Notes under the pieces: model-generated
What the model was told of the DNA's origin: nothing
The model's input: the letters and a program-made list of their open reading frames with translations, nothing else
Database searches by the model: none
Source: Halogranum rubrum
GTDB taxonomy: Archaea; Halobacteriota; Halobacteria; Halobacteriales; Haloferacaceae
Length of the DNA stretch: 64,000 nt
Assembly (NCBI RefSeq): GCF_900114455.1
Contig: NZ_FOTC01000001.1
Span: 1,017,058 to 1,081,057 of the forward strand
Direction of reading: 5' to 3'
Shown here: positions 1-64,000 of the stretch, piece by piece
Position numbering within the stretch: position 1 is the stretch's first letter
Layout of the letters: every line of letters begins with the position of its first letter
Position numbers and translations under genes: made by a program

Positions 1-504
1 ATGTACGTGAACATCAACGAGGACGACGAGGGCGAACCGTTCGAACTGTTCGCCACCATCGGCAACTCCGGTGGATTCACGAACTCCTTCACCGAGGCGC
101 TCGCGAAGGTCATCAGTTACTCGCTGCGTTCGGGCGTCGACCCGCGTGAAATCGCCAGCGACCTGCAGGGCATCCGAAGCCCGAAAGTCGCGTGGGACAA
201 GGGTGAACAGATCAACTCCATCCCGGACGCCATCGGCGTCGCCATGCGACGCTACCTCGACGGCGAAATCGACAAGCCGTACCCCAAACAGCAGAGTCTG
301 ACCGAAATCGAGAGCGAGTCGGTCGAAACCGACGCGCCCGAACCGGACGGCGGTGCGGCCACGACTTCCGGTCCGTCGGACGACGCGACGCAGGACCTAC
401 TCGACGCAGGCGAGAGCCCCGAGTGTCCCGAGTGTGGCAACATGACGCTGTACTTCTCGGAAGGCTGCAAGACCTGCGAGTCCTGTGGCTGGTCCGAGTG
501 CTGA
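1..504 (+). CDS. nrdJ: Adenosylcobalamin-dependent ribonucleoside-diphosphate reductase (class II), C-terminal part
   Basis: The 167 codons up to the stop are the C-terminal end of a class II (B12-dependent) ribonucleotide reductase; the gene begins outside the window, and the ATG at base 1 is an internal methionine. Seen: the conserved segment FELFATIGNSGGFTNSFTEA, then IRSPKVAWDKG and SIPDAIGVAMRRYL, an acidic low-complexity linker, and a terminal zinc-ribbon/redox tail with CPECGN followed by CETCxxC-type pairs ending CGWSEC. In this family the C-terminal cysteines re-reduce the active site. The enzyme makes deoxyribonucleotides and needs adenosylcobalamin, like the dehydratase at 56 kb. 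Confidence 0.9.
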   Translation: MYVNINEDDEGEPFELFATIGNSGGFTNSFTEALAKVISYSLRSGVDPREIASDLQGIRSPKVAWDKGEQINSIPDAIGVAMRRYLDGEIDKPYPKQQSLTEIESESVETDAPEPDGGAATTSGPSDDATQDLLDAGESPECPECGNMTLYFSEGCKTCESCGWSEC

Positions 505-722
505 ACCGAACTGCACTGCACTGAGCGTCACGGCGACCGAAACCGGCCGCTCGACTGAGAGGTCGTCCGACCTCACCGGTTTCTCACGAGTCGACAGGTC
601 TCGTCACGTACGCCGGCGTAACCGCGTTCTGACGAGTCGAAACCGACGACGGCGCACGCGCGAACGTGCGCGGACTGGCCGCGCACGAAACCGACTTGGT
701 TCTCGCGCCGAGAGAGGTCGGT

Positions 723-854
723 ATGAGCGAGGAGTCCGCCGAACCGAAGGGGCGACCCTGTCCGTTCTGTGGGGCGTCGATGATGCACCGCCACTGCAAG
801 TACGTCTGTCCGCAACACGGCGTCGTCTACGACTGTGCAGACACGTTCTACTGA
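723..854 (+). CDS. Small zinc-finger protein (43 aa)
   Basis: A 43-residue protein starting at ATG 723, too short for most gene finders. It carries CPFCG near residue 13 and a second pair in CKYVCPQHG, so it should bind one zinc ion through Cys/His residues. Small zinc-finger proteins of this type are common in haloarchaea, and one sits upstream of phytoene synthase in Haloferax (from memory, the HVO_2523 family). The role is unknown. The 218 bases before it hold no gene that I can support. Confidence 0.7.
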   Translation: MSEESAEPKGRPCPFCGASMMHRHCKYVCPQHGVVYDCADTFY

Positions 855-1019
855 GTGTCGAAAAATCTGCAGATGCGAGCGAGCGACCCCGTTTCTGACT
901 GGCGATTTCTCGTTCGCCGTGGCGCGAAACGTTATGTCGAACGCATCCTTAGAGAACTCACACGATATGTGCGGAACTGACATGACTCGACAGACGAGGG
1001 TGCCGCTCATCTCCTCTCT

Positions 1020-1973
1020 ATGGTAGACGACGACCAAATTGCGCGGAGCAAGGAGATTCAACAGCGGACGGGCAAGACCTTCCACTTCGCGACCCGTGTC
1101 CTCCCGAAGCGAGTCAGAGAGGCGACCTATGTCCTCTATGCGTTCTTCCGCGTCGCCGACGAAGTCGTCGACGACGCCGGCGGTGCGACCCCCGACCAGC
1201 AGCGAGAGACGCTCGAACGCCTCCGTGCAGAGGCACTCGGACAGCGAGAGACCGACGACGCCGTCCTCGCCGCGTTCTCGGAGATGCGCGAACAGTACGA
1301 CATCGACGAGACAGACGTCGACATCTTCATCGACGCGATGTTGACCGACATCACGAAGAGTCGCTACGAGACGTACGACGAACTCGAAGCGTACATGGAC
1401 GGGTCGGCCGCCGCCGTCGGCCGGATGATGACGGCCGTGATGGACCCCGACGAGGCCGACAAGGCGCTCCCGCACGCGACGGCCCTCGGTGAGGCGTTCC
1501 AACTCACGAACTTCCTGCGCGACGTCCGAGAGGACGTCGTCGAGCGCGACAGAATCTATCTCCCACAGACCACACTCGACGAACACGGCGTCACGACCGA
1601 ACAGATTCGTTCGTTCGAGATGGACGACCGGTTCGCCGCCGCCATGCGCTCGGAACTCCACCGGGCGGAACATCTCTACAAGAACGGCGTCGCCGGCATC
1701 AAGTTCCTCCCGGAGGATTGTCAGCTCGCTGTCCTCTTAGCCGCCGTGCTCTACGCCGAACACCACCGCCTGATTCGTCGCCGGAACTACGACGTCCTCT
1801 CGAAGACACCGCAGTTGAGCACGCCGCACAAAGCGCTCCTCACCGCGAAGACGTGGCTCCACTGGCAGTTCTCGAAGGACCCCGAGACGGTGTTCAGAAA
1901 GGTGAGTACCGTCTCCTACCACGACTCGCGACACAGCGGCCCGGAACACGCAGAACGGCTACCGACACGGTAG
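1020..1973 (+). CDS. crtB: Phytoene synthase
   Basis: A 317-residue squalene/phytoene synthase family enzyme that condenses two geranylgeranyl diphosphates to phytoene, the first committed step to C40/C50 carotenoids. Seen: first aspartate-rich motif ADEVVDD at residues 46-52, second aspartate-rich motif in LRDVREDVVERDRIYLP at about 164-180, and the conserved helix YVLYAFFRVADE. Length is normal for the family. ATG 1020 gives the expected short N-terminus. It converges on the bacterioruberin genes crtD-lyeJ-cruF on the other strand, leaving 26 bases between the stops, so the locus is a carotenoid cluster. Confidence 0.95.
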   Translation: MVDDDQIARSKEIQQRTGKTFHFATRVLPKRVREATYVLYAFFRVADEVVDDAGGATPDQQRETLERLRAEALGQRETDDAVLAAFSEMREQYDIDETDVDIFIDAMLTDITKSRYETYDELEAYMDGSAAAVGRMMTAVMDPDEADKALPHATALGEAFQLTNFLRDVREDVVERDRIYLPQTTLDEHGVTTEQIRSFEMDDRFAAAMRSELHRAEHLYKNGVAGIKFLPEDCQLAVLLAAVLYAEHHRLIRRRNYDVLSKTPQLSTPHKALLTAKTWLHWQFSKDPETVFRKVSTVSYHDSRHSGPEHAERLPTR

Positions 1974-1999
1974 ATTCGACTCTTCGGACTCTCCTCGCC

Positions 2000-2875
2000 T
2001 CAGTCGCTTCGCCACCACGCCGACAACGCAGGCATCCGAAACAGCCCCGAGTCGAATCGCTCGGTTCGGACGAGACCGACACCGAGTGCCACGGCGACGA
2101 CGACGGCCCCCCAGTTACCGAACCACGCGTTGATGCCGCCCCACAGGATGACGAAACTCACCAAGTCGTCGAGCATGAACTCACACGAGGAGAGTCGCGC
2201 GAGTAGGTCGCCGCGGTCGAACGCCCAGTCGAGGACGACGACGGCGACAGTGGCAGAGAGCACCCACCCGAGATAGTTCGACAGGGGGACGCCGTAGAAG
2301 ACGCCGCCGCCCGGATAGACCCAGAACCCGAGCGCCACTGCGCCGGGGTCGAGCACCACGTCCATGAGGAGGACGGTGGCGATGACGACGGGGAGACGGA
2401 CGAGCGCTCGGTTCGCTCGCGGGCCGAGCAAGAGCAGACAGAGCAGGTAGGCGTTCATCACCAGCGGGAGGAAGAACACCGGGAGGGCCAACGGGATATC
2501 TCCGACTGTCGGCCCGAGTTCGACGTCGTAGTAGAACTGTCCGTAGGGCCACCCGGTGTGGACACCGACGTACTCGATGGCGTAGGCGTAGCCAGCGAGT
2601 GCGAGGACGCCCGTGAGCGCCTTTTTGCCCATCGTCGGGACGACGCCCGCGACGAGTGGTGCGCGCATCACGATGGTCCCCACGAGGACGAGAAGCGGGT
2701 TGAACGCCAGCGGCTCCGGTAACCACTCCATCGCACTGGCGACGAGCAACACCGCGCCGTTGAGCGGGAAGAACACCGAGATGGTGAAGCGGTTCTCGCG
2801 AATAAAGCGGTCGAGTCGAGCCTCGGCCTCCTGTCGCGTCTCGGGGACCGAGTCGAAGACCGTCGCGTCAGCCAT
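2000..2875 (-). CDS. cruF: Bisanhydrobacterioruberin hydratase (CruF-type)
   Basis: A 291-residue polytopic membrane protein of the CruF/carotenoid-biosynthesis (DUF422) family. CruF hydrates the ends of bisanhydrobacterioruberin to give bacterioruberin, the red C50 membrane carotenoid of haloarchaea. Seen: seven or eight hydrophobic segments and the motifs GYAYAIEYVGVHTGWPYGQF and YGVPLSNYLGW, typical of the family. It is the last gene of the crtD-lyeJ-cruF operon, and its start overlaps the lyeJ stop by 8 bases, which points to translational coupling. Confidence 0.9.
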   Translation of the reverse strand: MADATVFDSVPETRQEAEARLDRFIRENRFTISVFFPLNGAVLLVASAMEWLPEPLAFNPLLVLVGTIVMRAPLVAGVVPTMGKKALTGVLALAGYAYAIEYVGVHTGWPYGQFYYDVELGPTVGDIPLALPVFFLPLVMNAYLLCLLLLGPRANRALVRLPVVIATVLLMDVVLDPGAVALGFWVYPGGGVFYGVPLSNYLGWVLSATVAVVVLDWAFDRGDLLARLSSCEFMLDDLVSFVILWGGINAWFGNWGAVVVAVALGVGLVRTERFDSGLFRMPALSAWWRSD

Positions 2876-3701
2876 AGACCACCTCCCAGAGGCCGCCGAG
2901 CGTCAGCACCATGCCGACCACCGTGTTGAGCGCCGGATACCACCAGTAGGCGCGTTCGACGTCGACGCCGGACCGGGTGATAGCGAAGACGGCGATAGGG
3001 TAGGCGACCATGAGCGCGCCGAGTCGGAGGTCCAGCGTCCCGAACGCGAGCGCAGCGAGAAGCCACACCAGCGCGCAGTACCAGTAGGTCCGCGTCTCGC
3101 CGAGGTAGGTCGCCGTCGTCTCGATACCGGCCGCGCGGTCCGGGTCGATGTCGGGAATTGCCGAGAAGGTGTGCATCCCCATCGTCCAGAGCCACCCGCC
3201 GACGACGGTGGCTATGGGTGGGTTCGTCCCCGAGACGGCGGCGTAGGCCGCCGCGCCGGGCAGGATGTAGAGGCCGTTCGAGAGCGAGTCGAGAAACGGC
3301 GTCGTCTTGAACCGTAGCGGTGGGGCGCTGTACTCGACGCCGAGGACGAAGAACCCGACCAGCCACGGCCACGCGACTGCGGGAGTCACGGCGAACGTCG
3401 CGAGGCCGAGGAGCGCAGAGAGAGCGACGGCGGCGACGACAGTCGAGTCTCCCTGGTACCGGACCTCTTTCGCGTCTTTCTTCGGGTTCGCCGCGTCGAC
3501 GTCGGCGTCGAAGACGTCGTTGACACCGTAGAGCAGCACGTTCGCCGGCAGGAGGAAGTACGCGAACAGCGCGAGTGCCTCCAGGGTAAACAGGTCTGTC
3601 ACCGTGTCGGCGGCGAACGCGACGCCGACGACGACCGGCCCTGCCAGATAGAGCCAGAACCGCGGTCGTGAGAGCTTCAGGAGATAGCGGAGGGTAGCCA
3701 T
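2868..3701 (-). CDS. lyeJ: Lycopene elongase/1,2-hydratase (UbiA-type prenyltransferase)
   Basis: A 277-residue UbiA-family membrane prenyltransferase. In haloarchaea this enzyme adds dimethylallyl units to lycopene and hydrates the ends, starting C50 carotenoid synthesis. Seen: first aspartate-rich motif NDVFDADVD, second motif IPDIDPDRAAGIETTA, and eight or nine hydrophobic segments. ATG 3701 is preferred; an in-frame GTG lies at 3707, right against the crtD stop. It sits between crtD (7-base gap) and cruF (8-base overlap), so the three genes are one transcript. Confidence 0.9.
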   Translation of the reverse strand: MATLRYLLKLSRPRFWLYLAGPVVVGVAFAADTVTDLFTLEALALFAYFLLPANVLLYGVNDVFDADVDAANPKKDAKEVRYQGDSTVVAAVALSALLGLATFAVTPAVAWPWLVGFFVLGVEYSAPPLRFKTTPFLDSLSNGLYILPGAAAYAAVSGTNPPIATVVGGWLWTMGMHTFSAIPDIDPDRAAGIETTATYLGETRTYWYCALVWLLAALAFGTLDLRLGALMVAYPIAVFAITRSGVDVERAYWWYPALNTVVGMVLTLGGLWEVVYG

Positions 3702-3708
3702 CGTCACC

Positions 3709-5316
3709 TCACTTCGCAGGCGTCGTCTTGGCTACCGTCTCTGCGGTCAGTCGACCGCTGATGAGACACATCGGGACGCCGATGCCGGGCGTCGTGTACG
3801 ACCCGGTGAAGTAGAGACCGTCCATCGCCTTCGAAGCGTGTGGCGGGCGCAGGAGAGCCGTCTGGGTGAGTGTGTGGGCGAGACCGAGTGCGGTCCCCTG
3901 TTGGCTGTTGTACCGACTGCTGAAGTCGTCGAGACAGAACGACTCCTCCATGACGATTCGGTCACGGAGGTCGACGCCGGTGTGTTCGGCGATGTCGTCG
4001 AGCACTAGGTCACGGTAGCTCTGTCGAATCTCCGGGGTGTCTTCGATTCCGGGCGCGATGGGGACGAGCGCGAATAGGTTGCTGTGGCCCTCCGGGGCGA
4101 CGGTGTCGTCCGTCTTCGAGGGGACACAGAGGTAGTACGCGGGGTCTTCGGGCCACGCCGGTTCGTCGAAGATGGTCTCGAAGTGGTCGTTCCAGTCGGT
4201 CGGGAGCACGAGCGTGTGGTGTTCTAACTCCTCGACGTCGCCCTCGACGCCGAGATAGAGCAGGAACGCCGAGGGTGCGTAGGTCCGAGTGTCCCAGTAC
4301 TCTGCGCTGTACTGTCGCTTCTCCGGCGGCAAGAGTTCCTGTTCGGTGTGGGCGTAGTCGGCGTCGCTGACGACGATGTCGGAGAGGTACGCCTCGTCGT
4401 CGGTGCGGACGACGAACCCGCCGCGACGGCCCCGAATCTCCCTGACTTCGGCGTCGGTGTGGAAGGTGACACCCAGTTCCTCGGCCAACTCGACCATCCC
4501 GTCGACGACGGCACCGAGTCCCCCGTCGGGGTAGTAGACGCCGAGTTCGAAGTCGACGTAGCTCATCAGGTTGTAGAGGGCGGGCGTGTTCGTCGGCGCG
4601 CCGCCGAGGAAGACGAGGGTGTACTGCATTATCTGCTGGAGTTTCGGGTGGTCGAAGTAGTCCTCGACGTGTCCTTGCATCGATCCGACGAGCGAGAGTC
4701 CCCACGAGTACCGTAAGACGTCGGGGTCGACGTAGTCGCGGAGGTTCGGGCGGTCGGTGTAGACGAAGTGGTCCATCCCGATGCGGTAGTTCCGTTCGGA
4801 CTTTTCGAGATAGCGGTCGAACGCCTCGGCCGCGCCGGGTTCGTACGCCTCGAACGTCCGGCGGTTCTCGTCCATGTCGGGGACCATATCCACCCGGTCG
4901 CCGTCTTTGAAGAAGATGCGATAGTGAGGGTCCAGTCGAGTGAGACCGTAGTACTCCGACGGATGTTTGCCGAAGTCGGCGAAGAAGTGCTCGAACACGT
5001 CGGGCATGAGGTACCACGACGGACCCATGTCGAACCGGAAGCCGTCGCGTTCCAGGCGACTAGCCCGGCCACCGAGTTGTTCGTTCTTCTCCAGCACCGT
5101 GACGTCGGCACCGGCCTGTGCGAGATAGCACGCCGTGGAGAGTCCGCCGAACCCGCTGCCGACGACGACGACGGACTCGCCGTCGACGGCACCGAGGTCG
5201 GTCGTGAGGTGGCGCTTCTCCGGGTCGAGTCCGGAGTCGCCGTCGAAGTCGTACGAGCGACTATCGTCGCTAGACGAAGAGAGAGACCCGTCGCCGTAGT
5301 CCGAGACCGAATCCAT
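3709..5316 (-). CDS. crtD: Carotenoid 3,4-desaturase (CrtD/CrtI family)
   Basis: An FAD-dependent carotenoid desaturase of 535 residues. Seen: the N-terminal dinucleotide-binding fold VVVGSGFGGLSTACYLAQAG followed by VLEKNEQLGGRASR, the CrtI-type segment FRFDMGPSWYLMPDVFEHFF, and the C-terminal GLYFTGSYTTPGIGVPMCLISGR split over the FAD-binding end. In haloarchaea CrtD introduces the 3,4 double bonds during bacterioruberin synthesis. ATG 5316 is preferred over ATG/GTG options upstream because a TATA-like box lies about 27-34 bases before it. It is the first gene of the operon with lyeJ and cruF. Confidence 0.9.
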   Translation of the reverse strand: MDSVSDYGDGSLSSSSDDSRSYDFDGDSGLDPEKRHLTTDLGAVDGESVVVVGSGFGGLSTACYLAQAGADVTVLEKNEQLGGRASRLERDGFRFDMGPSWYLMPDVFEHFFADFGKHPSEYYGLTRLDPHYRIFFKDGDRVDMVPDMDENRRTFEAYEPGAAEAFDRYLEKSERNYRIGMDHFVYTDRPNLRDYVDPDVLRYSWGLSLVGSMQGHVEDYFDHPKLQQIMQYTLVFLGGAPTNTPALYNLMSYVDFELGVYYPDGGLGAVVDGMVELAEELGVTFHTDAEVREIRGRRGGFVVRTDDEAYLSDIVVSDADYAHTEQELLPPEKRQYSAEYWDTRTYAPSAFLLYLGVEGDVEELEHHTLVLPTDWNDHFETIFDEPAWPEDPAYYLCVPSKTDDTVAPEGHSNLFALVPIAPGIEDTPEIRQSYRDLVLDDIAEHTGVDLRDRIVMEESFCLDDFSSRYNSQQGTALGLAHTLTQTALLRPPHASKAMDGLYFTGSYTTPGIGVPMCLISGRLTAETVAKTTPAK

Positions 5317-5342
5317 AGACTCGCCTAGGGACGAGGGAAGCA

Positions 5343-5350
5343 TAAAATAA
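5343..5350 (-). promoter_or_regulatory. TATA-like promoter of crtD-lyeJ-cruF
   Basis: On the minus strand the AT-rich octamer TTATTTTA lies 27-34 bases before ATG 5316, in an otherwise GC-rich stretch. This is the spacing of an archaeal TATA box serving a leaderless transcript, and it decides the crtD start. Confidence 0.55.
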
Positions 5351-5465
5351 CTGACCCACCCGGTGGACTGCCGGCATCGCGCTGTCAGCGGCTGAGACCA
5401 CCGAATGCCCGGAATTACCCTGCCGATGTACGTACATTTAGGTCGAATTCGTCCCTAGCGCCTCC

Positions 5466-6161
5466 ATGAACGGGAAGACGGTCGTCGTCACCGGCGCGAG
5501 TCGTGGTCTCGGAAAGGCAGTCGCAACGGCGTTCGCCGACGCCGGCGCTCGGGTCGTCGTCTGTGCGCGCGAGGCCGACGAACTGGACGCCGCCGTCGCC
5601 GACATCGCTGGGGACGACACCGGCGACGTGACCGGCCTCCGCGCGGACGTCCGCGACGAGTTCGACGTTGAGCGACTGATGGAGACGGCAGTGAGAGGCG
5701 TCGACAGAATCGACGTCGTCGTCGCCAACGCTGGAACGATTCACGGCGCACCCGGCGAGATGGCCATCGACGAGGAGTCCTACACCGCCTTCGACGACAC
5801 CTTCCGGACCAACGTCCGCGGCGTCTTCGCGACGGTCAAAGAGGCACTCCCACACATGGCGTCAGACGGTCGAGTGCTCGTCCCCTCGGGGTCCGTCGCC
5901 CACGACGCGAAAGCCGGGATGGGCGGCTACGCCGCCTCGAAGGCTGGTGCGGAAGCAGTGGCTCGTGGCTTCGCCGTCGACGTCGACCAGACCGTCGGCG
6001 TCGTCGACCCCGGGTTGGCGGCGACGGAGTTGACGGGCGGGCAGGGTCGCGACCCGGCGGGCCTCGCACCGATGTATCTCTGGGCGGCGACCGAACTCGA
6101 CGCTGAGGAACTGGACGGCCAGCGCGTGACGGTCAAACAGTGGAAGCAGGCGACGCGCTGA
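5466..6161 (+). CDS. Short-chain dehydrogenase/reductase
   Basis: A 231-residue classical SDR oxidoreductase. Seen: NAD(P)-binding TGASRGLGKA at residues 9-18, the ANAG motif near 92, the catalytic Ser in VPSGSVAHD and the YAASK catalytic Tyr/Lys, then VDPGLAATEL. The fold and catalytic residues are complete. The substrate cannot be read from the sequence. It is divergent from crtD, with about 150 bases between the starts, so a carotenoid or lipid role is possible but unproven. Arginine after the Rossmann motif (CAREADE) hints at NADP preference. Confidence 0.85.
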   Translation: MNGKTVVVTGASRGLGKAVATAFADAGARVVVCAREADELDAAVADIAGDDTGDVTGLRADVRDEFDVERLMETAVRGVDRIDVVVANAGTIHGAPGEMAIDEESYTAFDDTFRTNVRGVFATVKEALPHMASDGRVLVPSGSVAHDAKAGMGGYAASKAGAEAVARGFAVDVDQTVGVVDPGLAATELTGGQGRDPAGLAPMYLWAATELDAEELDGQRVTVKQWKQATR

Positions 6162-6224
6162 CGGTGAGGCGGTAAGCGCTGTCACTCTGCGGTCGGAAAT
6201 CCGAAAGAGAAGTGAGTCGGTTGG

Positions 6225-6602
6225 TTACTCGTCGTCGACGAGGACGGCGTTGACCTGTCCGTTCTGACCAGGACGGGAGGTGACGCGTGCGTTACCGAGG
6301 TCCGTCTCGATGAGTGCGCCCTTCGTGATGATGTTTCGGCGGATGTAGTTGATGTTCGCCGGGTTGTCGACGACGTTCTCGATGGTGGCTTCCTTCGTCT
6401 CTTCGCCGTCTGCGACCTGTGCGACGTTCGTCGACAGCGCGCGAATCTTCTTCTCGTTGCCGCGGGAGTCGATGGTCTGGAGTCGGGGTTCGCCGACCGT
6501 CGTCTCTGCCGGTTCACGACCGAGCTGGTAGCGCTTCTTGTTTCGGAAGTGCTTCAGTCGTCCGCCGGTACGCTTTCGCTTGGAGCGTCCCTGATCTTTC
6601 AT
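6225..6602 (-). CDS. rps8e: 30S ribosomal protein S8e
   Basis: A 125-residue archaeal/eukaryotic-type small-subunit ribosomal protein. Seen: KDQGRSKRKRTGGRLKHFRN at the start, RNKKRYQLGREPAETTVGEP, and the C-terminal NPANINYIRRNIITKGALIE and GNARVTSRPGQNGQVNAVLV. Length and order match S8e. ATG 6602 is chosen because the family begins directly with this basic stretch; the in-frame codons upstream do not match. A single-copy housekeeping gene. Confidence 0.97.
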   Translation of the reverse strand: MKDQGRSKRKRTGGRLKHFRNKKRYQLGREPAETTVGEPRLQTIDSRGNEKKIRALSTNVAQVADGEETKEATIENVVDNPANINYIRRNIITKGALIETDLGNARVTSRPGQNGQVNAVLVDDE

Positions 6603-6864
6603 ACCCGGTAGAACTGCCAGCAACTACTTGAATGAACCGAATCGGAACCGAGTCGGCGCGTCTCTGCGGCGTGCTCGACCGCCACACGCCACTCCGACTC
6701 GTGCAGTCCGAGTCGTACAGTCCGACCCGTGTCACTCGACCCGTGCCGACGGCGACCGTGTCGACAGCCGCTGTGCGCCCCGCTCACAACTGTTGAGACG
6801 TTGACGGCTAACGTTGCAGTTATGACCCTATACTTCCTCTGGAGTCGTAATGTCGAAGCCGACT

Positions 6865-7134
6865 ATGAGCGAAGAACAGAACGTCGAACGCCGAATCGAC
6901 CCCGAAGTCCACCTCGGGACGACCGTCGTCGACGCCGTGAGCGAGGCGACGGGCGTTCCCGTGAGCCAGATGGATTCGGAGTTGAACCAGTGTGTCGACC
7001 CGGACGCGCTCGACGACCTGTTTTCCGACCGGTTCGACGGGACTCCCCGACAGGGTGGACAACTACTGTTCTCGATACTCGGGTGTAGTGTCCAGGTCCA
7101 CGGCGACGGTCGTGTCGTCGTCACACCCGAATAA
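6865..7134 (+). CDS. HalOD1 output-domain protein
   Basis: A protein of about 90 residues consisting of one HalOD1 (halobacterial output domain 1) module. Seen: TTVVDAVSEATGVPVSQM, then VDPDALDDLFSDRF and the closing LFSILGCSVQVHGDGRVVVT pattern. Such stand-alone domains are thought to act in haloarchaeal signalling, but partner and mechanism are unknown. An upstream ATG at 6850 is also in frame. A TATA-like CCTATACTT at 6826-6834 puts the transcript start near 6855, which favours ATG 6865. Confidence 0.8.
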   Translation: MSEEQNVERRIDPEVHLGTTVVDAVSEATGVPVSQMDSELNQCVDPDALDDLFSDRFDGTPRQGGQLLFSILGCSVQVHGDGRVVVTPE

Positions 7135-7261
7135 CCGACAGTTCGACGCAGATTCGTCGAGTCGGTCGTTACGTAGTCGAGTCGCCTGATCGTGGAGTAC
7201 GTAGTGAACGGTTCGGCGCGTTCAGCAAGGTTTAGTGCGCTGGTGCGTCGTCTCTCGTACG

Positions 7262-7711
7262 ATGAGCCTCGACGTCGCCGTGGCCGTTCCATTCCGTCAA
7301 CAGGGCAAGACACGACTCGGAGAGGGAGCGTTCGTCGTCGCACTCTCGCTCGACCGCGATTGGTTCTCTCCCGACCAAGCGAAGCGTCTCATCGACGTCG
7401 CTGCCGGACGCGGACTCGTCTCCCGCGAGGACGGCGACGTCGTCGCCCAGTTCGACCCGAACGACGTCGACGTTCCTGAGAACTTCGCCCCCGACGCCTC
7501 CATCCTCCGCGAACAGTCGACGTTCGAGATGATTCTGGACGCGCTGGTCGCTGCAGGCCACGAGAAACAGGAGGTCGTCGCCACGGTCAACGAACACCAG
7601 CGTGACCTCGGTGTGACACTCGAAACCGCGGCGATTCTCTACGCCCGCCGCAACGACGTCGACGTGGCGGACGCTGCCGAGAAGGCACGGAACGAACTCG
7701 TTCAGGGGTGA
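7262..7711 (+). CDS. DUF2240 family protein
   Basis: A 149-residue soluble protein. The opening LDVAVAVPFRQQGKTRLGEG and the FVVALSLDRDWFSPDQAKRL segment are those of the archaeal DUF2240 family, which has no known function. The middle looks like a winged-helix arrangement (DQAKRLIDVAAGRGLVSRED). ATG 7262 fits; the in-frame extension to 7235 lacks family similarity. It ends by overlapping the convergent methyltransferase gene by 10 bases. Confidence 0.8.
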   Translation: MSLDVAVAVPFRQQGKTRLGEGAFVVALSLDRDWFSPDQAKRLIDVAAGRGLVSREDGDVVAQFDPNDVDVPENFAPDASILREQSTFEMILDALVAAGHEKQEVVATVNEHQRDLGVTLETAAILYARRNDVDVADAAEKARNELVQG

Positions 7712-8355
7712 GTCGACTCGGGTCGGAACGCCCGCAGCGTATCGCGTCTGTTCGTCGTCGACGCCGTCTGGACGAGACCGAGTTCGGTGAAGACGGACTC
7801 CCAGTTACGGTAGTAGAGCGGCACGTCGTCGTCGACGTAGTTCACCTCTGCTTCGGACTCGTCTGACTCGGAAGGGACACCTTCTTCGGAGTCGTCGCCT
7901 GGTCCTTCGATTTCGACGGTGGCGACGAGGTCACTCGCGACGCGAGCGATGTCTGCGAAGACGTGACTGTCGTCCGGGTGGATGTGCTGGAGTGTCTCTA
8001 CCGAGTAGACGACGTCGAACTCGTCGTCGTCGAGGGCCGGGAGGAACGACTCGATGGCGTCGACGGTGAACGTCCCCTGTTCGGCGAGTTCGGGGTACGC
8101 GTCTTCCATCACGGTGAACGCCTCCTCGTTGATGTCGATACCGTGGAGGTTCTGATAGCCGTGGTCGAGGAGGTGTGCGAGATGCCGCCCCGAACTACAG
8201 CCGAGTTCGAGGATACGGGCGTCCGTGTCGACGGCGTCCTCGAGGGCAGACTGAATCCACTCGCTCGTCTCGTCGGGTCCGTAGTAGGCGTAGTAGTCTG
8301 GCGAGTACTCTCCCGACCGCTCTGCCCACTCCTGACGGACGTCGTTAGAATTCAC
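7702..8355 (-). CDS. Class I SAM-dependent methyltransferase, GTG start
   Basis: A methyltransferase of about 217 residues. Seen: the SAM-binding motif I ILELGCSSGRHLAHL, the acidic motif II in GIDINEEAF, motif III DVVYSVETLQHIHPDD, and the N-terminal EWAERSGEYSPDYYAYYGPD. There is no ATG in a sensible place. GTG 8355 is chosen because a TATA-like TTTATCA at 8380-8386 lies about 27 bases upstream; GTG 8367 is the alternative. The substrate is unknown. An acidic, serine-rich insert (residues about 160-175) precedes the C-terminal sheet. Confidence 0.8.
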   Translation of the reverse strand: MNSNDVRQEWAERSGEYSPDYYAYYGPDETSEWIQSALEDAVDTDARILELGCSSGRHLAHLLDHGYQNLHGIDINEEAFTVMEDAYPELAEQGTFTVDAIESFLPALDDDEFDVVYSVETLQHIHPDDSHVFADIARVASDLVATVEIEGPGDDSEEGVPSESDESEAEVNYVDDDVPLYYRNWESVFTELGLVQTASTTNRRDTLRAFRPESTHP

Positions 8356-8611
8356 TACTGTCGACACCGGGCGCACAGTGATAAACCCCCCATTCGCTGT
8401 CTGTAGGGTGACGGAGCCACGAGAACGAACGATGTGACAGAAATGACTCTCACTGGTTCCGAACTGCGCTGTTCGGCGACGGTGAGCGGACAAACACCGA
8501 ATAACTGTCGGGTGTCTCGGTGCGTTCTCGTTCGTCTGTCAACAAGTACTCGCCCGTGATATCACGACCCGCACAAGCCTTAACTACGTCCCTCTGGTTT
8601 GTCCACAAGCA

Positions 8612-8806
8612 ATGGCGAAAGGCGAAGTTGATTTCTTCAACGACACAGGCGGCTACGGTTTCATCTCGACGGACGACGCGGACGACGACGTGTTCTTCCA
8701 CATGGAAGACATTAGCGGTCCGGACCTCGAAGAGGGTCAGGAAGTCGAATTCGAGATCGAGCAGGCCCCGAAGGGCCCGCGCGCAAAGAACCTGACTCGA
8801 CTTTAA
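8612..8806 (+). CDS. cspA: Cold-shock domain protein (CspA family)
   Basis: A 64-residue single cold-shock domain. Seen: RNP1-type GYGFIS at residues 14-19 and RNP2-type DVFFHM at about 26-31, with the usual GEVDFFNDTGGYG opening. It binds single-stranded RNA or DNA and acts as a chaperone in the cytoplasm. The protein is strongly acidic, as in other haloarchaeal Csp proteins. The gene stands alone with its own promoter region and is followed by an AT-rich stretch. Confidence 0.95.
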   Translation: MAKGEVDFFNDTGGYGFISTDDADDDVFFHMEDISGPDLEEGQEVEFEIEQAPKGPRAKNLTRL

Positions 8807-8904
8807 ATTAGTTTAGTACGCCGTTCACACGGCAAAACGACCCCACAACATTCTCAGTATCTCACATCGACCAGCGGTGCGTCTGTCTCCCGAGTCAAAC
8901 ACGC

Positions 8905-8988
8905 TATAGTAACCGCTACAACCGTTCACACACCCGACCGCACGCTGCCACGCGGTCGAGTGTGCATCAGCTTGGAGAGGTTACTATA
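8905..8988. repeat. Palindromic intergenic element, copy A
   Basis: An 84-bp element with perfect 10-bp terminal inverted repeats TATAGTAACC (8905-8914) and GGTTACTATA (8979-8988). It encloses a strong inner hairpin: the 13 bases at 8929-8941 pair with 8952-8964 with one mismatch. It ends 25 bases before the next start codon. A related copy lies at 36567-36647. It resembles a small dispersed repeat or a mobile structural element and has no coding capacity. Confidence 0.7.
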
Positions 8989-9013
8989 ACTGTCACCCCG
9001 AGCAACGACGAGT

Positions 9014-9412
9014 ATGGTCCACGACCGACTCCGCGACGGGAAGCGTGTCGCGCAACTGTTGGCGTCCGAACTCGAAGGCAACGGCGGCGCACTCGCATCG
9101 CTCGTCGTCAGCGACGCCGACCCCGACGTCGACCCGACCGACGACGGCGCGTTCGCCTACGCCGTCCGCGACGAGCGAGATGCCGAAGACGAACGTATCG
9201 CCGAGGTTTACGTCCAACAGGACCGCGCCCGCGTCGAGTTCCTCGTCGGCCAAGACGTCGCCGCCGACGTCGGCGAAGAACAGAACCTGCGCGTGCGCCC
9301 GAAGGCCGTTCGCCCGCCGCGGACGCTCGTGTTCGTCGAAGACGGCGCGCAGGTGAAGTGGATTCTCCCGGTGTTCGAGGCAGTCATGTCGGCAGCGCGT
9401 GACGACGAGTAG
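9014..9412 (+). CDS. Conserved-looking protein of unknown function
   Basis: A 132-residue acidic soluble protein with no signal peptide or membrane segment. I do not recognise the family. It has an N-terminal helix (LRDGKRVAQLLASELEG), several alternating strands (IAEVYVQQDRARVEFLVG) and a C-terminal VKWILPVFEAVMSAARD helix. Codon use is like its neighbours, which supports a real gene. It starts just after palindromic element A and precedes two small membrane proteins on the same strand. Confidence 0.65.
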   Translation: MVHDRLRDGKRVAQLLASELEGNGGALASLVVSDADPDVDPTDDGAFAYAVRDERDAEDERIAEVYVQQDRARVEFLVGQDVAADVGEEQNLRVRPKAVRPPRTLVFVEDGAQVKWILPVFEAVMSAARDDE

Positions 9413-9443
9413 TCTTTTGTTCTCTGGCGACCGCTCTCGATAT

Positions 9444-9680
9444 ATGCCCTCCGTCGTCGACGCTCTCCAGCATCCCGCCGCCAGTATCGCCATCGCCCTC
9501 GTCTTTCTCCTCCTCGTCGTCTCCGGTTTCGGCGTCTTTAGCCTGTTCAGTAGTCTCTTCCTCCTCGTCTACCTCGGCGTCGCCGCGTTCGTACTGTGGT
9601 TGCTCTGGCGAGGTGTCCGTGCGCTGGAACGTATCGCCGACGCGGCCGAAGCACAGTCGTACGAGGGGTTCGACGACTGA
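9444..9680 (+). CDS. Small membrane protein
   Basis: A 78-residue protein with two closely spaced hydrophobic segments (about residues 12-32 and 34-52), then a charged C-terminus LWRGVRALERIADAAEAQ. It is a paralogue of the next gene: both share the pattern LWLLWR-VRA-ERIADA-E after the second membrane segment. ATG 9444 is chosen; it follows the sequence CGATAT. Function unknown. Confidence 0.6.
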   Translation: MPSVVDALQHPAASIAIALVFLLLVVSGFGVFSLFSSLFLLVYLGVAAFVLWLLWRGVRALERIADAAEAQSYEGFDD

Positions 9681-9728
9681 GTTCTGTGCAGAGCAAGCTA
9701 CTTCGTCGCGCCAGCAGTCTGTTCGTAT

Positions 9729-9977
9729 ATGTCCTCGAAGACGAGTGTGTTCCCGCTCACACTGACCGAACGTCTCGTTCTCGTCGTGCTAGTCGTGGTC
9801 GTCGTCGGTGGTCTCGCCCTCTTGGTCAACATTCCCGGCACGGCGGCGCTTCTCTCGTTTCTCGTCTCGATTCTCCTTCTGTGGCTCCTCTGGCGACTCG
9901 TGCGGGCCACAGAGCGTATCGCCGACGCGACGGAGTCGCTCGCAGCGACCCGACCCGTCACTGACGACGAGGACTGA
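9729..9977 (+). CDS. Small membrane protein, paralogue of the preceding gene
   Basis: An 82-residue protein with two hydrophobic segments (about residues 15-32 and 38-56) and a charged tail LWRLVRATERIADATESL. The tail matches the upstream gene at most positions, which suggests a tandem duplication. It lies 48 bases after that gene and 51 bases before nurA. Function unknown. Confidence 0.6.
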   Translation: MSSKTSVFPLTLTERLVLVVLVVVVVGGLALLVNIPGTAALLSFLVSILLLWLLWRLVRATERIADATESLAATRPVTDDED

Positions 9978-10028
9978 AACCGACCGCCATCCCCACCCTT
10001 TTAGCCGCCCCGTCCCCCTCACCTCACA

Positions 10029-11267
10029 ATGACTCTCGACCCCGTCCACGTCGACGGCATCGCGCGACTGGCGAACGCCATCGCCGACGGCGTCGACGAC
10101 AGCGACCACGACGGTTTCGCCCAGACGGTCTGGTCCGACTGGCTCGACCCGTTGCATCGGAGCGGCAGGAAGGTCGTCGAACCACTCGGTGAGCAGCGGT
10201 TACAGGCGGCCGCCATCGACGACGTCGCGCTCGTGGAGACGCCGTTTCCGACGGTTCACGGCCTCGATTCGGGGACCATCAACCCGACGACGTTCAAGAA
10301 CGGCCTCGTTCTCGACGTCGCGCAGGCGGCGATGGCCTGCGTGCCGACGGACCTCGACTTACATCGCTCGCGGAGTCTCGTCGCGACAGTTCACTCCAAC
10401 GACGCCACCGCGCACTTCCCCGAAGACTGGATTCACTACGACGACGGCTACGGCCGTCGTCGCGTCCTCCACGCTCCCCGCGTCTCGCGGTTCGCCGAGG
10501 GCGTCGTCCACGCGCTCTCGCTCTATCTCGCCGAGAGCGAACACGCCCTGGTCCACGCCAACACCGTCGAGAATTTACTCCTGCTCGACGGGCCACTGTA
10601 CCCCAAAGAGCTCCTGAACTGGCAGGACCGCGACGCCGAACTGGGTGAACTCGCTCGGGAGGCCAAACCCCGGAGCATCGTCGAGAACTACGTCCGACTC
10701 GTCGAGACGTTCGTCGAGAAGGACGTTCCGCTCGCCGGGTTCATCAAGAATCCCTCGGCGAAACTCATCACACAGACCGTCCGTGACAAGGGGTCCGACG
10801 CCCCGTGGGCCAACGACACGGCACTGTTCACGCGACTCCTCGAACGCCGCGAGGAGGGTGAGCGACTGACCGACGACCTCACCTTCACCTCGTGGTTCGT
10901 CTCGCGCGGTGGTTCGGACCGGACGCTCGCCGAGGACGGCGACGCCCTCGGTGTGGAGCGAGAACTCGACCCCAAGCAGTACGAGGTGACGTTCTTCGTC
11001 GTCTACGACCCACGCCGTGACCTGCTCTACCGCGTCGAAGCGCCCTACGCGTTCACCAAAGACCCCGAGATTCGGCAGGCACTGACGACACAGGTGCTTC
11101 GCGACGTCGCCGTCGCTCGCGGCCCACCGGAAGCCATCGACAAAGCCGACGAACTCGCCCGCGTCGGCGTACGAGAGAAGACCGCACTGCGCCGAAAACT
11201 GGAAGACCACTTCGACACCGAGTCCATCAAGTCGTACGACGACGCTCGGTGGGGCGAAGAGTACTGA
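10029..11267 (+). CDS. nurA: DNA double-strand break repair nuclease NurA
   Basis: A 412-residue protein with a NurA nuclease domain. Seen: the metal-site opening VHGLDSGTINP at about residue 76, LLLLDGPLYPKELL in the middle, GFIKNPSAKLI, and the C-terminal FFVVYDPRRDLLYRVEAPYA. NurA is a 5'-3' nuclease that works with the HerA translocase on DNA ends during recombination repair. HerA is encoded at 14677. In many archaea the two genes are neighbours; here an accessory islet separates them. Confidence 0.85.
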   Translation: MTLDPVHVDGIARLANAIADGVDDSDHDGFAQTVWSDWLDPLHRSGRKVVEPLGEQRLQAAAIDDVALVETPFPTVHGLDSGTINPTTFKNGLVLDVAQAAMACVPTDLDLHRSRSLVATVHSNDATAHFPEDWIHYDDGYGRRRVLHAPRVSRFAEGVVHALSLYLAESEHALVHANTVENLLLLDGPLYPKELLNWQDRDAELGELAREAKPRSIVENYVRLVETFVEKDVPLAGFIKNPSAKLITQTVRDKGSDAPWANDTALFTRLLERREEGERLTDDLTFTSWFVSRGGSDRTLAEDGDALGVERELDPKQYEVTFFVVYDPRRDLLYRVEAPYAFTKDPEIRQALTTQVLRDVAVARGPPEAIDKADELARVGVREKTALRRKLEDHFDTESIKSYDDARWGEEY

Positions 11268-11342
11268 GAGAGTCGCAGAAGAGTTCAGACGTTCAGTGCG
11301 TGTAGTGTCTGTTTGTTGCCAGGATCATCGTGCTGAATAGAG

Positions 11343-11560
11343 GGCTCTGTAGCTTCGCTAGACTGCGGCCAATTTGGCTATATTTCAGCCGATGTTCTCA
11401 CAGTAAATCTCGTGAATCTTTTGCCAGTACCGACCGTTCGTTCCTTTGTTTTTCGCACAAACCGAGAGACTCCGGTTGATTTGACGAACGAGTCTCTCTA
11501 CTGACTGTTTTGGGCCCACTTTCCACCAATTGCAGCGCAGTCTAGCGAAGCTACAGAGCC
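11343..11560. mobile_element. MITE-like element with 25-bp terminal inverted repeats
   Basis: A 218-bp element bounded by perfect 25-bp inverted repeats, 11343-11367 and 11536-11560, beginning GGCTCTGTAGCTTCG. It is flanked on both sides by the 8-bp direct repeat GAATAGAG (11335-11342 and 11561-11568), a target-site duplication. It is too short for a transposase, so it must have been moved in trans. An 8-bp duplication with ends starting GGCTCTG is compatible with IS6-type elements, but that assignment is an inference. It sits inside one copy of the islet's repeated motif. Confidence 0.8.
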
Positions 11561-11626
11561 GAATAGAGGACACAAGTCGACCAGAGATTTCGTCCAGCAA
11601 AGAACCTCAATCGTCGTCGGCAGTGT

Positions 11627-11890
11627 ACGCTCCACCACGACGCTTGATTCGAGCAACAACCATCCGTTGTTCGGATTGACGGAAGGTCACAGCTAAACGG
11701 ACTCACCGATACGTACCTTCCTGTGCGGACTGTTCTGGAGCGGTTCGCCATAGTCCGGTGGATCTCGCCACGGCGAGTCGATGATCTCGTCGAGTTTGTT
11801 CAGTATCCGCTCTTGCTCAGATGGAGAAAGAGCCGAAAGGCCGTCCTGTGCTGTTGATGTGAGTTCCCACGTCCAGTCCCCCTCACTCAT
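11627..11890 (-). pseudogene. RelE/ParE-type toxin, frameshifted
   Basis: A RelE-superfamily toxin gene downstream of an RHH antitoxin. The intact N-terminal part reads ELTSTAQDGLSALSPSEQER and later HRKVRIGES, then a stop follows. Adding one base near 11698-11701 (minus strand, GAGT-CCG) restores the expected end EYRLAVTFRQSEQRMVVAR and IKRRGGAYTADDD up to a stop at 11627. So the toxin has a single-base deletion and lacks its catalytic C-terminal strands. ATG 11890 overlaps the antitoxin stop by 8 bases. A sequencing error is the alternative. Confidence 0.75.
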
Positions 11891-12167
11891 CGCTGTCCGT
11901 TCCGAACTGCTCGCGGGCATCGTCGGCACTCATCGTCCGTCCTTCACGAATGTCCTCCTCTGCTTGGAGGAGAGCGATGAGTTCATCACGGTCGAACGTC
12001 GGGAATTCGGTTGCGTCCCGGAGGGTGTAGCGGATGAATTCGCTTCGGCTGTTGAACCCACGTCCTTGCCATGTGCTGTCTATTTTGTCGAGAAACGACT
12101 GTGTGACTTTGAAATTCACCGTGACGATTTCGTCATCACCGTTTGACCCCGTGGTTGCTTCAGACAT
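11883..12167 (-). CDS. Ribbon-helix-helix antitoxin
   Basis: A 94-residue protein with an N-terminal ribbon-helix-helix DNA-binding fold: strand IVTVNFKVTQSF, then LDKIDSTWQGRGFNSRSEFI and RYTLRDA. The acidic C-terminal half should wrap the toxin. In RHH antitoxins the dimer represses its own promoter. It is the first gene of a pair with the RelE-type toxin (8-base overlap). TTTAGTA at about 12192 is a possible TATA box. Because the toxin is broken, the antitoxin may now be an orphan. Confidence 0.8.
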   Translation of the reverse strand: MSEATTGSNGDDEIVTVNFKVTQSFLDKIDSTWQGRGFNSRSEFIRYTLRDATEFPTFDRDELIALLQAEEDIREGRTMSADDAREQFGTDSDE

Positions 12168-12385
12168 ACGCCAGTATTACGACTGTCTTACTAAATCTAT
12201 TTCGGCGGGTTGCTATCTGCTGTATACACCTCTGAGTGTTGCACGCCACTAGTGACAGAGCCTGAGTAGATTTCTGTGGTCGTGCTGAATACAGAGCGCA
12301 TATCTTGCAGGAGATAATACGCGAATCAAACGTTCCAGAGTGTTGTAAACGAAATGACTTTCGTATTAGATGACTGGAATTTTGT

Positions 12386-12856
12386 ATGCCCTCCAGACGA
12401 AAAGTACTGGCTGCCGTCGGTAGCGCAGCCGTTGCCGGGATGGCCGGTTGTAGCGGTTCGGGATCGGGTGGTTCCGACACGGTTGATTGTCACACGAGCG
12501 CCCTTGCTCGCGGAGATGGGGACATTCTCGACAACGGTGCTCGCGGTACGGTTGAGGACGGAAACGTGAGGCTTGCAGTTCCACTGTCCGTTGATGATGT
12601 CCGAGAAAACGATGTCGACAGACTCGAAGTGTACGATGCAGCGGATGAGTTGGCGTACACGATTCCAGTATCGGCAGACGACGCCGGAGTAATGGCGAAC
12701 AAAGTCGGCGTCAACGAAGGACAGCTCCTGTACGAGCAATCTCTCGGTCATCGACCATTCCACGGTCGATATCGGATCGTCGCATTGAACACATCAGACG
12801 AAACCGTCGACTTCGTCACAGTTGAGTTCAACTGCTTCTCTGACGTTAGCGATTGA
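12386..12856 (+). CDS. Tat-exported lipoprotein of unknown function
   Basis: A 156-residue protein with an N-terminal twin-arginine signal (SRRKVLAAVGSAAVAGMAGC). The cysteine at residue 22 fits a haloarchaeal lipobox, so it should be lipid-anchored on the outer face of the membrane. The mature part is a beta-rich domain (VRLAVPLSVDDV, LAYTIPVSADD, YRIVALNTSDETVDF) with three further cysteines. I do not recognise a family. The gene is in the islet between the two toxin-antitoxin loci, with a TATA-like TTTCGTATTA about 25 bases upstream. Confidence 0.7.
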   Translation: MPSRRKVLAAVGSAAVAGMAGCSGSGSGGSDTVDCHTSALARGDGDILDNGARGTVEDGNVRLAVPLSVDDVRENDVDRLEVYDAADELAYTIPVSADDAGVMANKVGVNEGQLLYEQSLGHRPFHGRYRIVALNTSDETVDFVTVEFNCFSDVSD

Positions 12857-13007
12857 GAATAATCGTGATTCTATGCACCGGCACGTGATTTCTTCGTAGA
12901 TAACGAGCCAAGATATCAATAACGACCTGCTGCATACACCCTCTACGTTCAGCACACGATATCTAACAACAGTTAGAGAGGTTGCATCAGAAATTCGCCC
13001 GTACTGC

Positions 13008-13400
13008 TCAATCGATTAGTTCTTCGGGTGCAACACCACCGTGATCAAGCAACTCTCCGTCGAAGGTAACCATGGTCGCATCAACATCGTTCGCTAATGC
13101 GAGCAGCACACAATCCATTGTATAGAGGAGATTGTCTCGTTGTAATTCATACGCCGCAATCTGGTCGCTGATTTCGGGCGCGTAAATATCCACGCTACTG
13201 TAGATGTCCGACAACACCGCCTCGACGCGATCTTGCTCAACGCGCTTCTTCTTCGTCATTACTGACCGGATTTCCATGAGATTTAGAATGGATGTACAGA
13301 AATCGTGATCTTCGTTGAGCAACTGTGTCGCAATCTCACCACGACCCGGTTCATCAGTCAAACTAGCGATGAAGACGTTTGTATCGACGAAGACCTTCAT
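13008..13400 (-). CDS. PIN-domain toxin (VapC-like ribonuclease)
   Basis: A 130-residue PIN-domain protein. Seen: the acidic quartet D6 in VFVDTNVF, E43 in NLMEIRS, D96 in YTMDCVLLALA and D114 in VTFDGELL, the arrangement of Mg-dependent RNases of the VapC family. The length is typical. It overlaps a 50-codon gene upstream by 4 bases (ATGA), as in VapBC pairs. All four acidic residues are present, so unlike the RelE toxin nearby this one looks functional. Confidence 0.8.
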   Translation of the reverse strand: MKVFVDTNVFIASLTDEPGRGEIATQLLNEDHDFCTSILNLMEIRSVMTKKKRVEQDRVEAVLSDIYSSVDIYAPEISDQIAAYELQRDNLLYTMDCVLLALANDVDATMVTFDGELLDHGGVAPEELID

Positions 13401-13549
13401 TCTCGTTTTCGTTCGTCACGTACTGCTTCGACCGAGTCAACGTCTACGTCCGCAAGTCGGCCTGAAAGCAGATCCCCGAGTCGTGGCCGAGGTTGGTCGT
13501 CATCCGACGACTCATCAGTCCAATTCGGTGGTGTTGCGTAGCTACCCAT
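13397..13549 (-). CDS. Small putative antitoxin of the PIN toxin (50 aa)
   Basis: A 50-residue acidic protein starting ATG 13547-13549 (minus strand); its stop overlaps the PIN start as ATGA. The sequence begins MGSYATPPNWTDESSDDDQ and ends SVEAVRDERKRE. It has no visible DNA-binding fold, only a short helix-prone stretch (RLGDLLSGRLADV) that could bind and cover the toxin active site. The call rests on position, overlap and charge, not on family recognition. Confidence 0.6.
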   Translation of the reverse strand: MGSYATPPNWTDESSDDDQPRPRLGDLLSGRLADVDVDSVEAVRDERKRE

Positions 13550-13750
13550 TATCGGGAATTGCAGACGTGCGTGTAAATCGCTTTCTCTGTCCGGGAATTC
13601 GTTCCACCAGTCACATCAAGACTGACATCTGTCTGCTGAACTCACCCTCTGAGTGTTGCACACGACTTCTGACAGCGTTCGGTGAGTTTTCTGTTCTGTG
13701 CTCACTCGCACTAGAGTAAAATTAAGTAGATTCAAAGGCCACTGTGTCAC

Positions 13751-13951
13751 ATGAGTTGGGAGTCAGCCACACGTACAGCACTTATCGGAATGCTTGTCGT
13801 TGGTGTTGCTGTCGTCGTTGTGCTTCTTCCTGTCGAGTTCCTACTGGAACCAAGGATCATTTCGGGAAATCTCCCTGCCGTCGCAGGCGTCGTTACAGGC
13901 TTTACCCTGTCGATCTTTGGGAAATCCATTCTCTCAGAGTTGCGTGACTGA
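13751..13951 (+). CDS. Small membrane protein
   Basis: A 66-residue protein with two hydrophobic segments (about residues 8-29 and 40-58) and a short charged end GKSILSELRD. No family recognised. An AT-rich AAAATTAAG at about 13718-13726 lies about 25-33 bases upstream and could be its TATA box for a leaderless transcript. It is in the accessory islet. Confidence 0.5.
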   Translation: MSWESATRTALIGMLVVGVAVVVVLLPVEFLLEPRIISGNLPAVAGVVTGFTLSIFGKSILSELRD

Positions 13952-14245
13952 GACGCGGAGTACCCGTCGTCGTTAGCTACCTCACACATCATACCGTTGG
14001 ACTGTGTCGGGAACTTGGCAAACGTCAATGCTACCAATTGTCTGTGTGAGAGCGTGTGACCAAAACCTGTCGTCAAGTCAAACAACTCTTTCTGACCTTA
14101 GCACGGTGAAACGAGTAATTGCCTGACCGACTCACCCTCTATATCCAGCACGCCAGTTCTGTCAGGTTATATACTTGTGGTGTTGGAAAGTACAAACGGT
14201 TCCACTAATTACCACGAAAACGAGCGATGAACGCAACTAACCCGA

Positions 14246-14590
14246 TTACGTCGGCGTCCCCGGCTTTTGCTTGATGACCTCGATGTCGACGTCGTCCTCC
14301 GGGACGCCGATACGGGCGAACTGCGTGCGGATGTGTTCTTTCGCCGCCTTCAGCGCGTTCTCTTTCGTCTCGAACCCGCGCGGCATCGGTGTGTCGAAGG
14401 CGACGCGGATGTCGCGGCCGTCTATCTCCATCGGGGACCCGCCGCTCTCGACTTCGTAGAACTCGTCGCAGACCCAGACGTACGGCGCGTCCTCGTCGGG
14501 CGCACCTTTGTACGACGGCGCTTCCTCACCGCGCTCGAAGACCGTCCCGGTGAGCGCCGTGCCGCCGCCGTGACCGCGAACTAACAACAT
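14246..14590 (-). CDS. Conserved haloarchaeal protein of unknown function
   Basis: A 114-residue soluble protein, divergent from herA. Seen: MLLVRGHGGGTALTGTVFER, then APYVWVCDEFYEVESGG, then a helix and the KEHIRTQFARIGVPEDDVD segment. Such proteins occur beside herA in haloarchaea (possibly DUF7113, from memory). The N-terminus is set at ATG 14590, since upstream in-frame codons are arginine-rich and unlike a protein start. Function unknown. Confidence 0.7.
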   Translation of the reverse strand: MLLVRGHGGGTALTGTVFERGEEAPSYKGAPDEDAPYVWVCDEFYEVESGGSPMEIDGRDIRVAFDTPMPRGFETKENALKAAKEHIRTQFARIGVPEDDVDIEVIKQKPGTPT

Positions 14591-14676
14591 GTCCTCTCCT
14601 TTGCGGCCGAGACGTAAAAGACGTGTGCGGCGGCGCAGATTCGTGACCGTTCGTGTACGCGAGGGAAAGGCCCTTG

Positions 14677-16557
14677 ATGAGCGACTCCGTGCCCCACCAC
14701 ATGACACTCGAAGATTTCACCGAGCCTTCGTCGGAAGAGACGAGGTCCGACGAGGACGTTGGTGGCGGGAGCGGTGGCGGCGGCGAGACCGCTGAATCCG
14801 GTGAGGAAACCACCTCGCAGGCGAGCCACGCGCCCGACGAGACGAGCGACAGTTTCGAGCGGTTCGCCGCCGAGGCGGCTGGACAGGACCGCGGTATCGG
14901 CACCGTCTCCGTCTCACAGGGACTCCGCGTCGCCGAAGACGGCGAGGAGACCGAACTCCGCGCGTTCGTCACGACCGGTAACCGCGAGTCGGTTCGTCTC
15001 GGGAAGTACCTCCTCGTCCCGTATCCGGACGACGAGACGCTGTTCTGTCGAATCACGTCGCTCGAATACGCCCAAGAGTTCCAGACCGACGACGCGACGG
15101 AGATTCACGCCCGCCGCGCCATGCGGCAGGACGACTTCGAGGAACGCGACTACAAGTTCATGGCGTCGCTGGAACCCGTCGCGGTGCTCTACCGCGAAGG
15201 TGGCGAGTTGAAGCGACGGATGACCGACCGCGTCCCCAAACCGGGGTCCGTCATCGCCGAAGCGACCGACAGCGAGCAGATAAAGACGGGGCTGAAGATT
15301 CCCGAAGAGGGTGTGTTCCTCGGCCACCTCTCGGTCGGTGGCGAGAAAGTTCGGACCGCCGCCGAACCGCCGACTATCGACTACCGGTTGAAAGACGACT
15401 ACCGCGACGGCGACCCACTCGTCTTCCGACACACGCTCGTCGCCGGTGGCACCGGGTCGGGGAAGACCCACGGGTCAAAGAACATCCTCCGGCAGTATCT
15501 GACCGAGGAGCGCACGTACGCGATGGACGACGGCCGCGAAGTCCAGACCGCCGTCGTCCAGTTCGACCCGCAGGACGAGTACGCCCAGATGCACGACGGC
15601 AACCCGGACCTCGATGCAGATTTCGCCCGACGCCTCGAACGCGAGGGCGTCGCCTACGGCGGCCACGACGACACCGTGGCGATGGTGCCCGAAGTCGACA
15701 AGTCGACCTACCCCGGCACGGGCCACCGCGCCGAACAAGTCTCTTTCACCATCCCCTTCTCGATGGTCAAGCGCCGTCCGTGGCTGGTCGCCGGTGCGAG
15801 CCTGAACGACAACCAGTACAACGCGCTGACGCTCCTCTTGGACCGCTTCTTCCGCGATTACGGTGACTCGGGGACGTACCGGCAATTCGTGAACTTCCTC
15901 GACGACCCCGCCCTCAGAGAGGAACTTGACGAGTCCGGCCGAGTTCACGAGGCGACGTTCGACGCCGTGATGCGGAAGACCCGGACGAAGGCCGCGAATC
16001 AGGTGTTCGACCAGGACGCTCGCCCAATCACGGAACTCGTCCACGACCTCGTCCGTCCCGGCGGTCTCTCGGTCGTCCCGACCTACCACATCAACAACTC
16101 TCGGGCCACGGAAATCGTCGTCCTCGCGGTGTCGAGTCTCCTCATCGACGAGAAACTCTCGAACAGCCCACAACACGACCGCATCAAGGAGACGCCGCTC
16201 GTCGTCGGGATGGACGAGGCGCACAACTTCCTGACCGACGCCGACAGCGTGCAGGCCCGGAAGGTCATCTCGAAGTTCACCGAGGCGGCGAAACAGGGCC
16301 GAAAGGAACGTCTCGGACTCTTTCTCATCACGCAGGACCCCCAAGACATCGCCGAACCGGTGTTCAAGCAGGTGAACACGAAGGTCATCCTCAACCTCGG
16401 CGACGAGGACGCCATCAAGTCGGTCAACATCCCGCAGAAGTTGGCGAACAAGGTGCCCTACATGGAGAAGGGCCAGATGGTCGTCTACTCGCCCGATAAC
16501 TCCGAACCGGTGGAGTTGATTGGGCTGTCGAAGTGTCTAACCCGACACGGCGAGTGA
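14677..16557 (+). CDS. herA: HerA-type DNA translocase/helicase
   Basis: A 626-residue ATPase of the HerA/FtsK superfamily. Seen: Walker A GGTGSGKT at residues 257-264, Walker B VVGMDEAH with D513/E514, and LFLITQDPQDIAEPVFKQ (sensor region). An acidic, glycine-rich N-terminal tail of about 65 residues precedes the barrel-like domain. HerA forms a hexameric ring that moves along DNA and, with NurA (10029), resects broken ends. ATG 14677 is used; ATG 14701 is also possible. The last codons and stop lie inside a repeat array (16535-16860). Confidence 0.9.
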   Translation: MSDSVPHHMTLEDFTEPSSEETRSDEDVGGGSGGGGETAESGEETTSQASHAPDETSDSFERFAAEAAGQDRGIGTVSVSQGLRVAEDGEETELRAFVTTGNRESVRLGKYLLVPYPDDETLFCRITSLEYAQEFQTDDATEIHARRAMRQDDFEERDYKFMASLEPVAVLYREGGELKRRMTDRVPKPGSVIAEATDSEQIKTGLKIPEEGVFLGHLSVGGEKVRTAAEPPTIDYRLKDDYRDGDPLVFRHTLVAGGTGSGKTHGSKNILRQYLTEERTYAMDDGREVQTAVVQFDPQDEYAQMHDGNPDLDADFARRLEREGVAYGGHDDTVAMVPEVDKSTYPGTGHRAEQVSFTIPFSMVKRRPWLVAGASLNDNQYNALTLLLDRFFRDYGDSGTYRQFVNFLDDPALREELDESGRVHEATFDAVMRKTRTKAANQVFDQDARPITELVHDLVRPGGLSVVPTYHINNSRATEIVVLAVSSLLIDEKLSNSPQHDRIKETPLVVGMDEAHNFLTDADSVQARKVISKFTEAAKQGRKERLGLFLITQDPQDIAEPVFKQVNTKVILNLGDEDAIKSVNIPQKLANKVPYMEKGQMVVYSPDNSEPVELIGLSKCLTRHGE

Positions 16558-16860
16558 GCAGTCGCGGCGCTCGTCGCCGCGACAAACGAACCAGCCGTGG
16601 CGGTGTTCTGACTACCCACGGTGAGTAGCACCGTGGCGCTCGTCGCCACGGAATTTCCAGCCGTGCCGATATGCTCGACCCGACACGGTGAGTGACCCTG
16701 ACGCGGCGCGCGAAGCCAGCCGCGGCAGTGGTGAGCGACCGCGGCGCTCGTCGCCGCGACGACCGAATCAGCCGTGGCGGTGTTCTGACTAACCCACAGC
16801 GAGTGACCCTGACGCGACACACGGAGTCAGTCGCGGCAGTGGTGAGCAACACGGGCACCA
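16535..16860. repeat. Tandem array of hairpin-forming repeats between herA and the next gene
   Basis: Six degenerate units start near 16535, 16609, 16675, 16732, 16786 and 16843, with spacing 54-74 bases. Each opens with a TGACTAACCCACGGCGAGTGA-like phrase, often shortened. Several carry a hairpin with loop CTCGT: 16561-16583, 16631-16651 and 16740-16758. The middle one has CGTGGCG/CGCCACG where the others have CGCGGCG/CGCCGCG. Two other units have stems GCGGC/GCCGC (16704 on) and GCGAC/GTCGC (16813 on). The stop codon of herA lies in the first unit. The function is unknown. Confidence 0.75.
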
Positions 16861-16892
16861 TCGCTATCACGTCGGGTTCCGAAGTGAAGTCG

Positions 16893-17909
16893 ATGCGTGC
16901 TGCAGCCTTCACCGACCTCGTCGGTCCCGACGGCGTGAGCGTCGTCGACCGACCCGACCCAGAACCGGCACAGGGACAGGCCGTCGTCGACGTCGATGCG
17001 TGTGCCATCAACCGTCACGACCTCTGGATACTCGACGGTGACTCGGCGATGGTCGACGCCGCCGACCTCCCGTTCGTCAGCGGTCTCGACGTCGCGGGCG
17101 TCGTCCGCGCGGTTGGCGACGACGCGAGCGTCGAACCCGGCGACAGGGTGGTGCTCTGCCCGAACGAGACGTGCGGCGTCTGTCGGTTCTGTCGCGACGG
17201 TCCCGAGAACCTCTGTGCGGAGTTCTCGCTCTACCACGGCGGGTTAGCCGAACAGGCGGTCGTCTCGGTTGACCGACTCGTCGCGCTCCCCGACGACGTC
17301 GACACCACCACCGCGGCCGCCCTGCCGACGGCGTACATGACGGCCTACCACATGCTCCGCCGGGCGGACGTCGGTCCCGGCGACCTCGTGTTCGTCCCCG
17401 GCGCGACGGGCGGCGTCGGCGTCGCGGGCGTCCAGTTGGCGAACGCGATGGGCGCGCGAACGGTCGGCACTTCCTCGTCGTCGTCGAAACTCGCACAGGT
17501 CGAGACGCTCGGCCTCGACCACGCTCTGGAAGTGACCGACCCCGATACGATGCGTTCGGCCGTCGCCGACGTGGGCGAACCGGACGCAGTCCTCAATCAC
17601 TTGGGTGGCCCGTACACCGCCGTCGGTCTCGACGTGATGCGTCGTGGCGGGCGGATGCTGGTCTGTGGTCGAACCGCTGGCGGTACCTCCGAAATCGACG
17701 TTCCCGACCTCTTTCTCGGCCACAAGCGCGTCGAGGGAAGTACGATGGGTACCCAGCGTGACCTCGAACGATTGGTCGACCTCGTCTCGAGTGGCACGTT
17801 CACGCCCGCCGTCGCCGAGACGTACCCGCTCGAAGAGACCGGAGCGGCGTTCGCCGCGATGCAGGACCGAGAGCGCGTCGGGAAACTCGTCGTCACGCCG
17901 AGCGCCTGA
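16893..17909 (+). CDS. Medium-chain dehydrogenase/reductase (zinc-binding ADH family)
   Basis: A 338-residue MDR-family oxidoreductase. Seen: the structural zinc lobe with C89, C94, C97, C100 and C108 (CGVCRFCRDGPENLC), and the nucleotide-binding FVPGATGGVGVAGVQLANA. The catalytic zinc ligands of true alcohol dehydrogenases are not there: the usual Cys-His pair reads INRHD and the GHE motif reads GLD. So it is more like a quinone-oxidoreductase or enoyl-reductase type. ATG 16893 is chosen; the open frame upstream runs through the repeat array and is not family-like. Confidence 0.8.
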   Translation: MRAAAFTDLVGPDGVSVVDRPDPEPAQGQAVVDVDACAINRHDLWILDGDSAMVDAADLPFVSGLDVAGVVRAVGDDASVEPGDRVVLCPNETCGVCRFCRDGPENLCAEFSLYHGGLAEQAVVSVDRLVALPDDVDTTTAAALPTAYMTAYHMLRRADVGPGDLVFVPGATGGVGVAGVQLANAMGARTVGTSSSSSKLAQVETLGLDHALEVTDPDTMRSAVADVGEPDAVLNHLGGPYTAVGLDVMRRGGRMLVCGRTAGGTSEIDVPDLFLGHKRVEGSTMGTQRDLERLVDLVSSGTFTPAVAETYPLEETGAAFAAMQDRERVGKLVVTPSA

Positions 17910-17962
17910 CGGCCTGGACTTCCGCCGTCGCGTTTTAATCGTTTACCTGCGTACTGTCACCT

Positions 17963-18379
17963 ATGCCCAAGCGGATTCTCATCCCTATCGACGGCTCTCC
18001 ACAGTCGGCACAGGCAATCGAGTTCGCTCTCGCGGAGTGGCCCGACGCGGAACTCACACTCCTCCACGTCATCAACCCCGCCGAGGCGGCCTCTTCCCCG
18101 GGCGCTGGCGTCCCGAGCGGGGCGGAACAGTGGTTCGAGAACGCGAAAGCCGACTCCGAGACACTACTCGCCGAGGCGACACCGCCGGGGGCGACGGTAT
18201 CGACGATGACCGAAGTCGGTCGACCCGCGCAGGCCATCGTCGAAGTGGCCGAAGAGGCCGGATTCGACCACATCGTGATGGGGAGCCACGGCCGAACTGG
18301 CGTCTCGCGAATCATCCTCGGGAGTGTCGCCGAGGCGGTCGTCCGCAACGCGACAGTTCCTGCGACCGTCGTTCGGTAG
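17963..18379 (+). CDS. Universal stress protein (UspA family)
   Basis: A 138-residue single-domain Usp protein. Seen: the opening KRILIPIDGSPQSAQAIEFA, and the ATP-binding signature MGSHGRTGVSRIILGSVAEA, which has the G-x2-G-x9-G-S pattern of nucleotide-binding members. Cytoplasmic, with a role in stress tolerance in this family; the exact partner is not known. It lies 53 bases after the dehydrogenase on the same strand. Confidence 0.92.
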   Translation: MPKRILIPIDGSPQSAQAIEFALAEWPDAELTLLHVINPAEAASSPGAGVPSGAEQWFENAKADSETLLAEATPPGATVSTMTEVGRPAQAIVEVAEEAGFDHIVMGSHGRTGVSRIILGSVAEAVVRNATVPATVVR

Positions 18380-18490
18380 TCATCGTGTGACACATGTGTC
18401 GGAAACTGGTCGAGTAGGAGACGTTTCTGGTAACACTCTCGTCACCTGGTGACGTTTGTAACGAGGAAACGTCCTCCGGGAGCGTGTCTG

Positions 18491-18498
18491 TATTATTT
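18491..18498 (+). promoter_or_regulatory. TATA-like box of the nitroreductase gene
   Basis: The sequence TATTATTT sits 23-30 bases before ATG 18521 in an otherwise GC-rich stretch. This fits a leaderless haloarchaeal promoter and supports that start codon. Confidence 0.5.
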
Positions 18499-18520
18499 AC
18501 ACGGGGCGTTGGCCCACGTA

Positions 18521-19189
18521 ATGGAGTTCGACGAAGTCATCGAGACACGACGTTCCGTCCACCAGTACACTGACGAAGACATCGACGACGAGACGCTCGA
18601 AGCCATCTTCGAGCAGGTCCGCTACGCCCCGTCGAGTTTCGACCTTCAGCCGTGGGAGTTCCTCGTCGTCCGCGACGACGACAACCTCACACGCCTGCAG
18701 GAAGTCGCGAACGGACAGGAGACCGTCGGTGAGTCCGCTGCGACCGTCGTCGTCCTCGGCAACACGGACCCGTCGGCGCACGCTGACCGCGTCTTCGACG
18801 ACTGGCTCGACAAGGGCTACATCCCGAGTGAGGACGTTCGCGACAACCTCCTCGGCGTCGTCGAGAACATGTCGTCGATGCCCGACGAAGAGCGCCGCCT
18901 CTGGACCACCCGAAGTACGTCGCTGGCGGCGATGGCACTGATGCACGCCGCCTGGAACGAGGGAGTCGCCTCCTGTCCGATGGAAGGGTTCGACGCCGAC
19001 GCACTCGTCGACGAGTTCGACATCGAGGAGGGCTACGAACCGGTCATGCTGGTGACGCTCGGCTACGCACCGGAAGAGGCACCCGACCAGGAGAAGCCAC
19101 GGAAACTTCGCCGTCCGGTCGACGAAATCGTCCACTACGAGACGTTCGACCCGGAAGCCGAATCCCCCACACCCTCGGCGGACGACTGA
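18521..19189 (+). CDS. Nitroreductase family protein
   Basis: A 222-residue flavin-dependent nitroreductase-family enzyme. Seen: the FMN-binding start VIETRRSVHQYTDEDI, then RYAPSSFDLQPWEFLVVRD, SLAAMALMHAAWNEGVASCP and LVTLGYAPEEAP. Such enzymes use NAD(P)H and FMN to reduce nitro compounds or quinones; the true substrate is not readable. ATG 18521 follows a TATA-like box. Confidence 0.9.
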   Translation: MEFDEVIETRRSVHQYTDEDIDDETLEAIFEQVRYAPSSFDLQPWEFLVVRDDDNLTRLQEVANGQETVGESAATVVVLGNTDPSAHADRVFDDWLDKGYIPSEDVRDNLLGVVENMSSMPDEERRLWTTRSTSLAAMALMHAAWNEGVASCPMEGFDADALVDEFDIEEGYEPVMLVTLGYAPEEAPDQEKPRKLRRPVDEIVHYETFDPEAESPTPSADD

Positions 19190-19256
19190 GGGGACCGTCA
19201 ACCGCACCGACCGTCTCACCGTTCTTTTTCTGTCCCCGACTCTTCCAGTCGAACTG

Positions 19257-19643
19257 ATGGTTCGTTGGCGCGTGCTCGGAGTCGGTGTGTCGGTCGCACT
19301 CGTCGTCGAGACCCTCGTCTACATCCTCTCGGGGCATCTCTCGTTGCTCGGTGGACTCGTCGGAAGCGCCCTCGCGGGATGGCTGGTCGACGATGGGGCG
19401 GGACCCAGCGCACGCTACGGGTTCGGCGTCGGTGTCGCGTGGGGTGTCGTCCTCGTTCCCGTCGCAGTCTACCTCACGCTCGCGACGGGGTCAGTCGCCC
19501 TCGTTCCGTACGACCCGCTCGTACCGGAACTCGGTCTCGCGGCGCTGTTCACTGCGGTCGGACTCGGGGTGACCGTACCGAACGCTCTCGTCGGCGGACT
19601 GGTGGGGATGCTCCGCGCTCGTCTGAGTCGTCACCTCGAGTGA
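19257..19643 (+). CDS. Membrane protein, four hydrophobic segments
   Basis: A 128-residue integral membrane protein with four hydrophobic stretches (about residues 5-24, 28-42, 53-75 and 93-118), rich in Gly, Ala and Val. It resembles the haloarchaeal DUF5518-like small membrane proteins, but the match is only general. The C-terminus is basic ([10 protein letters not shown]), so that end is probably inside the cell. It ends 62 bases before the aIF5A gene. Confidence 0.65.
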
Positions 19644-19705
19644 CCACGTTCCGCTCAGCGCGACGTTTCGTGCCGTTTATACCGCCACCAGAACAAACCG
19701 CAGAC

Positions 19706-20080
19706 ATGGTTAAAGAGCAGAAGCAGGTTCGCGAACTCCAGGAAGGTAGCTACGTCATCATGGAGGACGCCGCGTGTAAGATTAACCACTACAGCACGGC
19801 GAAGCCAGGCAAACACGGCAGCGCCAAGGCTCGCGTCGAGGGTAAGGGCGTCTTCGACGGGAAGAAGCGCAGTCTGAGCCAGCCAGTCGACGCGAAGATT
19901 TGGGTCCCGATAATCGAGCGAAAGCAGGGACAGGTCGTCTCCGTCACCGGAACCGACGCCCAGATCATGGACCTCGACACCTACGAAACGTTCACGATGC
20001 GCATCCCCGAGGACGAGGACTTCACGCCCGAGGACGAAATCGAGTACCTCGAGTACGAAGGCCAGCGCAAGGTCGTCTAA
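19706..20080 (+). CDS. eif5a: Translation initiation factor 5A (aIF5A)
   Basis: A 124-residue aIF5A. Seen: the hypusination loop [19 protein letters not shown] around residues 30-48, whose lysine in KPGKHG is modified to (deoxy)hypusine, followed by the OB-fold ([20 protein letters not shown]). The factor helps ribosomes through hard peptide bonds. The next gene, agmatinase-like, starts on the base after the stop, and deoxyhypusine synthase lies 3.5 kb away on the same strand, so genes for modifying this protein are close by. Confidence 0.97.
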
Positions 20081-20914
20081 ATGTTCCCCGGGGCGACCGC
20101 CGACCGCAGCAGTGCGAAGTACGTGGTCGTCGGCGCCCCACTCGACGTCTCGACGTCGTTCCAACCCGGAACGCGCTTCGGCCCGGACCGGGTTCGACGC
20201 TTCGCCGAGACGTACGACGACTACGACCATCGAACCGACCAGTTCTTCTCTGAACTCGACGTCCACGACGCGGGCGACGTCCGCGCGTGGGACGACACTC
20301 CCGACTACGTCGAGTGGTTACGCGGGACGCTGACCGACGTCGTCTGGGACGACGCCGTCCCCGTCACTGTCGGCGGCGAACACACCGTCTCTGCTGCGGG
20401 TGTCGCCGCCGTCGACCCGGACGTGTTCGTCTGTCTGGACGCGCATCTCGACTTGCGAGACGACTACGACGGGAATCCGTGGAGCCACGCCGCCGTCACG
20501 CGGCGCATCCTCGACGGGTGGCCCGGCGAGAGCGACGTGCCGACTGTCGACGGGGTGGTCGTCCTCGGTGCCCGAACCGGGTCGCCAGAGGAGTGGGAAC
20601 GCGCCGCCGCCGCCGACGTGACCGTCGTTCCGCCAGAAGCGGTGAGCGAGTGGACGCCCGACTTCGGCGACGACACGAGCGTCTATCTGAGCGTCGACAT
20701 CGATGCCGCCGACCCGGCGTTCGCCCCCGGAACCGGTACGATGGAACCGTTCGGGCTGACCCCACGCGAGATGCGTGACGTCGTTCGCGCCGTCGCTCCG
20801 TACGTACGAGGATTCGACGTCGTCGAAGTGAACGACCGAGACGACGGGCAAGCCGCGGCGCTCGCCGGGAAGTTACTCAGAGAGTTCGTCTTCTCACACG
20901 CCGACCAGTCGTAG
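20081..20914 (+). CDS. Agmatinase-family ureohydrolase
   Basis: A 277-residue arginase/agmatinase fold enzyme. Seen: the metal-site motifs GGEHT, LDAHLDLRDDYDGNP and SVDIDAADPAFAPGTGTMEP with all expected His/Asp ligands for two manganese ions. ATG 20081 follows the aIF5A stop directly, so the two are cotranscribed. Agmatinase gives putrescine and urea; work in Haloferax links agmatine to aIF5A modification, where the enzyme may act on agmatinylated aIF5A. That link here is an inference from position. Confidence 0.88.
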   Translation: MFPGATADRSSAKYVVVGAPLDVSTSFQPGTRFGPDRVRRFAETYDDYDHRTDQFFSELDVHDAGDVRAWDDTPDYVEWLRGTLTDVVWDDAVPVTVGGEHTVSAAGVAAVDPDVFVCLDAHLDLRDDYDGNPWSHAAVTRRILDGWPGESDVPTVDGVVVLGARTGSPEEWERAAAADVTVVPPEAVSEWTPDFGDDTSVYLSVDIDAADPAFAPGTGTMEPFGLTPREMRDVVRAVAPYVRGFDVVEVNDRDDGQAAALAGKLLREFVFSHADQS

Positions 20915-20975
20915 TTCGGCCGTCGCTCGGTGTCGGACTCTTCTCGCAGAAAACGAGCGGTGTGGTCAGCTTTCG

Positions 20976-21083
20976 CTAGTTCTTGCCCCGACCGAGCAGG
21001 CGTTTTCCTTTGCGCTTGATACGTCGCTGCGTCTTTCGTGGAAGACTTCGCCACGCGTGCATCGCTTTGCGGAATTTACCCAT
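20976..21083 (-). CDS. Small very basic protein (35 aa)
   Basis: A 35-residue protein beginning MGKFRKAMHAWRSLPRKTQ and ending in a Lys/Arg/Gly-rich tail. Such a basic protein is unusual among the acidic haloarchaeal proteome and could bind nucleic acid. Support is limited: position between two genes, an ATG and a plausible composition. No family recognised. Confidence 0.4.
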   Translation of the reverse strand: MGKFRKAMHAWRSLPRKTQRRIKRKGKRLLGRGKN

Positions 21084-21186
21084 AGTGGACACCTCTCGTT
21101 GGCTCACGCCAGACGGCGCGAGTGCAATCTCGAGTACTCCGGACGAACAGAAAACCCTGCTGGGCACCTGTCGAGGTTTCGAGTAG

Positions 21187-22704
21187 TTACGCCGAGCAGG
21201 TGTGTTCGAAGAGCGTCACCCGCTCTGTCGGTTCCGGGCCGTCGAGACGTGTCGGTTGCTGGACGTAGCTGACGGTGAGTGACTGCAACTCGTCGTCGTG
21301 GTTCGTGTTCCAACGGTGACAGAGATAGCTCGCGAAGCCTCGGCGAACGTCGTCGTCGCCGCTCCAGCGCACGTCTTGCAGATACTTCCGCCAGCGGGCG
21401 CTCGGGTACGTCTTGTCGACGTCGGCGGGTTTCTCCCAGTCTACTGGCGCTCGTCGGAAGGCGTCGACGCGCTCACCGGAGTCGAGTCGGCCGGGGACGA
21501 CGAACCAGCCGTCGACGCTCAGCGGACCGGGTGCGAACATGTTCCAAGTGAACTGTCCGGGTTCGACGTTCGACTCGACGACGTCTGGCGTGGCGACGAC
21601 ACCCACCGACATGGCGTTCCAGACGAGGATGAGCGCCAAGAGGACAGTGACGACTGCCGGGACGAGTCGAGCGGTCAGCGCCCTGAGACGGCCGACCCGT
21701 GCGTGCACAGACTCCGTCGAGACGGCCGGGAGTAGACCGTCGAGTCGAGTCATCCCGCGAGCGACTCGGTCACGTCGTCGGAGCGGGTCGACGACACGTG
21801 ATTCGACTGTCTGCCAGAGCGACGGCGGGAAGAAGGCGAGGAGTGCAACGACGGAGACGAGCGGGAAGATACCGAGTTTCATCGTCGACAGCATCCCGAG
21901 ATGCATCCCCACGAAGAGCGCTGCGAACGCCCCGCGTGCTCGACCGGTGAGGACGAGCAAGAGCGGCGAGGCGACGACCATGACGAGCCACAACTCGCCG
22001 AACACGTGGAGAACTTCCGGATACCCCGCGAGGACGTCACCGAGGAACACGACCATCTGGTCGAGACTGAACACGCGGACGATAGCCGACCCGTCGCGCC
22101 AGTACTCCCCCCGGAGTTTGATGATGGCGTTCGTCGCGTAGACGAGAACGACCTGTGTCAGCAGTGCCGCCGACGCGACAGTCGCGACGCGATTCGTGGT
22201 GATGCGGTCAGCCTCCTCTCGACGCTCTCGACGAAGTGAATCGAGCGACCACCGACGCCCGAGCGGGAGAAACAGTCCCCAGAAGAGCAGACGACGGAGG
22301 AGCGAGTCGCCGCCGTTGAGGACGAGTGGGTTTCGCGCGTGCAACGAGACGAGGAGGAGCCACGAGAGGAGCAGCGTCGTCTTCGTTCGGTAGCCGACGA
22401 GCAGCGAGAGCGCGAGGACACCGGCGACGACGAACAACAGCCCTTGCCACCACGCGACACCCGAGAGCGCGTGGAGCGAGAGTTCCGCGAACGTCGGATA
22501 CTCCGCGGCGAGCAGCGACCGCGGGAGCGTCCCGGCGTCGGTGTAGAACGCGACGAGGTTCCGTGACCGGAGGAGCAAATCGAGAAGGAGGAGGAGACCG
22601 AGCGAGAAACGGAAGACGGCGAGTGCGCGGACGTCGACGCCGACCCGTCGAGCGACCGCTTCGCGGCCGCGAGCGAGCACTGTCGGCCCGACGGAGCGAG
22701 ACAT
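21187..22704 (-). CDS. HTTM-domain membrane protein
   Basis: A 505-residue polytopic membrane protein of the HTTM (horizontally transferred transmembrane) family, distantly related to vitamin K-dependent gamma-carboxylase. Seen: LAVFRFSLGLLLLLDLLLRS, FYTDAGTLPRSLL and LNGGDSLLRRLLFWGLFLPL, with about eight or nine membrane segments in the first 370 residues, then an extracytoplasmic-looking C-terminal domain (GQFTWNMFAPGPLSVDGWFV). No enzymatic activity is established for prokaryotic members. Confidence 0.8.
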   Translation of the reverse strand: MSRSVGPTVLARGREAVARRVGVDVRALAVFRFSLGLLLLLDLLLRSRNLVAFYTDAGTLPRSLLAAEYPTFAELSLHALSGVAWWQGLLFVVAGVLALSLLVGYRTKTTLLLSWLLLVSLHARNPLVLNGGDSLLRRLLFWGLFLPLGRRWSLDSLRRERREEADRITTNRVATVASAALLTQVVLVYATNAIIKLRGEYWRDGSAIVRVFSLDQMVVFLGDVLAGYPEVLHVFGELWLVMVVASPLLLVLTGRARGAFAALFVGMHLGMLSTMKLGIFPLVSVVALLAFFPPSLWQTVESRVVDPLRRRDRVARGMTRLDGLLPAVSTESVHARVGRLRALTARLVPAVVTVLLALILVWNAMSVGVVATPDVVESNVEPGQFTWNMFAPGPLSVDGWFVVPGRLDSGERVDAFRRAPVDWEKPADVDKTYPSARWRKYLQDVRWSGDDDVRRGFASYLCHRWNTNHDDELQSLTVSYVQQPTRLDGPEPTERVTLFEHTCSA

Positions 22705-22792
22705 ACGTTTCGTGGCCGCGGCCGACGATGAATAGTTTGTGTTCTCCGCGCGGAGCGGGGGTTACAAGCGACCGCCGTGCGACATCCCGTCC

Positions 22793-23566
22793 ATGGACCG
22801 AAGTGACCTCTTTGCCCGCTACGACGAGGAACTCCGCACCGACGACTACGCCGACGTCGACGCCAGTCCGAACGGCCTGCAGGTTGGTACCGACGAGGGG
22901 ACGGTCGACCACGTCGCCTTCGCCGTCGACGCCGCCGTCTCGACCATCGACCGCGCCGTCGCCGTCGGGGCGGACGCACTCGTGACGCACCACGGTCTCG
23001 TCTGGGGTGGCATCGACCGCGTGACGGGGCGTGAGTTCGACCGGATGGCTCCACTCGTCCGCAACGACGTCTCACTGTACGTCTCGCATCTCCCGCTCGA
23101 CGGCCACCAGACGCTCGGCAACGCGGCGGGCGTCGCCGACGTACTCGGTCTCGCCGAGGACGGACGGGAACCGTTCGGTTCGCTCGGTCCCGAACACATC
23201 GGTCAGCGCGGCCACCCCGCGGAACCGACGTCCGTGTACGACCTCACCGCGGCGTTAGACGACGAACTCGACACGGCTGGTCGGGGTGTCCGACTCATCG
23301 ACGCCGGACCCGAGATGGTCGAAGACATCGCCGTCGTCACCGGCAGCGGTGTCGACTGGCTCGACGAAGCCATCGACGTCGGCGCGGACGTGCTGGTCAC
23401 CGGCGAAGGGAAACAGAAGGTGTTCCACGAAGCACAAGAGGCGGGAATCAACGTCGTCCTCGCCGGACACTACGCGACGGAGACGTTCGGCGTGCAAGCC
23501 CTCCAAGCGCAGGCCGACGAGTGGGGACTGGAGACGACGTACATCGACGAACCGACCGGACTCTGA
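22793..23566 (+). CDS. Nif3-like dinuclear metal-centre protein
   Basis: A 257-residue NIF3/DUF34 family protein, a hexameric protein with two metal ions per subunit. Seen: the first metal motif ALVTHHGLVWGG, the later VTGEGKQKVFHEAQEAGI and AGHYATETFG. Often annotated GTP cyclohydrolase I type 2, but the biochemical role of the family is unsettled. ATG 22793 is chosen over an upstream in-frame start that lacks family similarity. Divergent from the HTTM gene. Confidence 0.88.
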   Translation: MDRSDLFARYDEELRTDDYADVDASPNGLQVGTDEGTVDHVAFAVDAAVSTIDRAVAVGADALVTHHGLVWGGIDRVTGREFDRMAPLVRNDVSLYVSHLPLDGHQTLGNAAGVADVLGLAEDGREPFGSLGPEHIGQRGHPAEPTSVYDLTAALDDELDTAGRGVRLIDAGPEMVEDIAVVTGSGVDWLDEAIDVGADVLVTGEGKQKVFHEAQEAGINVVLAGHYATETFGVQALQAQADEWGLETTYIDEPTGL

Positions 23567-23617
23567 GGACGAACTCGGTATCGTCGCGTTCAAATCTCGG
23601 CACCGCGCATCGTGGGT

Positions 23618-24700
23618 ATGAGCGACCACGAGGACCACGAGTACGACGCCGACGAGGGAGAGTACGAGGATTACGACGACCACGACGACTACCAGTCTCC
23701 ACACCGCGAGGCGTTCGACCACGACCCACTCGGCCAGACCGAAGTCTGGGCGGGGATGAGCGTCGGCGAACTGGGCGACGAGTACGGCAAGGCTGGCATC
23801 GGCGCGGCGAAGGTTCACCAGGCGATAGACATCTACGCCGAGATGCTGGCCGACGAGGATTGCACCGTCTTCTTCTCGCTGGCGGGTGCGATGGTGCCGA
23901 CGGGGATGCGGACGCTCGTCGCCGACCTCATCCGCGACGGCTACATCGACGCTCTCGTCACGACGGGCGCGAACCTGACGCACGACGCTATCGAGGCTAT
24001 CGGCGGCAAACACCACCACGGCGCGGAACACCAAGACGGTATGAGCGCTCGCGACCACGACGAGCAACTCCGCGACGAGGAGGTCGACCGCATCTACAAC
24101 GTCTATCTCCCGCAGGAACACTTCGCGCTGTTCGAGGGTCACCTCCGTGACGAGGTCTTTCCGGTGTTGGAGGAGGAGGGGACCGTCAGCATCGAGCGGT
24201 TCGTCCGCGAACTGGGTCGGGCGAACAGCGAGGTCAACGCGGCCGAAGACGTCGACGAGGACCCCGGCGTCGCCGCCGCGGCCTACGAGAACGACGTGCC
24301 TATCTACTGCCCGGCGGTGCAGGATTCGGTCCTCGGCCTGCAGGCGTGGATGTACTCGCAGACCTCGGAGTTCTCGCTCGACGCACTGGCCGACATGACG
24401 CCGTTGACGGACCTCGCGTTCGAGGCCGAGAACGCCGGGTGTATGCTCGTCGGCGGCGGCGTCCCGAAGAACTTCACGCTCCAGACGATGCTCGTCACGC
24501 CCGGCGCGTACGACTACGCCGTCCAGATTACGATGGACCCCGAGGCGACCGGCGGGTTGTCGGGAGCGACGCTCGACGAGGCACGTTCGTGGGGCAAGTT
24601 GAAGAAAGAGGCCCGGAACGCCACCGTCGTCGGCGACGCGACTATCATGCTCCCGCTCATCGTCGCGGCGGCGCGTGAGAAGATAGAGTCCGAGCACTGA
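23618..24700 (+). CDS. dys: Deoxyhypusine synthase
   Basis: A 360-residue enzyme that transfers the aminobutyl (or agmatine-derived) group to the lysine of aIF5A using NAD. Seen: VFFSLAGAMVPTGMRTLVAD, DALVTTGANLTHDAIEAIGG, the active-site lysine in VGGGVPKNFTLQ and the end AVQITMDPEATGGLSGATLD. An extra acidic, His/Tyr-rich N-terminal tail of about 35 residues is a halophilic addition. ATG 23618 is used. It forms a functional set with aIF5A (19706) and the agmatinase-like gene (20081). Confidence 0.95.
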   Translation: MSDHEDHEYDADEGEYEDYDDHDDYQSPHREAFDHDPLGQTEVWAGMSVGELGDEYGKAGIGAAKVHQAIDIYAEMLADEDCTVFFSLAGAMVPTGMRTLVADLIRDGYIDALVTTGANLTHDAIEAIGGKHHHGAEHQDGMSARDHDEQLRDEEVDRIYNVYLPQEHFALFEGHLRDEVFPVLEEEGTVSIERFVRELGRANSEVNAAEDVDEDPGVAAAAYENDVPIYCPAVQDSVLGLQAWMYSQTSEFSLDALADMTPLTDLAFEAENAGCMLVGGGVPKNFTLQTMLVTPGAYDYAVQITMDPEATGGLSGATLDEARSWGKLKKEARNATVVGDATIMLPLIVAAAREKIESEH

Positions 24701-24740
24701 CCGCAGCGCCGCTGCTACTGCGCTCCTCTCTTCGTTCTCT

Positions 24741-25790
24741 CTATAGTTGTACTGCGCTCTGCACCTCGTCGAGCAACGCTTCTGGACCCCCCTCGTCGTA
24801 GACGTTCGCGGCGGGATACGAGTAGTTCTCTTCGTCCGGGTCACCCCACGTCGAGATGCCGACGATTGTCGCCTCGGAGAGCGACTCGACCAGTGCCGCC
24901 TCCGAGTCGACGTCTGGGACGGCGAACTGCTCGAAGTCGTCGCGGCGCTCCCGAGTCGGGTCGTCGACGAGGACCACCGCGTCCGGCCACGACCCGTGCA
25001 GAAGCGCGAGCGAGACGCCGCCGTAGGCGCGGTGCGAGAGCGCACCCTGTCCCTCGACGAAAACGATATCGTGGTCGTCCGCGACGGCGCAGACCATCGA
25101 CTCGACGACGCCCGCGGCGAAGTCCGCAGGTACTCGGTCGACGACGACGCCGCGGTCTGCACCGACCATCACGCCCGTCTGTCCGGTGGCGACCCATCCG
25201 GCGTCGATTCCAGCGCGCTGAGCGGCGCGGTAGAGTTCGAACGTCGTGGTTCGCTTGCCGACTGCACAGTCGGTTCCAGCGGTCAGGACGACCGGCGTGT
25301 CGAGTTCGTCGACGCTGCCGTCGGCGACGCGCAGGTCGTCGCCGGTCGGTGGCTTCCGAACGTCGAAGAGGCGGACGCCGCACTCGTCGGCGAACGCCGA
25401 CCAACGGTCGTCTTCCGAGAGGAAGGTGTGAAGCCCGGAGACGACGTCACACCCCGCCCGCATGGCGGTTTCGAGGTCTTCGACCCACGCCTCTGGAAGT
25501 TGACCACCGGCGGGTGCGACGCCGAGGACGAGTGCCTCGGCAGTCGGGGCGTGGTCGAGCGCCTCGGCGACAGAGTCGACGACCGGAATCTCGGCGAGTG
25601 TCTCGTCGTCGCGGCCGAGAACGGTCGCCGCGTCGTCGCCTGCGGCCGTCGAGTCGACGACGGCCTGCACGTCGAACAGTTCGCCGTGGGCGACGACACC
25701 GTTGGCGGTCTTGCCCTGCGGCGTCCCGAAAGCGCCCTCCGCGAGGACGATGGCGGGCGCAGGGACGTCGAACGCGTCGTGTAGATCCAT
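24741..25790 (-). CDS. DUF1611 (DgcN-like) P-loop protein
   Basis: A 349-residue DUF1611 family protein. Seen: N-terminal domain around FGTPQGKTANGVVAHG, the P-loop LTAGTDCAVGKRTTTFELYR, FVEGQGALSHRAYGGVSLAL, and GISTWGDPDEENYS. DgcN-type members are linked to D-glutamate or dipeptide metabolism, usually with an epimerase gene that is absent here. ATG 25790 is chosen because a TATA-like TTTTACAC lies about 27-34 bases upstream. It is divergent from the HTH-10 regulator, and its neighbours are a permease and a peptidase. Confidence 0.8.
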   Translation of the reverse strand: MDLHDAFDVPAPAIVLAEGAFGTPQGKTANGVVAHGELFDVQAVVDSTAAGDDAATVLGRDDETLAEIPVVDSVAEALDHAPTAEALVLGVAPAGGQLPEAWVEDLETAMRAGCDVVSGLHTFLSEDDRWSAFADECGVRLFDVRKPPTGDDLRVADGSVDELDTPVVLTAGTDCAVGKRTTTFELYRAAQRAGIDAGWVATGQTGVMVGADRGVVVDRVPADFAAGVVESMVCAVADDHDIVFVEGQGALSHRAYGGVSLALLHGSWPDAVVLVDDPTRERRDDFEQFAVPDVDSEAALVESLSEATIVGISTWGDPDEENYSYPAANVYDEGGPEALLDEVQSAVQL

Positions 25791-25829
25791 GCTACTGTCC
25801 AGCACGCTCGTCGTGTGTAAAACTCAGCA

Positions 25830-25847
25830 CCCTCTCATAGATGGGGG
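25830..25847. promoter_or_regulatory. Imperfect palindrome before the HTH-10 gene
   Basis: The sequence CCCTCTCATAGATGGGGG lies 7 bases before the TATA-like CTTTTTACA (25855-25863) of the regulator gene at 25891. A related perfect palindrome is placed in the same way before the permease gene (26667-26684). Probable activator or operator site. Confidence 0.5.
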
Positions 25848-25890
25848 CAGACAACTTTTTACACGTCCATCGCCGTTCTTCGCGGACGTG

Positions 25891-26604
25891 ATGGCCGACG
25901 AGGAGTCTGAAGGAGTGCGGGTGAGTCTGGATATCTGGCATCCGAACTGCTGGACGCTCGAAGTGACCAGTACGACCGATGCTGGACTCCTCGGCCACGG
26001 CGTCCACGCCATCGACGGCGTGGCGAACGGGCGCTTTACGGCCTATGCAGACACGACCGACGCTCTCGACGAACTCGTGGCGGCGATTCGCGCGTCGCCG
26101 TTGACCGAGTCAGTCTGGGAGACGGACGACGGTCACGGACACGGCGACGGTGGGTCGGTTCCGGGGTCGGCGAGTCGCGGTATCGTCGTCCGCTACGACC
26201 TCGACAACAGCATCAACGAAGCACTCGTCTCGCGGGGGTTCATCCCGGACGAACCGGTCCGGATGCAGGGCGGCCGCGAGTACTGGACCGTCCTCGTGCA
26301 AGGGTCGCGCCGTACCGTCCACGAACGAATCGCGGAGATTGCCGAAGAGAAAGACGCCGACATCCGTGTCGACCTCATCACGGCACCGCAGAACGGGTCC
26401 GGCATCTTCCGGACGGACGACCTCTCGGAGCGACAGCGCGAGGTGTTCGACCTCGCCCGTCGACGAGACTACTACCAGTGGCCGCGAGCGGTCTCTGCAG
26501 GTGACCTCGCCGACGAACTCGGTATCTCGAAGGCGACGTTGCTCGAACACCTTCGAAAGGCCGAATCGAAACTGCTCGGCGGTGACGTCACTGACTCTCT
26601 GTGA
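25891..26604 (+). CDS. HTH-10 family (Bat-like) transcriptional regulator
   Basis: A 237-residue regulator of the bacterio-opsin-activator group. Seen: a ligand-like N-terminal domain with SLDIWHPNCWTLEVT, and the C-terminal HTH_10 segment LSERQREVFDLARRRDYYQW followed by SAGDLADELGISKATLLEHL. ATG 25891 sits about 27 bases after a TATA-like box. It lies between a DUF1611 gene and an APC permease, so it probably controls these; the shared palindromes before its own promoter and the permease promoter support this. Confidence 0.9.
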   Translation: MADEESEGVRVSLDIWHPNCWTLEVTSTTDAGLLGHGVHAIDGVANGRFTAYADTTDALDELVAAIRASPLTESVWETDDGHGHGDGGSVPGSASRGIVVRYDLDNSINEALVSRGFIPDEPVRMQGGREYWTVLVQGSRRTVHERIAEIAEEKDADIRVDLITAPQNGSGIFRTDDLSERQREVFDLARRRDYYQWPRAVSAGDLADELGISKATLLEHLRKAESKLLGGDVTDSL

Positions 26605-26666
26605 TTCCTATGGAACACCAATCCTGTCTGCATTCTCGTGTGTGATTTAAAATATTTTCCGAGGAT

Positions 26667-26684
26667 TCCCTCATATATGAGGGA
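26667..26684. promoter_or_regulatory. Perfect 18-bp palindrome before the APC permease
   Basis: TCCCTCATATATGAGGGA is a perfect inverted repeat, directly before the TATA-like CCTATACC (26689-26696) that serves ATG 26721. Position next to the TATA box is typical of haloarchaeal activator sites. It resembles the palindrome at 25830. Confidence 0.6.
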
Positions 26685-26720
26685 GGATACCTATACCACG
26701 GACTAGTGATATGGTAAAGC

Positions 26721-28124
26721 ATGTCATCACAACAGGTCAACGACAGTCGGAGTCTCTCACGGGATATCGGGCTGTTCGGGGCGATAAGTACCGTCGTCGC
26801 CGGGACGCTCGGGGCGGGACTGTTCGTCACGCTCGGAACGGCCAGCAGTACGACGGGGCCGAGTGTCATCCTCGTCGTCGTCCTCTCGGGGTTCCTCGCG
26901 ATGAGCATCGCACTCAACTACGGGTGGATGGCGACGATCTTCCCCGCCGCTGCGGGGTCGTACGCTTACGTCTCGCGGACGTTCGACAACCGCCTGCCGG
27001 GGTTTCTGGTCACGTGGTCGAAGTGGCTAGGGTACATGGCCGCCGACGCCGTGTTGGCACTCGGATTCGGTAGCTATCTACAGGTGTTCTACCCCTCGGT
27101 CGACCCAGCGCTCGCCGGATTCGGACTCCTGACCGTCCTCTTTCTCGTGAACCTCGTCGGGTCGAAGGGGTACAGCATCTCGCAGAACATCATCTTCGGC
27201 TTCCTCATCCTCTCGATTCTCGTCCTCGTCATCCCCGGAACGGCGAGCATCGACACGGCGAACTATCAACCGTTCTTCACCGGCGGTGCAGACGGCTTTT
27301 TCGCCGCCGCAGTCCCGCTGTTCTACGCCTACATCGGCATCGCCGTCGCTGGACAGATGGGTGCCGAGGTGAAGAACCCCTCGCGGAACCTCCCACTGGC
27401 GATGGCTGGCGGGACGGCCATCCTCATCCTCCTCTACGTGTGGACCTCTGCTGTCATCTACGGCGTCGTCGGCGACTACACCGTCCTCGCGGACTCTGCC
27501 CGCCCGCTGGCGACGGCCGCAGAAGTGTTCCTCGGAGATACTGGAACGGCAGTCGTCGCCATCGGTGGCCTGCTCGCGACGGCGTCGAGCGTCCACGCGG
27601 TGATGGCCGCGGGCATCAAGATGCCCTACTCGTGGGCGTGGGACGAGGTGTTCCCGAAACGGTTCTCGGCGGTCAGCCAGCGGTTCGGGACGCCCCACTG
27701 GTCGCTCATCACGCTGTATCTCGTCGCGTCCGGACTCACCTTCTGGAGTTCGGGTCTCGACCAGGCCATCGGCATCGCGACGTTCAGCTACCTCATCGCC
27801 TACTGTGCCGTCTCGCTGACGGTACTCTACATCCTCGTCACCGGTTCTGACCTCTCCGAACAGGCAGGATTCGACGGGGGCGTGGTTCTCTGGGTCACCG
27901 CGCTCATCGGCGCGCTCGGTGCGGCGGCGCTCCTGACGGAGGCGTACAAAGGCTCGCTCAGCATCTACGTCCCGTGGATTCTCGTCGGTATCGGCGTCTT
28001 CAGTCTCTACTGGTACCTCGGCAAACAGCGCGGCCACGACGTCGAAGCAATCCTCGACACGCTCCCAGGAGTTCCCTCCGACGAGTACGACCCTGCGGTC
28101 CGCGGAGGTACCGACGATGACTGA
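26721..28124 (+). CDS. APC family amino-acid permease
   Basis: A 467-residue amino acid-polyamine-organocation transporter with about twelve membrane segments. Seen: the first helix motif VVAGTLGAGLFVTLGTAS with the unwound GAG stretch, GAEVKNPSRNLPLAM after helix 6, and AAGIKMPYSWAWDEVFPKRF. The substrate is probably an amino acid, but which one cannot be read. Its stop overlaps the start of the M20 peptidase by 8 bases, so the two are cotranscribed and likely act on one nutrient. Confidence 0.88.
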   Translation: MSSQQVNDSRSLSRDIGLFGAISTVVAGTLGAGLFVTLGTASSTTGPSVILVVVLSGFLAMSIALNYGWMATIFPAAAGSYAYVSRTFDNRLPGFLVTWSKWLGYMAADAVLALGFGSYLQVFYPSVDPALAGFGLLTVLFLVNLVGSKGYSISQNIIFGFLILSILVLVIPGTASIDTANYQPFFTGGADGFFAAAVPLFYAYIGIAVAGQMGAEVKNPSRNLPLAMAGGTAILILLYVWTSAVIYGVVGDYTVLADSARPLATAAEVFLGDTGTAVVAIGGLLATASSVHAVMAAGIKMPYSWAWDEVFPKRFSAVSQRFGTPHWSLITLYLVASGLTFWSSGLDQAIGIATFSYLIAYCAVSLTVLYILVTGSDLSEQAGFDGGVVLWVTALIGALGAAALLTEAYKGSLSIYVPWILVGIGVFSLYWYLGKQRGHDVEAILDTLPGVPSDEYDPAVRGGTDDD

Positions 28125-29319
28125 GTCGACTCCCTCGGTCGACCCCGACGAGACCATCGACCTCCTGCAGGAACTCGTTCGGATTCCGAGTCCGTACTTC
28201 GAGGAACACGAGGTCATCGAGTTCGTCTACGACTGGCTGGACGAACGCGGCCACGACCCGGAGTACCACCACGTCTCGGAACCCGACATCACCGAGTACG
28301 AGGGCGACAACGTCGTCGCCCGCCTCGAAGGCTCGGACCCCGACGCACCGACGCTGCTCTTGAACGGCCACGTCGACACGGTCCAACTCGTCGAGGACTG
28401 GGAGGAAGACCCCTGCTCGGGCCGTATCGAAGACGGGAAACTCTACGGACAGGGTGCCTGCGACATGAAAGGCGGTGTCGCCTCCATCATGACTGCCTTC
28501 GACGCACTCGCCGACCTCGAACTCGCGGGCGACGTACTCCTCACCGTCGTCGTCGACGAAGAGGGACCGTACGGACTCGGCACCGACCGCCTGATTCGAG
28601 ACGGCTTCACCGACGACTGCGACATGGCCATCGTCACCGAACCCGGTCCCATCCTCGCTCAAGAGGACCTCGACAACCCGGCACTCCTGCTCGGCGCTCG
28701 CGGGCGATTCCTCTACGACATCACGGTTCACGGCCGGGCGGCCCACGGCTCTCAGCCAGAGACGGGTGTCAACGCCGTCGTCGAGGCCGGACGGCTGGCC
28801 GAGGCGCTCGACGCGATGGAGACCGGTGACCACCCGAAACTCGGCAGCGGGTCGGTCTGCCCGCTCTTCGTCGAGGGCGGCGGCCAGACGCTCTCGGTCC
28901 CCGAACGCGCCCACCTGATGGTCGACCGCCACGTCGTCATCGGCGAGTCACAGGAGGACGTTCGAACGCAAGCCGAGGACATCGTCGACCAACTCGGACT
29001 GGAGAGCGACGTCGACATCGGCTTCCGCGAGGCACCCGCCGACGACATCCTCTACGGCCCCTACGTCACCGACGAGGACCACCCGCTCGTCACGTCGCTC
29101 GCGGACGCGACCCGGTCGGTGTCGGGCGTCGACCCCGAGTACGGCTACTTCTCCAGCGTCGGCGACTTCAACTACCTCGGGGACCGCGCGAACCTACCGA
29201 CGGTCATCATCGGTCCCGACGGCGAGAACATCCACGGCGCGGGCGAGTTCGTCTACACCGACGAAGTCGTCGAAGTCGCAGACATTATCGCCGACGCGGC
29301 GGTTCGACTGCTGGACTGA
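28117..29319 (+). CDS. M20 family metallopeptidase/deacylase (ArgE/DapE type)
   Basis: A 400-residue zinc enzyme of the M20 family. Seen: the first metal His in LLLNGHVDTV, the bridging Asp in GQGACDMKGGVAS, the catalytic Glu pair in VVVDEEGPYG, and the dimerisation lid with GRAAHGSQPETGVNA. It removes acyl groups or splits peptides. Cotranscribed with the APC permease upstream (8-base overlap), it probably processes the imported compound. Confidence 0.9.
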   Translation: MTESTPSVDPDETIDLLQELVRIPSPYFEEHEVIEFVYDWLDERGHDPEYHHVSEPDITEYEGDNVVARLEGSDPDAPTLLLNGHVDTVQLVEDWEEDPCSGRIEDGKLYGQGACDMKGGVASIMTAFDALADLELAGDVLLTVVVDEEGPYGLGTDRLIRDGFTDDCDMAIVTEPGPILAQEDLDNPALLLGARGRFLYDITVHGRAAHGSQPETGVNAVVEAGRLAEALDAMETGDHPKLGSGSVCPLFVEGGGQTLSVPERAHLMVDRHVVIGESQEDVRTQAEDIVDQLGLESDVDIGFREAPADDILYGPYVTDEDHPLVTSLADATRSVSGVDPEYGYFSSVGDFNYLGDRANLPTVIIGPDGENIHGAGEFVYTDEVVEVADIIADAAVRLLD

Positions 29320-29335
29320 CGACTGACTCGTCGGT

Positions 29336-29791
29336 TCAGGCGCTCTCTTTTACGACATCGACGACTGCCTCCGGATAGACGATTTCCTCGCCGGACTCGA
29401 ACGTCGACAGCGACTGCCAGACGACGCTGAACTCCTCGTCGATACTCTCCTCGTAGCCGGTCAACGCCTCGCGTTCGTACACTGTCTCGTCGACGAGCGA
29501 CGTCTCGAAGAGGAGGACGTACTCGTGGCCGCGCGTTCCGTCGAAGATGAAGATGTTCTCGACGGTTTCGAGGTACTCGACTCCCTCCAGTTCTAATCCG
29601 ACCTCCTCGCGGAACTCGCGTCGGAGCGCCGCTTCGGCGGGTTCGCCGAACTCGATACCGCCGCCGATGGGTCGGTAGAACGTCTCGTCGTCCGTCGGGT
29701 CGTACGTCTCGGCGACGAGCAGTTCGTCGTCGCGGCGGACGACGCCGAGGACCACTGGGCGGATGTCGCGCCAACTCTCACTCTCAGACAT
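29336..29791 (-). CDS. Nudix hydrolase
   Basis: A 151-residue Nudix-fold protein. Seen: the Nudix box beginning GGGIEFGEPAEAALRREF and ending REEVGLEL at about residues 43-67, with all catalytic Glu residues. It cleaves nucleoside diphosphates linked to another group; the substrate is unknown. Convergent to the M20 gene with only 16 bases between. Confidence 0.9.
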   Translation of the reverse strand: MSESESWRDIRPVVLGVVRRDDELLVAETYDPTDDETFYRPIGGGIEFGEPAEAALRREFREEVGLELEGVEYLETVENIFIFDGTRGHEYVLLFETSLVDETVYEREALTGYEESIDEEFSVVWQSLSTFESGEEIVYPEAVVDVVKESA

Positions 29792-29956
29792 GGACCGCTG
29801 GCTACTGAGGGGGACAGAATAAGGGTTCGGGGAACTTTTCTCCGCTCCCGCTGGAGAGACGAGTGGCCGATGACGACGGCACCGCTCCGAACCGGACTCG
29901 GCACCCGGTAGTGACGAGCCCTATGAGTGCCGAGGCCCGCTTTCTATCCACGATGG

Positions 29957-30205
29957 TTAGAATCCCGAGTCATCGAGGACGTAACTGCCAACCAGTACAA
30001 GTAGCCCGACTGTCCCAATCACACCGAGTAACTCGATACTCGTGAGTGCAGCAGCCAAGTTTTGGTCCATCAGTGCTCCCCAACGTCCCTCCGTTTGAGG
30101 CCGGAAAATCGCATACGCTTGGATTAAAACGTACACGAGAACGCCTGTCATAAGGCTCTCAAACGGGTGCCGAATAATCGCTGTGAGAACGTCTTCTAAT
30201 CCCAT
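29957..30205 (-). CDS. Small membrane protein
   Basis: An 82-residue protein with two hydrophobic segments (about residues 18-34 and 53-75), starting MGLEDVLTAIIRHPFESLM. No family recognised. Base composition here and in the 255 bases upstream is clearly less GC-rich than the neighbours, a sign of acquired DNA. The upstream stretch (30206-30460) holds no gene that I can support, only an AT-rich region probably carrying the CapA promoter. Confidence 0.5.
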   Translation of the reverse strand: MGLEDVLTAIIRHPFESLMTGVLVYVLIQAYAIFRPQTEGRWGALMDQNLAAALTSIELLGVIGTVGLLVLVGSYVLDDSGF

Positions 30206-30460
30206 CCTTACAGGAAAGAAACAGATGTAAAACGATAATGGCAACTCCATGTGGGTATTTCACACGGCCTTTCGAGTCTGCGACCCCAAGTGTAAGTACT
30301 ATCATTCGACTTCTCACATTACCACAGTTGCTCACACTTCTAACGAAGAGACGTGGGTGTAAGCGATTCGTTGTAACGGTGTCTATTACTATACAAGCCG
30401 TTCAGTCCCTAAAACCACCCCACCTAGTCTTCAAGTCCTCCCCCACCAACCTCCCGAACC

Positions 30461-31555
30461 ATGCGCAGAACCCGCCGAGAACTGCTTGCGGCCGGTGTCG
30501 CCGGACTGGCTGGCTGTCTCGGCGCACCGACACAGACGAGTCCGGACTGTCCCGTCGGCGGGTCCGGAGACGCTCGTATCGGCTTCGTCGGCGACGTGAT
30601 GCTCGGTCGAAACGTGAACGACCGGTGGGTCGGCGAGAACTCGTCGGGCGTCTGGGGGTCGACGCTTGGGCGACTCCGCGCGCTCGACGGACTCGTGTTG
30701 AATCTGGAGTGCTGTGTCTCCAGTCGGGGCGAGCGCTGGCCGAACAAGACGTACTACTTCCGGGCGGACCCGGCCTTCGCAGTTCCAGCGTTGCAGGCGG
30801 CGGGTACGTCGGTCGTCTCGCTCGCGAACAACCACGTCCTCGACTACCGCGAACCGGCACTCAGGGATACGCGGACACACCTGTCCGAGGCAGGTATCGA
30901 ACACGCCGGGGCCGGGCCGAATCGAGACGCCGCGCTCGAACCCGCCGTCACGGACATCGGCGAGTTGACCGTCGCGACCATCGCGCTCACCGACCAAGCG
31001 CCGGCGTACGCCGCCACCGAGACGCGGCCAGGGACCGCCTACGTATCGCTCCGGAGGTCGAATCCGGTGACTCGTGCGTTAGTGCTGGACGCACTCGAAC
31101 GCGCGAACTCCCACTCACCGGACCTCGTGGTTGCCTCGCTCTACTGGGGGCCGAACTGGGAGACGTCACCGGCAGACGCACAGGTGGCGTTCGCTCACTG
31201 GCTCGTCGACCACGGCGTCGACGTGGTCCACGGCCACAGTGCGCACGTACTGCAGGGTGTGGAGGTGTATCGCGGACGGCCGATACTGTACGACGCCGCC
31301 GACTTCGTCGACGACTACATCCACAAAGAGGGGTTTCACAACAAGCGGAGCGCGCTCTTCGAACTGGTCGTCACCGACGGACACCTCGACACACTGCGCA
31401 TCGTGCCCATCCAAATAGCTGACGAGGCGGCCAGCGTGGCCGACGGAGAGGCGGCCACCTGGGTACGCGAGACGATACGCGAACGCTCGAACCCGTTCGG
31501 AACGACCGTCGAACACCGAGGCGACGGCTTGTCTATCCCACTCGGGACGTGCTGA
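30461..31555 (+). CDS. CapA family lipoprotein (metallophosphatase fold)
   Basis: A 364-residue protein with a Tat signal and lipobox (RRELLAAGVAGLAGC, Cys at 19), hence on the outer face of the membrane. The body is a CapA/PgsA-type calcineurin-like domain. Seen: IGFVGDVMLGRNVNDRW, VLNLECCVSS, SLANNHVLDY and VHGHSAHVLQGVEVY, which supply Asp, Asn and His metal ligands. CapA proteins are tied to poly-gamma-glutamate or capsule formation; no CapBC genes lie nearby, so the role is open. Confidence 0.88.
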   Translation: MRRTRRELLAAGVAGLAGCLGAPTQTSPDCPVGGSGDARIGFVGDVMLGRNVNDRWVGENSSGVWGSTLGRLRALDGLVLNLECCVSSRGERWPNKTYYFRADPAFAVPALQAAGTSVVSLANNHVLDYREPALRDTRTHLSEAGIEHAGAGPNRDAALEPAVTDIGELTVATIALTDQAPAYAATETRPGTAYVSLRRSNPVTRALVLDALERANSHSPDLVVASLYWGPNWETSPADAQVAFAHWLVDHGVDVVHGHSAHVLQGVEVYRGRPILYDAADFVDDYIHKEGFHNKRSALFELVVTDGHLDTLRIVPIQIADEAASVADGEAATWVRETIRERSNPFGTTVEHRGDGLSIPLGTC

Positions 31556-31746
31556 GGACGGTTTCTCCTCACCCAAACGTCTGCTGTCGTAGCAAGTGCC
31601 TCCGCCCGCTTTCTACGCACAGTCTTAGAACAGGTGTCCTAAGTTCCGGATGCACTGCCGAAGAGGGACTACATCTGCCGAGACAGTCATCGGTGACGTA
31701 TTATCACAGCAACAGGTATATTGTCTAGCTTCTAACTTTCCAACAC

Positions 31747-33225
31747 ATGGGTGCTGACACGTTCGACGTGGCGATAATCGGCGGTGGTGTCGCGGGGATG
31801 AGCACTGCCGCACGCTTGCAGTCTCGTGGCCGCTCCACGGTAGTACTGGAGCAACACGACCACATCGGTGGTTGTGCTGGCTACTACCGAAGAGACGGAT
31901 TCACTTTCGACGTCGGTGCGACCACGTTGGTCGACTTCCAACCCGGTGGCGTCGGCGGTCAGCTCTTGGACGAAATCGGACTCGAACCACCACAGATCGA
32001 GATACAAGACGCCTACGACGTGTGGTTACCCGACCGAACGGTGCGACTGTATCACGACCAAGCAGCGTGGCAGGAGGAACGCCGCGACAAACTCGGCGAC
32101 GACGAGCGCCACTTGGAGTTCTACGCCTTTCTGGACGACCTATCCGAGACGCTGTGGAGAGCAACGAGAGGTGACGTGAAGATGCCGATTCAGGGCCTCA
32201 GAGACGTGCTGAGAAACGGGCGGGCGATTGGGGTGACGAACGCACCGCTACTCAGATATCTGCGCTGGAGTATGGCAGATGCCCTCCGAGCGTTCGACGT
32301 GTACGACGAGACGCCGCTCCGCAACCTGTTCGCCATGCTCGTCGAAGACACCGTACACTCGACACTCGAAGAGGCTCCGCTCCTCAACGCGGTTCTCGGA
32401 ACGACCATCCGGTGGACGGGTATCGGGCGAGCGACCGGTGGAATGTTCGGGTTCTGGCAGGCGTTCGAAGACCGCTACGAGGAGTTGGGAGGGAGCGTCG
32501 AGACCAATCGAACAGTCTCCGAGGTAACTGGAACTGACGGCGACTTTTCGCTTTCGACCGAGACGACGGAGTACCGGGCTGCGCAAGTCGTCAGTACAGT
32601 TCCGGTCACTGTAACGAACGAGATCGCCGCCCCAGTCGTCGGCGACACACTGGACGAGTACGCCACGATGGTACGTCGCCACGAAGGTAGTGCCATCATG
32701 GTCTTCCTCGGTGTGCCAGAAGAGGAAGTCGACGACCACGACGTAACTCACCACCAACTACTGGCGGACTACGACAGTCCACTAGGAGACGGAAACAACA
32801 TGTTCGTCTCCGTGTCGGCCTCCGGAGACCGAGTGAGTGCCCCGGAAGGACATCGAGCAGTCATGATTTCGACACACTGTGACGTAGAGCCGTGGCAGGC
32901 GCTCGACCGAGAGACCTACGAGCGAAAGAAGGAGGCGGCCGGAGAGCGGTTGGTCTCACTGGCCCGAACTGTCTACCCGAACCTCGCGGAGAACGCAGTC
33001 GTGTACGACGTTGCGACCCCGATAACTTACGAGGAGTTCACGGACCGACCACGAGGTGCAGTCGGTGGATACAGACAGACGCTCCAGAACACCAACCAAC
33101 ATGCCGTCCCGCAAGACGTCGGCATCGAGGGGTTCTATCTCGCCGGAGACACGACGTGGCCGGGACTCGGAACCGTAGCCTGTGTGAAGGGAAGCGAAAT
33201 TGCCGCCGCGCACGTACTTGGTTGA
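31747..33225 (+). CDS. FAD-dependent CrtI/carotenoid-isomerase-like oxidoreductase
   Basis: A 492-residue NAD(P)/FAD oxidoreductase of the phytoene desaturase superfamily. Seen: VAIIGGGVAGMSTAARLQSR, VLEQHDHIGGCAGYYRRDGF, TFDVGATTLVDFQPGG and the C-terminal GFYLAGDTTWPGLGTVACV. It is closer to CRTISO/CrtO-like members than to the crtD at 3709. Substrate unknown; it stands alone and far from the carotenoid cluster. A TATA-like GGTATATTG at about 31712-31720 lies about 27-35 bases before ATG 31747. Confidence 0.82.
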   Translation: MGADTFDVAIIGGGVAGMSTAARLQSRGRSTVVLEQHDHIGGCAGYYRRDGFTFDVGATTLVDFQPGGVGGQLLDEIGLEPPQIEIQDAYDVWLPDRTVRLYHDQAAWQEERRDKLGDDERHLEFYAFLDDLSETLWRATRGDVKMPIQGLRDVLRNGRAIGVTNAPLLRYLRWSMADALRAFDVYDETPLRNLFAMLVEDTVHSTLEEAPLLNAVLGTTIRWTGIGRATGGMFGFWQAFEDRYEELGGSVETNRTVSEVTGTDGDFSLSTETTEYRAAQVVSTVPVTVTNEIAAPVVGDTLDEYATMVRRHEGSAIMVFLGVPEEEVDDHDVTHHQLLADYDSPLGDGNNMFVSVSASGDRVSAPEGHRAVMISTHCDVEPWQALDRETYERKKEAAGERLVSLARTVYPNLAENAVVYDVATPITYEEFTDRPRGAVGGYRQTLQNTNQHAVPQDVGIEGFYLAGDTTWPGLGTVACVKGSEIAAAHVLG

Positions 33226-33255
33226 TGGGCAGTTACTGATAGCTGACGCCCGAGC

Positions 33256-34191
33256 CTATCGAACAAACCACTCCCGATATGCGCCCCGAGTGCTTTCTCC
33301 GGAAAGGACGTTCTCGACGCGATAGTTCTCGGCCTCCGTCGGTGTCAACTCCTCGGCCCAAGCCACTCGGTCGCCCGCCGCGCTCGAACCGGGACCCCGA
33401 TTCTCGTACTCGACGTACGTGACTGTGCTCTCTGTCTCCGGGCGCGACCAGTTGTGCCATCCCGCCGGGTGGACGTGCGAACCCAGATGAGACTGAATAA
33501 ACGCGACGTGCGCGTGGTCTCGCCAGGGTCGGCCCAGATACACCTCGGAGACGTCCGGGTCGGCAGTCAGCGCGCAGTCTCTGAACACGAACCCGAACGG
33601 TTCGTACTGCGGCGTCGAGGCTGCCGTAACGTACGAGTCGGCTTTCGAGTGGAGTACGCAATTTTCGAACACGGCGGTTGCGCCGCCGAACACGAAGTCC
33701 GTCGTCCCTTCGATACGACAGCCATCGAAGTACTGTCGAGCGCCTCCGCCTCCGGTGTAGAGGGTGTCTTGATTTCCCAGGAGGCGACAGTCTTCGAACA
33801 CCGCTCTATCGGCCTCGACGTGCAGGGCGACGGCCTGCCCACTCTCCGGTCCGGCGCTGTTCTCTATGGTCAAGTCGCGCGTGTAGAACCCATCTCCACA
33901 GACCTTCAGCGTGTAGGTGAAGAACGTACTGTTGCGGCCTCTTCCGATAGCCTCGAAGCCGTCGTCGGAGGTGATGACGGTCCCCGTCTCGCTCTCTCCG
34001 ATTAGGTCGACGTCGGTGTTCCACGAGTGGACTTCCACCTTCTCGTCGTACACTCCCTCTTTGACGAAGATGGTGACTCGCTCCGACGGGAACGCCTTCG
34101 CCCCGTCGATTGCCGCTTGGACGCTCTCGTAGTCCCCGCCTCCCTCTTGGTCGACGACGTAGTCATAGCCGTCGTCTTCGGTCGAACGCAT
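33256..34191 (-). CDS. Pectin methylesterase
   Basis: A 311-residue carbohydrate esterase family 8 beta-helix protein. Seen: VDQEGGGDYESVQAAIDGA, GQAVALHVEAD, the catalytic Asp in LLGNQDTLYTGG, the second Asp in GTTDFVFGGATAVFENC, and the Arg in YLGRPWRDHAHV. It would remove methyl groups from pectin. ATG 34191 opens directly on the domain and there is no signal peptide, so it looks cytoplasmic, which is odd for this enzyme. No pectate lyase lies nearby. Confidence 0.88.
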   Translation of the reverse strand: MRSTEDDGYDYVVDQEGGGDYESVQAAIDGAKAFPSERVTIFVKEGVYDEKVEVHSWNTDVDLIGESETGTVITSDDGFEAIGRGRNSTFFTYTLKVCGDGFYTRDLTIENSAGPESGQAVALHVEADRAVFEDCRLLGNQDTLYTGGGGARQYFDGCRIEGTTDFVFGGATAVFENCVLHSKADSYVTAASTPQYEPFGFVFRDCALTADPDVSEVYLGRPWRDHAHVAFIQSHLGSHVHPAGWHNWSRPETESTVTYVEYENRGPGSSAAGDRVAWAEELTPTEAENYRVENVLSGESTRGAYREWFVR

Positions 34192-34365
34192 CGGTGAGTG
34201 ACTACACACTCTGCGCGCTTGTAGAGTCTTCACCTTGGTTGGTGTCCCTAGAACCGTCGACTCGACCCATCGACAGCAGTTCGAGATTTCTTGCCATCGT
34301 CTGCCGATCAATGCTAGCATACATCATACGTTCTATTTCTCGGTTCCCGTCCATCATGTCCTGCG

Positions 34366-34863
34366 ATGTCTAGTACCACAGTTCCGACGCCGAGTGTCGC
34401 GACCGAAACTGACGCTCAAGCGTTCTGGTCGGTCGGCGCGCTGATGATCGTCAAGATGAGCGGCGAGCAGACGAACGGCGAGTACGCACTCGTCGACCAC
34501 ACCGCTCCTGCAGGATGGGAGTCGCCGTACCACGTCCACCACGGTGAGGACGAACTGTTTCACATCATCTCCGGGGAAATCGAGTGTTGCTACGGCGAAG
34601 ACGGCGCAGAGCGACTGCGCGCCGGACCGAACGACACGGTGTTTCTCCCGCGGGACGTCCCGCACGGGTTCCGTGTCGTCGGCGACGAAGCGTGCCGGAT
34701 GCTGATTCACGTGACTCCCGCCGGGTTCGAGAAGTTCGCCGAGGAGGCCGGCCGACCCGCGCCGTCGCTCACGACACCGCCCCAAGAGGAACCGGACGTA
34801 GCGGCGCTGATGGAGGTGGCCGCGAAGTACGACCTCGAAATCCTCGGGCCGTTGCCCGAGTAA
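34366..34863 (+). CDS. Cupin-domain protein
   Basis: A 165-residue single-cupin protein. Seen: motif 1 SPYHVHHGEDELFHIISGEI with the His/Glu metal ligands and motif 2 VFLPRDVPHGFRVVGDE with the third His. The pattern resembles quercetin-dioxygenase-like cupins; the substrate is unknown. A helical C-terminal tail (VAALMEVAAKYDLEILGPLP) is common in this subgroup. Divergent from the pectinesterase, with 174 bases between. Confidence 0.85.
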   Translation: MSSTTVPTPSVATETDAQAFWSVGALMIVKMSGEQTNGEYALVDHTAPAGWESPYHVHHGEDELFHIISGEIECCYGEDGAERLRAGPNDTVFLPRDVPHGFRVVGDEACRMLIHVTPAGFEKFAEEAGRPAPSLTTPPQEEPDVAALMEVAAKYDLEILGPLPE

Positions 34864-34872
34864 CCTGTCGCT

Positions 34873-35601
34873 TCACACTGGCTCTGTCTCGTCGACGGCG
34901 CGGGCCAGTCGGTCCAAAAAGTCGGGGTCGTACGCCTCGTCGACGTGGTTCACGTTCCAGAGACCCGACTGCCGAATCCGCTCGCTTCGACTGTGGCGGC
35001 CGAGCCAATCTGTCGTTCGCGGGTCGATAGACTCCTTCTCGAAGTTACTGAGGAGTGCGAGTGCGTTCTCCTCGATGTAGCGTCGGTCGCTCTCCTTGCT
35101 CGGTTCGTCGTCGACGTCCAACCACAGAAACGGCTGGTCGCGGATGTAGGCACTCACTCGCCGTTCCATGATGTACTCCTCGCCACGGACGTCGTCGCGT
35201 TCGCGAGAGAGACTCGACCACCGGTCGTCCCAACTCGGATAGTCGTCGTGGAGAGCGTGTTTCTCGATGAGGGCTTCGCCGACGCGTTTTCGATAGACGG
35301 AACCGCGATGGTTACCGCCGTGAGGATGGTTACTACTCGCGCTGCCGGTTCCGTAGTGTTGTTTCAGTCGGTCCCAGAGGGAGGTCTTACTCCCGGCCGA
35401 GATAGCGTGCGTCCCGATGCGGGTCACGCGTGGTTGGTCACTGGGTGTTCGGGTTTCACCGGGTTCGAGAAAGAGGTAGATGCCGCGGTCGGGCCAGTCC
35501 ATGTATCCGGTACAGTTCTTGAGTTTTCGCGGGCCACCGACTCGCTCTGCCAACTCGTCGAGCAACGCGTAGAACCGGTCGAGGTCGTCGTGTCGTCCCA
35601 T
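34873..35601 (-). CDS. GIY-YIG-like domain protein
   Basis: A 242-residue protein with a segment resembling a GIY-YIG nuclease: RGIYLFLEPGETR, then VTRIGTHAISAGSKTSLWDR with LKQHYG, and GNHRGSVYRKRVGEALIEK. The second signature is IGT instead of YIG, and the catalytic set is not certain. The C-terminal half is acidic with several Trp residues. Similar proteins occur scattered in haloarchaea and some bacteria, but the function is not known. ATG 35601 is preferred to ATG 35628. Confidence 0.6.
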   Translation of the reverse strand: MGRHDDLDRFYALLDELAERVGGPRKLKNCTGYMDWPDRGIYLFLEPGETRTPSDQPRVTRIGTHAISAGSKTSLWDRLKQHYGTGSASSNHPHGGNHRGSVYRKRVGEALIEKHALHDDYPSWDDRWSSLSRERDDVRGEEYIMERRVSAYIRDQPFLWLDVDDEPSKESDRRYIEENALALLSNFEKESIDPRTTDWLGRHSRSERIRQSGLWNVNHVDEAYDPDFLDRLARAVDETEPV

Positions 35602-35660
35602 CTGTCTCTCGTGGTGAGGCTGGTTCACGCTGTGCAGAAAAGGGTGGCCCTGTCCCTTCG

Positions 35661-36539
35661 CTACATCCCCTCCTCGGTCGACGACGACTCGTCCACGTCG
35701 TCGAGGAACGACGCCAGCAGTTCGTCGAACTCGTCGGGACGCTCGAGCGACGGGAGATGTGCGGCGTCGTCGACAGTCTCACACCGAACGTAGGCGAGTT
35801 CCCGTTCGAGTCGCGCCGTAATCGCTGCCATATCCGGCGAGTCGAGTGCGCCGGAGACGACCAACACGGGGACGGCGAGTTCGTCGAGTCGCCCTACAGC
35901 GGGTGGGTTGAGGCCCTCTTCGGCCGCCTCGGCGGTGTCGAGGTCGTAGTGCTGTCGAAGCATCGTCTGTACCAACTCGCGGCACTCCGAGTCGACGTCG
36001 TCGAGGGTCCGCGTCGGGCCGGCCAGCCACATCTCGCTCTCGATGTCGGCGGCACGGTCGAACTCGCCCGCTTCGTAGGCTGTTTCCGCCGCTTCCCATC
36101 CGGCGAGTGTCGCCTCGTCGGTGAACTCGTAGCCACCGACTGCGGGTGCGACGAGCGTGAGACTCTGTACTCGGTCCGGATTGACGAGTGCGAAGTCGAG
36201 CACCACCGACCCGCCCATCGACGCGCCGACGAAGTGCGCTGTGCCGACGTTCAGCGTGTCGAGGAGGAGTTCGAGGTCTCGATAGTGAGCGTACGGTTGC
36301 GGCGGCAGTTCGGACTTTCCGTACCCACGAAGGTCGTAGACGACGACGTGATACTGGTCTGCGAACGTCTCCAGTTGTCGGTCCCAGAGTCGACTGTCTG
36401 CGACACCAGCGTGCAGAAAGACGACGGTTTCTCCCTCGCCAGCAGTTCGGTAGTGGAGGCGCGTGTCGTCGACGACGACGACGTACCCTGGCTCTGCCGT
36501 ACGGTACTGTTTACTCTCAGGCGACCCGTCCAGTGACAT
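35661..36539 (-). CDS. Alpha/beta hydrolase
   Basis: A 292-residue alpha/beta hydrolase-fold protein. Seen: oxyanion-side VVFLHAGVADSRLWDRQ, VVYDLRGYGKSELP, nucleophile elbow VGASMGGSVVLDFA (Ser), the acid region VLVVSGALDSPDM and the His in VDDAAHLPSLERPDEF. The triad is complete. Substrate unknown; possibilities include esterase, lactonase or haloperoxidase-like activity. Acidic tail ESSSTEEGM. Palindromic element B lies just upstream of its start. Confidence 0.88.
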   Translation of the reverse strand: MSLDGSPESKQYRTAEPGYVVVVDDTRLHYRTAGEGETVVFLHAGVADSRLWDRQLETFADQYHVVVYDLRGYGKSELPPQPYAHYRDLELLLDTLNVGTAHFVGASMGGSVVLDFALVNPDRVQSLTLVAPAVGGYEFTDEATLAGWEAAETAYEAGEFDRAADIESEMWLAGPTRTLDDVDSECRELVQTMLRQHYDLDTAEAAEEGLNPPAVGRLDELAVPVLVVSGALDSPDMAAITARLERELAYVRCETVDDAAHLPSLERPDEFDELLASFLDDVDESSSTEEGM

Positions 36540-36566
36540 CGACCTCTAGACGTTCGACGAGAGCAT

Positions 36567-36647
36567 ATAGTAACGAGTGCAAGCCGTCACACACCCGACA
36601 CACGTCGTCGTGCAGTCGGGTGAGCGGCCAGTTGCACGAACTACTAT
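36567..36647. repeat. Palindromic intergenic element, copy B
   Basis: An 81-bp element related to copy A at 8905. Ends ATAGTA (36567-36572) and TACTAT (36642-36647) with further pairing through GTGCAA/TTGCAC, and an inner hairpin CACCCGAC (36592-36599) with GTCGGGTG (36615-36622). Shares TATAGTAAC and TCACACACCCGAC with copy A. It lies between the divergent start of the hydrolase and the end of the BCCT gene. Confidence 0.65.
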
Positions 36648-36687
36648 CGCCGTTAGGAGAGTTAGAAGGGCGTGTCTCGGTCGTCCG

Positions 36688-38490
36688 TCAGTCGCCAGCG
36701 GTCCCGTCGGGTTCGTCGATGTCGGTGACGATTTCACCGGACTCCTTGCTTACCTCGACGTCGTCTTCGTCTTCGATCTCGTCGACGAGTTCCTCGAACT
36801 CCTCGGATTCGAGAATCTCCAACTCGTGGTCCAATCCGAGATAGATAGTGTACACCATCAACAGCAACACGGCCGCGAACGGGAGTCCTGTGGTGATAGA
36901 GGCCGTTCGGAGGGCGTTCAGTCCGTTACCGAGGAGCAAGACGGCGGCGACACTCCCCTCGGTGACGGCCCACATGATTCGTTGCGGTTTCGGAACGTCG
37001 TGTTTCCCGCCGGAGGTCAGATGGTCGACGACCAGCGACCCGGAGTCGGAGGAGGTGACGAAGAACGTCCCCAAGAGGAGCGTCCCGACGGCGGCGCTCA
37101 CGAGGGTGAACGGGTAGAACGAGAGCAGTTCGAACAGGGCGACGGCCTGTCCCTGCTGGTTCAGGGGACCGACGATACCGTTGGCCTGCCGTTCGAGTTC
37201 GACGAACAGTGCGGAGCCACCGAACGCGGCCACCCAGAGAAACGAGACGAGCGACGGCAAGATGAGTACGCCGCCGACGAACTCGCGGATAGTCCGACCC
37301 TTCGAGATACGGGCGATGAACAGGCCGACGAACGGCGACCACGCGATCCAGAAGCCCCAGTAGAACACCGTCCACGAGTGTTGCCAGTCGACACCCTCGC
37401 TAGCGAACGCTTCGGTGTAGAAACTCAGTTCGAGGAAGTTGCCCAGGTAGACGCCGAGTCCGCCGACGAGTGTGTCGAGGATGAACAGCGTCGGTCCCGC
37501 GAGTATCATGAACGCGAGCATGGTGAACATCAGGTAGACGTTCGCCTTACTCAGTTTCTTGACCCCGCCTTCGAGACCCGCCGCGACGGAGACGGTGGCG
37601 ATAGAGGTGATGAGGGCGATGAGGCCGATTTGGACCCACACACTGCTGGGGATGCCGACACCGAAGAAGTTCGTCCCGATGAACGTGAGACCGGCGTTCA
37701 TCTGTCTGACGCCGAGACCGAGCGCCGTCGCCAGTCCGAACAGCGTCGCGAACACGGCCGTGAGGTCGATGAGGTGCCCCGGCCAACTGTAGATGCGCTT
37801 ACCGAGCAGGGGCCAGAAGATAGAGCGGAACGTCAGCGGCAGGCCGCGGTTGAACGAGAAGAAGGCCAAGCCGAGTCCGACGAGGCCATAGATGGCCCAC
37901 GGGTGAAAGCCCCAGTGGAAGTAGGTGATGCCGATTGCGGCACCGCCAGCGGCGGCGGTGCTCTCACCGACGTCGAAGAACGACCCGCCGCCCGAGGCGA
38001 AGTGGAACATCGGTTCCGCGACACCGAAGAACAGCAGACCGATACCCATCCCGGCGCTGAACAGCATCGCGATCCACTCGAAGTCGCTGAACTCCTTCTC
38101 GGCTTTCGGGCCACCGATACGTATCATCCCATACTTGCTCAGCGCGAAGAAGGCGAGTGCGATGATGATGACGTTGACCGTCAGGACGTAGAACCAACCG
38201 AACTTCTCGTTGATGAACTCGAAGACGGACGTGTACGCCCAACTCGCGGTCATCAGTTCGCCCGCCGGCGTGTAGAGACCGAGCACCGACGAGATGTCCT
38301 CGAAGAACAGTGTGAGTGTGATGAAGAGAGCGATGACGACGAGCGAGACGGGGAACACCACCGGATGGATGTCGAACCCGAACCGTTGGATGTTGTCTTC
38401 TCCGGGTTCACGGTCGCTCTCGGGGTGGAACGCTTCGACCTGGAGGTTGTCGAGCACCTCGCTTGGGGTTCGGTCGCCGTCAGTTGCCAT
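36688..38490 (-). CDS. BCCT family betaine/choline/carnitine transporter
   Basis: A 600-residue transporter with twelve membrane segments. Seen: the helix 4 glycine stretch FSAGMGIGLLFFGVAEPMFH, then FHWGFHPWAIYGLVGLGLAF, and the family signature YWGFWIAWSPFVGLFIARIS. It imports compatible solutes such as glycine betaine, driven by sodium or protons. Long acidic N- and C-terminal cytoplasmic tails suggest osmotic control. It probably helps the cell cope with salt changes. Confidence 0.93.
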   Translation of the reverse strand: MATDGDRTPSEVLDNLQVEAFHPESDREPGEDNIQRFGFDIHPVVFPVSLVVIALFITLTLFFEDISSVLGLYTPAGELMTASWAYTSVFEFINEKFGWFYVLTVNVIIIALAFFALSKYGMIRIGGPKAEKEFSDFEWIAMLFSAGMGIGLLFFGVAEPMFHFASGGGSFFDVGESTAAAGGAAIGITYFHWGFHPWAIYGLVGLGLAFFSFNRGLPLTFRSIFWPLLGKRIYSWPGHLIDLTAVFATLFGLATALGLGVRQMNAGLTFIGTNFFGVGIPSSVWVQIGLIALITSIATVSVAAGLEGGVKKLSKANVYLMFTMLAFMILAGPTLFILDTLVGGLGVYLGNFLELSFYTEAFASEGVDWQHSWTVFYWGFWIAWSPFVGLFIARISKGRTIREFVGGVLILPSLVSFLWVAAFGGSALFVELERQANGIVGPLNQQGQAVALFELLSFYPFTLVSAAVGTLLLGTFFVTSSDSGSLVVDHLTSGGKHDVPKPQRIMWAVTEGSVAAVLLLGNGLNALRTASITTGLPFAAVLLLMVYTIYLGLDHELEILESEEFEELVDEIEDEDDVEVSKESGEIVTDIDEPDGTAGD

Positions 38491-38826
38491 GTGATACCTC
38501 GCGGCCGAACGTCAGTCTGCGTCGGAGTAAGTCGTACATAAGTTCGTGAATCGTCCAAACCGTCCGAACCGTCGCTTCAGATGGCGGAAACGATAGCGCA
38601 GTCGCTGTAAACGTATGTTCGGGACGACGTCGGTGGCGTCTCGTCGACGTGTCGTCCACCGGTGTCCCGTCCCGAGGACACCTCGATAAGTCCGCAACAC
38701 CCGGTAGTTCCCTCGGTATTTTGGTAAGAGTTGTGGCCAATCACCCGCCGAAGCGAGTGGTTCGTCCGTGTTCGAAGAGTCGTCGCCATCGGGTGTTTCT
38801 TAACGATTCGCCGTCCGATACGGAGT
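38491..38826. other. Intergenic region, divergent promoters
   Basis: A 336-base stretch between the BCCT transporter and the channel gene. I see no gene with haloarchaeal codon bias. CTTATGTAC on the minus strand at about 38535-38543 could be the BCCT promoter. Nothing else stands out. Confidence 0.4.
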
Positions 38827-39669
38827 ATGGACAGTCACGCATCCTCGCGGAGGCCAGACGACTTCCGCGAGCGGGTGCGCTTCTACCTCCTCGACCACCG
38901 GACGCCGCTCGGGAAGGCCATCGACATCTCCCTGTTGGTGCTCAACTTGGTGTTCGTCGGCGTCTTCGTCGCACAGACGTACCCGCTCTCGTCGACGACG
39001 GCGTCGTGGCTGTGGCGGATAGAGATAGCTATCGGTCTCGTGTTCGTCGTCGAGTACGTCCTCCGACTCTACGGGGCGCGAAACCGCGTGGCCGAGGCCA
39101 CCAATCCGTACACGATGGTCGACCTCCTGTCTGTGCTTCCTACGCTCTCGGTGATGCTCCTGCCCGCCCCGCTCATCGGCGTCAACGTCGGGTTTCTCCG
39201 TGTCGTTCGAGTCGTTCGCGTCCTCCGATTCTACCGATTCACCCAAGACGAGGAGTTCTTCTTCGGCACCGTCTCCGTCGAGATGCTCCGCGTCGTCAAA
39301 CTGCTGTTGACAGTGTCGACGCTGTTTTTCGTCACGGCCGGCCTGTTCTACAGCGCCGAAGTTCAAGCGAACCCGACCATCGGAACCTTCGGTGACGCCC
39401 TCTACTACGTGGTGGTCACACTGACCACCGTCGGCTTCGGAGACATCACACCCGTCACCAGCACGGGCCGGTGGGTGACCGTCGCGGGCGTCCTCGCCGC
39501 CATCGTCCTCGTCCCGTGGCAAGCCGGGAAAATCGTCCGCGAGTGGACGAACCGGGAGATGATGAACGTGACCTGTCCGAACTGCGGACTCGCCTACCAC
39601 GACCCGGACGCCTCCCACTGCAAGGCCTGTGGCCACGTCATCTATCAGGAGTACGATTCGCGAGAGTGA
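38827..39669 (+). CDS. Voltage-gated-type potassium channel with C-terminal zinc ribbon
   Basis: A 280-residue ion channel with six membrane segments. Seen: S4-like helix VVRVVRVLRFYRF with regularly spaced arginines, pore selectivity filter TTVGFGD, and the following S6. After the last segment comes a zinc ribbon with CPNCG and CKACG. The channel should conduct potassium under voltage control. The zinc ribbon is an unusual cytoplasmic addition. ATG 38827 removes an unlikely upstream extension. Confidence 0.9.
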   Translation: MDSHASSRRPDDFRERVRFYLLDHRTPLGKAIDISLLVLNLVFVGVFVAQTYPLSSTTASWLWRIEIAIGLVFVVEYVLRLYGARNRVAEATNPYTMVDLLSVLPTLSVMLLPAPLIGVNVGFLRVVRVVRVLRFYRFTQDEEFFFGTVSVEMLRVVKLLLTVSTLFFVTAGLFYSAEVQANPTIGTFGDALYYVVVTLTTVGFGDITPVTSTGRWVTVAGVLAAIVLVPWQAGKIVREWTNREMMNVTCPNCGLAYHDPDASHCKACGHVIYQEYDSRE

Positions 39670-39718
39670 CTCGCGGCTTCACCTCTACCGTCGACAGCCG
39701 TTGGAACGCCGTCGCTGC

Positions 39719-41365
39719 TCAATCCGCACTCACGCCAACTGGCACTGTCCCCGCACCAACTGGTACTGGCACTGTCACTCGTCCTCGTCTCTCCGTCTCG
39801 CCGTCCGCCGTGCTCTCGTTCGACTGCACGACGACGTACCGTTGACCGACCATCGGGTCCAACAGGCTGTCGACCGGCGCTCTGTCGTCTCGGAGGACGG
39901 GGACGTCGTCGGTCGGTTCGTCGTTTCGGTACGACGTGAGCTGTGCCGACAGGTCGATGCCCACGTCTCGCTGTCGGTTTCGTGCTTGTAACTCCTCGCG
40001 CGTCACGAGCGTGTCCCGCTTCGTCGCGACGACTTCGATGTTCTGGACGACGACGCCACCGGCCGTCGGGAAACTGTAGACCTGTGGGAACACCTGCTGC
40101 ATCGTCTTGTACTCTGCTCGGTAGAACTGTGAGGCAGGTCCGCTGGGTGCAGAGATGACGTTCGCGAAGAGAATGCCGTCGTCGTCGAGTCGCTCGTCGG
40201 CGAGTTGCATGAACTCCACTGTCGTCAACTGGAACGGCACTTTGTCCTTCTTGTAGGCGTCGAGGACGATGAGGTCGTACGTCTCGTCGGTCTGTTGGAG
40301 ATACTGCCGGCCGCCCATCGTGTGGATGGTCAGTCGCTCGGACTCCTCGACGGCGAAGTACTCCTTCGCGACGCGCACCACCTCCGGGTCGATTTCCACC
40401 ACGTCGACGGTCACGTTCGGGTAGGTGTCGAGAAAGGCGCGCGGTCCGGTGAACCCGCCGCCGCCGACGAACAGCACTCGGTCGATATCTCTCCCTTCGT
40501 CGGTGAAGAGATACGGCGCGTGGAAGTAAGAGGTGTACTCGAAGACGTGCCGTGTCGGGTCGTTCTTGTCCATCGCACTGTGGGGTTGTCCGTCGAGGTA
40601 GAGCGTTCGAGTACCACCGGAGTCGACGACGCGGAGTTCCTGATAGGCGGTCTGTGTCTCGTAGACGACGTCGCCGCCGATGTCGAGTCCGACGCTCCCC
40701 GTCGCACCGGCGACGAGGAGGACGAGCGTGATACCGAGACTCCAGAACGCTTCGTCGCGGTCGACGTTCGGAACCGCGAGTGCGACTGCCGTGCCGACCG
40801 AGAGGAGGCCGAACAGGAGTCCGATCTGGCTGGTACTCATCGTCGGAATGAGGAGGAACGTCGTCGCGAACGCACCGACGATACTCCCGACCGTCCCGAC
40901 GGCGTAGACGTGGCCGGAGGCCGCTCCGACGTCGGACTGTCCCGACAGTTCCGCAGCGTAGGGGCTGACGTAGCCGAGGAGGTACGTCGGCGGACCGAAG
41001 AGCAGCACCGTCCCTGGGATGGACGCGAAGCGACTCGGGAGCGGCAACCCGGCTGTTGCCTGCAGGAGCAAGTCGCCGAAGAGGATGAGGCCGGCGACGT
41101 ACAGCGCCGAGAGGAGAAAGAGGCCGACGAGTCGCGAGGTCGACGCGTGTGTCGCCGCTCGCTTCCCACCGCGGTGGTAGCCGAGGCTGAGCGCGGCGAG
41201 AAAGACGCCGATGAGGCTCCCCCACGTGTAGATGCTACTGCCGAACTCCGGTGCGATCATCCGCCCGGCGAGAATCTCCAGTCCCATACTGACGACGCCG
41301 GAGACGAAGACGGCGAGTTCGGACCGCGAGAGCCGAATCGAAGAGAGGGAGGGCGACGAATCCAT
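39719..41365 (-). CDS. Membrane-fused spermidine-synthase-like protein
   Basis: A 548-residue protein. The first 230 residues contain about seven membrane segments with GLEILAGRMIAPEFGSSIYT, as in transporter-fused spermidine synthases. The second half is a Rossmann methyltransferase-like polyamine synthase domain: VLFVGGGGFTGPRAFLDTYP, VVEIDPEVVRVA and LIVLDAYKKDKVPF. The usual catalytic Asp of aminopropyltransferases reads LDAYKKD here, so activity is uncertain. The extreme C-terminus is a short Val/Pro/Gly repeat made by DNA direct repeats (CAACTGGCACTG). Confidence 0.85.
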   Translation of the reverse strand: MDSSPSLSSIRLSRSELAVFVSGVVSMGLEILAGRMIAPEFGSSIYTWGSLIGVFLAALSLGYHRGGKRAATHASTSRLVGLFLLSALYVAGLILFGDLLLQATAGLPLPSRFASIPGTVLLFGPPTYLLGYVSPYAAELSGQSDVGAASGHVYAVGTVGSIVGAFATTFLLIPTMSTSQIGLLFGLLSVGTAVALAVPNVDRDEAFWSLGITLVLLVAGATGSVGLDIGGDVVYETQTAYQELRVVDSGGTRTLYLDGQPHSAMDKNDPTRHVFEYTSYFHAPYLFTDEGRDIDRVLFVGGGGFTGPRAFLDTYPNVTVDVVEIDPEVVRVAKEYFAVEESERLTIHTMGGRQYLQQTDETYDLIVLDAYKKDKVPFQLTTVEFMQLADERLDDDGILFANVISAPSGPASQFYRAEYKTMQQVFPQVYSFPTAGGVVVQNIEVVATKRDTLVTREELQARNRQRDVGIDLSAQLTSYRNDEPTDDVPVLRDDRAPVDSLLDPMVGQRYVVVQSNESTADGETERRGRVTVPVPVGAGTVPVGVSAD

Positions 41366-41408
41366 GGTTCTACGAGTAGAGGCTCGAACTTAACTGTGAA
41401 CCCGGACG

Positions 41409-42548
41409 TCAGTCCCAGTGGCTCCGATACTCGAAGTCCGCAGACCGGTCTTCGAAGCGTGCCAGTTCGAACCCACTCGTCGGGAACGGTGTCTCCTCAC
41501 CCGTCACGAGTGAGCGGACCGCCCGCCCGGTCACGGGTGAGAGCATCACGCCGCGCCCGTGGAGACCGGTGACGACGACGAGTCCGTCCGGTGCTTCGTC
41601 GGGAGCGTCGATGATCGGGAGGCCGTCCGGCGACGCACAGTCTGCGGTCGGACAGCAGTCCTCGCGTCGGATAGTCCCGCCGGCGACGCCGTTCAAGAGC
41701 GGGGCGACATCTTCCAGCACCGTCTCTCGGAAGGACGACTGGACGCCCATCGGCGTCTCCTCGGGGTCCGAGAGGAGATGTTCGTTGCCGCCGATGAGTA
41801 CGTCGCCACGGCGCGTCGGCCGCCAGTAGACTCGCATCGTCGGTTCCGACCCGAGCGGGCAGTCGTCGGGGAGCGGCGACTCGGGTTCGACGACGACTGC
41901 GTTCCAACGCAGTGGACGAACCGGTAACTCGACGTACTCGGCGAGGAGTTCTCGCGTCTTCCATCCCGTCGCGTAGACGACGTGGTCGGCGTCGATAGGG
42001 CCGTACTCGGTGTCGACGCCCGTCACCGTGCCGTCGTCGACGCAGAGGCCCGTCACTTCGTGATCGCGGAAGATTCCTGCGCCCGCTTTCTCGGCCTGCC
42101 ACTTCAGCGTCATCGCGTAGTCCAGTGCGTCGAGATAGCCCGTCCCGTCGTAGACGAGGCCGCCGCCGTACGCCGAGAGGTCGCCGAACGAGTCGGGAAA
42201 CTGGCTCAGCAGTTCGTCGCGAGTGAGGAACTCCCCGCCCGTCGGCGCTTCGTCCGTGTACTTCTCGGCGTCTTCCTTCGGCACGAGTCGAACCGTCTCT
42301 CGCTCGGCGAACGAGAAGATACCTCGTCCGTCGAGTTCGCGAAACTGGTCGAGGGCGAACGTCGCCCACCCATCGGGGAACGGTTCGAGCGAGAGCGAAA
42401 TCATCCCCGAGGCGCGGGAACTGGTGTCGGCGGCGACGCCTCCCTTGTCGAGGACGACGACGTCGTAGTCGGGAGCGAGTTCGCGGGCGACGGCGAGACC
42501 CGAGACACCCGCACCGACGACGACGACACGGTCTGCACTGGTCGACAT
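41409..42548 (-). CDS. FAD-dependent oxidoreductase (DAO family)
   Basis: A 379-residue D-amino-acid-oxidase-fold enzyme. Seen: RVVVVGAGVSGLAVARELAP, VVVLDKGGVAADTSSRASGM, and the C-terminal GLVVVTGLHGRGVMLSPVTG that closes the FAD site. Related to glycine oxidase, sarcosine oxidase and ThiO-like enzymes; the substrate amine is unknown. ATG 42548 follows a TATA-like ACTATAGT at 42572-42579 by about 27 bases, which decides the start. Confidence 0.88.
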   Translation of the reverse strand: MSTSADRVVVVGAGVSGLAVARELAPDYDVVVLDKGGVAADTSSRASGMISLSLEPFPDGWATFALDQFRELDGRGIFSFAERETVRLVPKEDAEKYTDEAPTGGEFLTRDELLSQFPDSFGDLSAYGGGLVYDGTGYLDALDYAMTLKWQAEKAGAGIFRDHEVTGLCVDDGTVTGVDTEYGPIDADHVVYATGWKTRELLAEYVELPVRPLRWNAVVVEPESPLPDDCPLGSEPTMRVYWRPTRRGDVLIGGNEHLLSDPEETPMGVQSSFRETVLEDVAPLLNGVAGGTIRREDCCPTADCASPDGLPIIDAPDEAPDGLVVVTGLHGRGVMLSPVTGRAVRSLVTGEETPFPTSGFELARFEDRSADFEYRSHWD

Positions 42549-42785
42549 ATCTGCTGCGAGGGTCAGACCGACTATAGTGCTACGGGTTGCCGTGAGCCAC
42601 TCTCGCTGTGACGGAGCGTATCGTGTTGTGTCGTGACGTGACACACTGGCAAGCGATGAACATACAGGAACATTCATTATAGACTGTCTCGAACGGGGAA
42701 GTACACAATGCCGGTCGTATCTGTACGCGTCTGATTCTCCCGCGACCGAGCACCGTCTTTCGACTACCTGCAACCCCCCCAGACA

Positions 42786-43040
42786 GTGAGCACACACATC
42801 TCCCAATCGACCGACGACCGGCGACCAACCGAGACACAGACGTACCGACCGACGCTGGACTATCACGGTGAGCGATGGACGGCGTCGACCACCGACGAAC
42901 GGGAACACTCCACGCCAGAGACTGCGACGGCACGCTGCCCGTCACTGTTCGACGTGACGAACGGCGACCGACTCCCGAATCTCGTCGACGCGGAGAACCA
43001 AGCGATGCCGTCGACCACACCCGACTCGACGGACCCGTAG
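42786..43040 (+). CDS. Hypothetical small protein (84 aa, GTG start)
   Basis: An 84-codon frame starting with GTG in the 523-base stretch between the oxidoreductase and the DUF7385-like gene. It is rich in Thr, Asp and Ser, with a central YRPTLDYHGERWTASTTDE and a later PSLFDVTNGDRLPNLVDAEN. No family, membrane segment or signal is seen. The case for a real gene is weak. Nothing else was recognised in 42549-42785 beyond the oxidoreductase promoter. Confidence 0.35.
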   Translation: MSTHISQSTDDRRPTETQTYRPTLDYHGERWTASTTDEREHSTPETATARCPSLFDVTNGDRLPNLVDAENQAMPSTTPDSTDP

Positions 43041-43071
43041 CTACTTCTCTCACCCTTCCGTCTCGGCGGCC

Positions 43072-43317
43072 ATGACGCTGCTCGACGTCTCGGATGGCTT
43101 CGACGTCCACGACTATCGGACGAAACTCAAACTCGTGAAACAAGACCGCGGGACGATGTATCTGGAGAACCGCGAGTCATGTCGCTGTCCCGCCTGCGAG
43201 CGCCCGTTCGACCGACTGTTCGTCTCCGAGAAGCGCGACGTGACGTTCAACAGCGCCCCCAACGGCCCAATCTGTCTCGTCCGTACCGACGACCAGTTAC
43301 TCGTTCTCACGCACTGA
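43072..43317 (+). CDS. DUF7385-like small zinc protein
   Basis: An 81-residue protein with a zinc-knuckle-like CRCPACERPFDRLFVSEKR in the middle and the ending GPICLVRTDDQLLVLTH. The start FDVHDYRTKLKLVKQD and the overall order match a small haloarchaeal family sometimes named flagella cluster protein (DUF7385, from memory). No archaellum genes are near, so that name may not describe its role here. Confidence 0.75.
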   Translation: MTLLDVSDGFDVHDYRTKLKLVKQDRGTMYLENRESCRCPACERPFDRLFVSEKRDVTFNSAPNGPICLVRTDDQLLVLTH

Positions 43318-43421
43318 ATCCGCGCGCCGCTGTTTCCCTCTCGTCTGTATCCGCTTTCTCCTCCCTCGTCGACGTCCACACTCACCGAGAAGTACACGAG
43401 TTTGATGTTTCATCGTCTTGA

Positions 43422-43472
43422 TTCGAATACGATTCGAATATCTGTATAATATTCTTCGAATATTGTTCGAAT
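43422..43472. promoter_or_regulatory. Four phased TTCGAAT sites before the CAP-domain gene
   Basis: The heptamer TTCGAAT, a near palindrome, occurs at 43422, 43433, 43455 and 43466. Spacings of 11, 22 and 11 bases put all sites on one face of the helix. A TATA-like TATAATATTC lies between the pairs at 43445-43454. This looks like a binding array for a regulator, most likely of the gene at 43572. Confidence 0.6.
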
Positions 43473-43571
43473 GTCTAGCGAAAGTCTCTTTCGAGACACA
43501 AACATTATGTACAGACATTCTCGATGTGCAGTCAGTGTGCCCCACCGTGGGCCGCACAGTTGCCTGAGACC

Positions 43572-44654
43572 ATGACACGCACACACTACACGAGACGGAC
43601 CTTCGTCCGAACGGCCACGGCGCTCTCCGGCGTCGCCGGCCTCTCCTCGCTCGCGGCCGCAGACCACGACGAGTCGGTCGTCGTCGTCGACGGCACCGCG
43701 AGCGACGACCTGCAGTGGTACAATCTCGCCGTCACCGGCGAAATCACCGGTAAGAGCAACGCATCGGGCGCATCGACGAACGACAGCGACTGGCTGGAAT
43801 CCACCGCCGTCGCCGGCGGGTACGTCCGCGGCGGCAAGGACGCCTACAGCTTCACGGGTGACCTCGTCGGCTTCTGGTCTGACGAGAGCCCTGCAGTCTA
43901 CGTCGACGGGTCGCGCGTCGACCCCGACCCGCTCCGGATGATTTCGATTCGGAAGGACGACCCCGCCTCCAGCGTCAGTTACGAACTGACGACGAGTGGC
44001 CTCCTGTCGAGTAGCGCCGCCAACGGCGCGAGCATCGACGGCGGCGACCGAGTTTACGGCGGCCGAGCGACTGGCTACGTCGTGAACGGCACCGACAGCT
44101 ACGCGTTTTCCGGCGACATCGAAGACCTGACCGCCGACGGCGGCCTCTCCGTCGTCGTCGACGGCGAGACGGTCGGCTACGAGGGCGAGTGGCCGCCGCA
44201 GTCCGGTGGCAGCGACGGAAGCGGGAGCGACCCGGACTCCTTCGTCGCCCGACTCGAACGGCGCATCCACGAGAAGGTCAACGCTCGACGTCGTGCCAAC
44301 GGTGTGAGCGAACTCGGCTACGACGCCGACCTCGCTGCCGCCGCCCGCGCACACAGTCGGGACATGGTCGACCGGGACTTCTTCTCGCACACCGCACCCG
44401 GCGACGACAGTTTCGCGGACCACTACACCGACGAGGGCGTCTCCTGTCGCGCACTCGGCGAGAACATCCTCTATCGGTCGCTCCGCGACGACGACGTCGA
44501 CATCGTCGCCGAGAACGTCGTCACCCAGTGGATGAACAGTTCGGGCCACCGTGCCAACATCCTCCGTGACAGTTGGCAGGTCGAGGGACTCGGTGCCGTC
44601 GTCTCCGACGACGACCTGCTGTACGTCACCGAAGGGTTCGGTAGCGGCTGCTGA
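43572..44654 (+). CDS. Tat-exported CAP-domain (SCP/PR1) protein
   Basis: A 360-residue secreted protein. The N-terminus has a twin-arginine signal (TRRTFVRTATALSGVAGLSS) without a lipobox. Residues about 35-205 form a repeated beta-rich region: two blocks each end in YSFTGDL-like or YAFSGDI-like strands. After a Gly/Ser linker, the C-terminal CAP domain carries HSRDMVDRDFFSHTAP, GENILYR and WMNSSGHRANIL with the His/Glu cavity residues. Function in archaea is unknown. It probably answers to the TTCGAAT array upstream. Confidence 0.85.
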   Translation: MTRTHYTRRTFVRTATALSGVAGLSSLAAADHDESVVVVDGTASDDLQWYNLAVTGEITGKSNASGASTNDSDWLESTAVAGGYVRGGKDAYSFTGDLVGFWSDESPAVYVDGSRVDPDPLRMISIRKDDPASSVSYELTTSGLLSSSAANGASIDGGDRVYGGRATGYVVNGTDSYAFSGDIEDLTADGGLSVVVDGETVGYEGEWPPQSGGSDGSGSDPDSFVARLERRIHEKVNARRRANGVSELGYDADLAAAARAHSRDMVDRDFFSHTAPGDDSFADHYTDEGVSCRALGENILYRSLRDDDVDIVAENVVTQWMNSSGHRANILRDSWQVEGLGAVVSDDDLLYVTEGFGSGC

Positions 44655-44825
44655 CGCTCGTTCGACTCTCCACGACTCCGCTCTCCTCTTTCGGTCCCTC
44701 CCGTCTCTTCGCTTCTCTCCGTCGTACGCGACTCGGTACCATCATAGCCCGCTCGTCTACGTCGGTCCGTGGAAGTGAGTGTGGCCTTCGGACCCACGGG
44801 TATCGACACCAATGAGCATGCCTTG

Positions 44826-44864
44826 TGTGCATAATCCAACGGGCTTTTATGCTCTATGTGCATA
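44826..44864. promoter_or_regulatory. TGTGCATA repeats around the nhaC promoter
   Basis: TGTGCATA occurs at 44826-44833 and 44857-44864, on either side of a TATA-like CTTTTATG (44843-44850). The second copy forms an inverted repeat with TATGC just upstream (44848). ATG 44875 lies about 27 bases after the TATA box. A repressor site for the antiporter gene is a reasonable guess. Confidence 0.45.
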
Positions 44865-44874
44865 CAGCGAGGTA

Positions 44875-46362
44875 ATGACAGCACTCGACATCACGCCGCT
44901 CACGTTCGAGGAACTCGACCCCGAGCGTCGGCCGTCGCTTCGGACGGCGCTCTTGCCCGTCTTGGCGGTCGTGCTCTTCCTCGGCGTCGGGTCGGCGGTT
45001 CTCAAACTCGACCCGCACGTACCGCTGCTCTGGAGTATCATCTTCGTCGCACTCCTCGCGCGACACCGCCTCGGCTTCTCGTGGGAGGAGGTCGGCGACG
45101 GCCTCGCCCGTGGCCTCCTGATGGGCCGTCAGGCACTCTTCATCATCTTCGTCATCTACGCGCTCATCGCGACGTGGATCAGCGCCGGGACGATTCCGAC
45201 GCTGATGTCCTACGGCCTCGAACTGCTCAGCCCGCAGGTGTTTCTCCCCGTCGCCGCCGTCCTCGGGTTCGTCGTCGCGTTCGCAATCGGGTCGTCGTGG
45301 ACGACGGTCGGAACGCTCGGCGTCGCCTTCGTCGGTATCGGGTCTGGTCTCGGCATTCCCGCACCGATGACCGTCGGGGCGGTGCTCTCGGGCGCGTATG
45401 CAGGTGACAAACAGTCGCCACTCTCCGATACGACGAACCTCGCCGCAGGAATCACCAACACGGACCTCTACGACCACATTCGCGCGATGCGAAACAGCAC
45501 GCTCGTCGCCTTCGGTCTCTCCGTCGTCATCTACGCCGTCCTCGGTCTCCAAGTCGCGAGCGGCGGGGCGGCCAGTGGGACGGTCTCCGAGATTCAGACC
45601 GCGCTCTCGGGGTCCTACACGCTCTCGCTGCTCGCCTTCCTCCCTCTCGTCGTCACCTTCGGGCTGGCACTCCGCCAGTATCCGGCGCTACCGACGCTCG
45701 TCACGGGCGTCATCGCGGGCGTGGTGACGACTATCCTCCTCCAGGGGACAGGGTTCGTGGCGGCGTGGGAAGTCTTCATGTACGGCACGTCTCCCGAGAC
45801 GGGCAGTGAGTTGGTGAACGGTCTGCTCGGGAGCGGTGGCCTCACTGGCTCTGCGTGGACCATCACCGTCGTCGTCGCCGCCCTCTCGCTCGGCGGTCTG
45901 CTGGAGAAGACGGGCGTCCTCGCCGTCCTGGCCCACGAACTCGCACAGGCGGTGCAGAGCGTCGGCGGCCTCGTCGCCGGCACCGGCGCGGCGGCGATTC
46001 TCACGAACGTCCTCACCGCCCAGCAGTACATGAGCATCGTCGTCCCCGGACTCACGCTCCGGGACGTCTACGACGAGTACGGCCTCGACAACGAGGACCT
46101 CTCGCAGGCAATCGAGTCGGCGGGGACGCCGACGGGTGCACTCATCCCGTGGCACGCGGGTGCGGTCTACATGTCGCAGGTGACGGGTGTCGCCACGCTC
46201 GCCGGTTCCTACGGACTGGGTGGCTACGCGCCCTACTACTTCTTCGGCATCCTCTCGCCACTCGTCCTCTTCGCTATCGCCGCGACGGGCATCGGCCTCC
46301 CCGACCCCGACGCCGAGAGAGCCTCGTCGTCGACGTCGACACCGACGCCGACGACGGACTGA
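44875..46362 (+). CDS. nhaC: Na+/H+ antiporter, NhaC family
   Basis: A 495-residue antiporter with eleven or twelve membrane segments. Seen: the family core GSSWTTVGTLGVAFVGIGSG, GAVLSGAYAGDKQSPLSDTT, and AGTPTGALIPWHAGAVYMSQ near the end. It exchanges sodium for protons across the membrane, important for a halophile. ATG 44875 is supported by a TATA-like box. The tail is short and rich in Ser and Thr. Confidence 0.93.
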   Translation: MTALDITPLTFEELDPERRPSLRTALLPVLAVVLFLGVGSAVLKLDPHVPLLWSIIFVALLARHRLGFSWEEVGDGLARGLLMGRQALFIIFVIYALIATWISAGTIPTLMSYGLELLSPQVFLPVAAVLGFVVAFAIGSSWTTVGTLGVAFVGIGSGLGIPAPMTVGAVLSGAYAGDKQSPLSDTTNLAAGITNTDLYDHIRAMRNSTLVAFGLSVVIYAVLGLQVASGGAASGTVSEIQTALSGSYTLSLLAFLPLVVTFGLALRQYPALPTLVTGVIAGVVTTILLQGTGFVAAWEVFMYGTSPETGSELVNGLLGSGGLTGSAWTITVVVAALSLGGLLEKTGVLAVLAHELAQAVQSVGGLVAGTGAAAILTNVLTAQQYMSIVVPGLTLRDVYDEYGLDNEDLSQAIESAGTPTGALIPWHAGAVYMSQVTGVATLAGSYGLGGYAPYYFFGILSPLVLFAIAATGIGLPDPDAERASSSTSTPTPTTD

Positions 46363-46370
46363 GAGTCCGC

Positions 46371-46760
46371 TCAGTAGGTCTGTGACGACGCCGTTCCCAC
46401 GTCGATTCGGACGAGCACGTTTCCGGACCACGCGTCTGGGTCGGCACCGTACTTCGCGTTGATGCGTCGCTCGGCGTCTCGGGTCGCTTCCGCGTCGTCG
46501 ACGACGGTGGCCGTCCCGAGGAGCGTCACCATCCACTGGGCGTGGCCACCGTCGTCTTTCTGAATCGACAGCGCGACTCGGGGGTTCTCCCGGACGTTCC
46601 GTAGCTTCTGTCCAGTCGTGAGCACCTCGACGACGCCGTCGGCGTAGTCGTACCAGACAGGGGCAACGTGCGGTCGTTCGTTCGCACAGGTCGCCAGATG
46701 CGCCATGAGCGGTTCGCTCGTCAGGAGTCGTTCGACGTCGGTAGTGATGGATGTAGACAC
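46371..46760 (-). CDS. Pyridoxamine 5'-phosphate oxidase family protein (GTG start)
   Basis: A 129-residue FMN-binding split-barrel protein. Seen: LMAHLATCANERPHVAPVWY, LRNVRENPRVALSIQ and VTLLGTATVVDDAEATRDAE. Such proteins bind FMN or F420 and reduce small molecules; the role here is not known. The GTG at 46760 is the best start, since the frame upstream is arginine-rich and runs into the kinase gene. Convergent to nhaC, with 8 bases between. Confidence 0.82.
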   Translation of the reverse strand: MSTSITTDVERLLTSEPLMAHLATCANERPHVAPVWYDYADGVVEVLTTGQKLRNVRENPRVALSIQKDDGGHAQWMVTLLGTATVVDDAEATRDAERRINAKYGADPDAWSGNVLVRIDVGTASSQTY

Positions 46761-46809
46761 GTCGTGAGAGAGGTGCCGAAGCCGCAAAAGTCGTCGCTCG
46801 CGTACCTCC

Positions 46810-48510
46810 TCACTCGTTCGCCAGTCTCGGCAAGACGACGGTGACTGTCGTCCCGTCGTCGACGTCGAACGACAGGTCTCCACCGTATCTGCGGGCGGTC
46901 CACGTGGCAACCCACAGACCCACGCCAGTCGTGTGTTCGAGCGGTGCCTCTTCTCCGAGATGGAGTGCGTCGACTTCGTACTCGGAGATACCCGGCCCGT
47001 TGTCGGTCACGCGGATTGCGACGGCAGTCGGGTCGTCTCCGGCGGGTCCGACATGCACGTCGACGGTCGGGTCTGCTGCGTCGTTGTGAACGACGGCGTT
47101 CTCGACGAGTTCTGTGACGGCGAGACGAAGGAGCGGTCCGGCAGCGACGTGGGCGCGTTGGTCGATGGTGACCGAAATCTCTGCATCAGTCGTCTCTCGC
47201 ACGTCGTCGACGGCGTCCGCCACCATCTCGGCAACGTCGACCGTCTCGTGGTGTTCGACGTCGATGCCGTGGACGACTCGCCCGAGTTTGTCCGCCTGTG
47301 AGACGAGTTGGCTCGCAGTGCGCTCGATTACCTCGGTCCGGGTCGTCGTGGGAACCGAGTCGTCACCGTCGTGGAGGTCCCTCGCGTGGCCGACGATGAC
47401 GTTCAGGTCGTTTCGGAGGTTGTGTCGTAACAGGCGGTGGAGCACACGGAGATGTTCCTCACGCTGCCGTCGAGTGGTCACGTCGTGAAACGTGACGAGT
47501 TGGCCGGTGGCGACGTCCCGGTGCAGTGACAGTGGCTCGACGCCCACGTCGTAGGTACGGTGTACTCCGTCGACGTACTGGGTGTGCACTTGTTGACCGG
47601 TGACGTCCGGAATGTGCCGGTCCACGAGGGCGTTCAACTCCGGGGCGATACGCTCCAGACTGCGACCGACGGTCGCCTGACGAGAGCGGCCGAACAACGT
47701 CAGGGCGGCCGGGTTGGCGTCGACGACCTGTCGCCGTCCGTTGACGGCGACGACCGGGTCTGTCATCCGGTCGATGAACTCGTCACGCGTGACGTCGCGG
47801 GTGGCAGGGGTGAGTGTGAGGAGACGATACCGGAACACCGACAGCCAGAGCGCACCACCCGAGGCGAGGACCGCCATCGCGGTCGGGTCGAACCCCGGCT
47901 CTGTAAGCCCGAGAAAGTACACGACGTTGGCGAGAAAGGGAATCGCGACGGCGACGAGCAGTCCGAACGCCTGTCCACGGTGGAGATGGTCGTTTCCCTG
48001 ACCGACGAGCATCCGGAGGATGAGCGCGGCACCCCCGAGCATGAGCGTGTAGCTGTACGCCAGATAGACGCCGTAGAGCGGTCCGTACTCCTCGACATGG
48101 AACGCGAACGTCCGGCTGGGATGGATTTCGAACGACTGCCAGACCAAGCTGTGAACTGAGTTCGTGACCCCGGCGAGCGCGAACCCGACGGAGACGACGA
48201 CGAGAAGCGGGAGGACGCCCCGCGGCACCGACCGTCGGTAACCGGTGTACTGCAGGCAAAACACGAACCAACAGAGCGGAACGGCGACGATGAAGACGAA
48301 CGTGACCTGCGAGAGGAGGAGCTTCAGCCCAACTGGGCTCGACAACCGGAGCGCGTACCCGACGGCCCACCCACTCGTCGCAATCAACAGCAGTGCTAAC
48401 GAAAGAGTGCCCGGCGTCTCTCTATTTCGTGCTGTGTACGCCCCGAGTGCCGCGACGACCACTGCCGCGAGCAAGTGTAACTGAACGTAGAACCCGCCGT
48501 CCCACGTCAT
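46810..48510 (-). CDS. Sensor histidine kinase with 7-TM sensor and PAS domain
   Basis: A 566-residue membrane kinase. Residues 1-220 hold seven membrane segments of the histidine-kinase N-terminal 7TM type. A PAS domain follows at about 235-340 (MTDPVVAVNGRRQVVDANPA). The kinase core has the H-box LHRLLRHNLRNDLNVIVGHA, N-box VTELVENAVVHND, and G1 ITDNGPGI-like VTDNGPGISEYEV. No response regulator gene is adjacent. The signal is unknown; it lies between an antiporter and the cytochrome oxidase genes. Confidence 0.92.
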   Translation of the reverse strand: MTWDGGFYVQLHLLAAVVVAALGAYTARNRETPGTLSLALLLIATSGWAVGYALRLSSPVGLKLLLSQVTFVFIVAVPLCWFVFCLQYTGYRRSVPRGVLPLLVVVSVGFALAGVTNSVHSLVWQSFEIHPSRTFAFHVEEYGPLYGVYLAYSYTLMLGGAALILRMLVGQGNDHLHRGQAFGLLVAVAIPFLANVVYFLGLTEPGFDPTAMAVLASGGALWLSVFRYRLLTLTPATRDVTRDEFIDRMTDPVVAVNGRRQVVDANPAALTLFGRSRQATVGRSLERIAPELNALVDRHIPDVTGQQVHTQYVDGVHRTYDVGVEPLSLHRDVATGQLVTFHDVTTRRQREEHLRVLHRLLRHNLRNDLNVIVGHARDLHDGDDSVPTTTRTEVIERTASQLVSQADKLGRVVHGIDVEHHETVDVAEMVADAVDDVRETTDAEISVTIDQRAHVAAGPLLRLAVTELVENAVVHNDAADPTVDVHVGPAGDDPTAVAIRVTDNGPGISEYEVDALHLGEEAPLEHTTGVGLWVATWTARRYGGDLSFDVDDGTTVTVVLPRLANE

Positions 48511-48722
48511 TACAGACGGTGTCGGTGTGTACGACGTCGCCGATGTAATATCATCTATCCAGATTTTCGGTTGTTGTTTCGAGATTCGCCGTAGATGATA
48601 TAGCTGTGTCGGAGGGGCCCCTCTCTGACGGTGCTGACGGCCAGGAGATACCGTTCACCGTCTCTCGGTTTCGGCACGCGAACGGTTCGTCGACGAAGTT
48701 ACGCCACCGTAAGGGTAGACGC

Positions 48723-49241
48723 TCAGACGAGTGAGTCCGGACGGGTCGAGAGGTACTCGAACACGAGTCCGAGACCCAGTCCGTACGCGAGATGTGCGAG
48801 GAGTGTCAACACGACGTAGAGTGCCAGTCCGAGACCGGAGAACCCCTCGTAGAACACGAGGACGAACCCGGTCCAGAGGATTGCACCGAACACCATCCCG
48901 CTCACCGGCGGGCGCTCACCCGGGAGGTACTCCATCACGGAGGCGAAGAGCAGTGGGAACGGTACCATCCCGTTGAACAGGAACACGAGATAGCCCACGA
49001 CGAGCGTCGGTCCGAGCGTCTCTAATCCAGCGAGTCCACCGAGTGCCGCGAACGACTCTCGGGAGAAGACACCGACGGACTCGGCGACGAGCAACACACC
49101 GGTCATCATCGCCGTACCGACGAGCCCGCCTGCAGCACCGATGACACCGTCGCCGACGATGCCGAGCAACCGGTCGAACTCGTCGTCCTCGATCTCCATC
49201 TCGTCGAACGTCTCGTCGTACTCGGTTGGTGAATCAGCCAT
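48723..49241 (-). CDS. Membrane protein, DUF6789-like
   Basis: A 172-residue protein with an acidic N-terminal tail of about 25 residues and four membrane segments: GAAGGLVGTAMMTGVLLVAE, LGPTLVVGYLVFLFNGMVPF, SGMVFGAILWTGFVLVFYEG and LTLLAHLAYGLGLGLVFEYL. It lies divergent to the cytochrome oxidase subunit II gene, a position this kind of protein also has in other haloarchaea as far as I recall. Function unknown. The 212 bases after it hold no gene. Confidence 0.7.
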   Translation of the reverse strand: MADSPTEYDETFDEMEIEDDEFDRLLGIVGDGVIGAAGGLVGTAMMTGVLLVAESVGVFSRESFAALGGLAGLETLGPTLVVGYLVFLFNGMVPFPLLFASVMEYLPGERPPVSGMVFGAILWTGFVLVFYEGFSGLGLALYVVLTLLAHLAYGLGLGLVFEYLSTRPDSLV

Positions 49242-49381
49242 GTTACCATATACCGCACGAATCGTCTTAATGTTCCTTCTTCTGCCCCAGACACTACTTT
49301 GATTCAGATATTTTCACTAAACACCGATATTGGTTCAGAAGTGTGCAAAGGATAAAGACCGATTGACAACAATTAACATGG

Positions 49382-50146
49382 ATGGGTGTGGTGACCGGAG
49401 TGGAGACAGCAGGGGTACCGTTGCACTCGCAGGGGCTTCTTCCGAGTGGGTCGCGCATCGCGGTGTTCTCCGAGATTTTCACTGTCTTTCTCGTCCTCGG
49501 GACGTTCGTCGGCGTGTTGGTCATCGGCTACATGCTCTACAACGCCTACCGATACCGCGACGGAGACCACCGGACAGACGACGCCGACCGGCCCGTACTC
49601 GGCGAACTGCCCGGCGATAGCGGCGGCGGCCGAAAACTCCTCTTCTCGTTCTCGTTGAGCGCCATCGTCGTCGTCTCGCTCATCGTCTGGACGTACGGTG
49701 CGCTCCTCGACGTCGAGAGCGTCTCCGCACAGTCGGCAGACGCGGACAACGGCGTCGACGTCCGCGTCGAGGGCTACCAGTTCGGGTGGCGCTTCGTCTA
49801 CCTCAACGGCTACCAGTCGAACGAACTCCGCGTTCCGGCCGATACGACGGTGCGACTCTCCGTCACCTCCGACGACGTGTTCCACAACTTCGGGATTCCC
49901 GCACTCAGGGTGAAGATGGACGCCATCCCCGGGCAGACGACCGAGACGTGGTTCGTCGCCGACGACCCAGGCACGTATCAGGCGAACTGCTACGAACTCT
50001 GCGGGGCGGGCCACTCGTTCATGAACGCACCGGTCGTCGTGATGGAACCCGACGAGTACGACGCGTGGTACGGGTCGACGACGGCAGCCAACGAATCGAG
50101 CAGCGCGAACGAATCGAGCGACGACGCGGAGGCGACGACAGCATGA
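49382..50146 (+). CDS. coxB: Cytochrome c oxidase subunit II
   Basis: A 254-residue subunit with two N-terminal membrane helices (about 26-54 and 84-107) and an extracellular cupredoxin domain. Seen: VEGYQFGWRFVYLNGYQ, the first copper His in SDDVFHNFGIPA, and the CuA cluster in CYELCGAGHSFM (two Cys, His, Met). It takes electrons from the soluble donor, perhaps halocyanin, and passes them to subunit I. Ends with Ser/Asn/Glu repeats. Its stop overlaps the coxAC start by 4 bases (ATGA). Confidence 0.95.
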   Translation: MGVVTGVETAGVPLHSQGLLPSGSRIAVFSEIFTVFLVLGTFVGVLVIGYMLYNAYRYRDGDHRTDDADRPVLGELPGDSGGGRKLLFSFSLSAIVVVSLIVWTYGALLDVESVSAQSADADNGVDVRVEGYQFGWRFVYLNGYQSNELRVPADTTVRLSVTSDDVFHNFGIPALRVKMDAIPGQTTETWFVADDPGTYQANCYELCGAGHSFMNAPVVVMEPDEYDAWYGSTTAANESSSANESSDDAEATTA

Positions 50147-52668
50147 CGCACGACCGACACACGGAGACAGACGGTGGAGCGACGATAGACGACGAGTTCC
50201 TCGAACCAGTCGTGGTAGACGAGTCCGAGATGGGACTGCCGCCGATGACGTCGGTCAAACGCTGGCTCCTCACGACGAACCACAAGGACGTGGGCATCCT
50301 CTATCTCGTCACCTCGCTGTTCTTCTTCGTCTTCGCGGGGATTCTCGCCCTGCTCATCCGTCTGCAACTATGGTCGCCGGGCGAGGGCATCCTCTCGGCC
50401 GTCGCGTACAACCAGACCGTCTCGGCACACGGCCTGCTCATGGTCTTCTGGTTCATCTCGCCGCTCGCCTTCGGGTTCGCCAACTACGTCGTCCCGCTCC
50501 AAATCGGCGCGAAAGACCTCGCGTTCCCGCGACTCAACGCACTCAGCTACTGGCTCTATCTCTTCTCTGGACTCCTCTTTCTCGTCTCGTTCTTCCAAGG
50601 GGGCACACTCGACGGCGGGTGGACGATGTACGCCCCGTTGAACATCGCTACCTACACGCCCAACATCGGCGCGACGACAGTCGTCCTCGCGCTCATCCTC
50701 TTCACCATCGGTATCACCATGTCGTCGGTCAACTTCCTGACGACGATTCATCGGATGCGCGCCGAGGGGATGACGCTGATGCGACTGCCGCTTTTCAGCA
50801 TGTCCATCCTCCTCACCGTCTGGATGATGCTGTTCGCCTTCGCCGCCCTGCTGGCGGCACTCCTCATCCTCACCTCCGACCGCCTCCTCGGTACCTCGTA
50901 CTTCGCCGCCGACGCCGGTGGCTCGATTCTCTGGGCACATCTGTTCTGGTTCTTCGGTCACCCCGAGGTGTACATCGTCTTCTTCCCCGCCCTCGGCGTG
51001 ATGGCCGAGGTGTTCCAGACATTTACTGGAAGACGACTCGTGGGCCGCAAGTGGTTCGTCGCGTCGATGGTTCTCGTCGCCGTCCAGAGCTTCATGGTCT
51101 GGATGCACCACATGTTCCTGACGAGCATCAACCTCCCAGTCAAGACGCTGTTCATGGCGACGACTATCGGTATCTCGCTTCCCTTCGACCTGATGGTGTT
51201 CGCACTCATCTACACGCTCGTCAAGGGTCGCGTCCGGTTCACGACGCCGTTCCTCTTCGCGTTCGGCGCACTCGTGTTGTTCATCCTCGGCGGCATCACC
51301 GGCGTCTTCTTAGGGGCCGTCGTCCTCGACTACGAGTTCCGCGGCACCTACTGGGTCGTCGCACACTTCCACTACGTGATGGTCGGCGGGGCCACCGCGC
51401 TCTTCGGGGCAATCTACTACTGGTTCCCGAAGATTACGGGACGGATGTACGACGAGTTCCTCGGGAAGGTTCACTTCGCGATGTACTTCGTCGGCTTCAA
51501 CCTCCTCTACTTCCCGATGTTCCTCGCGTGGGAGACGCCTCGGCGCGTCTACGAGTACGACATCGGTCTCACCCCGTGGCACCGACTGGCGACGATTGGC
51601 GCGTTCCTCTTGGGCGCGTCGTTCCTCGTGATGTTCTACAACCTCTACCGGAGTCTCTCGGTCGGTGAGTCGGCACCGGCGAACCCGTGGGAGTACGCGA
51701 CGACGGCGGAGTGGGCCGTCTCCTCGCCGCCGCCGCTGGAGAACTTCCCCGGTCGGCCGAGTTACGCGACTGGGATGCTCAGCTTTCTCACGGCGTCCGG
51801 CACGCCCGCAGTGAGCGGCGGTGGCAGAACCGACGGCGGTGTGGCCGACGCGCACCGTCTGGACACCCAGTCAGCGCACGACGCCCACGCCCACCACGAC
51901 AGCCACGCGAGTCCGTGGCCCGTCGTCATCGCTCTCGGCGCGTTCCTCGCCTTGCTCGGTCTCTCGGCGCTGAAACAGGGCGCGTTCCCCGAGGGAGTCG
52001 TCGGGATGGTCTACGGCGGAACGGCGCTGTTCGGCAGCGTCGTGTTGGCGCTCTCGCTCGTCCAGTTCGGCCGTGAGTCGTTCCACACGAGCGAACCCGA
52101 CGTCGCCGAACGTTGGCCCTTCGCAGGCGTCGAGCGGACGAAACTCGGCGTCTGGATATTCCTCGCCTCCGACGTCGTGCTCTTCGGTGCCTTCATCGGG
52201 TCGTACATCTTCATCCGCGTCGCCGCCGGGTGGATGGGGTGGGAACCAGTGCCTCACGACCCAGTACCCGGACTCGTCAACACCTACCTTCTGCTCACGA
52301 GTAGCTTCAGCGTCGTCCTCGCGCTCGTCGCCGCGCAAAAACGGAACCGGACGTGGCTCGTGGCGACGCTGTCGCTGACGTTCCTCCTCGGCGTGGCCTT
52401 CCTCGTCAACAAGGGTCTGGAGTGGGTCGAACTGTTCCACGAGGGGGTGACGTTCTCCTCGGGCGTGCAGGCGTCGACGTTCTACCTGACGACTGGGTTG
52501 CACGCCGTCCACGTGATTCTCGGACTGCTCATCCTCGGTTTTCTCATCGCCCGCGCAGTCGGCGGGGCGTATCTGGACGACGAGCGACCGGTCGAGTACT
52601 TCGGGCTGTACTGGCACTTCGTCGACATCGTCTGGCTGTTTCTCTTTCCGCTGTTCTACATCCTGTGA
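50143..52668 (+). CDS. coxAC: Cytochrome c oxidase subunit I fused to subunit III
   Basis: An 841-residue fusion. Residues to about 555 are subunit I: low-spin heme His in QTVSAHGLLMVFWF, the CuB/His-Tyr motif WFFGHPEVYIVFFP, the CuB pair in WMHHMFLTS, and heme ligands in VAHFHYVMVGG. After a His-rich linker (about 585-625) comes subunit III with WPFAGVERTKLGVWIFLASD and a final VDIVWLFLFPLFYI. The enzyme reduces oxygen to water and pumps protons. ATG 50143 overlaps the coxB stop. Haloarchaeal oxidases often show such fusions. Confidence 0.95.
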   Translation: MTHDRHTETDGGATIDDEFLEPVVVDESEMGLPPMTSVKRWLLTTNHKDVGILYLVTSLFFFVFAGILALLIRLQLWSPGEGILSAVAYNQTVSAHGLLMVFWFISPLAFGFANYVVPLQIGAKDLAFPRLNALSYWLYLFSGLLFLVSFFQGGTLDGGWTMYAPLNIATYTPNIGATTVVLALILFTIGITMSSVNFLTTIHRMRAEGMTLMRLPLFSMSILLTVWMMLFAFAALLAALLILTSDRLLGTSYFAADAGGSILWAHLFWFFGHPEVYIVFFPALGVMAEVFQTFTGRRLVGRKWFVASMVLVAVQSFMVWMHHMFLTSINLPVKTLFMATTIGISLPFDLMVFALIYTLVKGRVRFTTPFLFAFGALVLFILGGITGVFLGAVVLDYEFRGTYWVVAHFHYVMVGGATALFGAIYYWFPKITGRMYDEFLGKVHFAMYFVGFNLLYFPMFLAWETPRRVYEYDIGLTPWHRLATIGAFLLGASFLVMFYNLYRSLSVGESAPANPWEYATTAEWAVSSPPPLENFPGRPSYATGMLSFLTASGTPAVSGGGRTDGGVADAHRLDTQSAHDAHAHHDSHASPWPVVIALGAFLALLGLSALKQGAFPEGVVGMVYGGTALFGSVVLALSLVQFGRESFHTSEPDVAERWPFAGVERTKLGVWIFLASDVVLFGAFIGSYIFIRVAAGWMGWEPVPHDPVPGLVNTYLLLTSSFSVVLALVAAQKRNRTWLVATLSLTFLLGVAFLVNKGLEWVELFHEGVTFSSGVQASTFYLTTGLHAVHVILGLLILGFLIARAVGGAYLDDERPVEYFGLYWHFVDIVWLFLFPLFYIL

Positions 52669-52677
52669 GGTATCAAA

Positions 52678-52938
52678 ATGACATCAACGAAACTGTACGC
52701 GGTAATCTACGTCGTCCTCTTCGTGATGGCGACGGCGCAGGTACTCGTCGAGTTCGCGGGACTGAGCTACTGGCTCGCCTTCGGGGTCATCCTCGCGCTC
52801 TCGGCGGTGAAAGCACTCCTCGTCGCGGGCTACTACCAACATCTGCTGTTCGAACCACGCTCCATCTCGTATCTGCTGGTGGTCGGACTGCTCGCCGCGG
52901 TGGGGTTGACGCTCGCGGCAGCGTACTCCATCTCCTGA
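52678..52938 (+). CDS. Cytochrome c oxidase subunit IV-like protein
   Basis: An 86-residue membrane protein with three hydrophobic helices. Seen: LYAVIYVVLFVMATAQVLVE and VKALLVAGYYQHLLFEPRSI, the typical pattern of prokaryotic oxidase subunit IV (CtaF). It lies 9 bases after the fused subunit I/III gene and should be part of the same complex in the cytoplasmic membrane. It ends the oxidase operon. Confidence 0.85.
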   Translation: MTSTKLYAVIYVVLFVMATAQVLVEFAGLSYWLAFGVILALSAVKALLVAGYYQHLLFEPRSISYLLVVGLLAAVGLTLAAAYSIS

Positions 52939-53043
52939 CGTCGGTCCGTCGGTTCGTCGACTTTCTCCGTGTCACACCGTCGAATCAGGAGCGTACAAAA
53001 TTTTAAATCGTTATAGAAGTATGAGGTTATCGGATATCCACCA

Positions 53044-53454
53044 ATGACAGCCGTAACACTCGACGTAGCCAAACAACTCGTCACCGCCGCCGAAGAGAAA
53101 GCCGAAGACATCGACGTGCCGATGTGTATCGCCGTGATGGACGAGGGAGCGAACCTCGTCGCGTTCCACCGGATGGACGACGCACTCCTCGCCAGCGTGA
53201 GCATCTCACAGAACAAGGCGTACAGCTCTGTGACACTCAAACTCGACACAGAGACGGTCTGGGAGGTGTCACAGCCGGGTGAATCGCTGTACGGTATCGG
53301 CGACACGAACGACGGCCGTATCATCACGTTCGGTGGCGGTATCCCGCTCGAAGTCGACGGGAACGTCGTCGGTGCCGTCGGCGTCTCGGGTGGGAGCGTC
53401 GAAGAGGACGTCAGCGTGGCAGAAGCGGCCGTCGAAGCGTTCGAGTCGGTGTAG
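53044..53454 (+). CDS. DUF336/HbpS-like (GlcG, PduO C-terminal type) protein
   Basis: A 136-residue protein of the HbpS/GlcG family. Seen: AEEKAEDIDVPMCIAVMDEG, LVAFHRMDDALLASVSISQN, the KAYSS motif, and IITFGGGIPLEVDGNVVGAV followed by GVSGGSVEED. In bacteria the same domain forms the C-terminal half of PduO and binds heme or cobalamin-type cofactors. The promoter TTATAGAA (53011-53018) gives a leaderless transcript. It flanks the diol dehydratase locus, which supports a PduO-like role. Confidence 0.85.
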   Translation: MTAVTLDVAKQLVTAAEEKAEDIDVPMCIAVMDEGANLVAFHRMDDALLASVSISQNKAYSSVTLKLDTETVWEVSQPGESLYGIGDTNDGRIITFGGGIPLEVDGNVVGAVGVSGGSVEEDVSVAEAAVEAFESV

Positions 53455-53483
53455 CGGTTTTTTCGGTTCCGGTACCCCATCAC

Positions 53484-53849
53484 TCACTCGACTGGTCTCA
53501 ACGGCGTCCCCTTCGCGAGACGCGCGGCGTTCGACCCCAGATAGCGGGCGGACGCCGCCGCCGGGTCGGTGACGTCGAACACGGGCGCGTCGGCGGCGAG
53601 TTGTTTGTGGTGGACGACGAGTCTGGTGTCGCTCACACAGACACCGATTTTCAGCGGCGACTCGACTGCCGCCTCGTGCGCGATGGCGACGCAGTCGCCG
53701 TCGAATCCAGATTCGACGACCCACGGGACGCCTTCCTCTTCGATACCGTGTTCGACGTACTCGACCAACGCCGACGCTGTCTCACCGAGAGAACGGACGT
53801 AGATACGTGGAACGTCGTCTCCGTCCGAACCGGCGTCGCCTCTACTCAT
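53484..53849 (-). CDS. ddrB: Diol/glycerol dehydratase reactivase, small subunit
   Basis: A 121-residue protein of the DdrB/PduH/DhaG type. Seen: the opening PRIYVRSLGETASALVEYVE, HGIEEEGVPWVVESG, HEAAVESPLKIGVCVSDTRL, and the closing ARYLGSNAARLAKGTPLRPV. In bacteria it joins the large reactivase subunit and exchanges damaged cobalamin for fresh cofactor. Downstream of the large subunit with 48 bases between, same strand. ATG 53849 matches the expected domain start. Confidence 0.88.
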   Translation of the reverse strand: MSRGDAGSDGDDVPRIYVRSLGETASALVEYVEHGIEEEGVPWVVESGFDGDCVAIAHEAAVESPLKIGVCVSDTRLVVHHKQLAADAPVFDVTDPAAASARYLGSNAARLAKGTPLRPVE

Positions 53850-53897
53850 GCGGTTCACGTTGTGTGGTAGCACGCATAAAGGCGCGTGGTCGTGCGC

Positions 53898-55802
53898 TCA
53901 GTCCGTCTTCGTGGGTGTCCGTTCGAGCGACGTCGACAGTTCCGCCGGGAGTTCGAAGTCGAGATACTGCCCGCCACCGATGTGCGAGAGGACGAGTCCG
54001 GTGGCGACAGCGTTGCGTGGCCCCATCTCGCCACGGACGTTGGCGCGGCCGCAGACGATGCCGTACTCCGCGAGGGCGTCCGAAATCATCTCGGGAATCT
54101 CGAAGTCGAGCGACGACCGACCGACCATCACGACGAACGGAATCTGACGAATACTCTCGGTCGGTGTGATGAGGTTGAGCGCCCGTTCCGCGTTCGTGAC
54201 GAACACGTTGCGCTTGGCCCGCCGTCGGACACGACGAATCTCCTCGGGAGATTTGCGTACCGGAACGGGTCGCATCTCGCCGTCGTCTTCGAGGAGGACC
54301 GTCCGACCGAAGAGCGACGGGTCGACCGGTTCGTCGAGGAAGTCCACCGTTCCATCCTCTTCGCGGATGCTGAACAGCGTCTGGACCTTCGCGGAGGGAT
54401 ACTTCTTGACCGCCTCGGCCACGTCTCGGTCGTCGAGGCCGAGTTCGGAGTCGATGAGCATCGTGACCATGTCGCCCGCCCCCGAGAGGTGAATCGAGTC
54501 GATCTCCTTGTCGACGTCCATGTACGCCGCGTCCGTCGACCCCCCGCCCATGTCGAGGATGGCGATGGGAACGTCCGTGCCGGGCGTCGTGAGCGACCCG
54601 AGGACGGCCATGTTGGCTTCGACACCTTGGATGACGACGGTCGTCCCGAGTTCCGCCTCGATTCCGTCGGCGATCTGTCGCATCGGCAGTTGTTGGGTCT
54701 TGACCATCGCCGCGAGGGCGACGGCGCTCTCCATACTGTGCTCGCCTGCGACCGACCCCTGAACCGCCTGCGGGATGAGCGTGTCCACCGCCATGATGTC
54801 ACGAATCTCGATAGAGTCCATCGGTTGGCCGGTTACTTCGGCCATGCTGTCTCGTGCCCGGTTCAGCATCCCCCCGATGTTCGACCCGCTCTCGCCGCGA
54901 ACGTCCGAGACGGGCCAGTTGTTCATCACCGCCTCCATGATGACCTCGGCACCCTGGTCGACGGGCACTTCGGTCGTCGACCCTCGACCGCTGACGATGT
55001 GGAGGTTTCCGGCCGGAATCGTCCGTTCTTCGACGTCGCCACGAGGGGTCTTGATGACGACGGCAGACTTGTTGCCGACGAGCGCTCGGGCGACGGGGAT
55101 GATCTTCTGTGTCTCCTCTGCGGAGAGGTCGAACACCGTCGCGATGCCGTACGGATTCGACAACTCGTCGATGGTCTTTCCGGTCGCCTGCGGGGCGACT
55201 TCGACGGCGGTCGGTTGCCCGCGCGGAATCTTGTCGAGGTCCGACACCTCGTCGAGAATCGGAATCTCGACGTCGATACGGTTGTGAATCAACACCGCGT
55301 CGTCTCGCTGGACGATTGCGCCCTCGACGTCGTACCCGTTCTCGTGCCACTCGTTGATTCGGGCGGCGGCGTCCGCGAAGTCGACCGAGTCGGGAACCAA
55401 GAAGATGACCGGGTCGGCCGGGTCGTGGTCGGCCATATCCGCCGTAATCTCAACCGATGTCCCCGTGCCTAATCCGACGCCACCCGGCGTCGACGGGTCG
55501 TGTCCGATCATCGTCGACTCCGTGATGACCGTCTCGGTAATCGTCTCCATCGCGACGTCGCCGATGACGGGGGCCGCCTCGTTGAGCAGCACGCGGTCGA
55601 TGTCGCCGGGGTCGATACCGACCTGCTCTGCTGCCCGGGTGAGTGCGTTCACGACGCCGGGAACGTTCTTCTTCGTCCCTTTCAGCCCAGTCGTTCTGTA
55701 GAGCGCACTCGCGACGAACTCGTGTGTCCCGTCGTCCGACGTTCGCAAGAGCGCGACTTCGGTACTCGAGTTGCCGATGTCCACGCCTGCGATGTATGCC
55801 AT
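53898..55802 (-). CDS. ddrA: Diol/glycerol dehydratase reactivase, large (ATPase) subunit
   Basis: A 634-residue actin/Hsp70-fold ATPase of the DdrA/PduG/DhaF family. Seen: AGVDIGNSSTEVALLRTSDD (phosphate 1), the swiveling domain with PGGVGLGTGTSVEITADMAD, LDMGGGSTDAAYMDVDKEID (phosphate 2) and VMVGRSSLDFEIPEMISDAL. It uses ATP to release inactivated cobalamin from the dehydratase. Length is near the bacterial size (about 610). TATA-like GGTATTTTTC at about 55825-55834 gives a leaderless start. Divergent from the dehydratase genes. Confidence 0.93.
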   Translation of the reverse strand: MAYIAGVDIGNSSTEVALLRTSDDGTHEFVASALYRTTGLKGTKKNVPGVVNALTRAAEQVGIDPGDIDRVLLNEAAPVIGDVAMETITETVITESTMIGHDPSTPGGVGLGTGTSVEITADMADHDPADPVIFLVPDSVDFADAAARINEWHENGYDVEGAIVQRDDAVLIHNRIDVEIPILDEVSDLDKIPRGQPTAVEVAPQATGKTIDELSNPYGIATVFDLSAEETQKIIPVARALVGNKSAVVIKTPRGDVEERTIPAGNLHIVSGRGSTTEVPVDQGAEVIMEAVMNNWPVSDVRGESGSNIGGMLNRARDSMAEVTGQPMDSIEIRDIMAVDTLIPQAVQGSVAGEHSMESAVALAAMVKTQQLPMRQIADGIEAELGTTVVIQGVEANMAVLGSLTTPGTDVPIAILDMGGGSTDAAYMDVDKEIDSIHLSGAGDMVTMLIDSELGLDDRDVAEAVKKYPSAKVQTLFSIREEDGTVDFLDEPVDPSLFGRTVLLEDDGEMRPVPVRKSPEEIRRVRRRAKRNVFVTNAERALNLITPTESIRQIPFVVMVGRSSLDFEIPEMISDALAEYGIVCGRANVRGEMGPRNAVATGLVLSHIGGGQYLDFELPAELSTSLERTPTKTD

Positions 55803-55978
55803 GAACTGCCATGTGGGGGAGTCGAAAAATACCTTTCCCAGCGCCGAGTGACTGTGTTCGTCTCACTCGTGCCGAGAGCGCCTCTACGGCCCACTCACAC
55901 TAGCAATCGTCTATTTTGCCCTACTTTACGCCTACAATGTCAAATTTACTTGCACTATCACCGGTGTGGTTGTTATTG

Positions 55979-55996
55979 TTCACAAATATATGTGAA
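55979..55996. promoter_or_regulatory. TTCACA-N6-TGTGAA palindrome in the divergent dehydratase/reactivase promoter
   Basis: A perfect inverted repeat with 6-bp arms around AATATA lies directly before the TATA-like region TATAAGCATATAC (56000-56012) of the large dehydratase subunit. The intergenic stretch 55803-56030 is clearly AT-rich on this side. A single regulator binding here could govern both directions. Confidence 0.55.
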
Positions 55997-56030
55997 GGTA
56001 TAAGCATATACTCACCAAGGGGTACGTACC

Positions 56031-57773
56031 ATGTCAGACGGTGACGCGAGAGATGAGAACGTTCCCCGTACAGACGGGGGAGGTGAGGTACAGGAAACGA
56101 CACCGAAGCGGTCGAAACGGTTCGAAGCGCTTGATAAGCGAGAAATCGCCAAAGACGGGTTCGTCAACGAGTGGCCCGAAGTCGGCTTCGTGGCGATGGA
56201 GAGTCCGAACGACCCCGACCCGAGCGTTCGGGTCGAAGACGGAAAGATCGTCGAGATGGACGGCAAGGAGCGCGAGGAGTTCGACTTCATCGACCGATTC
56301 ATCGCCGACTACGCCATCAACGTCGAGAAGACAGAGGAGGCCGTCGGCGTCGACTCGTTGGAGTTCGCGCGAAAACTCGTCGACATCAACGTACCACGGG
56401 CAGAGATCGTCGAGTTGTCGACGGCGATGACCCCAGCCAAACTCGTCGAGGTGGTCAACCACCTCGACATCGCCGAGATAATCATGGCGATGAAGAAGAT
56501 GCGGACGCGCCAGACGCCGGGCAATCAGGCGCACGTCACGAGTCTCAAGGACAACTCCGCACAGATCGCCGCCGACGCCGCCGAAGCGACGCTGCGAGGC
56601 TTCTACGAAGTCGAGACGACGGTCGGCGTGGCTCGGATGGCTCCACTGAACGCGCTCGCGCTCCAAATCGGCGCACAGACCGGTCGCGGTGGGTCGCTCC
56701 CGCAGTGTGCCGTCGAGGAGGCGACGGAACTCCAACTCGGGATGCGCGGGATGACCAGTTACGCCGAGACCGTCTCGGTCTACGGCACGGAAGACGTGTT
56801 CAAAGACGGTGACGACACGCCGTGGTCGAAGGCGTTCCTCGCGTCGGGGTACGCCTCACGGGGTGTGAAGATGCGCTACACCTCGGGTGCTGGCTCCGAA
56901 CTTCAGATGGGACAGGCCGAAGGGAAGTCGATGTTCTACCTGGAGACGCGGTGTGTCCTCGTCAGCAAGGGCTGTGGGGTGCAGGGCCTCCAGAACGGCG
57001 GTATCAGCTGTATCGCGATTCCGACCGCCGTACCCGCTGGCGTCAAGGAAGTCGCCGCCGAGAACCTCGTGACGATGCTGGCGGACCTCGAAGTCGCCTC
57101 CGGCAACGACCAGACGTTCACACACTCCGAGAAGCGCCGGACGGCCCGGATGATGCCGCAGTTCCTCGCCGGAACCGACTTCATCTTCTCGGGCTACAGC
57201 GCCGTCCCGAACTACGACAACATGTTCGCGGGGTCGACGTTCGACTCCTACGACTTCGACGAGTACAACATCATGCAACGGGACCTGCAGGTCGAAGGCG
57301 GGACGCGACCCGTCGACGAGGAGACGGTCCTCGAATACCGCGAACGCGCCGTCAAAGCCCTTCAGGTCGTCTTCGACGAACTCGGCTTCCCGCAGATTAC
57401 CGACGAAGAAGTCGAAGCCGCCATCTACGCCAACGGGAGCAAGGATATGCCCGACCGGAGTACGGCACAGGACATCAAAGCCGCCGAGGAGATGATGGCG
57501 GAGGAAGTCACCGGCGCGGACGTCGTGAAGATTCTCGCACAGAACGGCTTCGAAGACATCGCGGAGAACTTCCTCGGTATCCTCAAAGGCCGAGTCGCGG
57601 GTGACTACATCCAGACGTCGGGCATCTACCTCGGCGACGGCGAGTTCGAAGTCTCGTCGGCCGTCAACGACCCCAACGAGTACCAAGGCCCCGGCACAGG
57701 TCACCGACTCGAAGGCGAGGCGTGGGAGGAGAAGAAGGCGGTTCGGTTCGCCGTCGACCCGGAGGACATCTGA
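56031..57773 (+). CDS. pduC: Diol/glycerol dehydratase, large (alpha) subunit
   Basis: A 580-residue TIM-barrel subunit of the adenosylcobalamin-dependent diol/glycerol dehydratase, which turns 1,2-propanediol or glycerol into the aldehyde. Seen: RSKRFEALDKRE, FVNEWPEVGFVAMESPNDP, STAMTPAKLVEVVNHLDI, HVTSLKDNSAQIAADAAEA, SVYGTEDVFKDGDDTPWSKA, GVQGLQNGGISCI and ASGNDQTFTHSEKRRTARMM. These are the barrel and active-site blocks of bacterial PduC/DhaB, very well conserved. A 26-residue acidic N-terminal extension is the main difference. Substrate preference cannot be read. Confidence 0.95.
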   Translation: MSDGDARDENVPRTDGGGEVQETTPKRSKRFEALDKREIAKDGFVNEWPEVGFVAMESPNDPDPSVRVEDGKIVEMDGKEREEFDFIDRFIADYAINVEKTEEAVGVDSLEFARKLVDINVPRAEIVELSTAMTPAKLVEVVNHLDIAEIIMAMKKMRTRQTPGNQAHVTSLKDNSAQIAADAAEATLRGFYEVETTVGVARMAPLNALALQIGAQTGRGGSLPQCAVEEATELQLGMRGMTSYAETVSVYGTEDVFKDGDDTPWSKAFLASGYASRGVKMRYTSGAGSELQMGQAEGKSMFYLETRCVLVSKGCGVQGLQNGGISCIAIPTAVPAGVKEVAAENLVTMLADLEVASGNDQTFTHSEKRRTARMMPQFLAGTDFIFSGYSAVPNYDNMFAGSTFDSYDFDEYNIMQRDLQVEGGTRPVDEETVLEYRERAVKALQVVFDELGFPQITDEEVEAAIYANGSKDMPDRSTAQDIKAAEEMMAEEVTGADVVKILAQNGFEDIAENFLGILKGRVAGDYIQTSGIYLGDGEFEVSSAVNDPNEYQGPGTGHRLEGEAWEEKKAVRFAVDPEDI

Positions 57774-57775
57774 CC

Positions 57776-58363
57776 ATGGCCCAAGCACAACAACCGCAAC
57801 AGGACGAGAACGAGCGGAAACTCGTCCTGACGGACAAAGGCGAGGCTGAAGAAGGGACGGCCACCGACGAGGTGGTCATCGCCATCAGCGCCGGGTTCAA
57901 CACGATGAAAGACGAGACGCTCGCGGGCGTCAAACTCGCGAACGTCATCCGCGAGATGATGGCCGGTATCGAAGAGGAGGGACTCACCGCGCGCGTGGTC
58001 CGATTCACCGACAGTCTGGACCTCGGTGTCATCGGCCTTCGCGGTGCGAAACTCAGCGGGTCGGGTATCTCGATCGGGATTCAGACGCGCGGCACGACGC
58101 TCATCCACCAGGAGGACCTCGTCCCGCTCAGCAACCTGGAACTGTTCCCGCAGGCCCCGCTCATCGACCTCGAAACGTACCGGGCAATCGGCAAGAACGC
58201 CGCACTGTACGCGAAAGGCGAGAACCCGGAACCCGTTCCGGTCGCCAACGACCCGATGGCGCGCCCCCGGTATCAGGCGCTCGCCGCACTCTGGCACATC
58301 AAAGAGATGCAACTGAAAGACGAGGACGCAGCCCCGATGGAACAGGAGGTGTCCTTCGAATAA
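57776..58363 (+). CDS. pduD: Diol/glycerol dehydratase, medium (beta) subunit
   Basis: A 195-residue Rossmann-like subunit that holds the lower face of cobalamin. Seen: DEVVIAISAGFNTMKDETLA, LANVIREMMAGIEEEGL, VVRFTDSLDLGVIGLRGAKL followed by SGSGISIGIQTRGTTLIHQ, PLSNLELFPQAPLIDLETYR and PVPVANDPMARPRYQA. A Gln-rich, acidic N-terminal tail replaces the bacterial signal for shell targeting. It starts 3 bases after the large subunit stop and precedes the small subunit by 2 bases. Confidence 0.94.
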   Translation: MAQAQQPQQDENERKLVLTDKGEAEEGTATDEVVIAISAGFNTMKDETLAGVKLANVIREMMAGIEEEGLTARVVRFTDSLDLGVIGLRGAKLSGSGISIGIQTRGTTLIHQEDLVPLSNLELFPQAPLIDLETYRAIGKNAALYAKGENPEPVPVANDPMARPRYQALAALWHIKEMQLKDEDAAPMEQEVSFE

Positions 58364-58365
58364 CT

Positions 58366-58764
58366 ATGACCGACGACATTCACTACCCACTCGGAGACAA
58401 CCCGGACGACGTGAAGACACCGAACGGAACGAAGCTCTCGGACATCACCTTGGAGAAAATCGTCTCGGGCGACATCGGCGGCGAGGAACTCGTCATCGCG
58501 CCGGAGACGCTCGAAAAGCAGGCGCAGATCGCCGAGAACGCCGGTCGACCGCAACTCGCGCAGAACTTCCGGCGGGCCGCCGAACTCACGGCCGTCCCGG
58601 ACGACCGCATCCTGGAAATCTACAACGCGCTTCGCCCCAGTGGGGCCGACAAACAGACGCTCCACGACATCGCGGACGAACTCGAAACCGAGTACGGTGC
58701 GGAACTCAACGCCAAACACGTGCGTGAGGCCGTCGAAGTTTACGAGCAACGGAAGCTGTTCTAA
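58366..58764 (+). CDS. pduE: Diol/glycerol dehydratase, small (gamma) subunit
   Basis: A 132-residue, mostly helical subunit. Seen: YPLGDNPDDVKTPNGTKLSD, LEKIVSGDIGGEELVIAPET, AQIAENAGRPQLAQNFRRAA and DDRILEIYNALRPSGADKQT, then an end in KHVREAVEVYEQRKLF. All are hallmarks of PduE/DhaE. It lies 2 bases after the medium subunit and is the last dehydratase gene. The short N-terminus lacks a microcompartment-targeting extension. Confidence 0.94.
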   Translation: MTDDIHYPLGDNPDDVKTPNGTKLSDITLEKIVSGDIGGEELVIAPETLEKQAQIAENAGRPQLAQNFRRAAELTAVPDDRILEIYNALRPSGADKQTLHDIADELETEYGAELNAKHVREAVEVYEQRKLF

Positions 58765-58786
58765 CCGGTCTCGACTTTTTCGAAGC

Positions 58787-59149
58787 CTACAGCCGCGGAT
58801 GTGACTCGACGGCGCGCATGTGTCGACACGACTTCTGACCGACCGGTCGGCGTGCGACGTGACAGTTGCAGTCGACGGCTCTCCCGCCCGCCACTGTGAC
58901 GACGTGGTCGACGCCGTGTTCGACGGCGCGTGCAGACGCTGTCTCGGCCGCCTCGGCGTCGACGCGCGAGACACGAACCGTGCCGTCGTCGACGAGGGTG
59001 AAGCGATACCGTTCGCGGTAGGCCTCCCAACCGAAGTTCCGGTTCCGGTCGATGGTCTCTCTGAGCGTCTCGATGTGTTCACGGCCCTCGTCGGGAGTTT
59101 CAGGATTTTCGGGAGTTTCGGACGCGTCGTCCGTGCCGTCAGCACACAT
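58787..59149 (-). CDS. Small SWIM-type zinc-finger protein
   Basis: A 120-residue acidic protein. The C-terminus holds a CNCHVARRPVGQKSCRHM pattern, that is C-x-C-x(n)-C-x-H, the SWIM zinc-finger consensus. The middle has two beta strands (YRERYRFTLVDDGTVRVSRV). Such small SWIM proteins occur in haloarchaea, with unknown role; DNA or protein binding is likely. Convergent to the dehydratase operon. Confidence 0.75.
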   Translation of the reverse strand: MCADGTDDASETPENPETPDEGREHIETLRETIDRNRNFGWEAYRERYRFTLVDDGTVRVSRVDAEAAETASARAVEHGVDHVVTVAGGRAVDCNCHVARRPVGQKSCRHMRAVESHPRL

Positions 59150-59196
59150 ACCACACGGTACGCGTATCCGAGTGTTAGCTGTTTCTTCCGAGACGC

Positions 59197-59733
59197 TCAG
59201 TACGTCGGATTCTCCTCGGGGACGCCGTCTCGGGCGTTCACGAGACGAGCGAGGACGAACAGGAAGTCAGAGAGACGATTGAGGTACGAGACGGCCGCCT
59301 CGTTTACACTCTCCTCTTCTTCGAGGAGGACGACCGCTCGACGCTCGGCACGGCGACAGACCGCTCGTGCGTGGTGCAGACGAGCACCTGCGTCGCCGCC
59401 GCCGGGGAGGATGAACGCGGTGAGCGGTTCGAGTTCCTCGTCGGCGGTGTCTATCCACTGCTCGATAGTTTCGACGTGTTCGTCTCGGACGACCGGGTCG
59501 TCGTCGTCGGGTTCGGGGTTCGCGAAGTCCGCTTGGATGATGTGCAGGTGGTTCTGGACGGCGGCGAGCCACTCGTCGACGTCGTCGTAACCGGTCGGGC
59601 GAACGCGGCCGACGAGGCTGTTGACCTCGTCGACGTTGCCGTAGGCCTCGATGCGCGGACTCGCCTTCGAGACGCGGTCCATGTTCTGGAGGTCGGTCTG
59701 GCCCTCGTCGCCGCGTCGGGTGTAAATCTTCAT
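59197..59733 (-). CDS. pduO: PduO-type cob(I)alamin adenosyltransferase
   Basis: A 178-residue adenosyltransferase that makes adenosylcobalamin from ATP and cob(I)alamin. Seen: ATP-binding start MKIYTRRGDEGQTDLQNMDR, VSKASPRIEAYGNVDEVNSL, FILPGGGDAGARLHHARAVC with CRRAERRAVV, and the final NRLSDFLFVLARLVNARD. This is only the N-terminal half of bacterial PduO; the DUF336 half is a separate gene at 53044. It provides the cofactor for the adjacent dehydratase and perhaps for the class II ribonucleotide reductase. Confidence 0.94.
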   Translation of the reverse strand: MKIYTRRGDEGQTDLQNMDRVSKASPRIEAYGNVDEVNSLVGRVRPTGYDDVDEWLAAVQNHLHIIQADFANPEPDDDDPVVRDEHVETIEQWIDTADEELEPLTAFILPGGGDAGARLHHARAVCRRAERRAVVLLEEEESVNEAAVSYLNRLSDFLFVLARLVNARDGVPEENPTY

Positions 59734-59769
59734 GGGTCGGGTGTATCCTGTGGTTCAACTGTCACGGGG

Positions 59770-59943
59770 TTAGTCGTTCTGTACGAGTTCACCGAGTGCC
59801 GCCTCGTGGCCGCAGTGCGTACAGAACCACTCGCGGTCGGTTATCGTCTCGACGTCGATGTCGCTCAGTCCCCAGTAGCCGTCGCAGTTCCCACAGTTCA
59901 CGTGGACGAGCGTCTCGACGTACGCCGTATGGTGCTGAGACAT
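59770..59943 (-). CDS. Small zinc-ribbon protein (57 aa)
   Basis: A 57-residue protein starting at ATG 59943. Seen: HVNCGNCDGYWGLSD and REWFCTHCGHEAALGE, that is two CxxC pairs about 21 residues apart, forming one zinc ribbon. Too short for most gene finders but with good codon bias. It stands 36 bases after the adenosyltransferase start, on the same strand. Function unknown. Confidence 0.7.
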   Translation of the reverse strand: MSQHHTAYVETLVHVNCGNCDGYWGLSDIDVETITDREWFCTHCGHEAALGELVQND

Positions 59944-59997
59944 CGCACGATAACGTGTGGCAAGCGTATTAAACGTACGCGTGGCGCGGTCAGCAGG

Positions 59998-60693
59998 TCA
60001 GAGCCGTCGGCGACCCACTGGCCGCCAGTAGAGCAGTCCGACGGCGAGGACGAACACGACTGTCGAGAGGTCCAACGAGTAGGCCGCAACCGCCGTGACA
60101 ACGCCGGCGCTCCCCCCGGTAACACCGCCAGCGACACCGCCGACAGCCGCGACGACGAGCGGGAAGCTACAGCCGATACAGGTGACGAGTGCGAGCAGTC
60201 CGGGCACCGCCGCCTTCGCCGCGTCGAGCACCGCCACGTAGACCAGATACGACAGGGCGAGGTAGCCGACGACGCGGAAGGGGACGAAGAGCAGTCGGAG
60301 GTTCGGTGTCGTGTAGGCGACGAGCGGTCCCCACCCCGGCGAGGCAGCCGTGAGCGTCACACCGACGGCGTCGGGGTGGCTGTGGCCGAACGCGAGGAGA
60401 CCGGCCGCGTAGGTGAGAACGAGGAAGTAGGCACTCGCGACGCAACCCGCGAGGATGCGCTGGCGGCGACTCGCGGCGGGTGGTCGCGTGCGGTTCACCG
60501 CCCACACGCCGACGTTCAGCCAGACGAACGGGTAGAGGACGAACCGGAGCGTCGTCGGTTCGGCACCCGTCAGGCCGAAGTAGCCAGCGACGAGCAGGAG
60601 TTCGACGGCGACGACGACGGCCCAGCGACGAACGTCGGTGGCGTAGGCGAGGCGGGGGAGACGAAGGCCGGCGAGCGTGGACACGCGACTCAC
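59998..60693 (-). CDS. Polytopic membrane protein (DUF7546-like)
   Basis: A 231-residue membrane protein with six or seven hydrophobic segments. Seen: LRFVLYPFVWLNVGVWAVNR, LVLTYAAGLLAFGHSHPDAV and a CIGCSFPLVVAAVGGVAGG stretch that contains a Cys pair within the membrane, which could bind copper or form a redox pair. The family name is from memory only. It overlaps the next gene upstream by 4 bases, so they are one operon. Confidence 0.65.
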   Translation of the reverse strand: MSRVSTLAGLRLPRLAYATDVRRWAVVVAVELLLVAGYFGLTGAEPTTLRFVLYPFVWLNVGVWAVNRTRPPAASRRQRILAGCVASAYFLVLTYAAGLLAFGHSHPDAVGVTLTAASPGWGPLVAYTTPNLRLLFVPFRVVGYLALSYLVYVAVLDAAKAAVPGLLALVTCIGCSFPLVVAAVGGVAGGVTGGSAGVVTAVAAYSLDLSTVVFVLAVGLLYWRPVGRRRL

Positions 60694-61184
60694 CCGAGAC
60701 CGACGAGGTTCCCGACGATGGCGACGACGACCACTGCGCCGAGGACGAGTCCCGCCTCGCCGGCGGCCCGGGCGCTCGCGTGACCACGGTTCCGGAGGGC
60801 GACGTAGAGACCGACGGGGAGATAGAGACCGAGGACGAGGACGAACAAGAGGACGATAGTCGTGGTCGCCGGAGCGGTGTCACCGCCCAGCGAGAGTAGT
60901 GTCGCCGCACCGAAACCGAGTGCGACGACGACGAATCCGAGATACCACGTCGCCTGACTGTGGACGAAGCGGTCTACGAGCGCCTCGCCGGGGAGCGTGA
61001 AGTCGGTCGACTGCGGGCGTCCCGTAGCCTGTGCTGTCCGTGCTTCGGCGGCGACGGTCGCCATATTCCGTGGCACCTGCACGGTGTAGTGTTGCCACGT
61101 TCGTAAGCGAAGCGTCGCTACGGCGACGACGACGACGAGCACCCCCATCACCAGCGCGCTGACTAAGTACGTAGCTTGTGCCAT
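60690..61184 (-). CDS. Membrane protein, first gene of a two-gene operon
   Basis: A 164-residue protein with an N-terminal membrane helix (about 5-25), an exposed or cytoplasmic middle region and three further helices (about 75-97, 102-125 and 140-162). No family recognised. Its stop overlaps the start of the DUF7546-like gene by 4 bases. The two may form a membrane complex. The 283 bases upstream hold no gene that I can support. Confidence 0.6.
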   Translation of the reverse strand: MAQATYLVSALVMGVLVVVVAVATLRLRTWQHYTVQVPRNMATVAAEARTAQATGRPQSTDFTLPGEALVDRFVHSQATWYLGFVVVALGFGAATLLSLGGDTAPATTTIVLLFVLVLGLYLPVGLYVALRNRGHASARAAGEAGLVLGAVVVVAIVGNLVGLG

Positions 61185-61467
61185 GATACCACTACTCTAT
61201 CCCACATAATTGATGCCGAGCGAACATAAACGTTCGCGCACTCGCGACCCCGAAACGGACCCATCGTTGCGACGTGTTTCGGGCGATTTCGCCGAATTAC
61301 GTCGGTTCTTTAGTGGTGTCTAAGACACTCCTCAGTCGGTTTATGCAGTGTATAGGAAAGCCCCTTCCGCATCAAGTCGGAGTCGATGACCTCTCGGTCC
61401 ACCTCTCGAAGAACCTCGACGGCACCGAGTATCCGGGCACCGCTTCTCACGGGCAGGAGGAACACCG

Positions 61468-62922
61468 ATGCGTAACGTCGGTCTCATCGTCCTCGACACC
61501 GTTCGCAAAGACTACTTCGACGAGTACGCCCCCCGACTACAGGCGCTCTCCGACACCTCGATGACGCAGTGTCGGGCCGCCAGTTCGTGGAGTACGCCGA
61601 GTCACACCAGTCTGTTCACGGGCAAACTTCCCTCGGAACACGGCGTTCACTCGGAGAGCTTCGACGCCTCGTTCAGTTTCGAGCAGTTCGACGTCGAGGA
61701 CACGTTCCTCGGTGACCTACCCGAGCATCGAACGCTCGGCCTGAGCGCCAACTCCTACATCAACACGGCGTTCGGCTTCGACACGCTGTTCGACGAGTTC
61801 TACGACTTCTCTATCGGGTCGCACACCAACGAAACCCTGTTCACCGACGGACTCGTCGTTCAGGAGTACATGAAGTCGACGGACGAACCGAGCGCGGCCA
61901 AGCGCTATCTCGGGTTCCTGAAGGCCTGTGCGGCCCACGACAAGCCGCTCAAAAGTGTCGCGAACGGCGTCTGGTCCCAGATCGGCCACACCGTGAAGGA
62001 CCTGCCCGTTCCGGAGTTCGTCGACGACGGCGCGAGCAACATCGTGAAGACGGCGACGGAGCGCTCGACGGCGGGCGACGAACCCGTCTTCCTCTTCACG
62101 AACTTCATGGACGCGCACACGCCGCTGCGGAATCTCGTCCAGTACGACCAGTCGCTGCACTCGGTTCCGAACTCGTGGAGTTCGCGCAAACTCGACAAGT
62201 GGGAACTGAACAAGGACAAGGCGGCGACGTCGGAGTACACCGACAACTACCGCCAACTCTACGCCGCCTCCATCGACTACCTCGACCGCGTCGTCTCACA
62301 GTTCCTCGTCGAACTGATGGCCAAATCCGAGGAGGAGTGGACGTTCGTCGTCATCTCCGACCACGGCCACAACCTCGGCGACGACGCCGACGACGGCCTG
62401 TTCCACCACACCGGCAGCATGTCGGAGGGTATCCAGCACACGCCGTGTGAGATTATCAACGCGCCCGACGGCTCTGCGAAGGAGATTACCGACTACGTCT
62501 CGCACATCGACCTCACCGACCTGATTCCGAAACTCGCGGCCGACGAGCCGATTCCGGAGGACTTCGGCCACGACCACGTCGTCGCCGAGACTATCGGCCT
62601 GCTGGGCCACGGCGACCGGACGTGGGGCCACGAGTTCACTGAGGAGGACCACGAGTTCTGGAACCGGATGATTCGTGTCGCTTACGAGGGCGAGACGAAA
62701 CTCCAGTGGGACTCCCTCGGCGAGTGTATCGAGTACGAACTCGACCACGACCGACCGTCGTGGCAGCGTGAGGTCGCTCGTCACAGCGGGCCGCCGCCGG
62801 AAGTGACCGCGCTGTTCGACACGCCGCTCGACGAGTACAAGAAGGCCGCTGCGGCCGGCGAACAGGACATGGAGTTCGACGAAGACGTCGAGGAGCAACT
62901 GAAAGAACTGGGGTATCTGTAG
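61468..62922 (+). CDS. Sulfatase/alkaline-phosphatase-fold hydrolase
   Basis: A 484-residue enzyme of the alkaline phosphatase superfamily. Seen: metal-site start VGLIVLDTVRKDYFDEYAP, the nucleophile region SSWSTPSHTSLFTGKLPSEH where the usual Cys/Ser-x-Pro-x-Arg reads S-T-P-S-H, and VVISDHGHNLGDD near the C-terminus. It may act on sulfated or phosphorylated surface sugars. The first base after its stop begins the next start, so it is cotranscribed with the asparagine-synthase-like gene. Confidence 0.85.
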   Translation: MRNVGLIVLDTVRKDYFDEYAPRLQALSDTSMTQCRAASSWSTPSHTSLFTGKLPSEHGVHSESFDASFSFEQFDVEDTFLGDLPEHRTLGLSANSYINTAFGFDTLFDEFYDFSIGSHTNETLFTDGLVVQEYMKSTDEPSAAKRYLGFLKACAAHDKPLKSVANGVWSQIGHTVKDLPVPEFVDDGASNIVKTATERSTAGDEPVFLFTNFMDAHTPLRNLVQYDQSLHSVPNSWSSRKLDKWELNKDKAATSEYTDNYRQLYAASIDYLDRVVSQFLVELMAKSEEEWTFVVISDHGHNLGDDADDGLFHHTGSMSEGIQHTPCEIINAPDGSAKEITDYVSHIDLTDLIPKLAADEPIPEDFGHDHVVAETIGLLGHGDRTWGHEFTEEDHEFWNRMIRVAYEGETKLQWDSLGECIEYELDHDRPSWQREVARHSGPPPEVTALFDTPLDEYKKAAAAGEQDMEFDEDVEEQLKELGYL

Positions 62923-64000
62923 ATGGTTGGGGTCTGTGGCGCACTCGGTGACCACGCGGCACTCCCGCCGGCGTTCACCGACTCGGTTACACACCGCGAC
63001 GAAGAAGAGCGAGTCACCGTCGACGACGACGGCTTCTCGCTCCACGGGTCGTTCCACTCGCTGCTCGCGGGCGACCAGCCCGCGACGGCCGCCGACGGCG
63101 ACGTCCGAATCTGGGTCTGGGGCGACGTGTACGGCTACGACAGCGGGTCGGAGCACGTCGCTCGCTCGAACGGACGCGGCGGGAGTGCCGCGTTCTGTGC
63201 GCGTCTCTACGACGCACTCGGGATGGAGTTCGTCGCCGGACTCAACGGTGGCTACGCACTCGTCGTCCACGACGTGGCCGAGGACACCGTGTCGTTCGTC
63301 ACAGACCGCATCGCAACCCGACCCATCTTCTACACCCGCGCCGACGACGGGGCGTTCGTCTTCTCGTCGGCGTCACAGTCACTCGCGGCGTATCCCGGTA
63401 TCGACACCGAGTTCGTCCTCCCGTACCTCTACGAGTATCTCGAACTCAGGCGCGTGTTCGGCGTCAAGACGCCGCTCGACGGTATCGAGGAACTGCCCCC
63501 CGCGTCCGTCGTCACGGTCGACCTCGACGACCTGTCGACGGAGACGTGGACCTACTGGACGCCCTCGTACGAACCGGTCGACAAACCGTTCTCGACGTAT
63601 CTCGAGGAGTTCACCGAGACGATTCAGGAGGTCTTCGCCGAGTGGACGGACGACGACCTGGACTACGGTCTCCTGTTGAGTGGTGGGAGCGACTCACGAC
63701 TCATCCAAGCGGCGATGGACCAGCCGATGGCGGCGTTCCACAACGCCGACTTCATGAGTCGCGAGGCGAAGATTGCGCGCCGGGCGGCGACGGTCAACGG
63801 TGACGAGTTCCACCTCCTCGAACGCGACGAGGACTACGACGCCCGCCTGCTGGAAGACGCGCCGAAGATATCGAACTTCAGCGGCTGGTTCGACCAGGCG
63901 TACTTCAGTGGCTTCGAAGACGACATCGTCGAGAACTGCGACATGCTCGTCGCAGGACTCTACGCCGACATGCTGTTCGGTGGCCACCCCTTCGCGAAGC
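62923..64000 (+). CDS. Asparagine-synthase-like protein, truncated by the window end
   Basis: At least 359 residues; the gene runs past the window. The N-terminal part is a class II amidotransferase-like domain (VWGDVYGYDSG, NGGYALVVHDVAEDTVSFVT). The synthase domain follows with the PP-loop YGLLLSGGSDSRLIQAAM for ATP. The starting MVGVCGALG has a Cys at residue 5, not at residue 2 as in true glutamine-dependent enzymes, so glutaminase activity is doubtful. ATG 62923 follows the sulfatase-like stop at once. Such pairs are frequent in haloarchaeal surface-sugar gene regions. Confidence 0.85.
   Translation, partial: MVGVCGALGDHAALPPAFTDSVTHRDEEERVTVDDDGFSLHGSFHSLLAGDQPATAADGDVRIWVWGDVYGYDSGSEHVARSNGRGGSAAFCARLYDALGMEFVAGLNGGYALVVHDVAEDTVSFVTDRIATRPIFYTRADDGAFVFSSASQSLAAYPGIDTEFVLPYLYEYLELRRVFGVKTPLDGIEELPPASVVTVDLDDLSTETWTYWTPSYEPVDKPFSTYLEEFTETIQEVFAEWTDDDLDYGLLLSGGSDSRLIQAAMDQPMAAFHNADFMSREAKIARRAATVNGDEFHLLERDEDYDARLLEDAPKISNFSGWFDQAYFSGFEDDIVENCDMLVAGLYADMLFGGHPFAK

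Follow-up and report, generated by a model that had tools for sequence, protein, structure and literature searches.

What does a tight cluster of identical heptamers in front of a secreted-protein gene represent: a site at which a regulator docks, or a duplication to which nothing binds? The question is raised by a locus in the 4.57-Mb haloarchaeal genome of a Halogranum species, within a stretch of 64 kb that we analysed as a whole (the window). Four exact copies of TTCGAAT lie there on the forward strand, at positions 43422, 43433, 43455 and 43466, with steps of 11, 22 and 11 bp, as a preliminary description of this DNA had reported. They stand in a 254-bp spacer between two forward-strand genes, in an AT-rich promoter region 100 bp upstream of the second gene. 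The array is real and occurs at one spot only; a gene-control protein may dock on it, but it could as well have arisen by chance duplication, and its significance is ordinary to mildly interesting.

An 11-bp repeat upstream of a CAP-domain gene

The gene upstream of the array (43072–43317, + strand) encodes a DUF7385 protein (PF24110, E = 1.6e-14). The downstream gene (43572–44654, + strand) had been described as encoding a secreted CAP-domain protein, and this identification is borne out: residues 234–350 of its 360-residue product match PF00188 (E = 4.7e-15; 56.9 bits against a cut-off of 21.1), the protein matches PDB 4ifa_A (E = 5e-09), and a Tat-like signal (MTRTHYTRRTFVRT...), judged by eye, is predicted. 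The domain also resembles the YkwD family, yet scores far under the cut-off of that model (80 vs 171 bits). We prefer the start at 43572 because an upstream ATG at 43524 is missing in the ortholog of Halogranum amylolyticum. To our knowledge, little is known of the CAP-domain family in archaea. No regulator gene adjoining the array was recognised when the flanking open reading frames were inspected by eye.

The TTCGAAT repeats are non-random. When the 254-bp intergenic region was shuffled 20,000 times with its dinucleotides preserved, four identical, non-overlapping heptamers within 60 bp never arose (three were reached in 48 of these shuffles); shuffling the AT-rich core 20,000 times gave none either, and the array is the only place in the window where four identical heptamers lie that close together. 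The best and simplest description of it is an imperfect 11-bp tandem repeat in five registers (43420–43474: GATTCGAATAC, GATTCGAATAT, CTGTATAATAT, TCTTCGAATAT and TGTTCGAATGT), four of which contain TTCGAAT. Tandem Repeats Finder reports 4.6 copies of period 11 at 43422–43472, and matches of the array to itself peak at a shift of 11, where 33 of 59 positions agree, and again at 22 (22 of 48). Compared with the consensus GATTCGAATAT, registers 1 to 5 agree at 10, 11, 6, 9 and 8 of 11 positions, the first two differing from each other at a single position; the middle register, CTGTATAATAT, is decayed and has lost TTCGAAT. The four intact units vary solely at positions 1, 2, 10 and 11, leaving a 7-bp core invariant; by simple arithmetic, five changes placed at random would spare seven consecutive positions of an 11-bp unit about 5% of the time. 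At a larger scale, 22-nt blocks spaced 33 apart are 82% identical. A constant period of 11, likeness that reaches beyond the core and restriction to one lineage are the marks of a slippage repeat, and the array bears all three.

TTCGAA reads the same on both strands, so that words next to each other make up two palindromes, each a candidate dimer site. Palindrome I (43421–43439) reads ATTCGAAT-ACG-ATTCGAAT, with arms that are 100% complementary and a centre at 43430; palindrome II (43455–43471) reads TTCGAA-TATTG-TTCGAA and is centred at 43463. They are 17–19 bp long and their centres lie 33 bp apart, or about three helical turns. The four heptamers had been placed on one face of the DNA, which is roughly but not exactly so: at 10.5 bp per turn they fall at 0, 17, 51 and 69 degrees. 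This phasing is weak evidence of cooperative binding, because an 11-bp tandem unit produces it automatically.

The promoter and its counterpart in H. amylolyticum

Some match to the CAP protein is found in 63 of 99 genomes, its own included; among the matches listed, the only other full-length one is that of H. amylolyticum (83%; 78% over the best segment), and the third member of the genus has no full-length ortholog among them. Conservation of the spacer is judged from two aligned Halogranum genomes only. In this alignment the DUF7385 gene is identical at 190 of 246 positions and the start of the CAP gene at 101 of 120, and the intervening DNA is uneven: 31/103 in the upstream spacer, 20/52 in the array (with a further 18/52 gapped), 11/30 between the array and the core promoter, 32/43 in a core block at 43503–43545 and 18/26 in the leader. 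The preliminary description had staked its reading on the spacing being kept in related genomes, and here it fails, the array being missing from the syntenic H. amylolyticum promoter, that of the only close ortholog. The sole part of the array that is fully kept (9/9) is GAATATCTG, at 43436–43444.

The same slot in H. amylolyticum holds TTCTGATAAT twice, an exact 10-nt doublet 13 bp apart. Runs like it arose in 11 of 5,000 shuffles of the H. amylolyticum spacer; the corresponding figure for the run of 10 in the window was 8 of 5,000. In each lineage, then, this position holds a short tandem repeat that chance would seldom produce, spelled in different letters. Because the H. amylolyticum doublet differs and has a 13-bp period, we take this segment of the promoter to turn over quickly. 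A selected binding slot with turnover of its sites and a slippage-prone spacer would each give such a pair of repeats. A more specific scheme, rather unlikely in our judgement, has each Halogranum species rebuilding its own tandem doublet in one slot (TTCGAAT at 11 bp, TTCTGATAAT at 13 bp) for a co-evolving regulator of the CAP gene.

The core promoter itself is conserved. Its block at 43503–43523 (+ strand) lies around TATGTACAGACATTCTCGA here and TATATACAGATATTCTCGA in H. amylolyticum, and a TATA box probably occupies the 5' end of the block. From this conserved block we infer a TATA box near 43504–43510 and a transcription start near 43532, which would put the array at roughly −111 to −60; about 30 bp separate its end from the conserved core promoter downstream. 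The array had been described as lying around a TATA-like sequence, and TGTATAATATT does occur between the two pairs of heptamers, but it is probably not the TATA box of the gene: it is not kept in H. amylolyticum, whereas the TATGTAC/TATATAC of the core block is.

A separate feature of both promoters is an inverted pair formed by GAATATCTGTA (43436–43446) and TACAGACATTC (43510–43520), which brackets the promoter in the two Halogranum orthologs with a gap of 67 nt here vs 64 nt in H. amylolyticum, where the copies lie at 1369–1378 and 1443–1452 of locus L005. Written as GAATATCTG...CAGAYATTC, the pair was found in 2 of 167 genomes, both times at the CAP gene; TACAGAYATTC alone has four sites in the genome, two of them at the CAP-gene promoter. 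Better conserved than the TTCGAAT array, the pair GAATATCTG/CAGAYATTC could be an operator pair.

Control element or neutral duplication

We tentatively favour, with somewhat less than even confidence, a regulatory reading: the array would be a young element, specific to one lineage, that controls the CAP-domain gene from upstream and offers two palindromic sites to a dimeric archaeal regulator. Our grounds are that the four words have stayed intact beside a decayed middle register and that the array lies upstream of a conserved core promoter. Also counted in its favour are the four exact copies that no shuffle equalled, the confinement of changes in the intact units to positions outside the 7-bp core, and the TTCTGATAAT doublet of H. 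amylolyticum, which is expected if binding sites are replaced in a slot that continues to serve. A helix-turn-helix regulator would bind each palindrome (two TTCGAA words 11 bp apart) as a single dimer, and contact between the dimers would bridge the AT-rich middle of the array. Lying some 30 to 80 bp before the TATA box and start site, such an assembly might recruit TFB/TBP and so activate, or form a wrapped, repressing complex. Two dimers on two palindromes fit better than four separate sites: with a full dimer on every TTCGAA word, neighbours would stand a single turn from each other, closer than Lrp dimers, which are reported at two or three turns (PMC2995911). A protein of small size, for instance of the ribbon-helix-helix type, might nevertheless occupy each word. 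Observed are the repeat, its position and its absence from H. amylolyticum; that a protein binds, of which kind, and whether it activates or represses are inferred. Counting against a control element are the missing array in H. amylolyticum, the lack of a second pair locus and of a visible regulon in the genome, the rarity of the pair among the 99 genomes, the absence of an adjoining regulator recognisable by eye and the lack of a matching motif in the literature searched.

Neutral tandem duplication is a serious possibility, nearly as likely as a control element. Replication slippage would have copied an 11-bp stretch, together with a 33-bp block, in an AT-rich spacer and in a single lineage; the period alone would then account for the phasing, and nothing would bind. 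The period of 11 reported by Tandem Repeats Finder, the adjacent units 1 and 2 with 10 and 11 consensus positions, the 82% identity of the 22-nt blocks at spacing 33, the lack of the array in H. amylolyticum and its uniqueness in the genome all agree with this, and a different tandem doublet in H. amylolyticum is what a slippage-prone spacer would be expected to produce. What sits less well with it is that all four 7-bp cores are intact although the middle register is down to 6/11, and that the repeat lies just upstream of the core promoter, not in the half of the spacer farther from it. That TGTATAATATT, in the centre of the array, is a working TATA box, its flanking TTCGAAT words being operators that block TBP/TFB, we consider improbable. 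The word does stand between two TTCGAAT pairs, and repressor sites over the BRE/TATA region are an established archaeal mechanism according to PMC6085418; however, the aligned H. amylolyticum position, CTGCTTCATTC, has no TATA-like word, the well-conserved 43503–43545 block supplies its own in TATGTAC/TATATAC, and a start directed from the array would give a leader roughly 100 nt long. Least probable, and very much so, is a structural nucleic-acid element, either cruciform DNA or an RNA hairpin that ends or stabilises the DUF7385 transcript. As single-stranded DNA the array folds better than its shuffles (z −2.65, 5 of 200 as good), but any array of palindromes would fold likewise. The RNA fold does not stand out (z −1.73, equalled by 15 of 200 shuffles), and the H. 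amylolyticum region is unstructured (z −0.33); a search for terminator-like sites found none, and an Rfam search gave no match.

Comparison with known systems bears on the control element that we favour. In haloarchaeal gas-vesicle promoters, the upstream activating sequence of GvpE, which adjoins the BRE on its upstream side, is made up of two octamers roughly one turn from each other. Its sequence is different, and the array comprises four words, the last of which ends about 30 bp before the TATA-like block. The met boxes of MetJ, an example of ribbon-helix-helix arrays, are short palindromic tandem boxes, bound cooperatively, that abut at 8 bp, as against the period of 11 here. Archaeal Lrp regulators such as Ss-LrpB bind clusters of semi-palindromes that share one face of the DNA at distances of two or three turns (PMC2995911), and the two palindromes with centres at 43430 and 43463, 33 bp apart, resemble such operators and agree with the spacing rule for multi-site Lrp operators (at least two semi-palindromes, two or three turns between centres); Lrp sites are usually degenerate, however, and the four words of the array are identical. 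As to placement, 15 of 18 sites of CdrS, a haloarchaeal RHH regulator, lie 41–110 nt upstream of the transcription start (PMC8406309), so that an array at about −111 to −60, as placed above, would fall within the range where regulators can sit.

A close parallel is the promoter of sptA (halolysin) of Natrinema sp. J7-2, where mutagenesis defined semi-palindromes upstream of the TATA box and an upstream element with direct repeats (PMC6085418). Both genes encode a haloarchaeal Tat-secreted protein (predicted to be so here), and both promoters have semi-palindromes upstream of TATA, GAAATN7ATTTC in sptA and GAATAT-N7-ATATTC at 43436–43454 here, as well as direct repeats. The sptA elements were proved by mutagenesis, however, and ours is known from its sequence; the letters differ, and sptA has no TTCGAA array, 'ttcg' being absent from the text on sptA (PMC6085418). 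The sptA promoter shows that a compound element of this kind can drive genes for haloarchaeal secreted proteins (PMC6085418). If the array is regulatory, it would be a compact haloarchaeal operator born by tandem duplication, with the sister species as a natural control, and would give a handle on the control of a secreted CAP-domain protein. If it is neutral, it serves as a caution that helical phasing follows from an 11-bp unit and is by itself no proof of cooperative binding.

Occurrence beyond the locus

A genome-wide search for TTCGAAT pairs at 11-base spacing had been suggested as a check. TTCGAAT-N4-TTCGAAT occurs in its own genome at the array locus only, and the looser ATTCGAAT-N1-30-TTCGAA nowhere in that genome besides this locus; two other genomes among 99 contain TTCGAAT-N4-TTCGAAT. 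Single ATTCGAAT sites number 28 in the genome, 23 of them inside open reading frames of at least 80 codons, three outside any and two in the array, a rough placing given that GC-rich genomes make spurious reading frames. With no second pair locus and 23 of the 28 sites in reading frames, no regulon is visible. The broader idea, that helical phasing about a TATA box is conserved and shared across a regulon, is not supported, the array being absent in the ortholog and the pair unique in the genome.

Further afield, TTCGAA triples with gaps of 3–8 were found in none of 170 family genomes, a pattern that the array itself cannot match because its middle gap is larger. Viral contigs gave no match to the full array, and no published motif matching it was found in the literature searched: among the matches listed, no title on TTCGAAT and archaea was evidently about a regulator motif and none on Halogranum and promoters concerned the CAP gene. 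TTCGAAT triples with up to two mismatches occurred in class genomes at 11 bp in 5 of 391, at 13 bp in 2 of 391 and at 14 bp in 1 of 391. This slight excess at 11 bp (5 of 8 matches, about 9% by arithmetic) is suggestive at most, and we do not count it as significant. The 11-bp triples elsewhere lie beside unlike genes, mostly in spacers. The best of them (genome G041, locus L034, 1500–1545) has about four related 11-bp units, ATTCGAATCAC, ATTCGAAACAC, ACTCGAATGAT and GTTTCGATGAG, in the spacer upstream of an open reading frame for a KaiC-like ATPase, with a CheW-like one adjoining (both named by eye).

Two minor observations concern the neighbouring genes. The ATG start of the DUF7385 gene (43072) aligns with an ACG in H. 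amylolyticum (about position 1060 of L005), and the gene may therefore start elsewhere or be decaying in that species. In its N-terminal part, over residues 20–220 or so (window 43650–44230), the CAP protein matches repeated stretches in very long open reading frames of other haloarchaea, for example a 1348-aa frame (G063:C27). The Pfam scan assigned no family to this part, and the matches point to what may be an unnamed repeat domain of secreted proteins.
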